A DNA stretch of 43,621 nucleotides from NCBI GenBank assembly GCA_903872425.1, contig CAIQKQ010000032.1, positions 1-43,621 on the forward strand. The letters are read 5' to 3'. The position numbers were made by a program, and so were the translations under genes. This document shows, one piece after another, positions 1-43,621 of the stretch (positions are counted from its first letter, which is position 1; each line of letters opens with the position of its first letter). The notes under the pieces were generated by a model that saw only the letters and a list, made by a program, of their open reading frames with translations, made no database searches and was not told where the DNA came from. The stretch comes from an uncultured Opitutia bacterium. Its GTDB lineage: Bacteria; Verrucomicrobiota; Verrucomicrobiia; Opitutales; Opitutaceae.

Positions 1-1554
1 GAGTTCGGCTTCCTTGGTCATCTTCTCGACCTCTTCCTTCGAGAGGCCGGACGAACCCTGAATGGTGATTTTTTGATCCTTGCCGGTGCCGAGGTCTTTG
101 GCGGAAACGTGCAGGATGCCGTTCGCATCAATATCAAATGTCACCTCGATCTGCGGTGCGCCGCGAGGAGCGGGTGGGATGCCGTCGAGCTTGAAGGTCC
201 CCAGCACCTTGTTGTCGCGCGACATCGGACGCTCGCCTTGGATCACGACGATTTCGACACCGGGCTGATTGTCACTATAAGTGGAGAAAGTTTGGGTCTT
301 CTTTGAGGGAATCGTCGTGTTGCGCGGGATCATCGCCGTGGCGACCTGCCCGGCCGTCTCGATGCCGAGTGTCAGCGGCGTCACATCGAGCAGCAGCACG
401 TCACGCACCTCGCCCTTGAGCACGCCGCCTTGCACCGCCGCGCCGATAGCCACGACCTCGTCGGGGTTTACGCCTTGGTGTGGCGGCTTGCCACCCAATT
501 TGTGCGCAATCTCCACGACTTTCGGCATACGGGTCATCCCGCCGACAAGCACAAGCTCGTCAATTTTCTCCGCGCTGAGGTCCGCGTCTTTTAGACAGCT
601 TTTGAACGGCGCAATGCAGCGCTCAAACAGCGCGTCGCAAATTTGCTCCATCTTCGCCCGTGAGAGGGGCACATTGAGATGCTTCGGCCCACTCGCGTCG
701 GCGGTGATGAACGGCAGATTGAGGTCGTAGCTCGTCGCCGACGAGAGCGCGATTTTAGCCTTCTCGGCCTCTTCTTTGAGCCGCTGAAGCGCCATCGGGT
801 CTTTGCGGAGGTCAATGCCGTTTTCCTTTTTGAATGTATCCACCAGCCAGCCAATAAGCGCCTCGTCCCAGTTGTCGCCGCCGAGGTGGGTGTCGCCATT
901 GGTCGCCTTCACTTCGAACACCCCGTCGCCAATCTCCAGCACCGACACGTCAAACGTGCCGCCACCAAGGTCGAACACCGCGATTTTCTCGTCTTTCTTT
1001 TTGTCTAGACCGTAGGCAAGCGACGCCGCGGTCGGCTCGTTAATGATACGCAGCACTTCAAGGCCGGCGATCTTGCCCGCGTCTTTCGTGGCCTGACGCT
1101 GCGAGTCGTTGAAATACGCCGGCACCGTGATCACGGCCTGCGTGACCTTCTCGCCCAAATAAGCTTCGGCGTCAGCCTTGAGCTTGCCGAGTACGAACGC
1201 CGCAATCTGCTGCGGCGCGAACTGCTCGGTCTTGTCGCCGGACTGTACCTCAATATACGCGTCTCCATTTTTGCCCTCAACGACTTTGAACGGCATATTG
1301 GCCGCCTCAGCCTTCACCTCGGAAAACTTGCGCCCGATGAAACGCTTGGCGGAAAAAACCGTGTTGCGCGAGTTCGTGACCGCCTGCCGTTTTGCAGCCT
1401 GCCCCACGAGACGCTCGCCGCTCTTCGTGAACGCGACGACCGACGGCGTGGTGCGCGCGCCCTCGGCGTTGGCGATGACGACGGGTTCCCCGCCCTCCAT
1501 AATCGCCATGCAGGAATTTGTGGTGCCAAGGTCAATGCCGAGACCGCGACTCAA
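1..1554 (-). CDS. dnaK: Chaperone protein DnaK (Hsp70), C-terminus cut by window edge
   Basis: This is the ATP-dependent cytosolic Hsp70 chaperone that works with DnaJ and GrpE. The minus-strand frame reads [17 protein letters not shown] at the N-terminus, the Hsp70 phosphate-1 motif. It continues through the ATPase signatures [11 protein letters not shown] and [11 protein letters not shown] into the substrate-binding domain, and leaves the window at MTKEAEL. About 518 of roughly 640 residues are present. No ATG or GTG lies in a sensible place. The best start is TTG at 1554-1552, giving MSRGLGIDL, with a weak GAAGG about 10 nt upstream; an in-frame TGA lies further upstream. The gene follows the rpoC terminator, so it is probably transcribed from its own promoter. 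No CIRCE inverted repeat (TTAGCACTC-N9-GAGTGCTAA) is visible upstream, so HrcA control is not supported. The identity is certain; the exact start is inferred. Confidence 0.96.
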
Positions 1555-1810
1555 AGAGCCAATACCTTCAGCAACGTGCGTGCCTCAGGTTTTAGTTACA
1601 TATTTAGTTATTGTTATCCAATGCTTAACAAGTGTTTTCCCACCAATCGCCCTCAGCTCTTACCTGCAAAACCGCGCCACACTGTCCCAACTTCGTGCCA
1701 CCGCGAGTACCTCGCGTCCCGCCACTGGCACACGCCAACAGACATTTCCGCGTCAGAATGTAGCTGTACCGCCCTAGGAATGTTCGGTAAGCCGCTTAAG
1801 GCGATTGGAA

Positions 1811-1833
1811 GGGACGCCTCGGAGTGGCGTCCC
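1811..1833. repeat. Perfect 8-bp stem-loop, possible REP-like palindrome
   Basis: The sequence is GGGACGCC - TCGGAGT - GGCGTCCC. No T-tract follows on either strand, so it is not a classical terminator. Its loop contains CGGAGT, as does the loop of the hairpin at 37567-37588. That may mean a dispersed palindrome family, but with two copies this is only a hint. Confidence 0.4.
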
Positions 1834-1850
1834 TAATACATGCGTAAGCA

Positions 1851-1888
1851 CCTAAAAAGCAAACAGCTCGCAACGTGGTTGCGAGCTG
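1851..1888 (-). terminator. Intrinsic terminator after rpoC
   Basis: A perfect 11-bp inverted repeat CAGCTCGCAAC - GTG - GTTGCGAGCTG lies at 1864-1888. Read on the minus strand, it is followed directly by TTTGCTTTTTAGG. It sits 27 nt past the rpoC stop codon, where the rpoBC transcript should end. Confidence 0.85.
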
Positions 1889-1914
1889 GTAAGCATTGAA
1901 TGTATTTTAACCGT

Positions 1915-4900
1915 TCAGCCCGCCTCGACGGCCTTGGCTTCCTCTGCCGGGGCCGGCAAATCGGCACCGAAGGGCAGCGTGATCTTGAGCCGCTTGTGAC
2001 GTGGCAGGCCGGTGCCGGCCGGAATCAGGTGGCCCATGATGACGTTTTCCTTGAAGCCTTTCAGGTTATCCAGCTTGCCGAGAGTGGAGGCGTCGGTGAG
2101 GACGCGCGTCGTCTCTTGGAAGCTTGCAGCGGAAATGAACGACTCGGTCTCGAGTGAGGCCTTCGTGATGCCAAGCAGGATCGGCTCGGCCTCGGCAGGC
2201 TTGCCGCCAGCTTCCTCGATGCGCTTGTTTTCCAACAGGAAGATCGCGCGGTCCACCTGCTCGCCCCAGAAGTTTTCCGTGTCACCGGGGTCGGTGATGC
2301 GGACCTTGCGGAGCATCTGGCGGATGATGATCTCGATATGCTTGTCGTTGATCGTCACGCCTTGGAGACGATAAACTTCCTGTACCTGCGAAATCAGGAA
2401 GTCGTAGAGCGCGGACGGCCCAAGGATTTCCAGAATCTCGTGCGGGTCGGCGGAGCCTTCGGTGAGGTGCTGGCCTTTGTGGACGACGTCGCCAGGCTGC
2501 ACGATGATGTGCTTCCCGGGCGGGATGAGGTGTTCCTCTTCCTGCGCGGTCTCCTCGTTGCGGACGACGAGCTTGCGCTTGCCGCGCAGCGTCCCCTCGA
2601 AAGATACCACGCCGTCAATCCGCGACATCTCGGCAGCTTCCTTCGGGCGACGGGCCTCAAACAGCTCGGCAACGCGGGGCAAACCGCCGGTGATGTCCTT
2701 GGTCTTGGACGCCTGGCGCGGCGTCTTGGCGAGCATCGCGCCGGGGGCGATGTCGTCGCCCTCATTGACGATGATCTGCGCGCCGACAGGGATGGAGTAG
2801 GCGGCGAGGGGCTTGCCCTTCGCGTCGCGCACCTCGACCTGAGGATTGAGATCCTCGCGATGCTCGGTGACAACCGTGGCGATACGGCCCGACGAGGCGT
2901 CGAGCTCGCGCTTCACCGTGACGCCGGGGATCATATCTTTGAACACGAGCGTACCACCCTTCTCAGAGAGCACAGGGACGTTATAGGGATCCCACTGCGC
3001 GAGGACGGCGCCCTTCTCGATGCGCGCGCCGTCGGCAACATGGAGGAAGGAACCGACGACGATACCGTAGGTCTCCAACTCCTTGCCATCATCATCAATG
3101 ATGATAATGGAGCCGGTCTTGTTGAGAACGATGTTGCCACCGTCGGCAGTCTGCACGAGGCGCAGGCTCTTGTAACGCACCTTGCCGGCGGCGCGGACCT
3201 TAATCTCAGGGGTCTTAAAGCCGCCGGAAGCGACACCGCCGATATGGAACGTACGCATCGTGAGCTGCGTGCCAGGCTCGCCGATGGACTGCGCAGCGAT
3301 GATGCCGACGGAGTCGCCGATTTTGGCTACCTTGTTGGTGGCGGGATTGATGCCGTAGGACTTCGCGTCAATGCCGACCTTCGCAATCGAGGTGAGCGGC
3401 GACATGATCTTCACGCGCTCGATGCCCACGTCGTCGATCTTGGATGCAATCTCCTCGGTGACCAGCTCGCCAGCCTCGACGATGATCTCAGACGGATTCA
3501 GCGGGTTGGTGACATCCTCGGAGACAAAACGACCGACGATACGATCCTTGAGACTGACGAGTTCGTCGTCGCCTTCGAAGATGGCTTTCTTCCAGATACC
3601 GTCACGCACGCCGGAGTCGTCCTCAGAGATGACGACATCCATCGCCACGTCACACAATTTGCGCGTGAGGTAGCCAGCGTCAGCAGTCTTGAGTGCAGTA
3701 TCGGCAAGACCCTTGCGGGCGCCGTGCGTCGAGATGAAATACTCCAAGACCGTAAGGCCCTCGCGGAAAGAGGACAGAATGGGGCGCTCGATAATCTCAC
3801 CAGACGGCTTGGCCATAAGGCCGCGCGCGCCGCAGAGCTGGCGAACCTGCTGCTTGTTACCGCGGGCGCCAGAGTCCATCATGATATAGACGGGGTTGAC
3901 CTCGGGGCGGCCGTCGTTGCTCTCGAGCTTCGCGAAGACCTCCTTGGCGATCTTGTCGGTCGCGCCAGTCCAGATATCGACGATCTTGTTGTAACGCTCG
4001 CCGTCGGTGATGATACCCTTGCTAAACTGGCCCTCGACCTCGGCGATCTTTTTGCGTGAGTCGGCGACGATTTCCTTCTTCGACTCGGGGATGATCATGT
4101 CGTCGGTGCCGATGGAGATACCGGCCTGGAACGCGGTGGCGAAGCCGAGCTCTTTAAGCTTGTCGAGCATCTCGACGGTGACGGTAGGGCCGGCGACCTT
4201 GTAGGTGTTCAGGATGAGGTCACCGAGCTTGGACTTCGGCACCGGGAAGTTCACGAAGCCGAGACCGACGGGCCAGATTTCGTTGAAGATGACGCGGCCA
4301 GCGGTGGTGCGGAGAATCTTTTTCTCCGTGTTGCCATAGACCGTATCGCGGCCGAAATCAGGGTTCGGCACATCCACCCAGTCGTGGAATTTGAGTGCAC
4401 CGTCGGCTTTAGCATACAGGATTTCCTGCAGGCCGGTGAGCAGCGGCACGCGCTCGCCCTTGGACGGCTTTTTGCGCGGCTCGATAGTCAGGTAATAGGC
4501 ACCGAGCACGATGTCTTGCGACGGCGTGAGGATCGGCTTGCCGGATGATGGCGAGAAAATGTTGCTCGTCGCCATCATCAGAAGCTTGCACTCCATGATG
4601 GCTTCCAAAGAGAGTGGTACATGGACAGCCATCTGGTCGCCATCGAAGTCCGCATTGTAGGCGGTACAAACCAGCGGGTGGACGCGAATCGCCTCGCCCT
4701 CAATGAGCACCGGCTCAAACGCCTGGATGGACAAACGGTGCAGCGTGGGCGCGCGGTTCAAAAACACCGGGTGGCCCTTCGTGACCTCCTCCAAGATATC
4801 CCACACCTCCGGCGACTGCTTCTCGATCATCTTGCGCGCACCGCGTACAGTGTGGACGAAGCCGAGTTCTTTGAGTCGGCGGATAATAAACGGCTCGAAT

Positions 4901-6060
4901 AGAACGAGCGCCATTTTTTTCGGTAAACCGCACTGGTGCAGTTTGAGCTCGGGGCCGATGACGATGACGGAACGGCCAGAATAATCCACGCGCTTGCCAA
5001 GGAGATTTTGGCGGAAACGGCCCTGCTTGCCCTTCAGCATGTCGCTCAAGGATTTTAGTGGTCGATTGCCCGCGCCGGTGACGGGGCGGCCATGGCGACC
5101 ATTATCGAAGAGCGCGTCAACGGCCTCCTGCAGCATCCGTTTCTCGTTATGGATGATGACGTCAGGCGTCTTCAACTGCATCAAGTTTTTGAGGCGGTTG
5201 TTACGGTTAATAACGCGGCGATAGAGGTCGTTAAGGTCGGAGGTCGCGAAGCGGCCACCCTCGAGCGGGACGAGCGGACGCAAGTCGGGCGGGATGACAG
5301 GCAGCACCTCGAGCACCATCCACTCAGGGCGGCTTTTCGAGTGGATGAAGCCTTGAATAACCTTGAGGCGCTTCGAGAGCTTTTTCTTGATCTGCTTCGA
5401 CTTGGTCGCGCGCATCTGCTCGTGCAGTTCGACAACGGCACCCTCCATATCGAGCTTGAGCAGGCAGTCACGGAGCGCCTCGGCGCCCATTTTGGCCACA
5501 AAGGAGTCAACCCCATATTCTTCGATGGCTTGGCGGTACTCGGTATCCGTGAGAAGCTGCTTGAACTCGAGCGGCGTCTTGCCGGCGTCGGTGACCATGT
5601 AGTTCTCGTAGTAAATGACGCGCTCCAGCGAGCGAGCGGTCATGTCGAGCAACAGGCCGAGGCGGCTCGGCATGGACTTGAGAAACCAAATGTGTGTGGC
5701 CGGAACGGCGAGCTCGATGTGGCCCATGCGCTCGCGACGAACGCGAGAGATGGTCACATCCACGCCGCAGCGGTCGCAAGTGACGTCCTTGTATTTAATG
5801 CGTTTGTATTTTCCGCAGGCGCACTCGTAGTCGCGCACAGGACCAAAAATCTTTTGGCAAAAGAGACCACCCGGCTCGGGCTTGAACGTACGGTAGTTGA
5901 TGGTCTCGGGATTCTTGACCTCGCCCTTCGACCACGCACGAATGACCTCGGGCGAAGCGACGGTGATGGACACGCAGTCAAACGGATTCTCGTCCAGGCC
6001 GAGGACGCCGCGAACTTCTTCGCGGGCGCCGGCGGCGGTTTCATTGGGTTGGATGCTCAT
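1915..6060 (-). CDS. rpoC: DNA-directed RNA polymerase subunit beta'
   Basis: This is the largest catalytic subunit of RNA polymerase, 1381 residues and full length for the family. Visible landmarks are the N-terminal zinc site (C80, C82, C95, C98 within CACGKYKR and CDRCGV), the Mg-binding [12 protein letters not shown] at residues 469-480, the bridge-helix/trigger-loop region, and [18 protein letters not shown] near 925-942. The second zinc site, usually four cysteines (E. coli C814, C888, C895, C898), is absent: the aligned residues are S816, S891, D898 and S901. The ATG at 6060 starts 24 nt after the rpoB stop, so the two are co-transcribed. A strong terminator follows. Confidence 0.99.
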
Positions 6061-6084
6061 CGTGATAGGATTCCCGGCGGTTGG

Positions 6085-9921
<3,837 letters not shown>

Positions 9922-9985
9922 GGGAGTTCCCGGTAAGGATTAAGAGCGAGGAAAAGTGACGGCGCAGCGCGCGGCGCGCGGGCGC

Positions 9986-10023
9986 AAAAAAACAGGAGGC
10001 AGGCCGTCGTTGAGTACGGCCTG
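9986..10023 (-). terminator. Predicted attenuator between rplL and rpoB
   Basis: On the minus strand the sequence is CAGGCCGT - ACTCAACG - ACGGCCTG, a perfect 8-bp stem (10000-10023). After CCTCCTG comes a run of seven T (9986-9992). It sits inside the operon, 48 nt past the rplL stop. Partial termination here would explain how L7/L12 and L10 are made in excess over beta and beta', as known for the E. coli rplL-rpoB attenuator. Between it and rpoB lies a second GC-rich palindromic block (9963-9985). Confidence 0.75.
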
Positions 10024-10071
10024 TCCCGGTGTAAACGGAGAAAGTACGGCGATGATCGCCAATGGGCGTGA

Positions 10072-10455
10072 TTACTTGAGTTCGACCGAAGCGCCAGCGG
10101 CCTCGAGCTTCTTTTTGATCTCCTCGGCCTCGGCCTTGGGGGTGTTCTCCTTGACGTTCTTGGGCGCACCCTCGACGAGGTCTTTGGCTTCCTTGAGGCC
10201 GAGACCCGTGATGGCACGGACTTCCTTGATAACGCCAATCTTGTTCGCGCCGGCCGTCTTGAGGACGACGGTGAACTCGGTCTGCGCCTCGGCAGCGGGC
10301 GCAGCGGCCCCGGCGGCAGCGGCGGCAGCGGGAGCAGCAGCGGCGGCGGCAGATACGCCCCACTTGCCTTCGAGGTCTTTGACGAGGGCGGCGAGGTCCA
10401 GAACGGACTGCGCGGAAAGCCACTCGATAACTTGATCTTTGGTGATGTTGCTCAT
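10072..10455 (-). CDS. rplL: 50S ribosomal protein L7/L12
   Basis: This is the acidic stalk protein of the large subunit, present in multiple copies and recruiting translation GTPases. At 127 residues it has the usual architecture: an N-terminal dimerisation/L10-binding helix pair (about 1-33), an Ala-rich flexible hinge (about 36-56), and the C-terminal globular domain with [34 protein letters not shown] and a final GASVELK. A good Shine-Dalgarno sequence, AAAGGA, lies 9 nt before the ATG. An unusually long 127-nt gap with two small hairpins separates it from rplJ. Confidence 0.98.
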
Positions 10456-10582
10456 GGTCGTGGTTCCTTTGGGTTGGTTAGCGGCTTCAGGAGTGAAGCG
10501 CGTTTAAGAGACGTATCCCCTAGCCGACCCGATTGGATTTTGCTCCCGGCTCTCGCCGGAAAATTGGTTGGATAAAATGGGT
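10456..10582 (-). promoter_or_regulatory. rplJ-rplL spacer with two stem-loops
   Basis: The mRNA-sense strand can form CCGGC-GAGA-GCCGG (10546-10559) and GCTTCA-CTCC-TGAAGC (10484-10499) ahead of the rplL Shine-Dalgarno sequence. Neither is followed by a T-tract. Roles in mRNA processing or in raising rplL translation are possible; this is inference from structure only. Confidence 0.4.
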
Positions 10583-11083
10583 TCAGGCGGCCGGGGCGGC
10601 GACGGGCGAGTCTTTTTTGACCTTGGCGTCTAGCACGCGGACGAAAGCCGCCGCATTGCTGGTGAGCAGGCCCAGGAGCTGTGAACGCAGCGCGTCAAAG
10701 GACGGCAGGTCAGCAATTTTGGCGAGGTCGGCGGCGCTGACAATTTTCTTGTCGAGTACGCCGACCTTTACCTCGAGCTTCTGCTTGTCCTTGCAGAACT
10801 GTTTCAAGACTTTGGCGACGCCGGCGGAATTTTTCCCACCGACGATAACGGCCGTGGGTCCGGTGAGCGCGGATTCAAACTCAGGCAGACCGAGCGCCTG
10901 GGCGGCGACGCGGAGCGAGCTGTTCTTGACGACGTGGAACTCCGCCTTCTCGACGGCGAGCTTCGCACGCAGTTCGGCGACATCGGCCACCGTGACCTTC
11001 GTGAAGTTGGCCAAGATAACGTAGTCGCTCTTCTTGAGGTGCGTCTCGACCTCGGAAATCAGGTATTTTTTTTCGGCTCTCAT
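10583..11083 (-). CDS. rplJ: 50S ribosomal protein L10
   Basis: L10 anchors the L7/L12 dimers to the ribosomal stalk base on 23S rRNA. The protein has 166 residues and starts MRAEKKYLISEVETHLKK. It shows the conserved LANFTKVTVADVAELRAKL and FHVVKNSSLRVAA blocks, then ALTGPTAVIV. A GGAG Shine-Dalgarno sequence sits before the ATG, and the gene lies only 14 nt after rplA. There is therefore no room for a long L10-binding leader like the one ahead of rplJ in E. coli; any autoregulatory site must be elsewhere. Confidence 0.98.
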   Translation of the reverse strand: MRAEKKYLISEVETHLKKSDYVILANFTKVTVADVAELRAKLAVEKAEFHVVKNSSLRVAAQALGLPEFESALTGPTAVIVGGKNSAGVAKVLKQFCKDKQKLEVKVGVLDKKIVSAADLAKIADLPSFDALRSQLLGLLTSNAAAFVRVLDAKVKKDSPVAAPAA

Positions 11084-11097
11084 GGGATGGTCTCCGG

Positions 11098-11790
11098 TTA
11101 GTATTTGCTGAACTCGGTGGAGGCGATGCGGACGCCAGGGCTCATCGAGGACGAGAGCGTGACGGTCTTGATGTATTGCCCGCTAAAGGAAGCGGGTTTG
11201 GCCTTGCCGACGGCCTCAAGGACCGCAGCGGCGTTTTCCAAAATCTGCGCGGGCGTGAAGGAGCGCTTACCGACGCCGACGCCGAGGTTGGCGGTCTTGT
11301 CCATCTTGAACTCCACACGGCCGGCCTTCACAGCCTTGATGCCGGCAGGAATGTCGTCAGTCACAGTGCCGGATTTCGGGTTCGGCATCAGGCCTTTGGG
11401 ACCAAGGACGCGAGCGAGCGTGCGAACTGTCTTCATCGCCTCGGTGGTCGCGATGGCAACATCAAAATCGAGCCAACCCTCGTTGATTTTTTGCATCACG
11501 TCGGCGAGGCCGGCGGTGTCAGCCCCAGCGGCAAGTGCAGCGGCGGGGTTATCAGTGAAAACGAGTACACGAACCTTTTTACCGGAGCCATTCGGTAACG
11601 GCGTGGTACCGCGGACGTTTTGGTCGCCAGAAGTGGCGTCCACCCCGAGGCGGAATGAGAGCTCGACGGTCTCGTCGAACTTGGCTTTCGGAAATTTCGC
11701 CAGAATTTCAACCGCTTCTTGCAGCGGATATTCTTTGGCGAGGTCAGCGACCTTGACGGCGTTATTGTAGCGTTTGCTGTGTTTATCCAT
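11098..11790 (-). CDS. rplA: 50S ribosomal protein L1
   Basis: L1 forms the mobile L1 stalk near the ribosomal E site and is often a translational repressor of the rplKA mRNA. The 230 residues match the family length. It starts MDKHSKRYNNAVKVADL and contains FDETVELSFRLGVD, GTTPLPNGSGKKVRVLVF, the ARVLGPKGLMPNPKSGTV signature, and a C-terminal TVTLSSSMSPGVRI. The ATG has ACGGAG upstream. It is 75 nt from rplK; this spacer can form a small GTCCT-TCCT-AGGAC hairpin. Confidence 0.98.
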   Translation of the reverse strand: MDKHSKRYNNAVKVADLAKEYPLQEAVEILAKFPKAKFDETVELSFRLGVDATSGDQNVRGTTPLPNGSGKKVRVLVFTDNPAAALAAGADTAGLADVMQKINEGWLDFDVAIATTEAMKTVRTLARVLGPKGLMPNPKSGTVTDDIPAGIKAVKAGRVEFKMDKTANLGVGVGKRSFTPAQILENAAAVLEAVGKAKPASFSGQYIKTVTLSSSMSPGVRIASTEFSKY

Positions 11791-11865
11791 GTGTGCTCCG
11801 TGCGGTACGAACGTCCTAGGAAGGACTCCCGCGATGAGTTGGTTGGGTGGGTGAAAATTTCTAAC

Positions 11866-12291
11866 TTAGCCAACGACTTCGATGCCCATGTTGCGGGCGG
11901 TGCCGGCGATGATCTTGATGCCAGCCTCCGGATCCTTGGCGTTGAGGTCGGCCTTCTTCAGATTGTAGATCTCCAGCAACTGCTTCTTCGTAACCTTGCC
12001 GACCTTATCCTGATTGGGCTTGGCCGAACCGCTGGCGATGTTGGCGGCCTTCTTCAGCAGCACGGAAGCCGGGGGCGACTTGAGAATGAAGGTGAAGCTC
12101 TTATCAGAGTAGACCGTGATGACCACGGGCAGGATCATGCCGTTTTGGTCCTTGGTGCGGGCGTTAAAATCCTTGCAGAACGCCATGATATTGACGCCCT
12201 GCGCGCCGAGCGCGGGGCCGACCGGCGGCGCGGGATTTGCGGCGCCGGCTGGCAACTGGAGGCGGATGTAACCTTGGATTTTCTTAGCCAT
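11866..12291 (-). CDS. rplK: 50S ribosomal protein L11
   Basis: L11 binds the GTPase-associated region of 23S rRNA. The 141 residues are the standard length. It starts [20 protein letters not shown], followed by [23 protein letters not shown] and the [18 protein letters not shown] block, and ends RNMGIEVVG. It follows nusG by 29 nt in the same transcript, the conserved secE-nusG-rplK-rplA order. No clear Shine-Dalgarno sequence precedes its ATG. Confidence 0.98.
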
Positions 12292-12320
12292 GTTGGGAAG
12301 TAGTTAGTCGGTAAATGTGA

Positions 12321-12920
12321 TCACTCGGTGGAGCGCTGGATCTGCCAGTATTCGAGCTCGACCGGAGTGAAGCGGCCGAAGATGGAGACGGAAACCTTGA
12401 GCTTGCCGCGGGCAGGGTCGATTTCGTCAATGCGGCCGGCGAGATTGGCGAACGCGCCATCGGTGATCTTCACGTTTTCGCCGACGCTGAAAGCAACCTT
12501 CGGCACCTCTTTGCCGGCGGCGGCCTCAATACGGGAGCGGATCTCGTCAATCTCGGACTGGCGTAGCGCGGCTGGGTTGTCGCCGCCGACGAAGCCGATG
12601 ACACCCGTCGTCTCCTTCACGAAATACCAGGGTTTGTTGATCAGCTTGCCCTCCTCGTCGAAGAGCCGCATCTGAATAAAAACGTATCCAGGATAGAGCT
12701 TGCGAACTTTTGTGGATTTTTTGCCGGCCTTGATTTCGGAGACGACCTCCGTGGGGAGGAGAATCTCGAAGATGTGGTCGTTCAGCTCTTCCGGCTTCTT
12801 GAACTTCTCGATGTAATTTTTTACTTTGTTCTCCTGGCCGGAGAGAGTGTGCAGGGCAAACCACTGCGCGCCGGGCGGAGCGGAGACGGAGGAGGCGGCG
12901 GCGGTGACGGTATCGGTCAT
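12321..12920 (-). CDS. nusG: Transcription termination/antitermination protein NusG
   Basis: NusG is the universal elongation factor that binds RNA polymerase and links it to Rho or the ribosome. The 199-residue protein has an N-terminal NGN domain (about 18-130: WFALHTLSGQENKVKNYIEK, LYPGYVFIQM, PWYFVKETTGVIGFVGG) and a C-terminal KOW domain (about 143-199: FSVGENVKITDGAFANLAG, VSIFGRFTPVELEYWQI). A roughly 17-residue Ala/Ser-rich N-terminal tail is added. It lies 13 nt after secE and 29 nt before rplK. Confidence 0.98.
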   Translation of the reverse strand: MTDTVTAAASSVSAPPGAQWFALHTLSGQENKVKNYIEKFKKPEELNDHIFEILLPTEVVSEIKAGKKSTKVRKLYPGYVFIQMRLFDEEGKLINKPWYFVKETTGVIGFVGGDNPAALRQSEIDEIRSRIEAAAGKEVPKVAFSVGENVKITDGAFANLAGRIDEIDPARGKLKVSVSIFGRFTPVELEYWQIQRSTE

Positions 12921-12933
12921 GGCACTGGGCGGG

Positions 12934-13137
12934 TCAGCTCACCAAGGAGGTGAAAAGGTTGACGACCTGAAAAAGAGAAAAGTCGCTGATACTGGTGAAC
13001 AGGCCGAGAATGAGTGCGGCCACGATAACCACGATGGTTGAATCCCGCAGCTCTATGCGTGTAGGCCAAGCAGCCTTCTTCAGTTCGTCGATCATCTCGA
13101 CGAAAAAAATACGGGTGCTGCGAAAAGGATTTTTCAT
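12934..13137 (-). CDS. secE: Protein translocase subunit SecE
   Basis: SecE is the small essential subunit clamping SecY in the translocon. From the ATG at 13137 the product has 67 residues: MKNPFRSTRIFFVEMIDELKK, then the family signature AAWPTRIELRDSTIVV, then one membrane segment (about 32-52) and a short tail. A longer in-frame start at 13179 would begin inside tRNA-Trp, so it is rejected. It sits in the standard place between tRNA-Trp and nusG. Confidence 0.95.
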   Translation of the reverse strand: MKNPFRSTRIFFVEMIDELKKAAWPTRIELRDSTIVVIVAALILGLFTSISDFSLFQVVNLFTSLVS

Positions 13138-13145
13138 GGGAAACG

Positions 13146-13221
13146 TGGCAGGCGCGGAGGGAATCGAACCCCCAACCAACGGTTTTGGAGACCGCTACTC
13201 TACCAGTTGAGCTACGCGCCT
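13146..13221 (-). tRNA. tRNA-Trp (anticodon CCA)
   Basis: The minus strand folds as a 76-nt cloverleaf: acceptor AGGCGCG / CGCGCCT, D-arm TAGCTCAACTGGTAGAG, anticodon loop reading CTCCAAA, T-arm with GGTTCGATTCC, discriminator G and an encoded CCA end. It lies between tuf and secE, a widely conserved position, and is probably cut out of the operon transcript. Confidence 0.97.
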
Positions 13222-13309
13222 GTGGTGGATGGTTGAAGGGTTTTAGACGACACAGCCGAGGCCCCCAGAGCGAGACCTCGGCGACGCGGCGGGATTGGCC
13301 GACGCGAAT

Positions 13310-14500
13310 TTACTCGATGATCTCGACAACAATACCCGATCCGATGGTGCGTCCACCCTCGCGGATAGCGAATTTCTGCTGTTTCTCCATCGCGATCGGC
13401 ACCTGCAGCTCGATTTCGACCTGCGTGTTGTCGCCCGGCATGATCATCTCGACGCCCTTCTGAAGGTTGACGACACCAGTCACATCCGTCGTACGGAAGT
13501 AGAACTGCGGACGGTAGCCGTTGAAGAACGGGGTGTGACGACCGCCCTCGTCCTTCGAGAGGACATAGATCTCGGCCTTGGCCTTCTTATGCGGGGTGAC
13601 TGACTTCGGAGCAGCGAGCACTTGGCCGCGCTCAATGGCGTCCTTCTCAATACCGCGCAGTAGAATACCGACGTTGTCGCCCGCTTGACCGCTATCGAGC
13701 AGCTTACGGAACATCTCAATACCGGTGACGACGGAGGTCGTGGTGTCCTTGAGGCCGACGATCTCAACCGTATCGTTGACCTTGATGACGCCGCGCTCAA
13801 TACGACCCGTGGCGACGGTGCCGCGGCCGGTGATGGAGAACACATCCTCAACGGACATCAGGAACGACTTGTCCATCTCACGGACGGGCTCGGCAATCTC
13901 TGAGTCAATGGCGTCCATCAGCTCGGCGAAGGCCTTTTCGCCCTCAGGCTTGCCTTCCAGACCCGCGGTGGCAGAACCGCGGATAATCTTGGCGTTGTCG
14001 CCGTCGAATTTGTATTTGTTGAGCAACTCGCGAATTTCCATCTCGACGAGGTCGAGCAGCTCCGGGTCGTCAATGAGGTCAACTTTATTGAGGAACACCA
14101 CAATCTTCGGAACGCCGACTTGGCGGGCGAGGAGGATGTGCTCGCGGGTCTGCGGCATCGGGCCGTCAGCCGCGCTGACAACGAGAATCGCGCCGTCCAT
14201 CTGGGCGGCGCCCGTGATCATGTTCTTGACGAAGTCGGCGTGGCCAGGGCAGTCCACGTGCGCATAGTGACGTTTAGCGGTCTCATACTCCACGTGCGCG
14301 ACCGCGATAGTGACGGTCTTGGTGGCATCGCGCACGGTACCGCCCTTCGCGATGTCAGAATAGGCCTTGACCTCAGCGAGACCTTTGCGGGCCTGCACCG
14401 CGAGGATCGCGGCGGTCGTGGTCGTCTTGCCGTGGTCGATGTGGCCGATGGTGCCAACGTTGACGTGCGGTTTTTTGCGTTCGAATGTGCCTTTAGCCAT
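13310..14500 (-). CDS. tuf: Elongation factor Tu
   Basis: EF-Tu delivers aminoacyl-tRNA to the ribosome as a GTP complex. The 396 residues are standard. The G-domain motifs are GHIDHGKTT (P-loop, about 18-26), the switch region with [32 protein letters not shown] (about 82-93) and NKVDLIDD. Domains 2 and 3 follow with [19 protein letters not shown] and the C-terminal [16 protein letters not shown]. The switch I segment reads [10 protein letters not shown] where E. coli has GAARAFDQ, a variant I cannot weigh without an alignment. It lies 67 nt after tRNA-Thr and 88 nt before tRNA-Trp. Confidence 0.98.
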
Positions 14501-14567
14501 GTGAGTATGGGACGGGTTGGATGTTGGGAGTTGGGAAAAGTAAGAGAGAAGATGAGGTGATCTGACC

Positions 14568-14643
14568 TGGAGCCCAGAACCGGATTCGAACCGGCGACCT
14601 CGTCCTTACCAAGGACGTGCTCTGCCAACTGAGCTATCTGGGC
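14568..14643 (-). tRNA. tRNA-Thr (anticodon GGT)
   Basis: The 76-nt minus-strand cloverleaf has acceptor GCCCAGA / TCTGGGC, D-arm TAGCTCAGTTGGCAGAGC, anticodon stem CGTCC / GGACG around loop TTGGTAA, T-arm GGTTCGAATCC, discriminator T and encoded CCA. It is the first gene of the tuf-rpoC block. A TTGACG box about 65 nt upstream (14708-14713, minus) could be its -35 element, but no good -10 is found at normal spacing. Confidence 0.97.
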
Positions 14644-14761
14644 AGACCTAGACAGGGTCAAACAACAAAGAGAAAAGAGGGCGAACCGTGAACCGCCAGT
14701 TTTAGCCCGTCAACTGCAATTTTGCTCATTTTAAAAAAACTTTCCGGCGGCAGCCTAGGCA

Positions 14762-15490
14762 TCAGGGCGCAATGCGAAAAACGTACGTGCCAGGCGGTAG
14801 CCGCTCCCCCACCCGCTCGACCCGTGCGAGGCGGTCACGAAAATATCGATTTACCTCCGCCAAGCCAGAACTGTGCAAGACGACCAATCCGCCCACCAAA
14901 CCAGCCGGCGAAATCGTCCCGATCAGCTCAAATGGCTCCCACGTACCAGAAGGCCCGGCTGATGAATCTAGCAACTCCATCTGTAAAACCGGCTGACTGC
15001 CACTGGTCGGTACGACGGCAACCGCCGCGATGCGCGCAGCGAGGGGAGCTGCCACAAGATCGCTCCGGCTGAGGGCGAGCGGCGTGGCCTCTGGCTGCTC
15101 AGTCAGCGCCAGCGCCTGCACCAAGTCGGTTGGCGGTGGATCGAGACTTCGAAATTTCAAACTCGCCGGTCCCTCGGCCACTGACAGCATCTTGGGCGGA
15201 AACTCCCGGCCCAGTGCCAGCGCGTCAGGCCGGGGCGAACTACTGGACCGGTCCGTGGCTCCGCGTGCCGGCTGATACAACGCGGCCGCGCCGTGCACGG
15301 CCCACCATTGCCGCCACAGCTCTGCCTCCTGCGGAGAGGAAGGTAAAATCAGCGCGAAATTTGGTGCGCGGCCGGCCGTGTTTTTCGGCGATGGCGGACC
15401 AGGCAGCTTCATCCCGGCCATCAGGCCGAAGCAGGTGATCGCTGTCCCGAGACCGACCACCAACCAGGGGAAATTTGCCCGCGTATGCAT
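14762..15490 (-). CDS. TonB-like single-pass periplasmic protein in ExbBD operon
   Basis: This is a 242-residue protein with a short N-terminus, one membrane segment (about residues 9-26, WLVVGLGTAITCFGLMAG) and a Pro/Ser-rich periplasmic stretch. Its C-terminal region (about 187-242) reads FELIGTISPAGLVGGLVVL, then HSSGLAEVNRYFRDRL, then LPPGTYVFRIAP. The pattern of two strands, a Ser-Ser-Gly turn, a helix and a final strand resembles a TonB C-terminal domain (compare v.VSSSG..elD.aa). Similarity is by eye only, and typical TonB Pro-Lys repeats are missing. It lies 12 nt downstream of exbD in the same operon, which supports a TonB role: carrying ExbBD energy to an outer-membrane partner. Confidence 0.7.
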   Translation of the reverse strand: MHTRANFPWLVVGLGTAITCFGLMAGMKLPGPPSPKNTAGRAPNFALILPSSPQEAELWRQWWAVHGAAALYQPARGATDRSSSSPRPDALALGREFPPKMLSVAEGPASLKFRSLDPPPTDLVQALALTEQPEATPLALSRSDLVAAPLAARIAAVAVVPTSGSQPVLQMELLDSSAGPSGTWEPFELIGTISPAGLVGGLVVLHSSGLAEVNRYFRDRLARVERVGERLPPGTYVFRIAP

Positions 15491-15502
15491 GCGAAGCTCC
15501 GC

Positions 15503-15961
15503 TCATTTTCCGCCCGCCGGCTGGGCGGCAAGCTGGATGGTGTAGCCTGCGGCCGTAGCCATGGCGGTTATTTTCAATAAATCCTCCTCGGTTAGGCTGC
15601 GGTCGCCCTCGATCAGCAGTCGCAAATTTTTTCGGCCGCGGAGCTGGCTCTGGTTCGCCAGCCAGGCTGGCAGCTCGTTCAGCCGTAGCACGCCGGTGTC
15701 CACCATAATTGCCTGGGCGCTACGAACCGTGATGGCCACATCTGTCGGCCGCGCTCCGGCCACTGCACCAGCCATCGTCGGAAGATCGACCGCCGCGCCT
15801 CGGCCCGCCAATGATATCACCAGCCCTGGCGCAACGACGAAGCGCGAGCCGAAGAGACTAAAAAACAATACGAGCAGCGCGACGTTTACATAGAACAGCG
15901 CGTCGTGCGCGACTGGCAATGGCCGCAATTTGGCGGTGAGATTGAGCGGACGGACGGTCAC
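15503..15961 (-). CDS. ExbD/TolR-family protein, atypical membrane residue
   Basis: A 152-residue protein with ExbD layout: a short cytoplasmic N-terminus, one membrane helix (about 21-37, LFYVNVALLVLFFSLF) and a periplasmic domain (about 45-150). ExbD and TolR normally carry a proton-relaying Asp in a motif like PLIDVVLVLL; here the aligned residue is Asn26 (codon 15886-15884). The nearest acidic residue is Asp20, just outside the helix. The ATG overlaps the exbB stop by 4 nt (ATGA), so translation is coupled. The pairing with ExbB makes the family call firm, but proton-driven activity is uncertain without the Asp. Confidence 0.8.
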   Translation of the reverse strand: MTVRPLNLTAKLRPLPVAHDALFYVNVALLVLFFSLFGSRFVVAPGLVISLAGRGAAVDLPTMAGAVAGARPTDVAITVRSAQAIMVDTGVLRLNELPAWLANQSQLRGRKNLRLLIEGDRSLTEEDLLKITAMATAAGYTIQLAAQPAGGK

Positions 15962-16653
15962 GGTCGGCCCTCCTTCTGCTCAACTGTCGGGGGCAGTGCG
16001 CGATACTCCGTCAACAAATATCCCATGATATCATTGGCTGCCCATTCAATATCGTCAACCACCGCTCGTACCCGACTGGCCAGAAAATGCTGCGCTACGC
16101 GCGCCAGCATGGCGAGCGCAAGGCTGCCCGCGGTGCTAAGCAACGCCTGCCACATCCCATGCGCCAGAGCGGTGGCCGTCTGATACTCGACTCCGCCCGT
16201 GGCAAAATCGTTAAACGTCGCCGCCATCCCCAGCACCGTGCCAAGTAGACCAACCAATGGTGCGAGTTGCGCGATGGTCGCAACTGCGCCGAGCCGTTGT
16301 TCCAGGGCCGGCAGACCCAGGATCGCCGCCTCCTGCACCGCGTGGCGCAATTGCGCCTCGTCGTCCTCCGCATGCCGTAACGCCGCCTTCACCACGGCCG
16401 CCACCGGGCCGGGCGTCTCCTCGCACACACCCAGCGCCTCGGCCAGTCGGCGTTTAGCCAGGATGTTTTTCACCCCGGCGACAAACTCCCGCACACGAAT
16501 ACGCGCGCGGTGCAGGTAAAACACTCGTTCGGCCACAAGCACCACTATCGCGGAGCCCATCAGCAACAGCACCCACAGCATCGGGCCGCCACTGGAGAGC
16601 AGGCTGGGCGTGGCGGAGGTGGTCTGAGGAAGAGTGGCGGCAGCGAGGAACAC
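15958..16653 (-). CDS. MotA/TolQ/ExbB proton channel family protein
   Basis: A 231-residue inner-membrane protein with three predicted helices: about 24-45 (PMLWVLLLMGSAIVVLVAERV), about 122-147 (IAQLAPLVGLLGTVLGMAATF) and about 167-190 (MWQALLSTAGSLALAMLARV). The second holds the family hallmark PLVGLLGTVLGM, and the conserved Thr of helix 3 is present (LLSTAG). The chosen start is GTG at 16653; ATG at codon 25 is too late because it removes the part before helix 1. It follows the TPR gene by 52 nt and overlaps exbD by 4 nt. Expected role: stator ring coupled to ExbD. Confidence 0.9.
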   Translation of the reverse strand: MFLAAATLPQTTSATPSLLSSGGPMLWVLLLMGSAIVVLVAERVFYLHRARIRVREFVAGVKNILAKRRLAEALGVCEETPGPVAAVVKAALRHAEDDEAQLRHAVQEAAILGLPALEQRLGAVATIAQLAPLVGLLGTVLGMAATFNDFATGGVEYQTATALAHGMWQALLSTAGSLALAMLARVAQHFLASRVRAVVDDIEWAANDIMGYLLTEYRALPPTVEQKEGRP

Positions 16654-16705
16654 GGTGTTTTTGAAAAAGTTTTTTGGGCGGGGGGCAAATGTCGAAATAC
16701 AATCG

Positions 16706-19378
16706 TCATTTTTGCGGCGACCCGCCTCGGAGTGTGTCGCGGCGCGCGGCGGCCAACTTGGCCGAGGGCAGGCCGTGGCTTACGATATACGCGAACGCGC
16801 CCAATGCCTCCTCCCGGCGGCCTTGCTCGACGAGCAGCTCGGCGCGGCGCGTAAGTGCGCGATCTAACCAATAACGTCCCGTCACGCCCAACGCGGGGGC
16901 TTGGTCGGATGCGACAGGCAGAAAGGTCCGGCCGAGCGCAAACCACGTTTCGTCGGCCTTGTCCTTATCCCCCTGCTCAAGCTGGAGTTCACCGAGCTTG
17001 CAGCCGGCCTCAACTCGCACGTCAGGATCAGCCCCGTCCTGATATTGCAGCTGGGCGTAGATCGAGCGCGCGTTCTCCATCTGGCGGAGCCCGTGGTGGA
17101 CATCGGCCAGCGCGAGCCGGATGCGCTGTGCCTCGCTGTGTTGGGCATAATCCTTGAGGAGCAGCTCATAAATTTGCTGCGCCTGCGGACGCTGGCCGAG
17201 CTCCTGATACAGCTCGGCCTGTTTCCTACGCGCCAAAAACCCGAGCTCACCGCCGGCGTAATTTTTATTGTTGAACAGCGGGTCCAGCATTTCGAGCGCG
17301 TTGTTGAGGTTAATCTCCTGTCCGCGGCCGGCCTCGAGCACGGCTTTCTGGTAAAGCGCGAGCGGCGCATAGGTTTTGTTGTCGGGAAAGTTCTCAGCCA
17401 GGCGCGTGAGCAGTCCCTGCGCCTCGGCGATCTGGTCGCGGCCGGGGCTGGCGAAATAATCGGCCCCGACCAAATACGAGTCCATTGCGGCTTCTGACTT
17501 GGGATGCTCGGTGCGCAGCCGCTCCATCAATTCGAGTGCCGCCTTGTCGCGTGCGGTCTCAGCTGCCTTGTCGCCCGGCACAACGGCCAGCGCGAAAGTC
17601 GCGCGTGCCTGTAGGAGCAGCGCATGCGCGGCAATTTCCTCGCGGGCCTCCGGCCGCAGGCCAGCCAAATCCTTGACCGCGTCGTGTAACGACTGAGCGA
17701 GCGCCCGCGCCCGCTCCGCCGCGCCGGTGTCGAGCGCAAGCCGCGCCTGCAGCCAGCCCATCTGCGCGCGCAGCTCGGGGGGAAAGCCGCCCGTTGTGCC
17801 GCCGTCGGCCAGCAGCCGGTCCACGCGGGCCAGCGCACGGGCGAGATTTTGCGCCCGCTCAGGCTCGGTACCTGGCGCAGTCTGGAGCGCCTTGGCCAGA
17901 TTCCACTCGGCCTGCCATCGGTTGGCCGGATCGAGGGTCCCGCTGCCAGAAAAACTATCTAGCAGGCGTCCTGCCTCCTCGTGCTGCCCGGCTTTGGTCA
18001 TCGCCAGCACGCGTTGAAAAATCAGGTCGCTTGGCGAAATCCCGACCGGCCGCTCGGCAAAGGCTTTCTCATAAGCGCTGGCCGCACTCTTAAACAGCGC
18101 GCTATCGCCAGCGGTTTCACCCGCGCGAAAGAGCGCTTCGCCCTGCAGCACACCGAGCGCAGCATGCAGCTCCTTCTCGGTCGCCAGTAACGCGACCCGC
18201 GCCTTGTCCGCAAAATCGGCGGCCTCACGATAATGCTTCAGTTCCCAGGCCACTGCGAGCCGCACGCCCAGCGCGGCCGCCGTGAGTTTCGAGCCGTTAA
18301 ATCGCTCGAGCAGTTTGCGCGCGTCGGCGTCAGCGGCAGCAAATCGCGGCTCGTCCTCATTGAGCGACAATTGCGCACGCGCCAGCAACAATTCCTCCAG
18401 CAACGGATGCGGCGGCTGCTCTGGTGGGGTGATGAGTCCGTCGAGCCGCAGGCGCAATAGCTCGCGTGCCGGTCCGTCTGTCGAGGCGGCCGTGAGCAAC
18501 TGCAACGCCGCCTGCTGCTGGCTGCGGTTGTCCCCGTCGGCCAACAAGTCCTCAAGTGCCACGCGACCCGCACCTTCCCGCGCCCCTGCACCCACGCCGA
18601 GCAGAAAGCGGTAGTTGTCCCGCTCCGCACGCTGCCCTGCCGTCGGAGCCGCCGGCAAAGCGCGCAATTGCGCTTGTAAAAACGCCACCGCGTCCGCCGA
18701 CCGCCTGAGCGCGAAAAGCTCTGTTGCATATTCTCGCGCGGCCAAATGCCCGGTGCTCTTGCCCGCGTCGCGTCGCGCCGTGCCCAACAACTCGGCCGCC
18801 TTCGCCTCGCTCACCTCACCGGCCGCCAACCTTGTCTGGTCGCGCGCAACGATGATGCGCGCCCGCTGCGGCTCCGACACCGCCGCGTCCGCAGCCTTCC
18901 CGTAAGCCGCTAGTGCGCGGGTTAGATGCTGCGCGTCCTTATCGGCGTCGGCCACCATGCCTTGTAAAAAATAAAACCACGCGCGCTCGTCCGCCGGCAG
19001 CGTGCCCGGCGTGATCGCGTCCAGTTCCGTCCTGGCCGTATCTCCTCGGCCCTGACGCGCCGCAATCAGGCCGGCACGTAGGTGCCACGCGGCGGGTCGC
19101 GCCGCGCTGTGCAGTTGTAACGCTCGCGCGGCCGCAGTGGTGTCGCCTTGGTTGAGCCGCGCCGACACCAGGAGCAACACCACGGAGTCGCGCTCGGCTC
19201 CCGGTGCGGCCGGTACAGCCAGCCAACGCTCAAACATTGTGGCCGCCGTCGTCGGCTGCCCCGATTCCAGCGCGTTTTTCGCCACCAACAAATTCACCAG
19301 CGCTTCGCCCGGCGTGGGTCGTGTCGCTGGCGCTAGCGGCGCGTCCGGCTCCTGCGGTTCTGCCGCGCGCGCCGCCAC
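16706..19378 (-). CDS. Large TPR-repeat protein, periplasmic, first gene of ExbBD operon
   Basis: An 890-residue, Ala/Leu-rich helical protein with repeated helix pairs of TPR type throughout (for example FERWLAVPAAPGAERD, AQQIYELLLKDYAQHSEAQ, ARSIYAQLQYQDGADPD). The last third best resembles tol-pal-associated/YbgF-like TPRs. From the GTG at 19378 the product starts MAARAAEPQEPDAP, with no signal peptide. Extending the frame upstream gives ATG ATG at 19420-19415 encoding MMLRSLVSL, then TAG at 19393-19391, then LAAAVAARA-AEP, a near-perfect signal peptide broken by one stop. Either the gene is damaged, the base call is wrong, or the stop is read through. It heads the operon with exbB, exbD and the TonB-like gene and is divergent from lemA. 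Exact function is unknown. Confidence 0.8.
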   Translation of the reverse strand: MAARAAEPQEPDAPLAPATRPTPGEALVNLLVAKNALESGQPTTAATMFERWLAVPAAPGAERDSVVLLLVSARLNQGDTTAAARALQLHSAARPAAWHLRAGLIAARQGRGDTARTELDAITPGTLPADERAWFYFLQGMVADADKDAQHLTRALAAYGKAADAAVSEPQRARIIVARDQTRLAAGEVSEAKAAELLGTARRDAGKSTGHLAAREYATELFALRRSADAVAFLQAQLRALPAAPTAGQRAERDNYRFLLGVGAGAREGAGRVALEDLLADGDNRSQQQAALQLLTAASTDGPARELLRLRLDGLITPPEQPPHPLLEELLLARAQLSLNEDEPRFAAADADARKLLERFNGSKLTAAALGVRLAVAWELKHYREAADFADKARVALLATEKELHAALGVLQGEALFRAGETAGDSALFKSAASAYEKAFAERPVGISPSDLIFQRVLAMTKAGQHEEAGRLLDSFSGSGTLDPANRWQAEWNLAKALQTAPGTEPERAQNLARALARVDRLLADGGTTGGFPPELRAQMGWLQARLALDTGAAERARALAQSLHDAVKDLAGLRPEAREEIAAHALLLQARATFALAVVPGDKAAETARDKAALELMERLRTEHPKSEAAMDSYLVGADYFASPGRDQIAEAQGLLTRLAENFPDNKTYAPLALYQKAVLEAGRGQEINLNNALEMLDPLFNNKNYAGGELGFLARRKQAELYQELGQRPQAQQIYELLLKDYAQHSEAQRIRLALADVHHGLRQMENARSIYAQLQYQDGADPDVRVEAGCKLGELQLEQGDKDKADETWFALGRTFLPVASDQAPALGVTGRYWLDRALTRRAELLVEQGRREEALGAFAYIVSHGLPSAKLAAARRDTLRGGSPQK

Positions 19379-19572
19379 TGCGGCGGCCAGCTACAGGGAA
19401 ACGAGCGAACGGAGCATCATAGGTGACGGTGAATAGACGTTGTGTCGGCTGCGAAGTTGCCCCGGGCGGTGGAAACAATCAACCGCGTTGTAATGACTTC
19501 CTCCTCGCGCCCTGACCTCTGACTCGCACACTCATCACTGTACCAGACCGCACCAACCTTCCTCATTCCACC

Positions 19573-20175
19573 ATGTCCATTCCCGTCATTGTCCTTCTTG
19601 CCCTTTTCGCCATCGCCATAGTGGCTGCCATCTGGGCGGCCGGCATTTACAACTCCCTCGTCGCGCTCCGCAACCGCTTCAAGAACGCTTTCGCGCAAAT
19701 TGATGTCCAGCTCAAGCGTCGCTACGATCTCATCCCGAACCTCGTCGAGACCGCCAAGGGCTATATGAAGCACGAAAGCGGCACACTTGAGGCCGTCATC
19801 AAAGCCCGCAATATCGCCTACGCCGCCTCGCAATCTGCCGCCACCAACCCGGCCGATGCCAACGCCATGAAGGGCCTCGTCTCAGCCGAGAGCGGCCTTA
19901 GCGGTGCGCTCAGCCGTCTCATGGTGGTCTCCGAGCAATACCCCGACCTTAAGGCCAACCAGAACATGATGCAGCTCACCGAAGAGCTCACCTCAACCGA
20001 GAACAAAGTCTCATTCGCCCGGCAGGCCTACAACGACTCCGTCACGCAATACAACACCACGCGCGAGGTGTTCCCCAATGTAATATTTGCCGGCGTATTC
20101 GGCTTTCTCCCCGCCGAGCTCTTCAAAATTGAAGACCCCACCGAGCGTAACGCGCCAAAGGTTTCATTCACCTGA
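19573..20175 (+). CDS. LemA family protein
   Basis: This 200-residue protein has one N-terminal membrane helix (about 3-23) followed by the long helical LemA domain, with the family blocks YNSLVALRNRFKNAFAQIDVQLKRRYDLIPNLVETAKGYM, split by a coiled-coil segment, and PNVIFAGVFGF near the end. LemA proteins are membrane-anchored and of unclear biochemical role, often encoded beside M48 peptidases or TPM-domain proteins, as here. The ATG lacks a Shine-Dalgarno sequence (it reads CATTCCACC before ATG). It is followed after 34 nt by a DUF4870 gene and further on by an M48 peptidase. Confidence 0.95.
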   Translation: MSIPVIVLLALFAIAIVAAIWAAGIYNSLVALRNRFKNAFAQIDVQLKRRYDLIPNLVETAKGYMKHESGTLEAVIKARNIAYAASQSAATNPADANAMKGLVSAESGLSGALSRLMVVSEQYPDLKANQNMMQLTEELTSTENKVSFARQAYNDSVTQYNTTREVFPNVIFAGVFGFLPAELFKIEDPTERNAPKVSFT

Positions 20176-20209
20176 GTAACGCTTCCCGCCAATTAATCCC
20201 ACCCTCGCC

Positions 20210-20569
20210 ATGAACCCACCGCCTTTGGAAATAGTCCGCCCGGTGCCATCCGGGAATGACAAGATCTGGAGCATCCTCAGCCATCTCTCTGCAATCCTCG
20301 GCGTTGGGTTGGTGCTACCGTTAGTCGTCTACCTCGCTATGAAAGGCGACTCTACCTACGTCCGCGACAACGCCCGCGAAGCCCTCAATTTCCATCTTTC
20401 CCTCCTCATCTACGGCGTTTGCTGCATCCCGCTGGTCTTTGTCATGATCGGGATTCCGCTACTCATTATTATCGGCATCAGCTCGTTGATTCTGGCCATC
20501 GTCGCAGCCGTGAAAGCTTCCGATGGCGGCTGCTACCGCTATCCGCTCACGATCCGGCTGATTCAATGA
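20210..20569 (+). CDS. DUF4870 domain membrane protein
   Basis: A 119-residue protein. After a Pro-rich start, DKIWSILSHLSAILGVGLVLPLVVYL opens the DUF4870 domain, followed by RDNAREALNFHLSLLIYGVCC and two further hydrophobic helices ending in VAAVKASDGGCYRYPLTIRLIQ. The charged Asp-Asn-Ala-Arg-Glu-Ala-Leu-Asn-Phe motif between membrane segments is characteristic. Function is unknown. It is co-directional with lemA and probably in the same operon. No Shine-Dalgarno sequence is visible. Confidence 0.92.
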   Translation: MNPPPLEIVRPVPSGNDKIWSILSHLSAILGVGLVLPLVVYLAMKGDSTYVRDNAREALNFHLSLLIYGVCCIPLVFVMIGIPLLIIIGISSLILAIVAAVKASDGGCYRYPLTIRLIQ

Positions 20570-20781
20570 CAACTGCTATCGACCTCGCCCACGCAACGAT
20601 CTCCTACGTGATTGTCGCAGGCAAAGTAATATTACCCGTCGCGCTCAATGTACTAAAGGTGAACTCAGCTAACTCGATTGACGACGCTGAAACCATCAAC
20701 ACTCCACGTCGAAACGCCGCCAGCAGAGCTCCGGATAAAATCACCGCGTTAGGTTGGCTTTTTCTCTGCACAACATTTTGA
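20566..20781 (+). CDS. Possible small ORF overlapping the DUF4870 stop
   Basis: ATG at 20566 overlaps the DUF4870 TGA as ATGA and opens a 71-codon frame (MTTAIDLAHATISYVIVAGK..., ending WLFLCTTF). The overlap is the only positive sign. The product has one weakly hydrophobic N-terminal stretch and no family resemblance, and the region is less GC-rich than the neighbouring genes. It may be chance. Confidence 0.2.
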   Translation: MTTAIDLAHATISYVIVAGKVILPVALNVLKVNSANSIDDAETINTPRRNAASRAPDKITALGWLFLCTTF

Positions 20782-20914
20782 CCAGGTTATCACTGTCACC
20801 GACATGATCATATTTTTCGCGCACTGACGGAAAGCCGTTTCGGCTGCCAAGTAACCTCTCCCTTTTTCGCCTCTTCGCGTATCCTCGCGGCTCATCCCTC
20901 CTACTGCAATCACC
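20570..20914. other. Intergenic region before the M48 peptidase gene
   Basis: This 345-nt stretch contains the doubtful small frame above and otherwise no gene. It is more AT-rich than the flanks. A TTGACC at about 20777-20782 could be a -35 element, but no convincing -10 follows. A small hairpin AGCCG-TTT-CGGCT lies at 20833-20845. Confidence 0.4.
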
Positions 20915-22903
20915 ATGGACTTCTTCGAGGCCCAAGCCCGCGCGAAAAAGCGCACGACCCGACTAATCGTGCTGTTCGTCTTTGCCGTCGCCGGTATCAT
21001 CCTCGCTGGCTATGTCGTAGCGTTGACACTGGAATCCCAACTCGGCGACAGAGTTCGCTCCCGCCGCGACTCCGGCTTCGTGGATTACCAGCCCACCGCC
21101 CGCCACATTGAGCCGTGGCAGCCCGGACTTTTTTTTGCCGTCACCGCCGGCACGCTCGCAATCGTCGGCCTCGCCTCGTTCTGGAAATGGAACGAGTTCT
21201 CCGGCGGTGGTAGCGCTGTCGCCGCGAGTGTCGGCGCGCGCCGCGTCCAGCCAAACACCACCGACCTCCGCGAGCGTCAGCTCCTCAATGTCACCGAGGA
21301 GATGGCCATCGCCGCCGGCCTGCCGACACCTGCCGTTTATGTGCTCGACGACGAGCCCGGCATCAACGCGTTCGCCGCCGGCCTCACCACGAGCGACGCC
21401 GTCGTGGCCGTCACGCGCGGCACGCTGGAGAAACTCACGCGCGACGAGCTACAAGGCGTGATCGGCCACGAGTTCAGCCACATCCTCAACGGCGACATGC
21501 GGCTCAACCTCCGCCTCTCCGCCATCATTTTCGGCATCCTCGTCATCGGCCTCGCCGGGCGCGGCATTTTGTGGTCATTGCGCGGGGTCCGCGTGAGCTC
21601 ACGCGACAGTAAAAATTCAGGTGGTGTGGTCATCGCCATCGGACTGGCCGGCGTCGCACTGCTCATGCTCGGCTACGTAGGCTATTTTTTTGGGCGGCTC
21701 ATTCAGGCCGCCGTCTCGCGCCAGCGCGAGTTCCTCGCCGACGCCTCCGCCGTGCAGTTCACGCGCAACCCCGGTGGCATCACCGGTGCGCTCAAAAAAA
21801 TTGGCGGCTACGCGCTCGGCTCCAACGTTATCGGCCACAATACCTCTCAGCTCAGCCACTTTTTTTTCGCGCAGGGCTTCCGCTCCAACTTCGGCGGCGC
21901 GTGGGCCACGCACCCGCCGCTCGCCGAGCGCATCCGCGCGATTGACCCGCAGTTCGACGGAAAGATGTTCGACCCGCCCGAGCTCGTGGACGTGGAAAAC
22001 CAAAGTTTTCTCGAGGCCGGCTTCGCGCCCACCCTGCCCTCGCGTTTCGGACCGCTGAAACCCCCGCCGCGCCGCGTGCCCTTCCGCCCCGCCACCGTCA
22101 TCGCCGGTATAGGCGCGCTCACCGAAACCCATTTCCGCGCCGCACAGGATCTCCTCGTCTCCATCTCACCGCCCCTGCGCGCCGCCGCGCGCGATCCCGC
22201 TCAGGCTCCCGCGCTCGTCTATGGCCTGTTGCTCTCCGCCGACGAGGCCGTCCGTGCCCGTCAGTTCGCACTCGTCGCCACGCAGGATGGCGCGCCTGCT
22301 GCCGCCGAGCTCAACGCGCTGTTGCCTGCGCTTGCTGCCGTCGGCGCGGAAGTCCGCCTCCCGCTGCTCCAACTCGCGCTGCCCACGCTGCGCTATCTAG
22401 CGCCAGCCGCGCTCGACCGTATTCTCTACGTGCTCGACGAACTCGTCCACGCCGACAGCCAGGTGACTGTCTTTGAGTTCGCCCTGCAAAAGATGCTCGC
22501 CCGCCAGCTCGGCCTTGCGCGTGCGCCTGCGATCGTGACGGGCGACATCCAATCTTTCCCCGCCGTCGCCCGCGAAATTGCAGTCGTGCTCTCCGCCCTC
22601 GCCCGCGCCGACGCACGTACACCCGCCGAGGCGATGGCCGCATTTTCTGCCGGCGCGGCTCAGCTCAAGCTCGTCGAAGGCGCTCTCATGCTCCTCGCCG
22701 TCGACGAGTGCGGCCTCGCCTCGCTCGACGTTGCGCTAGACAAACTCGCCACCGCCTCCCCGTTCATCAAGCAACGTCTCATCATCGCCGCCGCCCAGAC
22801 TATTGCTGCCGACAATACGATCACGGCCTCCGAGGGCGAACTCTTCCGCGCGTTATGTGCTGCCCTTGATGTTCCCGTACCGCTCGACGGTACCGCCGTG
22901 TAA
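20915..22903 (+). CDS. M48 family membrane zinc metallopeptidase with C-terminal extension
   Basis: A 662-residue membrane protein of the HtpX-like M48 family. Two N-terminal helices (about 17-38 and 72-90) precede the peptidase domain. Zinc ligands are visible: HEFSH at 185-189 in GVIGHEFSHILNGDM, and Glu272 in RQREFLADASAVQF. Two more hydrophobic segments (about 201-218 and 238-262) lie between, as in M48B enzymes. The substrate-side PPLAERI motif occurs at about 334-340. The roughly 300 residues after about 360 are not part of the usual HtpX length; they are Ala/Leu-rich and probably helical. The gene follows lemA and DUF4870, a frequent association with membrane protein quality control. 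Confidence 0.93.
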   Translation: MDFFEAQARAKKRTTRLIVLFVFAVAGIILAGYVVALTLESQLGDRVRSRRDSGFVDYQPTARHIEPWQPGLFFAVTAGTLAIVGLASFWKWNEFSGGGSAVAASVGARRVQPNTTDLRERQLLNVTEEMAIAAGLPTPAVYVLDDEPGINAFAAGLTTSDAVVAVTRGTLEKLTRDELQGVIGHEFSHILNGDMRLNLRLSAIIFGILVIGLAGRGILWSLRGVRVSSRDSKNSGGVVIAIGLAGVALLMLGYVGYFFGRLIQAAVSRQREFLADASAVQFTRNPGGITGALKKIGGYALGSNVIGHNTSQLSHFFFAQGFRSNFGGAWATHPPLAERIRAIDPQFDGKMFDPPELVDVENQSFLEAGFAPTLPSRFGPLKPPPRRVPFRPATVIAGIGALTETHFRAAQDLLVSISPPLRAAARDPAQAPALVYGLLLSADEAVRARQFALVATQDGAPAAAELNALLPALAAVGAEVRLPLLQLALPTLRYLAPAALDRILYVLDELVHADSQVTVFEFALQKMLARQLGLARAPAIVTGDIQSFPAVAREIAVVLSALARADARTPAEAMAAFSAGAAQLKLVEGALMLLAVDECGLASLDVALDKLATASPFIKQRLIIAAAQTIAADNTITASEGELFRALCAALDVPVPLDGTAV

Positions 22904-23063
22904 GTCAGCAACTTTCTTCGCCACGAAGCTATGGAATTATCGCCTCATGTGGGCCATTGAGAACGGCCTCCGCCGAGGAGCGTATGTCTTAACCTTCCCG
23001 TTTTACATTCCTATGTGCCCCAATATTATGCGCATCCATAACGAGTGAAACAAAGCCCCCCCC

Positions 23064-23441
23064 TTACTCTTCGGCAGCAGGTGGCCCGATCACTGCGATG
23101 CGCAGGAGCAGCGGCCCAGTGCCCGGCAGTGGAACCGCCACTCTATACCTCGACGTCGCGGCATCGGCCTCGGGCAACAAAGTCGTCGCCGTGGGTGGCA
23201 AATCGCCCCAGGCCTCTCCGTCGGTTGAGTACTGCACCAGCACTGTCATTCCGCTGAGCTTCTGGCTTAGCCGGTATTGCACGATCAAGCTATCCACTCC
23301 GTTGACGACGCGTACGTCTGAGGCGGGCAAAAACTCGGCCGGCGAGCTGGTGTCGAGATTCATCGCCGCGGCAAGCAACGCCGGAAGCTTCGCCAACGTA
23401 GGGGTGGGCGCGGCGGTATGTGAGTTTCCGGGATGACATGC
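23064..23441 (-). pseudogene. Remnant: C-terminal piece of a secreted Verrucomicrobia-type protein
   Basis: The minus-strand frame is open from after a TAG (23444-23442) to the TAA at 23064, with only a TTG at 23396 as possible start. The translation LPALLAAAMNLDTSSPAEF, then SLIVQYRLSQKLSGMTVLVQYSTDGEAW, resembles the C-terminal tail (N-L-L-x-Y-A-L-G-L-D-P; Y-R-R...V-E-x-S-x-D-L-x-x-W) common on large exported verrucomicrobial proteins. The rest of such a protein is missing upstream, so I read it as a decayed leftover. It could also be a tiny independent gene of 110 residues. Confidence 0.4.
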
Positions 23442-23545
23442 CTAAGTGGAGTTATTGGATTTTGGTTCGCAGGTGAGTGTCAGCCGACGGGCGATTGGAT
23501 TCAAAAATAGTTTGGGCCAACGCGAGCAATGCCTACTGTGTCCGT

Positions 23546-24799
23546 ATGCCCGACACCTTGCCCACCGAAAAAAAGCCGTCCGCCCACCCTGCGCCGCCGC
23601 GCACAACTGTGGATCGCTCCGCCTGGCCGACTCCGTGGGCGCAGTTGAAATACTTCACGTTCGCTCCCGCCATCTTTCCGCGCCTGCTCGGCGAGGTGTC
23701 ACGCGACGCGCGGCCAGGCGACTTCGTCAATGTCTTCGATAAAAACGGTGCGCTCTGTGGCGGCGGCCTCTTTAATCCGCGCGCGAAAATTCCGCTCCGC
23801 GTCGTCTGCCACTCGACCGAGCCCGTCACCGAGGCATATTTCGAAGCCGCCATCCGCCGCGCTGTCGCATTGCGCCGCAACCTCTTCAAGCTCGATGAAA
23901 CCACCGAAGCTTATCGACTCGTCAACTCCGACGGTGACGGACTCAGCGGACTAACGATTGACCGGTACGGTGACACCCTCCTCTGCGAGATTTATTCGCT
24001 TGGTATCGCGCACCGCCTGCCCGCGTGGATGCCGCTACTCCACGAACTTACGGGTACAAAGTTTGCCCGCGTCCACGTAGACCACGACCTAGGCAGCCTC
24101 GAAGGCATCAAGCCGTCCACCTTTAACGAAACCAACGCAGCCGCACCCACCAAAGTGAAAATCCGTGAGCACGGCATTCGCTACGAGGTGGACTTCGCCC
24201 AAGGCCACAAGACTGGCTTCTTCTGTGATCAGCGCGATAACCGGAAAGGCATTGCCCGTTTCACGAAAGACGCCCGCGTGCTCGACCTCTGCTGCTACAC
24301 CGGGGGATTTTCCCTTAACGCGGCAGTCGGTGGTGGAGCGACCGAGGTCACCAGCGTGGATCTCGACGAGGTGGCGCTCGCGCAGGCGAAGCGCAACGCC
24401 AACCTCAACCAGGCCCGCCTCAAGTTCGTTCACGCCGACGCCTTCGCCTACGCGCGTCAGATGCAGACCAACGGGGAAAAGTGGGATGTGGTCATCCTCG
24501 ACCCGCCGAAGTTCATTTTTACTCGCGATGAGCACGGCAACTGGGAAGGCCGCCAAAAATACGAAGATCTCAACTTGCTATCTATTTCGCTCGTGAAGCC
24601 AGGCGGCATCTTCGTGACATGCTCCTGCTCCGGCCTGTTGTCGTTGGAGGACTTCGAGGCGCACGTCATCAAGGCGGCCCACCGCCAGAACCGCCGCCTA
24701 CAGTTTTTCGACCGAACCGGCCCCGGCCCGGACCATCCGGTCTTCTCCAACTGTCTCGAAAGTCGCTACCTCAAGGTGCTCTGGGCACGGGTAGTGTGA
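23546..24799 (+). CDS. Class I SAM-dependent rRNA methyltransferase (RlmI-like)
   Basis: Probably a 23S rRNA (cytosine-5) methyltransferase of the RlmI/YccW type. The protein has 417 residues from the ATG at 23546; an earlier in-frame start at 23477 would add 23 unconvincing residues. There is an N-terminal PUA-like part (about 35-95), then DGDGLSGLTIDRYGD at 129-143, HKTGFFCDQRDNR at 221-233, the SAM-binding VLDLCCYTGGFSLNAA at 245-260, the acidic ribose ligand SVDLDEVAL and the motif IV DPPKF at 319-323. TCSCS at 358-362 fits the catalytic Cys region. It stands alone between a remnant and a CDGSH gene on the other strand. Confidence 0.92.
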   Translation: MPDTLPTEKKPSAHPAPPRTTVDRSAWPTPWAQLKYFTFAPAIFPRLLGEVSRDARPGDFVNVFDKNGALCGGGLFNPRAKIPLRVVCHSTEPVTEAYFEAAIRRAVALRRNLFKLDETTEAYRLVNSDGDGLSGLTIDRYGDTLLCEIYSLGIAHRLPAWMPLLHELTGTKFARVHVDHDLGSLEGIKPSTFNETNAAAPTKVKIREHGIRYEVDFAQGHKTGFFCDQRDNRKGIARFTKDARVLDLCCYTGGFSLNAAVGGGATEVTSVDLDEVALAQAKRNANLNQARLKFVHADAFAYARQMQTNGEKWDVVILDPPKFIFTRDEHGNWEGRQKYEDLNLLSISLVKPGGIFVTCSCSGLLSLEDFEAHVIKAAHRQNRRLQFFDRTGPGPDHPVFSNCLESRYLKVLWARVV

Positions 24800-24975
24800 G
24801 CGATATAAGCATCCATTCCAATTGATACACCAAACCAAGTAGCAATAAAAACTGCGACTCGTTCTCCTTGAAAATCAAATACCCAGCCGTGTGCCGCCCA
24901 ATGGGAGTGCTGGTCCAAGCGCGCGGAAGGACGCCCCACACCAACCGTCACAGCCCTGCCCCACCCGACCTTCGT

Positions 24976-25215
24976 TTACAGTTTCGAGTGGGAGCCGTCG
25001 CAGAACGCGCCGTTGCCGGAGTGCTTGCAGGCGCACCACGCAACTTTTTTGGCTTCAGCTAGTTCGACCTTCACCGGCGTGAACGCGGTGCCTTTGTGCG
25101 ACCCGTCGCAGAAGGGCTGGTTTTTAGAAAGACCGCAGGAACACCAATAATAGGTGCCGGCGGGCATTTCTTTTACGATGGGAGATTTTTGGGCGATGGT
25201 GGGTGTGGGATTCAT
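24976..25215 (-). CDS. CDGSH iron-sulfur domain-containing protein (two CDGSH motifs)
   Basis: A 79-residue soluble protein with two complete 2Fe-2S CDGSH sites: C25, C27, C36, H40 (CSCGLSKNQPFCDGSH) and C61, C63, C72, H76 (CACKHSGNGAFCDGSH). It is a tandem-site member of the mitoNEET/Miner2-type superfamily, thought to handle redox-sensitive iron-sulfur clusters. The upstream region on its strand has a TATAAA box (25236-25231) and a near-perfect palindrome at 25261-25277, so it may have its own regulated promoter. Confidence 0.95.
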   Translation of the reverse strand: MNPTPTIAQKSPIVKEMPAGTYYWCSCGLSKNQPFCDGSHKGTAFTPVKVELAEAKKVAWCACKHSGNGAFCDGSHSKL

Positions 25216-25230
25216 ATTTTTACGTTGGAT

Positions 25231-25277
25231 TTTATATTGAATAGGCCGGATCTGGCTCGTCTATGATGGCATCATAG
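25231..25277 (-). promoter_or_regulatory. Candidate promoter and palindromic operator of the CDGSH gene
   Basis: CTATGATG-G-CATCATAG (25261-25277) is a perfect inverted repeat of 8-nt arms around one base, centred 54 nt upstream of the CDGSH ATG. On the same strand TATAAA (25236-25231) could be the -10 box; the -35 position (25259-25254, CGAGCC) is a poor match and lies against the palindrome. A repressor or activator dimer bound here would touch RNA polymerase. The regulator is not identifiable. Confidence 0.45.
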
Positions 25278-25357
25278 TGAGAAGTTCGCGTCCTGACAGA
25301 TAAATGTCGGGTGATCGGGAATGCCAATAATCAGCCAGAGGGCGGAACCTGGAACCG

Positions 25358-26737
25358 TTACTTCGTTTTGTAAGTTTTCCAGACCCATTCCACGGCTTCC
25401 AGCATAGTCTGCCTTTCCACGCCACCTTCGACGTGTCCTGCCCCTTCCGACCAGAGATACTGGTAGGCGTAGCCCTTGGCCTTGAGCGCATTGGCAAAGG
25501 CGTTGTTTTGTATGCGCCAGTCGCCAAACTGGTTATTGAGGTCATCGGAGCCAACTTGTATCCAGATGCGAATGGGTTTTTTCGCAGTGTTGGGAATCAG
25601 GGATTCCTGATATTCCTGCGCGCCCTTGGGTGCGGTGGCAGATTTTTGTAATTGGGTCCAGGAGCCGGAGTAGCTGATGATGCGGTTGAACGCCGGAGTG
25701 TGGAACCATGCCATGCCGAAAGCGGCAGGGCTGCCGGAGGATTGGCCGATCGCACCGCGAGCGTCGGGATCTTGGGATAGCTTGAGACTGCCAGTTGTCT
25801 CGGCGAGAGGGAGGACTATTTTTTCGATGTAGTCGGCGTAGACACCCGAAACTGTGTCATATTCCGGGGAGCGGCTCACGGGGGCGATGAAGACGCCAGC
25901 CATCATCGGGATTTTCTTAGCAGCAATCAGAATGTCCATCGCAGCGATGAGCTGCACCTGGACAACCGCGTCGGCACGGCCGTCATGATCAACCATGAAG
26001 GGCAGCACATCGCCTTCCTTGTATCCGGCGGGAATATAGACCCAGCACGCACGGCTGCCACCACCTCTTCCGCCTCGTCCGCCCGCAACGGCGTAGCCTG
26101 GCGTTGCCACAGGTGCGGCAGCCGCCGCAAGCGTGGGCGGCGCACTAAAAGCGATGACCTTGCCACGGGGGATGCCGTCTGGCACCACAATGTCCTTAAC
26201 ATCCCGCCAAGTGGTCTTGGGCTTGTGCTTAAAATTGCCCTGCTCCTTGTCGAGCGGGGGTGTGAGTTCGACTTCGACGGCATCGGCGAGCGGCTCAATC
26301 CGCACCGGTGGGGCAGCGCCGCCACCGCCTTGGCCACCAGCACCGCGTCCTCCCGCCGGTGTGAATACCTGCGCGAGCAGTGGGCGCTGTACCTCAGTAA
26401 GGATGGCGTTGATTTTCGTCTGCGCATCTGCGCGGGCCTGCGTGGCGGCGGCCTGCAACGGGGCGAGGCCTTGCTGCGCCTGGTTGATGGCGTCGAGCAG
26501 CGGCGAAATCTGAGCGACCTGTATGTCGGTAAGCTTGAGAGTTGTGAGGTTTTCGATATTCAAAGGCGCGGCAGCCCCCCCGACTGAGCCTGCGCCACGG
26601 GGCGCACCACCGGCCCGAGCGGCACCAGCTCCAGGGGCGGCCGGCACGGCATCAGCGGCGTAAACAGTCGAGCCCAGCAGGGCAACAAGGCTGATACCGG
26701 TGGCAACGAGCAGGTGTTTATGCGTGAAGGTTTTCAT
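25358..26737 (-). CDS. Secreted Spy-like helical domain plus enterochelin-esterase-like hydrolase
   Basis: A 459-residue exported protein. The start chosen is ATG at 26737, which gives a clean signal peptide (MKTFTHKHLLVATGISLVAL..., cleavage near TVYA-ADA at about 27). Residues 58-125 look like the Spy/LTXXQ type: LKLTDIQVAQISPLLDAI, a long helix, then ILTEVQRPLL. Gly/Ala-rich linkers follow (128-143, 219-228). Residues 190-459 are an alpha/beta hydrolase of the esterase D/enterochelin-esterase type: WVYIPAGYK, nucleophile Ser333 in GQSSG, candidate acid Asp398/Asp399 in GSDDL, and His435 in GAGHVEGG. The substrate is unknown. It is monocistronic between the CDGSH and SPATA20-type genes. Confidence 0.82.
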   Translation of the reverse strand: MKTFTHKHLLVATGISLVALLGSTVYAADAVPAAPGAGAARAGGAPRGAGSVGGAAAPLNIENLTTLKLTDIQVAQISPLLDAINQAQQGLAPLQAAATQARADAQTKINAILTEVQRPLLAQVFTPAGGRGAGGQGGGGAAPPVRIEPLADAVEVELTPPLDKEQGNFKHKPKTTWRDVKDIVVPDGIPRGKVIAFSAPPTLAAAAAPVATPGYAVAGGRGGRGGGSRACWVYIPAGYKEGDVLPFMVDHDGRADAVVQVQLIAAMDILIAAKKIPMMAGVFIAPVSRSPEYDTVSGVYADYIEKIVLPLAETTGSLKLSQDPDARGAIGQSSGSPAAFGMAWFHTPAFNRIISYSGSWTQLQKSATAPKGAQEYQESLIPNTAKKPIRIWIQVGSDDLNNQFGDWRIQNNAFANALKAKGYAYQYLWSEGAGHVEGGVERQTMLEAVEWVWKTYKTK

Positions 26738-26960
26738 GGGGTTGGGGCAGTTAGAGCGTTCGTCGACCGAGTGAGGACGGACACGACGGCTCTTCTCGTG
26801 AAGAACATCAGGGCCGCGCTCAAGAATTATTTGTCCCTGAAAAATACCCAAAGCATACGGACAGGTCGTCTGTTGACCAGCGTTGCATTTTCCGGGCGCA
26901 AGCAAGCCCGCGACGGATGGGTGAAACGTAAATTATAAGCCGCACAGACCCGTCGCGTGT

Positions 26961-29148
26961 TCACGCCAGCATCTGCCGCAATTCGGCCGGCGTAGACACG
27001 GGCGGCTGGCAGGCGAAATCCTCGCAGACGTAGGCGGTCGCGCGACCGTCGCGTGCAGACATGGCGAGGGTCCATGGCAGTGCCGAATCGGCGCGGACGA
27101 GCGCACGGCGCGGACCGGGTTTTTCACGGGAAACGGCGGCGAGGGCTTGAAAATCGGGCGCTGAGGAATCGCCGGCGAGGACGATCTGGCGCGGCGGTTC
27201 CAAGGCACGCTCGATCGCGCAGAGCATTTCGGGAAGGGCGTGCGGGGCGTGCGTCCACCGCGGGCCAAGCGCTTCGATCGTACGGCGCGCGCGCGCGGTG
27301 ATCGTCATCGTGAAACATGGCGGCAAGACGGAGGAGATTGGCGGCGGCGATGGAATTGGGGGACGGTTCTGCACCGTCGTGGTCCTCCTTGAGTCGCAGG
27401 ACGATGTCGGTCGCACCTACAGCAGAGTTGAAATAGCCGCCGGCGGTCTCGTCCCAGAATTCGGCATCCATCGTCTGCTGCAAACGTGCGGCCCAGTACA
27501 GCCAACGCGTGTCAAATGTCGCTTCGTAAAGGTCAAGTAGGCCGGCAATAAGAAACGCGTAGTCCTCGGCGAAGCCCTCGCCTGCACCTCGGCCGGTGCG
27601 CCAGCAGCGGAAAAGTACGCCACGCCGGGCGTCGTACAACTCACGCTCGATGAACTCAGCCGCGCGGATGGCGGCGGAGCGGCAAAGCTCGCGATGGGTG
27701 GAGAAACATTCGGCGGGCGAGGACGCGCCGCGGGCGAGAGCAGAGAGCATCAGGCCGTTCCACGCGGTGATTATCTTGTCGTCGAGGTGCGGGCGAGGGC
27801 GCAGGGCACGGAGGGAACGGAGTTTTTCCAACTGCGCGGCCAACAATTCAACCGCCGCCTCTGGGGTCAGGTCATGGGCCTTAGCGGTGAGGAGGAGCGA
27901 CTGGCGTTGGTGGAGAATATTTTTACCAGTGAACTCGCCGTGCGGGTCTTGCGCGGGCGAAACGTTGCCGGCGGCGGTCACGCCAAAGTGGGAACAGAAG
28001 AAGGCGGCATCTTGGCCGAGCGCGGCCTCAATCTCCGGCCGGGTCCAAACGTAGAACGCGCCCTCGGCGTGAGCATCGCCGTTGTGCGCTAGGCGTGAGT
28101 CCGCGTCCTCAGCGGAGTAAAATCCGCCGGCGGGATGTGCAAGATCGCGCAGCACGTAGTCGAACAGGCCTCGCGCGCACCAGGCGAAGCGGTCGTCGCC
28201 GGTGGCGAGGTGCGCCTCAAGGTAGTTCACCGCGATCTGCGCCTGGTCGTAGAGCATTTTTTCGAAATGGGGTACAAACCACGCGTCGTCCACGGCGTAA
28301 CGGTGGAAGCCGCCGCCCACCTGATCGTGAACGCCCCCACGCGCCATGGCGGCGAGCGTGGACGTCGCCATCTTCACTGCCTCGCGGCCGATGTCAGAGT
28401 CCACGCCTTGGAGCGCGGCGATGCGGAAGAGAAAGTTGAGGTTGGCGGGACGCGGAAATTTTGGCGCACCGGCGAAGTCGCCGCGTGCTGGGTCGAAGCT
28501 CTCGTAAAGCGATTGAAAACAGCTCTCGAACGCCGCCGAGGCCGCCTCATGCAGTCGCGCGTCGGGCATGGCGAGCGAAGCAGCTGACCTGCCCCCCGCG
28601 TTGCCCGCGTTTTTTTCCTCGGCGACTGCCGTCGCGCCCGGCCGCTCTGCGTGCTCACGCAACGTGGCGATCACGCGTTCGGCCTCGGCAATGAGCTTAG
28701 CGCGGTCGCCAGCCCAACCGGCGGCGATCGTGCGGAGGAGCGAGGCAAAGCCCGGCCGCCCATGGCGGTCCTCAGGCGGAAAATAGGTCCCACCGTGAAA
28801 CGGTTTCAGTTCCGGCGTGAGCCACGCGCTGAGCGGCCAGCCGCCGTGGCCGGTGAGCGCCTGCACATAGGTCATGTAGACCCGGTCCACATCCGGCCGC
28901 TCCTCACGGTCCACTTTTATGGGTATGAAGTGCGCGTTGAGCAGCGCGGCGACCTCGGCATTCTCGAACGACTCGTGTGCCATGACATGGCACCAATGAC
29001 AGGTCGAGTAGCCGATACTCAGAAAAATGGGCTTCTGCTCGGCGCGGGCGCGGGCAAAGGCGGCCTCGCCCCACGGGAGCCACGCGACAGGGTTGTCGGC
29101 ATGTTGCAGCAAATAGGGAGATTTTTCGGCAGCGAGGGCGTTGGACAT
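26961..29148 (-). CDS. SPATA20/YyaL-type thioredoxin-domain protein (DUF255), frameshifted
   Basis: This belongs to the YyaL/SPATA20 family: an N-terminal thioredoxin-like domain (about 1-165) with CHWC at residues 50-53 ([18 protein letters not shown]) and [11 protein letters not shown], then an (alpha/alpha)6 glycosidase-like region ([17 protein letters not shown]). From ATG 29148 the main frame runs normally to about residue 617, then loses similarity and stops at 27124. The missing C-terminus ([37 protein letters not shown], ending at 26961) continues in another frame. The switch occurs at a (CG)6 tract, 27286-27297. Adding one CG would restore about 729 residues, close to family length. 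It could be a real frameshift or a sequencing error. The function of the family is unclear. Confidence 0.88.
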
Positions 29149-29321
29149 CAGGAAGTCGGCAAGATAAAGTAAATTAAAGGACAGATGCAAAGCCCTCCTT
29201 AGGGCCGGGAAGGAAAAGCCGGTAGTTTTCCCACGTATCGGCGTAACTCAAATGTAACGTTTCACGCCGCCGAGAACCTTGCTGTGTTTCTGGCAAGACG
29301 CATGCGTAAATAACCACGCAT

Positions 29322-31505
29322 TTGAGCGACGCATCTAAATCCAAAGTCCAAGCCGCCACCCAACCGTTGGCGCCGAATTTCCTTGCCGGAGCGATCTGCG
29401 CGCTCATGACCCTCGCCTATGCGAGCGGCTTCGCGACGCTGATTTTCGGCGGCACGCTCGCGCCGCACTCGGGACAGGCGGTGCTGGCAGCCATCGTGGG
29501 CAGTTGCGTGACCATTTTGGTTTTGTCGTGGCGGAGCTCGTTTGTCTTCGCGATGGGTGGGCCTGACTCAAACCCGTCGGCCATCCTGGCTGTCACGGTC
29601 GCGGCGATTGCGGCGGAGATTGGACGGGGCGCGGGCGGCCCGGAATCGGCGGACTTGTTGCCGACGGTGCTACTGTTTCTGTTCATCGCCGCCTCGGGTT
29701 GCGGGCTTATCCTGTATTTTTTGGGCCAATGGCATTGGGGGCGGTATGTGCGTTATATCCCGTATCCGGTGGTGGGCGGTTTTCTGGTCGGCACGGGGTT
29801 TCTGCTCGTGTCCGGTGGCTGGAAAATGCTGGTGGGCGCGTCACCCACGCATACGACCTGGCCGCTCGTCGCGGCCGTGCCGCCGCTGGCGTGGGCGTCG
29901 GCCGCCGTCGTGGCGGCGACGCTACTGGTGTTGATGCGCGTGTCGAAACATTTCATGGTGATTCCGGCGGTGATTTTCGGCGCGGTTTTGCTGTTTCACG
30001 CGGCACTGGCACTGGGTGGAACCAACCTCGCAGCCGCGCAGGCGTCGGGCCTACTGCTTCGCCCGCTGTCAGTCGGCACATGGAGCCAGCCATTCAACTT
30101 AGCGTGGGACCATGTGCGCTGGGACCTGATTGTAGCGCACGCTAACGATTTCGCGGCGATGACGATGGTTGTGGTCGTCACGATTTTACTCAACGCCACG
30201 AGTCTTGACCACGCGACCGGGCAGGATGCGGACTTCGATCGCGAGCTTAAGGCGCTCGGGCTGGCTAATTTTCTGAGCGGTCTCTCAGGCGGACTCGTGG
30301 CGGTCAATTCGTTCAACCGCAGCCTGCTCAATCTCCGCGCCGGGGCCAACTCGCCTTGGGCCGGCCGAGTGTGTGTGGCGCTGGTGCTGCTGCTTACATT
30401 GCTCGCTCCCGGCGCGGTTGCGCTACTGCCCAAACCCGTGCTCACAGGACTGATCCTTTATCTCGGTGTGTCCTTACTGGTGCAATGGCTGTGGGACAGC
30501 CGGCGCGAGATGCCGCGTGGAGATTATCTAACGATGGTGGCTATTCTCGCGATAGTAGCGGGTTTCGGCATCGTGCCCGGCGTACTGCTGGGCGTGGTAT
30601 TCTCCATGGTCAGTTTCGTGGTGACGTTCAGCCGCACCTCGGTCGTGAAACACCGCTTCAATGGCGCCGCACGCCGCTCGAACGTCGAGCGTCCACCGCA
30701 GGAAATGGATTGGCTGCGCGGCCATGGCGAGCATCTCCAAGGCGCGGTGTTCCAAGGCTACCTGTTCTTCGGCACCGCCACCGCCGTGCTCGACCAACTG
30801 CGCGACGTCCCCGGTAAGGCGCGAGTGCTGCTGTTGGATTTTTGGCATGTACGTGGGATTGACGCCTCATCCGTCATGGTCATGCGTAAGCTCCTCAAGC
30901 TTTGCGCCGATGCGAAAACTCAAGTGGTGTTCACCGGCGTGTCGCTCGCGTTGCGGGATAAAATGCTAGCTAGCGGACTCGACATCGCACGCAGCCCTGC
31001 GCGTCATTTTCCCGACCTCGACCGCGGCCTCGAATGGGCTGAGCAAACCGTCCTCAGCGAAGCCATTGCGCAAATCACCCTCGACCAGATGCTCGGCGGC
31101 CTCACGCCAGCCGAAACCGCGACGGTTGCCCGCCACTTTGTGGCCCAGACCACCGCCGAGGGCGAGACCTTCATCCGCAAAGGGGATGCCGGCGACGCGC
31201 TCTTTATCGTACTCAAGGGTCGGGTGAGTATCCAACTCGTACTCACTGGCTCCGATTTCCGCAAGCGACTCCGCACCTACGGCCCAGGCACCATCATTGG
31301 TGAAATGGGATTCTACAGCGGCGCGCCGCGCAGCGCAGACATCTGCGCGGATACCACGACCGAACTGCTGCGCATCACACGAGACAGTTTCGCTCAGCTG
31401 GAGTCAGAGGATCCTGTGCTCGCCGGAAAGTTGCACCGCCTCGTGATCAACGCCCTCTCGTCCCGCCTCCGCACCGCCAACGAGGCGCTAAGCGATTTAT
31501 TATAG
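29322..31505 (+). CDS. SulP/SLC26 anion transporter fused to STAS and cyclic-nucleotide-binding domains
   Basis: A 727-residue inner-membrane transporter. Residues about 18-440 are a SulP core of some 10-14 helices, with FAMGGPDSNPSAILAV (75-91) and GLANFLSGLSGGLVAVNSFNRSLLN (313-337, split by the helix turn). A STAS domain covers about 470-570 (VLLLDFWHVRGIDASS). A cNMP-binding domain covers about 605-720, with FIVLKGRVSI and the cassette GEMGFYSGAPRSADI (660-674), where Glu661 and Arg670 would bind ribose and phosphate. The start is a TTG at 29322; no ATG is available before the first helix. The substrate (sulfate, bicarbonate or another anion) cannot be read from sequence. It is divergent from the SPATA20-type gene. 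Confidence 0.92.
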   Translation: MSDASKSKVQAATQPLAPNFLAGAICALMTLAYASGFATLIFGGTLAPHSGQAVLAAIVGSCVTILVLSWRSSFVFAMGGPDSNPSAILAVTVAAIAAEIGRGAGGPESADLLPTVLLFLFIAASGCGLILYFLGQWHWGRYVRYIPYPVVGGFLVGTGFLLVSGGWKMLVGASPTHTTWPLVAAVPPLAWASAAVVAATLLVLMRVSKHFMVIPAVIFGAVLLFHAALALGGTNLAAAQASGLLLRPLSVGTWSQPFNLAWDHVRWDLIVAHANDFAAMTMVVVVTILLNATSLDHATGQDADFDRELKALGLANFLSGLSGGLVAVNSFNRSLLNLRAGANSPWAGRVCVALVLLLTLLAPGAVALLPKPVLTGLILYLGVSLLVQWLWDSRREMPRGDYLTMVAILAIVAGFGIVPGVLLGVVFSMVSFVVTFSRTSVVKHRFNGAARRSNVERPPQEMDWLRGHGEHLQGAVFQGYLFFGTATAVLDQLRDVPGKARVLLLDFWHVRGIDASSVMVMRKLLKLCADAKTQVVFTGVSLALRDKMLASGLDIARSPARHFPDLDRGLEWAEQTVLSEAIAQITLDQMLGGLTPAETATVARHFVAQTTAEGETFIRKGDAGDALFIVLKGRVSIQLVLTGSDFRKRLRTYGPGTIIGEMGFYSGAPRSADICADTTTELLRITRDSFAQLESEDPVLAGKLHRLVINALSSRLRTANEALSDLL

Positions 31506-31603
31506 TCAGATACAGTATATGGCGGAGCTACGCGTTACCAGCACACCGCCGTCTTTCCGCTCGACAGGCGGCCGGCCAGCGTGGATTTTCCTACCCCCAT
31601 GCT

Positions 31604-31678
31604 GCGGGCATAGCACAATGGATAGTGTAGTGGCCTCCGAAGCCATTGATCTGGGTTCGACTCCCGGTGCCCGCACCA
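31604..31678 (+). tRNA. tRNA-Arg (anticodon CCG)
   Basis: A 75-nt cloverleaf with acceptor GCGGGCA / TGCCCGC, D-arm TAGCACAATGGATAGTG, anticodon stem GTGGC / GCCAT around loop CTCCGAA, T-arm GGTTCGACTCC, discriminator A and encoded CCA. It reads CGG codons. TCGACA at 31561-31566 is a possible -35 box upstream; the -10 is weak. Confidence 0.96.
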
Positions 31679-31785
31679 AACCTTTCTCGTCGTGACGGCG
31701 CCGCGCCACACGCAGGCACAATTTGTCATCTCCGCGTATAGCCGAAGAACGCCGCCAGTTTGACCAGTAGCTCGCCACCGCCGTA

Positions 31786-32931
31786 GTGTCGCCCGCCAAC
31801 GCGGCTTCCCCACTCTCCACTCCCACCGCTCCCGTGTCCACCTTCACATGCGCCGATGGCGCCAACTACGCGCCGCAGGGCAAGCCCAACCCAGTGGTCA
31901 AAGCCGGCGAGTTCGCCATCGCCGCCGCCTTTCTCGACCACGGCCACATCAACGGCCAGTGCAACGGTCTCACCGAGGCTGGCGCAGATCTTAAATGGGT
32001 CTTCGACCCCGACGCGAAAAAAGTCGCCGACTTTCTTGCGATGTTTCAGCCGAAATTTCCCGCGCTGAAGGCTGCGCGCTCATACGATGAGATACTCAAC
32101 GATCCGACGGTGAAACTTGTGGCCAGTGCGGCTGTGCCGTCCGAGCGCGGTCCGACCGGCCTGCGCGCGATGGCGGCCGGCAAAGACTACTTCGCCGACA
32201 AACCGCCTTTTACGACCCTCGCTCAGCTCGATGACGCGCGCCACGCTGTGGCCACTACCGGCCGTAAATACATGGTCTATTACAGCGAACGCTTGCACAA
32301 TGAGTCCGCCATGCACGCGACCGACCTCGTACGGCAAGGCGCCATCGGCCGCGTGCTTCAGGTGCTCGGCCTTGGGCCCCACCGCGAGAGCCCCGGTACG
32401 CGTCCGGCATGGTTTTACGATCCGGTCCGCTATGGCGGTATCCTCTGCGATATCGGCAGCCACCAGTTCGAGCAATTTCTGACCTACGCAGGCGCGACCG
32501 ACGCAACCATCATGCACGCGGCCGTAGCCAATCACGCCCACCCTACTACGCCCGCCTTCGAAGATTTTGGCGAGGCCTCGCTCCTCGGCAACAACGGCGC
32601 GACCAACTACATCCGCGTGGACTGGTTCACCCCGCCCGGCCTGAGCATCTGGGGCGACGGTCGAACGTTCATCCTCGGCGAAAAAGGCTACATCGAGCTG
32701 CGCAAATATGTGGATATCGGCCGCGACCAGACAGGCAACCACGTCTATCTTGTAGACAACAAGGGCGAGCAGCACATCGAGACCAACGGCAAAGTCGGCT
32801 TCCGTTTTTTCGGCGAGCTCATCCTCGACTGCCTGAACCGTACCGAGAAGGCGATGACCCAAGCCCACGCGTTTAAAGCCGCCGAACTCTGCCTCAAGGC
32901 CCAAGCCACCGCGTGGCGACTACCGGCGTGA
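31786..32931 (+). CDS. Gfo/Idh/MocA family oxidoreductase
   Basis: A 381-residue NAD(P)-dependent dehydrogenase, probably acting on a sugar or sugar-like polyol. The N-terminal Rossmann domain starts at about 43 (FAIAAAFLDHGHINGQCNGL), followed by VFDPDAKKVADF, SYDEILNDPTVKLV and DKPP at 138-141, which replaces the usual EKP catalytic motif. The C-terminal beta-sheet domain includes GGILCDIGSHQFEQFL, with the active-site Asp and His. The glycine-rich loop is atypical (HGHING), as seen in verrucomicrobial and planctomycete paralogues. The start is GTG at 31786. No sugar-uptake gene is adjacent, so the substrate is open. Confidence 0.9.
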   Translation: MSPANAASPLSTPTAPVSTFTCADGANYAPQGKPNPVVKAGEFAIAAAFLDHGHINGQCNGLTEAGADLKWVFDPDAKKVADFLAMFQPKFPALKAARSYDEILNDPTVKLVASAAVPSERGPTGLRAMAAGKDYFADKPPFTTLAQLDDARHAVATTGRKYMVYYSERLHNESAMHATDLVRQGAIGRVLQVLGLGPHRESPGTRPAWFYDPVRYGGILCDIGSHQFEQFLTYAGATDATIMHAAVANHAHPTTPAFEDFGEASLLGNNGATNYIRVDWFTPPGLSIWGDGRTFILGEKGYIELRKYVDIGRDQTGNHVYLVDNKGEQHIETNGKVGFRFFGELILDCLNRTEKAMTQAHAFKAAELCLKAQATAWRLPA

Positions 32932-32971
32932 GCAGCTCGAGCCGGACGAAAACATGGCTTAATGTCCTTAC

Positions 32972-33340
32972 ATGTCGCACTCCAAATTTCCACCCGGAGA
33001 TCCCCAGTTACCCGTCCTCGAAGACTTCCAGGTCGCCCCAACCGAACCATCCCCGCCCGAGCCTTGGTGGACACGTTATTTTTCCTACATCTTCTTTTGC
33101 TGCGCCGCGACCGCGATTGCCTCGGGGGTGGCTTTTTTTGAGCTCTCTGGAGCCGGGTCTAGAGGCACCCGTTCCCTCGCTAAAACCTATTATTTGCGCG
33201 ACGCGGCCGCTTATAATCGCATAGTCATCCGTGGCACGGTCATCGTCGGCTCCGCCGCCTTGCTGGCCTCGCTCGCCCTCTGCGGGTGGGAAGAAGCCAA
33301 ATTTAATAAAAGGCGTGTCACCGTTGCACCGTCTCGGTGA
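32972..33340 (+). CDS. Small membrane protein of unknown function
   Basis: A 122-residue protein with a Pro-rich cytoplasmic N-terminus (about 1-35), a membrane helix at about 37-58 (YFSYIFFCCAATAIASGVAFF), a hydrophilic loop and a second helix at about 87-105 (IVIRGTVIVGSAALLASLAL). I do not recognise the family. It ends 63 nt before the PpiD-like gene on the same strand, so it may share its role in the envelope or simply be a neighbour. Confidence 0.65.
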   Translation: MSHSKFPPGDPQLPVLEDFQVAPTEPSPPEPWWTRYFSYIFFCCAATAIASGVAFFELSGAGSRGTRSLAKTYYLRDAAAYNRIVIRGTVIVGSAALLASLALCGWEEAKFNKRRVTVAPSR

Positions 33341-33363
33341 AAAATCAGTATGCCAGCGCGCCA

Positions 33364-33391
33364 TTGACACCCGCTCCGCCCGCCCTACCTT
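33364..33391 (+). promoter_or_regulatory. Candidate promoter of the PpiD-like gene
   Basis: A perfect -35 TTGACA (33364-33369), a 16-nt GC-rich spacer and TACCTT (33386-33391) stand 12 nt before the ATG. The -10 matches the consensus at only three positions. If it is real, the transcript would be almost leaderless. Confidence 0.3.
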
Positions 33392-33403
33392 CGCCCGTTT
33401 CCC

Positions 33404-35170
33404 ATGATTTCTTGGATCCAAAAATACTTCCAGAAGCACTTCCGCACCGTCTTCGCGATCATGCTCGCGCTGATGATCATTTCGCTCATCGGCTTCTATA
33501 ACGCCTCTGGCGGACTCGGCCGCGGCGGCACTGGGCGGGAGCGCGGGAGCGCACCGTTTCTCGGCCTAGACCTCGCCAACCAAGAAGATGTCCGGCGGCT
33601 GTTGGATGACACCGGCCTAAGCATGACGCTGCGCAATGGTTTTTCAGTCCCTACCGACAGCCGCCTCCAACTTGAAGCCTACGGCCGACACGCCGCGCTC
33701 TGGCTGGCCGACCAAATGCATCTCCCCGAGGCCAACAAGGCCGCCGTGGACAGCTACCTGAAAAACTTGCCTCTCTTTTTCGATCCCACGACCAGCCGGT
33801 TTGACGCCGCCCGGTTCAATCAAGTGCTTGACCGCCTTGAGACCGACCCGGCCGCCAAGGCCCAGTTCGCGCGCGTGCTCGCCGACGACGTCCGTGTAAG
33901 CGAAGTGCAACAACTCCTCCTCGGCCCTGGCTTTTTGCTGCCGGCCGAGGGACGCGCTGTCCTCGAACAGGAGGAGGCCATCCGCTCGATCGCTGTCGCG
34001 ACCGTGGACTACGCGAGTTTCGCCCCGCCGATCACCGTCCCAGCCGACGCCGAGTTGGAGAAATATTTCAACAACAACGCTCCCCGATTTACCATCCCGG
34101 CTCAAGTACGTGTAGACGCCATCGATTTTTCGGCCGAATCGTTTCTCAGCAAAGTTACCGTGACTGACAAAGAACTGCGCGAATTTTACGACCTGAACAA
34201 GGATCGCTACACCAAGCCCGAGCCGAAACCCGACGCCGCTGTCCCCACCCTGCTCGCCAAACCGGCCGACAAGCCCGAGGACGCGAAGATTAAGGCCGAC
34301 GCCGATTTCGCGGCCGCCAAATCAAAGGTCGAGGAAGATATGAAGCTAGACCGCGCCCGCCGCCTCGCCGCTCGCGCCGCCGCTGATTTTTCCGTCGAGC
34401 TTGACCAGAAAAAAATCCGGCCTGATACCCTTACCGCATTTCTCGCGGCCCGCTCGCTCACCGCGCGACCCGTCGCACCCTTTGCAAACCGCCCGGTCGC
34501 ACCGTACACCGACCTCTCGATTCCAACCGACCTTGGTGCCGAGCTGGGCAATGTTGCCGCGGCATTCCGGCTGACCGCCGCCCAACCGTTCTCCGACGCT
34601 ATCGTCACGGCCAAGGGCGCAGCCATCCTCGTCTTACGGGACACCATCGCCGCCAAAAAGCCGATATTTACCGAGGTCCGCGCCCGCGTCGTATCCGAGT
34701 GGCAGGCCGACGAAAAGCGCCGCCTCTTCGCAGAACTCGGCCGCACCTTGCACACCAAGCTCGCCGCTGCGCTCCAGGCTGGCACGAAATTTGAGGAAGC
34801 TGTCACGGCCGCCGCAGCGTCCGCTAGCTCCGCCAAGCTCGAGGCCAAAACTTACGGCGATTTCACCCTCACGCAAAAGCGCGAGGCCGGCAGCTTCGAC
34901 GCCGTTTCCCCAGCACTCTCTCAGTTGGAAACCTTGCCTAAAGGCCAACTCGGTGAAATGATCACCGTACCCGCTGCTGACGGCCTGACCCCCGAGAAAG
35001 GCCTGTTCGTACAGGCCCTCGAAATTAAGCTGCCCGACCTCACAGCCGAAAAGGCCAAGGGCCAGCTCGCCATGATGGGCCTTTCAGCCGCACGGTATTC
35101 GGTCGGCACGGCGCTGAATGAAATTTTGCAACGCGAGCTGCCCAAGGCCGTCATCGGCGAGCAGCCCTAA
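33404..35170 (+). CDS. PpiD/SurA-like membrane-anchored periplasmic chaperone
   Basis: A 588-residue protein that begins like PpiD: a short cytoplasmic stretch (MISWIQKYFQKHFRTVF), one membrane helix (about 15-32) and then a long periplasmic part with a SurA_N-type helical region (about 55-210) and strand-helix units such as ITVPADAELEKYFNNNAPRF and VTDKELREFYDLNKDRYTKP. I cannot find a parvulin domain: no GGDLGW-like or S-x-x-H-I-L motif is visible. The last 100 residues resemble the PpiD C-terminal part. It probably helps fold exported proteins at the Sec exit. A YebC-family gene lies 155 nt downstream. Confidence 0.78.
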   Translation: MISWIQKYFQKHFRTVFAIMLALMIISLIGFYNASGGLGRGGTGRERGSAPFLGLDLANQEDVRRLLDDTGLSMTLRNGFSVPTDSRLQLEAYGRHAALWLADQMHLPEANKAAVDSYLKNLPLFFDPTTSRFDAARFNQVLDRLETDPAAKAQFARVLADDVRVSEVQQLLLGPGFLLPAEGRAVLEQEEAIRSIAVATVDYASFAPPITVPADAELEKYFNNNAPRFTIPAQVRVDAIDFSAESFLSKVTVTDKELREFYDLNKDRYTKPEPKPDAAVPTLLAKPADKPEDAKIKADADFAAAKSKVEEDMKLDRARRLAARAAADFSVELDQKKIRPDTLTAFLAARSLTARPVAPFANRPVAPYTDLSIPTDLGAELGNVAAAFRLTAAQPFSDAIVTAKGAAILVLRDTIAAKKPIFTEVRARVVSEWQADEKRRLFAELGRTLHTKLAAALQAGTKFEEAVTAAAASASSAKLEAKTYGDFTLTQKREAGSFDAVSPALSQLETLPKGQLGEMITVPAADGLTPEKGLFVQALEIKLPDLTAEKAKGQLAMMGLSAARYSVGTALNEILQRELPKAVIGEQP

Positions 35171-35325
35171 GTGGGCCCCACGCGCGGCCTCGGCCAAACA
35201 TCGTCCGAACGCCGCGGGTGTAACGCCCGCCGCCATCTCCGCGGTGACTCACGCCGGCGCGGGAGTAAATTTCCTGAAAAACTTTTCTCGCCAGCCGCCG
35301 CCGCGTCCGCCATCCTGCCCGCCTT

Positions 35326-36057
35326 ATGGGACGCCAATGGCTTCACGCGAAACGCGCCATCGTTAACAACAAGAAAGGCCAGCTGGTCGGCAAGCTGGTC
35401 AAAGAAATCACCGTCGCCGCCAAGCTGGGAGGCGGTGACCTCGCGGCCAACGCCCGTCTTTTTGCCGTCGTCGAGAAGGCGAAAAAATCGAGCGTCACAC
35501 GCGACGTGATCGAGCGCGCCATCCACAAAGGCGCCGGCACAGGCGGCGAAAGCAGCTCGATGGAACACGTCGTCTTCGAGGGCTACGCGCCGCACAAAGT
35601 GCCACTCATCGTCGAGGTCTACACCGACAACACCCAACGCACCGCGCCCGAAATCCGCGTGCTCTTCAAGAAAGGCGTGCTCGGCACCGCTGGCAGCAAC
35701 AAGTTTCTCTTCGACCACGTCGGCATCGTCGAGGCGCACCACGCTAACACCGGGACCGACCTCGAGGCCGCCGCCATCGAGGCCGGCGCCAATGACTTCG
35801 AGCCCCTGACCCACGGGCAGAATGACGACATCCCGGCCGACCATGCTGGCGCGCGATTCCACTGCGACCGCACCGCCGTCCATGCCGTCTCGACTTGGCT
35901 GAAACAAAACGGCTGGAGCGTCATCACTAGCGAGATCGGTTACGTCGCGAAAAATTTCCCTGAGTTGGACGACACCGCGCGCGCCGAGGTCGGCGAGTTC
36001 TTGCAGGCGCTGGAAGACCACGATGACGTGCAACGCGTCTGGGCAGCGGTGAAGTGA
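35326..36057 (+). CDS. YebC/PmpR family protein (TACO1-like)
   Basis: A 243-residue protein of a family described as DNA-binding regulators and, more recently, as translation factors that help ribosomes at proline-rich stretches. Family blocks are KGQLVGKLVKEITVAAKLGGGD (about 18-39, split as two blocks), ANARLFAVVEKAKKSSVTRDVIERAI, VFEGYAPHKVPLIVEVYTDN (about 84-103), and a third domain with HAVSTWLKQNGWSVITSEIGYV. The N-terminus MGRQWLHAKRAIVNNKK is shorter than, and departs from, the usual MAGHSKWANIKHRKAAQD. It follows the PpiD-like gene on the same strand. Confidence 0.93.
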   Translation: MGRQWLHAKRAIVNNKKGQLVGKLVKEITVAAKLGGGDLAANARLFAVVEKAKKSSVTRDVIERAIHKGAGTGGESSSMEHVVFEGYAPHKVPLIVEVYTDNTQRTAPEIRVLFKKGVLGTAGSNKFLFDHVGIVEAHHANTGTDLEAAAIEAGANDFEPLTHGQNDDIPADHAGARFHCDRTAVHAVSTWLKQNGWSVITSEIGYVAKNFPELDDTARAEVGEFLQALEDHDDVQRVWAAVK

Positions 36058-36183
36058 ATCGTTTCGCCGATTTTTTAAGCCAACGGGACAATTATCAATC
36101 CTCGCCCAAACGAGGCTTTAACGCCAGGGCGACAGCATTGCGGCGCTGCCGGGTGTTCGAAAGGTCTGGATGTGAGGCTAGGG

Positions 36184-36211
36184 TTGCCGCTGTATCACCT
36201 ATAGTTAAAAT
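36184..36211 (+). promoter_or_regulatory. Candidate sigma-70-type promoter of the glycosyltransferase gene
   Basis: TTGCCG (36184-36189), a 16-nt spacer and TAAAAT (36206-36211) match the consensus at four and five of six positions. They lie in a locally AT-rich part of the 211-nt gap, 58 nt before the chosen start. An AGTTA...TAACT inverted repeat overlaps the -10 region. Confidence 0.35.
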
Positions 36212-36268
36212 GCTAACTTAAGGAACACCCTCAGCCTTCCACGTTAAGAGAATACTCCCCCAACCGTC

Positions 36269-37480
36269 TTGTCCGCCGAGCCACCGACCATCGCTTACCT
36301 CTTCACGACGTTTCCTAAAGCCACGGAAACGTTTCTCCAGCGCGAGGTCGCTGGCCTGCAGGCGCTCGGGGTAAAGCCGCGCCTCTACTCTATGTGGGGC
36401 GGGAGCGCTGATTTCAATGGTCTGCCGGTCGTACTTTTTCCGAAAGTGAAACTCATCTCACTCGCCTGGATGATTCCATTGACCGCCGGTCGCCATCCGC
36501 AGCTGTTCAGTGAGCTGCTACGCGGCCTACTTACTCGGCGTGCACCATCGTGGCTAAATTTTTGGGAGAATATGCTCGGCGCGGCCTTCGCCTGTCTGCA
36601 CGCGGGCGAGTTTAGGAAAAACCCACCCGCGCACACCCACGCGGTCTGGGGCGGCGCGCCCGCGACGGCGGCGTGGCTACTTTGGCGACTCAACGGCCAG
36701 TCGTTCAGCGCTGCGGCACACGCCTACGACCTCTACGACCAGGGCGGCGACTGGTGGCTGCGGGAAAAACTCGCACCCGCGCGCTTCGTCCGCACTTCGA
36801 CTGAGATGGGCCGACGCTCACTACTGGAACGCGGCGTGCCGGCGGAAAAAATTTATGTCATCCGCCGCGGCCTTTTGTCGCTGCCAGCGCTAAAACCGCT
36901 GCGGGCGTCACGCGTGCCGTTGCGCCTGCTCTGCGTCGCACGTCTGGTGCCGAAGAAGGGACTGGACCTGCAATTGAATATCTATGCCGCGCTAAAGGCA
37001 GCCGGTGTGTCGTTTGAGGCGCGCATTGCGGGCGCCGGACCGCTGCATGCGAACTTGAACCAGCAAATCGTCGCGCTCGGCCTCACCGCCAACGTGCGCC
37101 TGCTCGGTCACCGCCCACAAACGGAAATTGCCGAGCTGCTCACATGGGCCGACATACTGCTGCACACGGGCGTCGTCGCGCCTGGCGGCGATCGCGACGG
37201 CCTGCCCAATGTTATCCCCGAAGCGATGGCCGCCGGAGTTATGGTTGTCACCTCACCCGCTGCCGCCACAACCGAAGCCGTGACGGACCATGTCACCGGC
37301 CTGGTCGCTCCGCCCGACGTGCCATCAGCCTGGGTCGCCTCGTTGCAAAGGCTCGCCGGCGAAGATGCATTGGCTGATCGCCTCCGCGCCAATGCCCGCC
37401 GTTGGGTGATGGAAAATTTTGACGCGAGGCAAAATGCGGCGCGTCTACTCGTGCTTTTCCGAGCGGCCATGCCATCCTAA
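36269..37480 (+). CDS. Family 4 glycosyltransferase
   Basis: A 403-residue GT-B enzyme transferring a sugar from a nucleotide sugar onto a surface or exopolysaccharide acceptor. The N-terminal domain opens with IAYLFTTFPKATETFLQREV (about 8-27), typical of colanic-acid WcaL-type enzymes. The C-terminal donor domain shows LLCVARLVPKKGLDL (220-234), RIAGAGPL and the GT4 motif GDRDGLPNVIPEAMAAG at 307-323, with Glu318 as the second Glu. The start is TTG at 36269; no good ATG exists before the first strand. It stands alone, with no polysaccharide gene cluster in the window. Confidence 0.9.
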   Translation: MSAEPPTIAYLFTTFPKATETFLQREVAGLQALGVKPRLYSMWGGSADFNGLPVVLFPKVKLISLAWMIPLTAGRHPQLFSELLRGLLTRRAPSWLNFWENMLGAAFACLHAGEFRKNPPAHTHAVWGGAPATAAWLLWRLNGQSFSAAAHAYDLYDQGGDWWLREKLAPARFVRTSTEMGRRSLLERGVPAEKIYVIRRGLLSLPALKPLRASRVPLRLLCVARLVPKKGLDLQLNIYAALKAAGVSFEARIAGAGPLHANLNQQIVALGLTANVRLLGHRPQTEIAELLTWADILLHTGVVAPGGDRDGLPNVIPEAMAAGVMVVTSPAAATTEAVTDHVTGLVAPPDVPSAWVASLQRLAGEDALADRLRANARRWVMENFDARQNAARLLVLFRAAMPS

Positions 37481-37522
37481 GGGTCAGAATACGGAGGCCG
37501 GGCACATTGAAGCTGACCGATT

Positions 37523-37588
37523 GGCGGGATACCTCTATGCGGCTGGGGATTACAGGCGTCCCGCCAGCGGCGAACGGAGTTTCGCCGC
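37523..37588. repeat. Inverted repeats in a convergent intergenic region
   Basis: Between the convergent glycosyltransferase and TIGR03790 genes there is a perfect 8-bp stem GCGGCGAA-CGGAGT-TTCGCCGC (37567-37588). Just before it GGCGGGA (37523-37529) can pair with TCCCGCC (37559-37565). No T-tract follows, so this may be a Rho-assisted or processing hairpin pair serving both genes, or a mobile palindrome. The rest of 37481-37680 shows no gene. Confidence 0.45.
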
Positions 37589-37680
37589 CCGCTTGTAGGG
37601 CTGACATTCGCGTGCGAACATGCTCACGTCTGCGCAAGAGACGAGAGATACCTTGTGCGGGTCAGGCTCCGCACTCTCGT

Positions 37681-39357
37681 TTATTTTTTTGGCTCGGCCG
37701 CCGGTTCAGTCAGCACGCGCAGCTCGGCCTCCCACGCGGTCGCCTGCGGGTCGTCGCTGGCGGCGCGCGCGGCGGGCACGGCGGCAGTCAGCCAACCGGT
37801 GCGCCATTCGGCCGGAGGGCCGGCAACGGCGAGCAGTCGTTGCCACGCGACCAGCGCCGATTTGCTGTCGCCCAGCGCAGCAAATTGTGCGGCAACGGCG
37901 GCTAGCAAAGGCGCGTCGGCTGCCGCGAGCGTAGTGGTGGGCGCAACGGCTGGCGCGAGGGAGCTCCGTGCCCCAGCCTGATCGCCAGCGGCACGCTGCA
38001 CGTCTGCCAGTGTGAGCGCGACGGCAAGGTTGACGCCCGCGCGCTGCGTTTCCTGCCCGAGGGCGATGGCGTCAGCGGTTTTCCCGGCGTCCGCGAGCAG
38101 TCGCATCCGGCGCAGGACAACGTAGGGCCGTAGCTCGGCGGGCAACTTCGCACGGTCGCGCCATTGCTCGTTTAAGCCCACCTTAAACGGCCGATAAAGC
38201 GGGTCACCAATGAGCACGCCCATCCAGCTGAAATACGGGATCGCGTACGCCGCCGCGTCACCGAGCGTGTCGCCCCGCGCGAGCGCGCGTAGCACCAACT
38301 GTGGCTCGTGGGTGAACTGAAGGAATGGCTCGGTGACGTTGCCAAACGTGCCGGTTACACCACGTGCGACCAGTGCCGGAAGCCACGCTCGTTTCGGATC
38401 GCGCAGGGTCGAAGCGGAATAACTGTAGATGTGCAGTGCGATAGCGCCGGGCGGAAAACGGAAATCATCGCGCGCTATCGGACCGTTAACCGTCTGTGAA
38501 TACCAGCCGAAGTAGAGCGCGGGCGCGTCGAAGCGTGCCTCTGGCGCAAACGTCTCTTTCGCGTGGTCTATGTCGGTGTCGAAGCCGAGCACGGTGAGTT
38601 GTTTGGCCACGTCCTCCAGCCATTCGTCGCCCAGCGTATGCGGGCCACCGAGGTCAACGTAGCCGCGACCGACGAGGCCGGTCGCCTCGGCCGCGAGCGC
38701 GCTGTCCACCAGATGCCGGGCGTCGTCCAGCGTCGGGCCGTCGAGCCGGGCGACTTTGACAATCTGGTGTGCGATGAGCGGGACGGGATGCTCACGATTG
38801 AAAACGGGATTCGGCACAAAGGCCGTGATTGGCCAGCCGGATCGGGGTAGCAGCGCCAGTTCCGAGTCTACGGCGGCGGCGGTGACGCGGAGCCGCGCGT
38901 TACGGGAAGTGAACTGCGGATTGTCGTCCGGCGAATCGTCGTTCGCGACAAAGAGTGGCACGCCGCGGCACACAACAAGGTAGCTGAGCCGGTTGCCGCT
39001 GATGGAATATTTGGCCCGCACGCGCGGCGTCGCGCCAGGCCGAGGTGGCGTAGCTAAGCCGTCAAGCCAGTTGAGCCGCACCAGCTCGTCCTGCAAAGGC
39101 CCATATAGTTGCGTGTCAAACTCCTCCCGGGTAATCATCTCGGTCGCCGGCAGCTTGAGCGTAATGATGTTAGCCGACGGCACGCCGCGTTTGACCGCGT
39201 AGTATTGGGCTAGAGCGACCGACTCGGCGTCCGCGCTGTTGGCGAGTATGACTACACGGGGCGCAAGGCTGTCGGCCGCCGCTTCCGCGCCACGCACCCC
39301 TGTGCCCGTCGTGAAGACCAGGCTGAGAGCGGCGAAAAACACGGCGCGAAAGGTCAT
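37681..39357 (-). CDS. TIGR03790 family exported protein
   Basis: A 558-residue protein with a signal peptide (MTFRAVFFAALSLVFTTGTG, cleavage near GAEA). It has the TIGR03790 core: RVVILANSADAESVALAQYY, AVKRGVPSANIITLKLP, ITREEFDTQLYGPLQDEL, later YLVVCRGVPLFV and SDIDHAKETF-like stretches around 290, and AIALHIYSYSASTLRD. Family members occur mainly in Verrucomicrobia, Planctomycetes and Acidobacteria, and their function is not established. The C-terminal 130 residues are Ala-rich helical repeats of TPR type. It is convergent with the glycosyltransferase and separated by 125 nt from the RND permease end. Confidence 0.85.
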   Translation of the reverse strand: MTFRAVFFAALSLVFTTGTGVRGAEAAADSLAPRVVILANSADAESVALAQYYAVKRGVPSANIITLKLPATEMITREEFDTQLYGPLQDELVRLNWLDGLATPPRPGATPRVRAKYSISGNRLSYLVVCRGVPLFVANDDSPDDNPQFTSRNARLRVTAAAVDSELALLPRSGWPITAFVPNPVFNREHPVPLIAHQIVKVARLDGPTLDDARHLVDSALAAEATGLVGRGYVDLGGPHTLGDEWLEDVAKQLTVLGFDTDIDHAKETFAPEARFDAPALYFGWYSQTVNGPIARDDFRFPPGAIALHIYSYSASTLRDPKRAWLPALVARGVTGTFGNVTEPFLQFTHEPQLVLRALARGDTLGDAAAYAIPYFSWMGVLIGDPLYRPFKVGLNEQWRDRAKLPAELRPYVVLRRMRLLADAGKTADAIALGQETQRAGVNLAVALTLADVQRAAGDQAGARSSLAPAVAPTTTLAAADAPLLAAVAAQFAALGDSKSALVAWQRLLAVAGPPAEWRTGWLTAAVPAARAASDDPQATAWEAELRVLTEPAAEPKK

Positions 39358-39482
39358 AGGAGCTGTTAAATGTGCCTGCTTCTGACAGGAATGGCGAGAG
39401 GAGTTCCGATTTTTTGGTCTTTCTCCACCCTGTTGGCCCCTCCCGGTCTAAGACAACCTACTGCACACGATACATGAAGTGT

Positions 39483-42400
39483 CTACGAACTGATACCCCT
39501 CGCCGCGGCACGCGGCCACTTCGCCCAACGGAACGCGAGCGTGGGGAGGACGAGCAGGTTGAGCGCTGTTGAAGTGATGAGGCCGCCAAGGATAACCTGT
39601 GCCATCGGGCCTTCGATCTCGCGACCAGCCTCGCCGCTGCCAAGCGCGAGTGGCAGCAGGCCTAGCGCGGTCACGAGCGCCGTCATCATGATCGGAATGA
39701 GCCGCTCAGATGCACCGTGGATCACAGTCTCTAAATTCCATGCGCGGCCCTCCTCGGTCACAAGGTGTTCATAGTGCGAGAGCATCATAATGGCGTTGCG
39801 CGTGGTGATGCCAAAGAGCGTAACGAAGCCCACGCGCACGCCCATCGAGAGTGCGCCCCCGCCAAACTTGCTCGCCAGCCAAACGGCGAGTACGCCGCCC
39901 GCGAGCGCAAGTGGGAGGTTGACGACTACGAGGAGGAGGTTGCGCCAGTGGCCAAGCACAACCGAGAGCAACATCAGGATACCCACCGCTGCGATGCCAC
40001 TGTGTAGCCACAGCTCATGCGAGGCCGCCTCGTCTGCCTGCGCGGTACCCGCGAACTCAAAATACATCCCCACTGGAAGCTTAATTTTTTTGTCTAGTGC
40101 CTCGCGCATTGCGGTCACAAAAGTTTTCACATCCTGTCCAGCCGGCGGGCTGCACGAAACGGTCTGCCGCCGCCGCGCGCCCTCGTGCGAGATGGAGGAG
40201 CGGCCGCTAGTAAGATAAACATCGGCCACCTCGCGCAATGGCACACGTATGCCGGTCATGCTCGTGAGCAGGAGTGCCCCGACGTTTTCCGGGTCGCGAC
40301 GGCTGGCCCCGTCGAGCGTCACGGCCACGTCGGTCGTCTGGTTGTCATGGAAAATCTGCGCGACCGTCTCGCCTTCGTAGGCGGCCTGCACGGCCTCCAT
40401 CACCTCGACGGGGCGGAAACCCAGCTCCGTGAGTCGGTCGGGCCGCAGGCGCACAGCGATGCGTGGCGTGCCGGCAGTGGGGTTGGCGTTCACATCCTCG
40501 GCTTTGAGGTCGGTGAGCACCGTTTTCACCTCATCGGCCTTGGCGTCGAGCGCGTCGAGGTCGTCGCCGAAAATGTTCACGACGACGGGTAATCGGTCGC
40601 CGCCTGAAATCGTCTCGTGGATGCGATCGCCGAGAAATGTCAGCACCTCGGTCTGGAGGCCGGGGATGTTATCGAGTAAACTGTGAATCTTTTCCTCAAT
40701 GTCAGCCTGCTCCTCACCGGAAAGATTCGGCTCCAGCTCGACGTGAAACTCGCTCTTTTCCGGGCCCCAAGGGTCCTCGCCGCGCTCGGCGCGGCCGACT
40801 TGCTGCTCGTAAGTAGCGACTCCCTTGATTTTCGCCAGTCCGTCGGAAACCTGTTTTCCAATCCGCAACGTTTCCTGCAGCGAGGCGCCGGGCGCCGTGT
40901 TGACGCTCAGCACGAAATGCCCCTCGCGGAACTCCGGCAGCAGGTCGCCGCCGAGGAAAAAATACCGCGAGAGTGCAAGTGCGCATAACGCGAACACCGT
41001 GCCGACTGTCAACCACGGCGCGGCGTTAACCTTGCGCAAAATATTTTCGTAGCCGCCGCGCAGTGTGCGCTGCAGCCACGGCGTCGCGGCATCGCGCGCG
41101 CCCTGGGAGAAAAAAATCAGTGTTAGCGCGGGCGTCACCGTGAGCGCGACGAGCAGCGAGGTCATGATCGCGAGGATGTAGCAGGCCGCGAGCGGCGCGA
41201 AAAAGCTACCCTGTAGGCCCGTCAGCGTGAGCACAGGGAGAAATACCAGCGCGACGATAAACGTCGCATAGACGACGGCCTTTCGCACTTCGATGGACGC
41301 GCCAAGGATGACGGCCATCGCCGATTTCGGCTGCGCACTGGCACGGTTCTCGCGCAGGCGGCGGAGGATGTTCTCCACGTCAATGATCGAATCGTCCACC
41401 ACCTCGCCGAGCGCAATGGCGAGACCGCCAAGCGTGATCGTGTTCAGCGTCACTCCGAGTCGGTCGAGCACACTGATGGCCGCGAACAGCGAAAGTGGAA
41501 TGGCCGTAAGTGAGATAAGGGCAGTACGGACGTTACCGAGAAACAGAAAAAGCACGAACGCCACCAACCCCGCGCCGAGCAGTAGCGAGTGACTGATGTT
41601 TTTGAGCGACGCTTCGATGAACGTCGCCGGCCGGTGCAGCGCGCCATAGAGTGTGATGCCCTCGCGCGCGAAGACCGGCTTCAGATCGTCGAGCGCGGCC
41701 TCCAGCTCGCGGGTCACATCCATCGTGTTCGAGCCGTATTGGCTGAGCATGGTCATCAGCACACCCGCGCGACCCATGATGAGCGTGTCGCCAAACTTCG
41801 GCTCCGCGCCCTCCGCGACCGTCGCCACGTCGCGCAGCCGCACCGGCACTCCGCCCGCGCTCGTCGTCACCACGATGTTACCCAGCGCCGCGAGCGTGAG
41901 CGTCTGCCCCTCGGACTGAATGCCGATGCGCTGGTTGGGCGTGTCAATGAAGCCCGCGCCGCGCACCCCACTGGCGAGGCGCGCGGCCGTCAGCACGTCG
42001 GTGAGCGTGACGTTGTGCGCCACGAGCAGGTCGGGGTGAACCTGCATCTGCCACTGGCGAATTTCGCCGCCGAAGATGTTGCACTGCGCCACGCCGGATA
42101 CGGCAAGCAGGCGTGGCTTGAGCGTCCAGTCGGCAAACGTCCGCAACTCCATCGGCGTGAGTTTGTCGCTCACGAGGCCGATCTTGAGCAGGTCCATCGT
42201 CGCCGAGGTGAGCGACGACATCTTCGGCGCATGGACGCCCGCCGGCAAGTTGCCCGACGACTCGCCCAGTTTCTCTGCGAGCATTTGGCGGGCTTGGAGC
42301 ACATTCGTCCCCTCCTTGAACACGATGGTGATAACCGACAGTCCTTGGATGGATTCAGAGCGCAGTGACTCCTGACTGCCGAGGCCATTGACCGCACTCT

Positions 42401-42608
42401 CGATGGGCCGGGTGACGAGCGTTTCAACCTGCTCAGCCGAAAGGCCAGGCGCCTCGGTCTGCACCGTGACCTCGGGCGGCACGAAGTTGGGAAATACATC
42501 GAGTTTCGCGCGCGACGCCACATAGACGCCGTAACCGAGCAGCAGCGCCGCGAGCGCCACGACGATGCCGCGAAACCGCAGCGAGAACTGGACGACGGCC
42601 GTGAGCAT
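39483..42608 (-). CDS. RND efflux permease, heavy-metal (CusA/CzcA) family
   Basis: A 1041-residue inner-membrane proton-driven exporter with the 12-helix RND plan: helix 1 at about 13-32, and a large periplasmic loop with VFPNFVPPEVTVQTEAPGLS (about 38-57) and VTRPIESAVNGL. The helix 4 motif GEVVDDSIIDVEN at 401-413 holds the proton-relay acids. The Met triad that binds Cu(I)/Ag(I) in E. coli CusA is not present: at the two positions I can align (near HFVLSVNT and WGPEKSEFHVEL) there is no Met. The substrate is therefore open; Co, Zn, Cd or an organic compound are all possible. Its adaptor gene ends 6 nt upstream, and no TolC-type gene is complete in the window. Confidence 0.93.
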   Translation of the reverse strand: MLTAVVQFSLRFRGIVVALAALLLGYGVYVASRAKLDVFPNFVPPEVTVQTEAPGLSAEQVETLVTRPIESAVNGLGSQESLRSESIQGLSVITIVFKEGTNVLQARQMLAEKLGESSGNLPAGVHAPKMSSLTSATMDLLKIGLVSDKLTPMELRTFADWTLKPRLLAVSGVAQCNIFGGEIRQWQMQVHPDLLVAHNVTLTDVLTAARLASGVRGAGFIDTPNQRIGIQSEGQTLTLAALGNIVVTTSAGGVPVRLRDVATVAEGAEPKFGDTLIMGRAGVLMTMLSQYGSNTMDVTRELEAALDDLKPVFAREGITLYGALHRPATFIEASLKNISHSLLLGAGLVAFVLFLFLGNVRTALISLTAIPLSLFAAISVLDRLGVTLNTITLGGLAIALGEVVDDSIIDVENILRRLRENRASAQPKSAMAVILGASIEVRKAVVYATFIVALVFLPVLTLTGLQGSFFAPLAACYILAIMTSLLVALTVTPALTLIFFSQGARDAATPWLQRTLRGGYENILRKVNAAPWLTVGTVFALCALALSRYFFLGGDLLPEFREGHFVLSVNTAPGASLQETLRIGKQVSDGLAKIKGVATYEQQVGRAERGEDPWGPEKSEFHVELEPNLSGEEQADIEEKIHSLLDNIPGLQTEVLTFLGDRIHETISGGDRLPVVVNIFGDDLDALDAKADEVKTVLTDLKAEDVNANPTAGTPRIAVRLRPDRLTELGFRPVEVMEAVQAAYEGETVAQIFHDNQTTDVAVTLDGASRRDPENVGALLLTSMTGIRVPLREVADVYLTSGRSSISHEGARRRQTVSCSPPAGQDVKTFVTAMREALDKKIKLPVGMYFEFAGTAQADEAASHELWLHSGIAAVGILMLLSVVLGHWRNLLLVVVNLPLALAGGVLAVWLASKFGGGALSMGVRVGFVTLFGITTRNAIMMLSHYEHLVTEEGRAWNLETVIHGASERLIPIMMTALVTALGLLPLALGSGEAGREIEGPMAQVILGGLITSTALNLLVLPTLAFRWAKWPRAAARGISS

Positions 42609-42614
42609 GGGAGC

Positions 42615-43574
42615 TTATTCCTCCGGCGGGGCCAGCGACTTGAGAATCTGGTCGGCGAGCAACTGCTGCGCGCCGGTCACGATGATCTTGTCGCCCTCGG
42701 CCACATCGCCGGTGATGGCCACGCCGTCGGGCAGGTTACGTGCGACTTCGACCGCGCGGTATTGGAAACCGCCGTCGGTCGTCTGAACAAACACCAGTGT
42801 TTTGCCCTCGTGCCGTACGATCGCGCTGCGCGGGACGACCAGAACTTTCTGCGGCTCGCCAGCCACCGCGAGCGTCACGCGCAGCGCCGTGCCCGGCGCG
42901 GGTGGTGTGTCGCGCAGTAGCGCGAGAAAGCTCACGCCTTGGGTCTGAGTGTCGGCCACTGGAGCAGGCCCGAGCACTTCGGCCTCGTGCCACGCGCTCT
43001 CACCCGTGAGCAGGCCGATTCGTGCGGTCGCGGGAGTTTTTTCCGGTGCGTCGCCGGGCAGCAGGTCGATCCGCGCCAGCGCAGCCTCGCCAATGGCGAG
43101 CGAATGCACGAGCGCGGACAAGTCGGATTTCTCCGCCAGCACGCGGCCCCACGCCATAACGAGCTTCGCACGCGCGGCGCTGAGCACAGCGGCGTCGCGC
43201 ACTGACGCGGCCTCGGCGGCGTCCACCGCCGCCTGCGAGGCGTTCCCACCGTTGTCGTGCAGCGACTTGGTGCGCGCGAACTCCTTGGCCGAGCCATCGG
43301 CCACCGCACGCGCCGCCTTGATCTCCTCCACCGACGCGACGAGCGGCGCGGCGTCGAGCACGCGCCCGAACCCCTTCGCCTCAAGCGCGAGAGTGGCGGC
43401 AACCGGAGAGCCGAGCGTACGCTGGTTTGCGCCCGCTACGTCACCGGCAGTGACCGCCGGGCCGGCAGGCTTGGTCTCCGACTTGGGCTCGGCCTCGGGC
43501 TGGTGCAACGTGACCCACGCCGTGCCGCCGCCGAGGACTGCGCCGACCAGCAGGCTGGGAATAATTTTTTTCAT
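42615..43574 (-). CDS. RND efflux periplasmic adaptor (membrane fusion protein), short form
   Basis: A 319-residue adaptor linking the RND pump to an outer-membrane channel. It has an N-terminal signal anchor (MKKIIPSLLVGAVLGGGTAWVTL), a helical hairpin (about 85-150, EEIKAARAVADGSAKEFART), a beta-barrel part (about 180-240) and a membrane-proximal end with VLVVPRSAIVRHEGKTLVFVQ and GVAITGDVAEGDKIIVTGAQQLL (about 280-302). The usual two-part lipoyl domain around the hairpin is poorly visible (only KGFGRVLDAAPLVASV), making it shorter than typical 370-420-residue adaptors. It is co-transcribed with the permease, 6 nt apart. Confidence 0.88.
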   Translation of the reverse strand: MKKIIPSLLVGAVLGGGTAWVTLHQPEAEPKSETKPAGPAVTAGDVAGANQRTLGSPVAATLALEAKGFGRVLDAAPLVASVEEIKAARAVADGSAKEFARTKSLHDNGGNASQAAVDAAEAASVRDAAVLSAARAKLVMAWGRVLAEKSDLSALVHSLAIGEAALARIDLLPGDAPEKTPATARIGLLTGESAWHEAEVLGPAPVADTQTQGVSFLALLRDTPPAPGTALRVTLAVAGEPQKVLVVPRSAIVRHEGKTLVFVQTTDGGFQYRAVEVARNLPDGVAITGDVAEGDKIIVTGAQQLLADQILKSLAPPEE

Positions 43575-43583
43575 GGGGATTTT

Positions 43584-43621
43584 TTAAATACGGTGACGGT
43601 CGGCGAACGCGCTGCCGGGGC
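43584..43621 (-). CDS. Possible 3' end of an upstream gene, cut by the window edge
   Basis: One minus-strand frame reads PGSAFADRHRI and stops with TAA at 43586-43584, just 9 nt before the adaptor ATG. In such operons an outer-membrane efflux (TolC-type) gene often comes first, but eleven residues cannot identify it. Confidence 0.25.
   Translation of the reverse strand, partial: PGSAFADRHRI

Follow-up and report, generated by a model that had tools for sequence, protein, structure and literature searches.

In ExbD, TolR and MotB an aspartate counts as the ion-carrying residue that the motor family cannot do without, and the locus described here raises the question of how a conserved Ton/Tol-type complex is to be understood when this residue, the known proton carrier in Ton, Tol and Mot motors, has been replaced. 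The operon lies in a 43,621-nucleotide stretch of DNA (the window) from an uncultured Opitutia bacterium of the family Opitutaceae, and had been proposed in an earlier note, made from the letters alone, as a possible dedicated energy-transduction system.

All four ORFs were confirmed on the minus strand as the adjacent, same-direction genes that the earlier note had claimed, in the order TPR protein, ExbB, ExbD and a 242-aa transducer-like protein (Table 1). The ORFs of ExbB and ExbD share a 4-nt overlap, and the transducer gene starts 12 nt past the end of ExbD. The remark that no TonB-dependent receptor is near also agreed with the domain profile search, which gave no receptor domain in any of the 18 window proteins examined. 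Among the loci with enough sequence, tuf was located downstream of the operon in 44 of 117.

Table 1. Coordinates of the operon, of single sites within its genes, and of neighbouring features; positions are those of the window, and (-) marks the minus strand.
Feature	Position	Strand	Remarks
TPR gene	16706-19378	(-)	First gene; 890-aa periplasmic-type product
In-frame TAG	19391-19393	(-)	Within apparent signal peptide of the TPR gene
ExbB/TolQ-type subunit gene	15958-16653	(-)	231 aa; assigned by Pfam and phylum-wide orthologs
ExbB pore position Thr139	16237-16239	(-)	Codon; Thr present in the window
ExbB pore position Thr174	16132-16134	(-)	Codon; Thr present in the window
ExbD/TolR-type subunit gene	15503-15961	(-)	152 aa; without the ion-carrying Asp
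ExbD Asn26	15884-15886	(-)	Codon; corresponds to Asp25 of E. coli ExbD (alignment, survey)
Transducer-like protein gene	14762-15490	(-)	242 aa; assigned by model, fold matches and alignment
Transducer TM helix, residues 8-25	15416-15469	(-)	No His in the window
Transducer C-terminal domain, residues 152-242	14765-15037	(-)	Predicted beta-beta-beta-beta-alpha-beta (model)
Genes directly downstream of the operon	13310-14643		tRNA-Thr, tuf, tRNA-Trp, nusG and ribosomal protein genes
SulP-type sulfate permease gene	29322-31505		STAS domain and fused C-terminal cyclic-nucleotide-binding domain

The proposal that the four genes form one unit was borne out by conserved gene order in relatives: the unit was present in 60 of the 61 family genomes, and a scattering of the genes among relatives, which the earlier note had named as the refuting case, did not occur. 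The ExbB search likewise gave an ortholog in 60 of the 61 family genomes, scoring far over all paralogs with a sharp gap (E<1e-48 versus approximately 1e-22 for the next paralogs). At these loci ExbB is flanked by the TPR and ExbD orthologs, and a transducer ortholog then follows in nearly all. The surveyed loci comprise Opitutaceae and other Verrucomicrobiota; with strict cut-offs, the ExbB profile matched 87/103 genomes of the order, 54/57 of the class sample, and 189/194 Verrucomicrobiota genomes. A long ORF, mostly of 800-1000 aa, immediately precedes ExbB in 96 of the 124 loci that could be judged. In four order-level loci (L126, L129, L135 and L147) no ExbD was detectable beside the ExbB ortholog, and in the Asp-type relative L012 a secreted-type ORF of 200 aa (6671-7270) is inserted between ExbB and ExbD.

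Window ExbB is a member of the Pfam family MotA_ExbB (PF01618, 6e-23; 81.4 bits versus the curated cut-off of 22.9). The profile check for ExbD/TolR gave a divided answer, as the window protein itself matched PF02472 at 3e-4 with 21.4 bits, under the curated cut-off of 25.4, whereas all 30 aligned orthologs matched at E 0.01 or better (best 2e-14). The predicted structure of window ExbD consists of a single TM helix (residues 18-37) followed by secondary-structure elements in the order of ExbD periplasmic domains, and its top PDB matches were ExbD periplasmic domains, some with TonB peptides (best 8pek, 2.7e-5).

Asn26 is situated within an otherwise regular ExbD membrane motif, which reads FYVNVALLVLFF in the window, LVNVALLVLMFF in other loci, and LIDVLVMLVFF in paralogs; compared within the genome, the window motif is HDALFYVNVALLVLFF versus, for example, ELNLVPLIDVLVMLVFF in other ExbD proteins. 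At the 61 surveyed loci of the window's family, the position was occupied by Asn in 50, Ser in one and Asp in ten. Across the phylum, 171 loci divided into 80 with Asp and 91 Asp-less (78 Asn, 5 Ser, 4 Ala, 2 Gly, 1 Cys, 1 Val). The Asp-less ExbD recurs in about 50 genera, and at least 17 changes between the Asp and Asp-less states were counted on the ExbB tree. In the control, the Asp was kept by each of the 39 distinct further ExbD proteins checked from the window genome and family, two of them being scored by eye with an alignment gap at the Asp column; the window genome holds four further PF02472 matches, all with Asp.

It is very unlikely that the operon encodes an ordinary PMF-driven TonB/Tol system in which the missing Asp is inconsequential or misaligned. 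ExbB and the fold of ExbD plainly belong to the family, and Asp-type orthologs with a His-bearing transducer exist, as such a system would have it, but the occurrence of Asn in a regular ExbD motif in about 50 genera largely refutes this explanation by alignment. That the Asp is missing only through an alignment error was rejected on the same ground, the Asn standing in an otherwise regular helix in dozens of genera. Paralogy was also rejected as the main cause, since each family genome with the operon has one strong ExbB ortholog with the same neighbours.

In the model of the transducer-like protein, a TM helix at the N-terminus is joined by a linker of low confidence to a C-terminal domain with pLDDT mostly about 70-85. 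The TonB_C profile check put forward in the earlier note gave no support: no Pfam family was matched by any of 31 transducers (the window protein and 30 orthologs), hence not TonB_C (PF03544), and hhalign against same-family TonB C-terminal domains returned a probability of 4%, in the expected register. Assignment to TonB_C by sequence profile was thus rejected. In structure comparisons, the 12 best Foldseek matches were all TonB, TolA or close homologues, none of them reaching significance (E from 0.17 upwards), and the 22 leading rows of VIA-align were all TonB/TolA-type with Z from 7.2 down to 3.5, led by TolA (7.2) and TonB (6.1), and with no unrelated chain above Z 3.0. The predicted C-terminal fold therefore resembles TonB/TolA above all else, in line with the TonB-like end claimed from the sequence, and the lack of such a fold, foreseen as a refuting case, did not occur. 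With structural matches of this kind, no Pfam match and a weak profile, the domain is considered TonB/TolA-like by fold and not PF03544 by sequence; because the model is of moderate confidence and Z stays under 8, this is a fold resemblance rather than proven homology. Transducer orthologs share a short linker motif, DPTPLFLPT, after the TM helix (residues ~67-75; degenerate in the window), which by its position could be a candidate ExbD docking motif comparable to the TonB D-box (PMC10907165).

The motor-contact His of the transducer TM helix (SHLS motif) was absent in the window and in Asn-type family members, and present in most Asp-type orthologs. This mid-membrane residue missing from the window lineage matches TonB His20, and TonB(H20A) is inactive in E. 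coli (review PMC11658791). The His was scored in 52/67 Asp-type versus 6/72 Asp-less loci; some Asp-less lineages keep it, and in 15 Asp-type loci it was scored as absent, in at least one case (L128) only because the scored segment was shifted. In ExbB, the pore columns were located by motif, and the first and second pore positions (Thr139 and Thr174) are taken here to be E. coli T148 and T181, respectively. The first Thr was kept in 87/91 Asp-less loci and nearly everywhere overall. The second position was Thr or Ser in 80/80 Asp-type versus 61/91 Asp-less loci, that is, its hydroxyl was lost in 30 of the 91.

Raw Fisher tests of Asp loss against the His and the second pore hydroxyl gave 1e-17 and 6e-10, respectively, values that shared ancestry inflates. 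When pairs were chosen to be phylogenetically independent, His changed in the same direction as Asp in 3.8 versus 1.2 in the opposite direction, and the pore hydroxyl in 2.1 versus 0, neither being significant. There are too few such pairs to prove statistically that Asp was lost together with His or the pore Thr, and only an association is claimed.

In close Asp-less pairs, dN/dS was about 0.02-0.2 for ExbB and about 0.03-0.3 for ExbD, with similar values in Asp-type pairs (simple Nei-Gojobori counts, dS often near saturation). These low ratios indicate that the genes are maintained and not decaying. The TPR gene of the window has a peculiarity of its own. In the profile search suggested earlier, its product matched Pfam TPR_6 (6e-8) and NCBIfam tol_pal_ybgF (1e-9). 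The natural start is probably the ATG at 19420, from which the reading is MMLRSLVSL*LAAAVAARAAEPQ, interrupted by the single TAG. This TAG is either a true nonsense codon, in which case translation would start at a GTG and the signal peptide would be missing, or a mistake in the assembly; in the same-genus relative L071 the TPR signal peptide is intact. Although a stop in the signal-peptide region would suit an operon that is a decaying relic in the Asp-less lineages, such decay is extremely improbable in view of the low dN/dS of Asp-less pairs, the intact four-gene order across the family, and the undamaged signal peptide of the relative. For the clade as a whole, decay was refuted by dN/dS and conservation.

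The best reading of the locus is that a Ton/Tol-type envelope complex gave up or changed its proton drive, and the machine probably runs without the ordinary proton drive or in an unfamiliar way. Of the energy-transduction system first proposed, the Ton/Tol-type parts hold, and the straightforward drive is not supported, with Asn for Asp and the His missing. With a probability of roughly 0.5, the ordinary proton drive was lost in the window and in other lineages, and a selected structural or regulated membrane link remains. In such a complex, an ExbB pentamer would surround an ExbD dimer in a 5:2 assembly, the TonB/TolA-like linker protein would extend towards the outer membrane, and the TPR protein would act as periplasmic partner. 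Proton-driven rotation may have been abandoned in the window lineage, with ExbD Asp changed to Asn, the His lost from the TM helix of the linker protein, and the second ExbB pore Thr presumably free to vary, while selection would keep the assembly as a tether, structural or regulated, that ties the inner membrane, the cell wall and the outer membrane together. In more distant orthologs with Asp, His and Thr, proton drive probably persists. For the Verrucomicrobiota in general, the chances are about even that the motor was converted many times independently into a machine free of the canonical proton site, with a D25N-type change fixed, the His20 equivalent often lost, and strong purifying selection acting.

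Against a lost drive stands the near-invariant Thr at the T148 position, since an idle pore would not be expected to preserve it. Its retention in 87 of the 91 Asp-less loci argues for the main rival, a tentative one, according to which the complex is still ion-driven in a non-canonical way, by another residue, by ordered water at the Asn, or in mixed complexes to which a canonical ExbD of another locus contributes the Asp. The low dN/dS, the four other Asp-bearing PF02472 matches of the window genome, and the replacements themselves, mostly Asn as a conservative choice and not a random mix, are in keeping with this. Reading of the alignments, however, gave no consistent replacement acidic residue in the ExbB and ExbD membrane segments of Asp-less members, by which a GldL-like relocation of the acidic residue was rejected and the rival weakened. 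In many Asp-less members the hydroxyl at the second pore position and the His of the transducer are gone as well, and ExbD(D25N) is inactive in E. coli (review PMC11658791).

The process served by the complex is a separate matter, compatible with the loss of the ordinary drive preferred here as well as with a non-canonical one. Ordinary nutrient uptake had been doubted from the start, and upkeep of the outer membrane or cell wall is favoured over it by the TPR partner, the TolA-like end and the scarcity of TolB in the family. TolB_N, searched with one domain model, was detected in 2/21 family genomes and not in the window genome (85% complete); its lack of detection in the other 19 fits such maintenance and is no proof of it. 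It is possible, at less than even odds, that the operon is the Verrucomicrobiota counterpart of Tol-Pal, with a CpoB-like TPR partner and a role in outer-membrane constriction or integrity. The tol_pal_ybgF match of the TPR protein (1e-9), TolA as best structural match of the transducer C-terminal domain, and the 19 of 21 genomes with TolB_N undetected point in this direction, but no TolB or Pal gene is found alongside the operon, the TPR matches are unspecific, the TolB search comprised one domain model only, and the missing Asp is left unexplained.

A conserved complex in which the Asp was replaced many times offers natural material on which Ton/Tol parts matter without proton drive, and also on whether a second coupling mechanism exists. 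The findings point to an envelope system that spans the phylum, has not been described before, and occurs in bacteria with TolB mostly undetected. A natural Asp-less ExbD family was not found described in the literature searched, which mostly excluded subscription journals, and a description may exist elsewhere.

Among known systems, GldL-GldM, to which the complex here is likened, is presumably a 5:2 type motor with a drive independent of the ExbD-type Asp. GldL bears an acidic residue of its own, whereas window-type ExbB shows no consistent new one. A PVC-group cluster consisting of TPR, tolQ-like, two tolR-like and vWA transducer genes, as described in PMC12204202, shares the phylum group and the TPR-TolQ-TolR order; the operon here differs in one ExbD instead of two and in a TonB/TolA-like end instead of vWA, no Pfam vWA domain being matched by the window transducer or its orthologs. 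In the passages of that source considered here, the motor-contact His is retained in the vWA cluster and the Asp in a second vWA family, and a missing Asp goes unmentioned. The window genome carries, on another contig, a separate canonical ExbB-ExbD-ExbD-TonB set (L006 and own contig C209), followed by a 376-aa TPR-like-looking ORF, and motor and TPR thus meet there too. In comparison with the Ton system, the operon lacks the Asp of the ExbD helix, the His of the transducer helix, a Pfam TonB_C match and a nearby receptor, begins with a TPR gene, and shares the ExbB family, the fold and topology of ExbD, a single-pass linker with a TonB/TolA-like end, and the operon order. In comparison with TolQ-TolR-TolA and CpoB, the TPR gene comes first and encodes ~890 aa, TolB and Pal are absent from the operon, and Asp and His are missing, while the subunit types and the TPR partner are shared and the structural comparison ranks domain III of TolA first.
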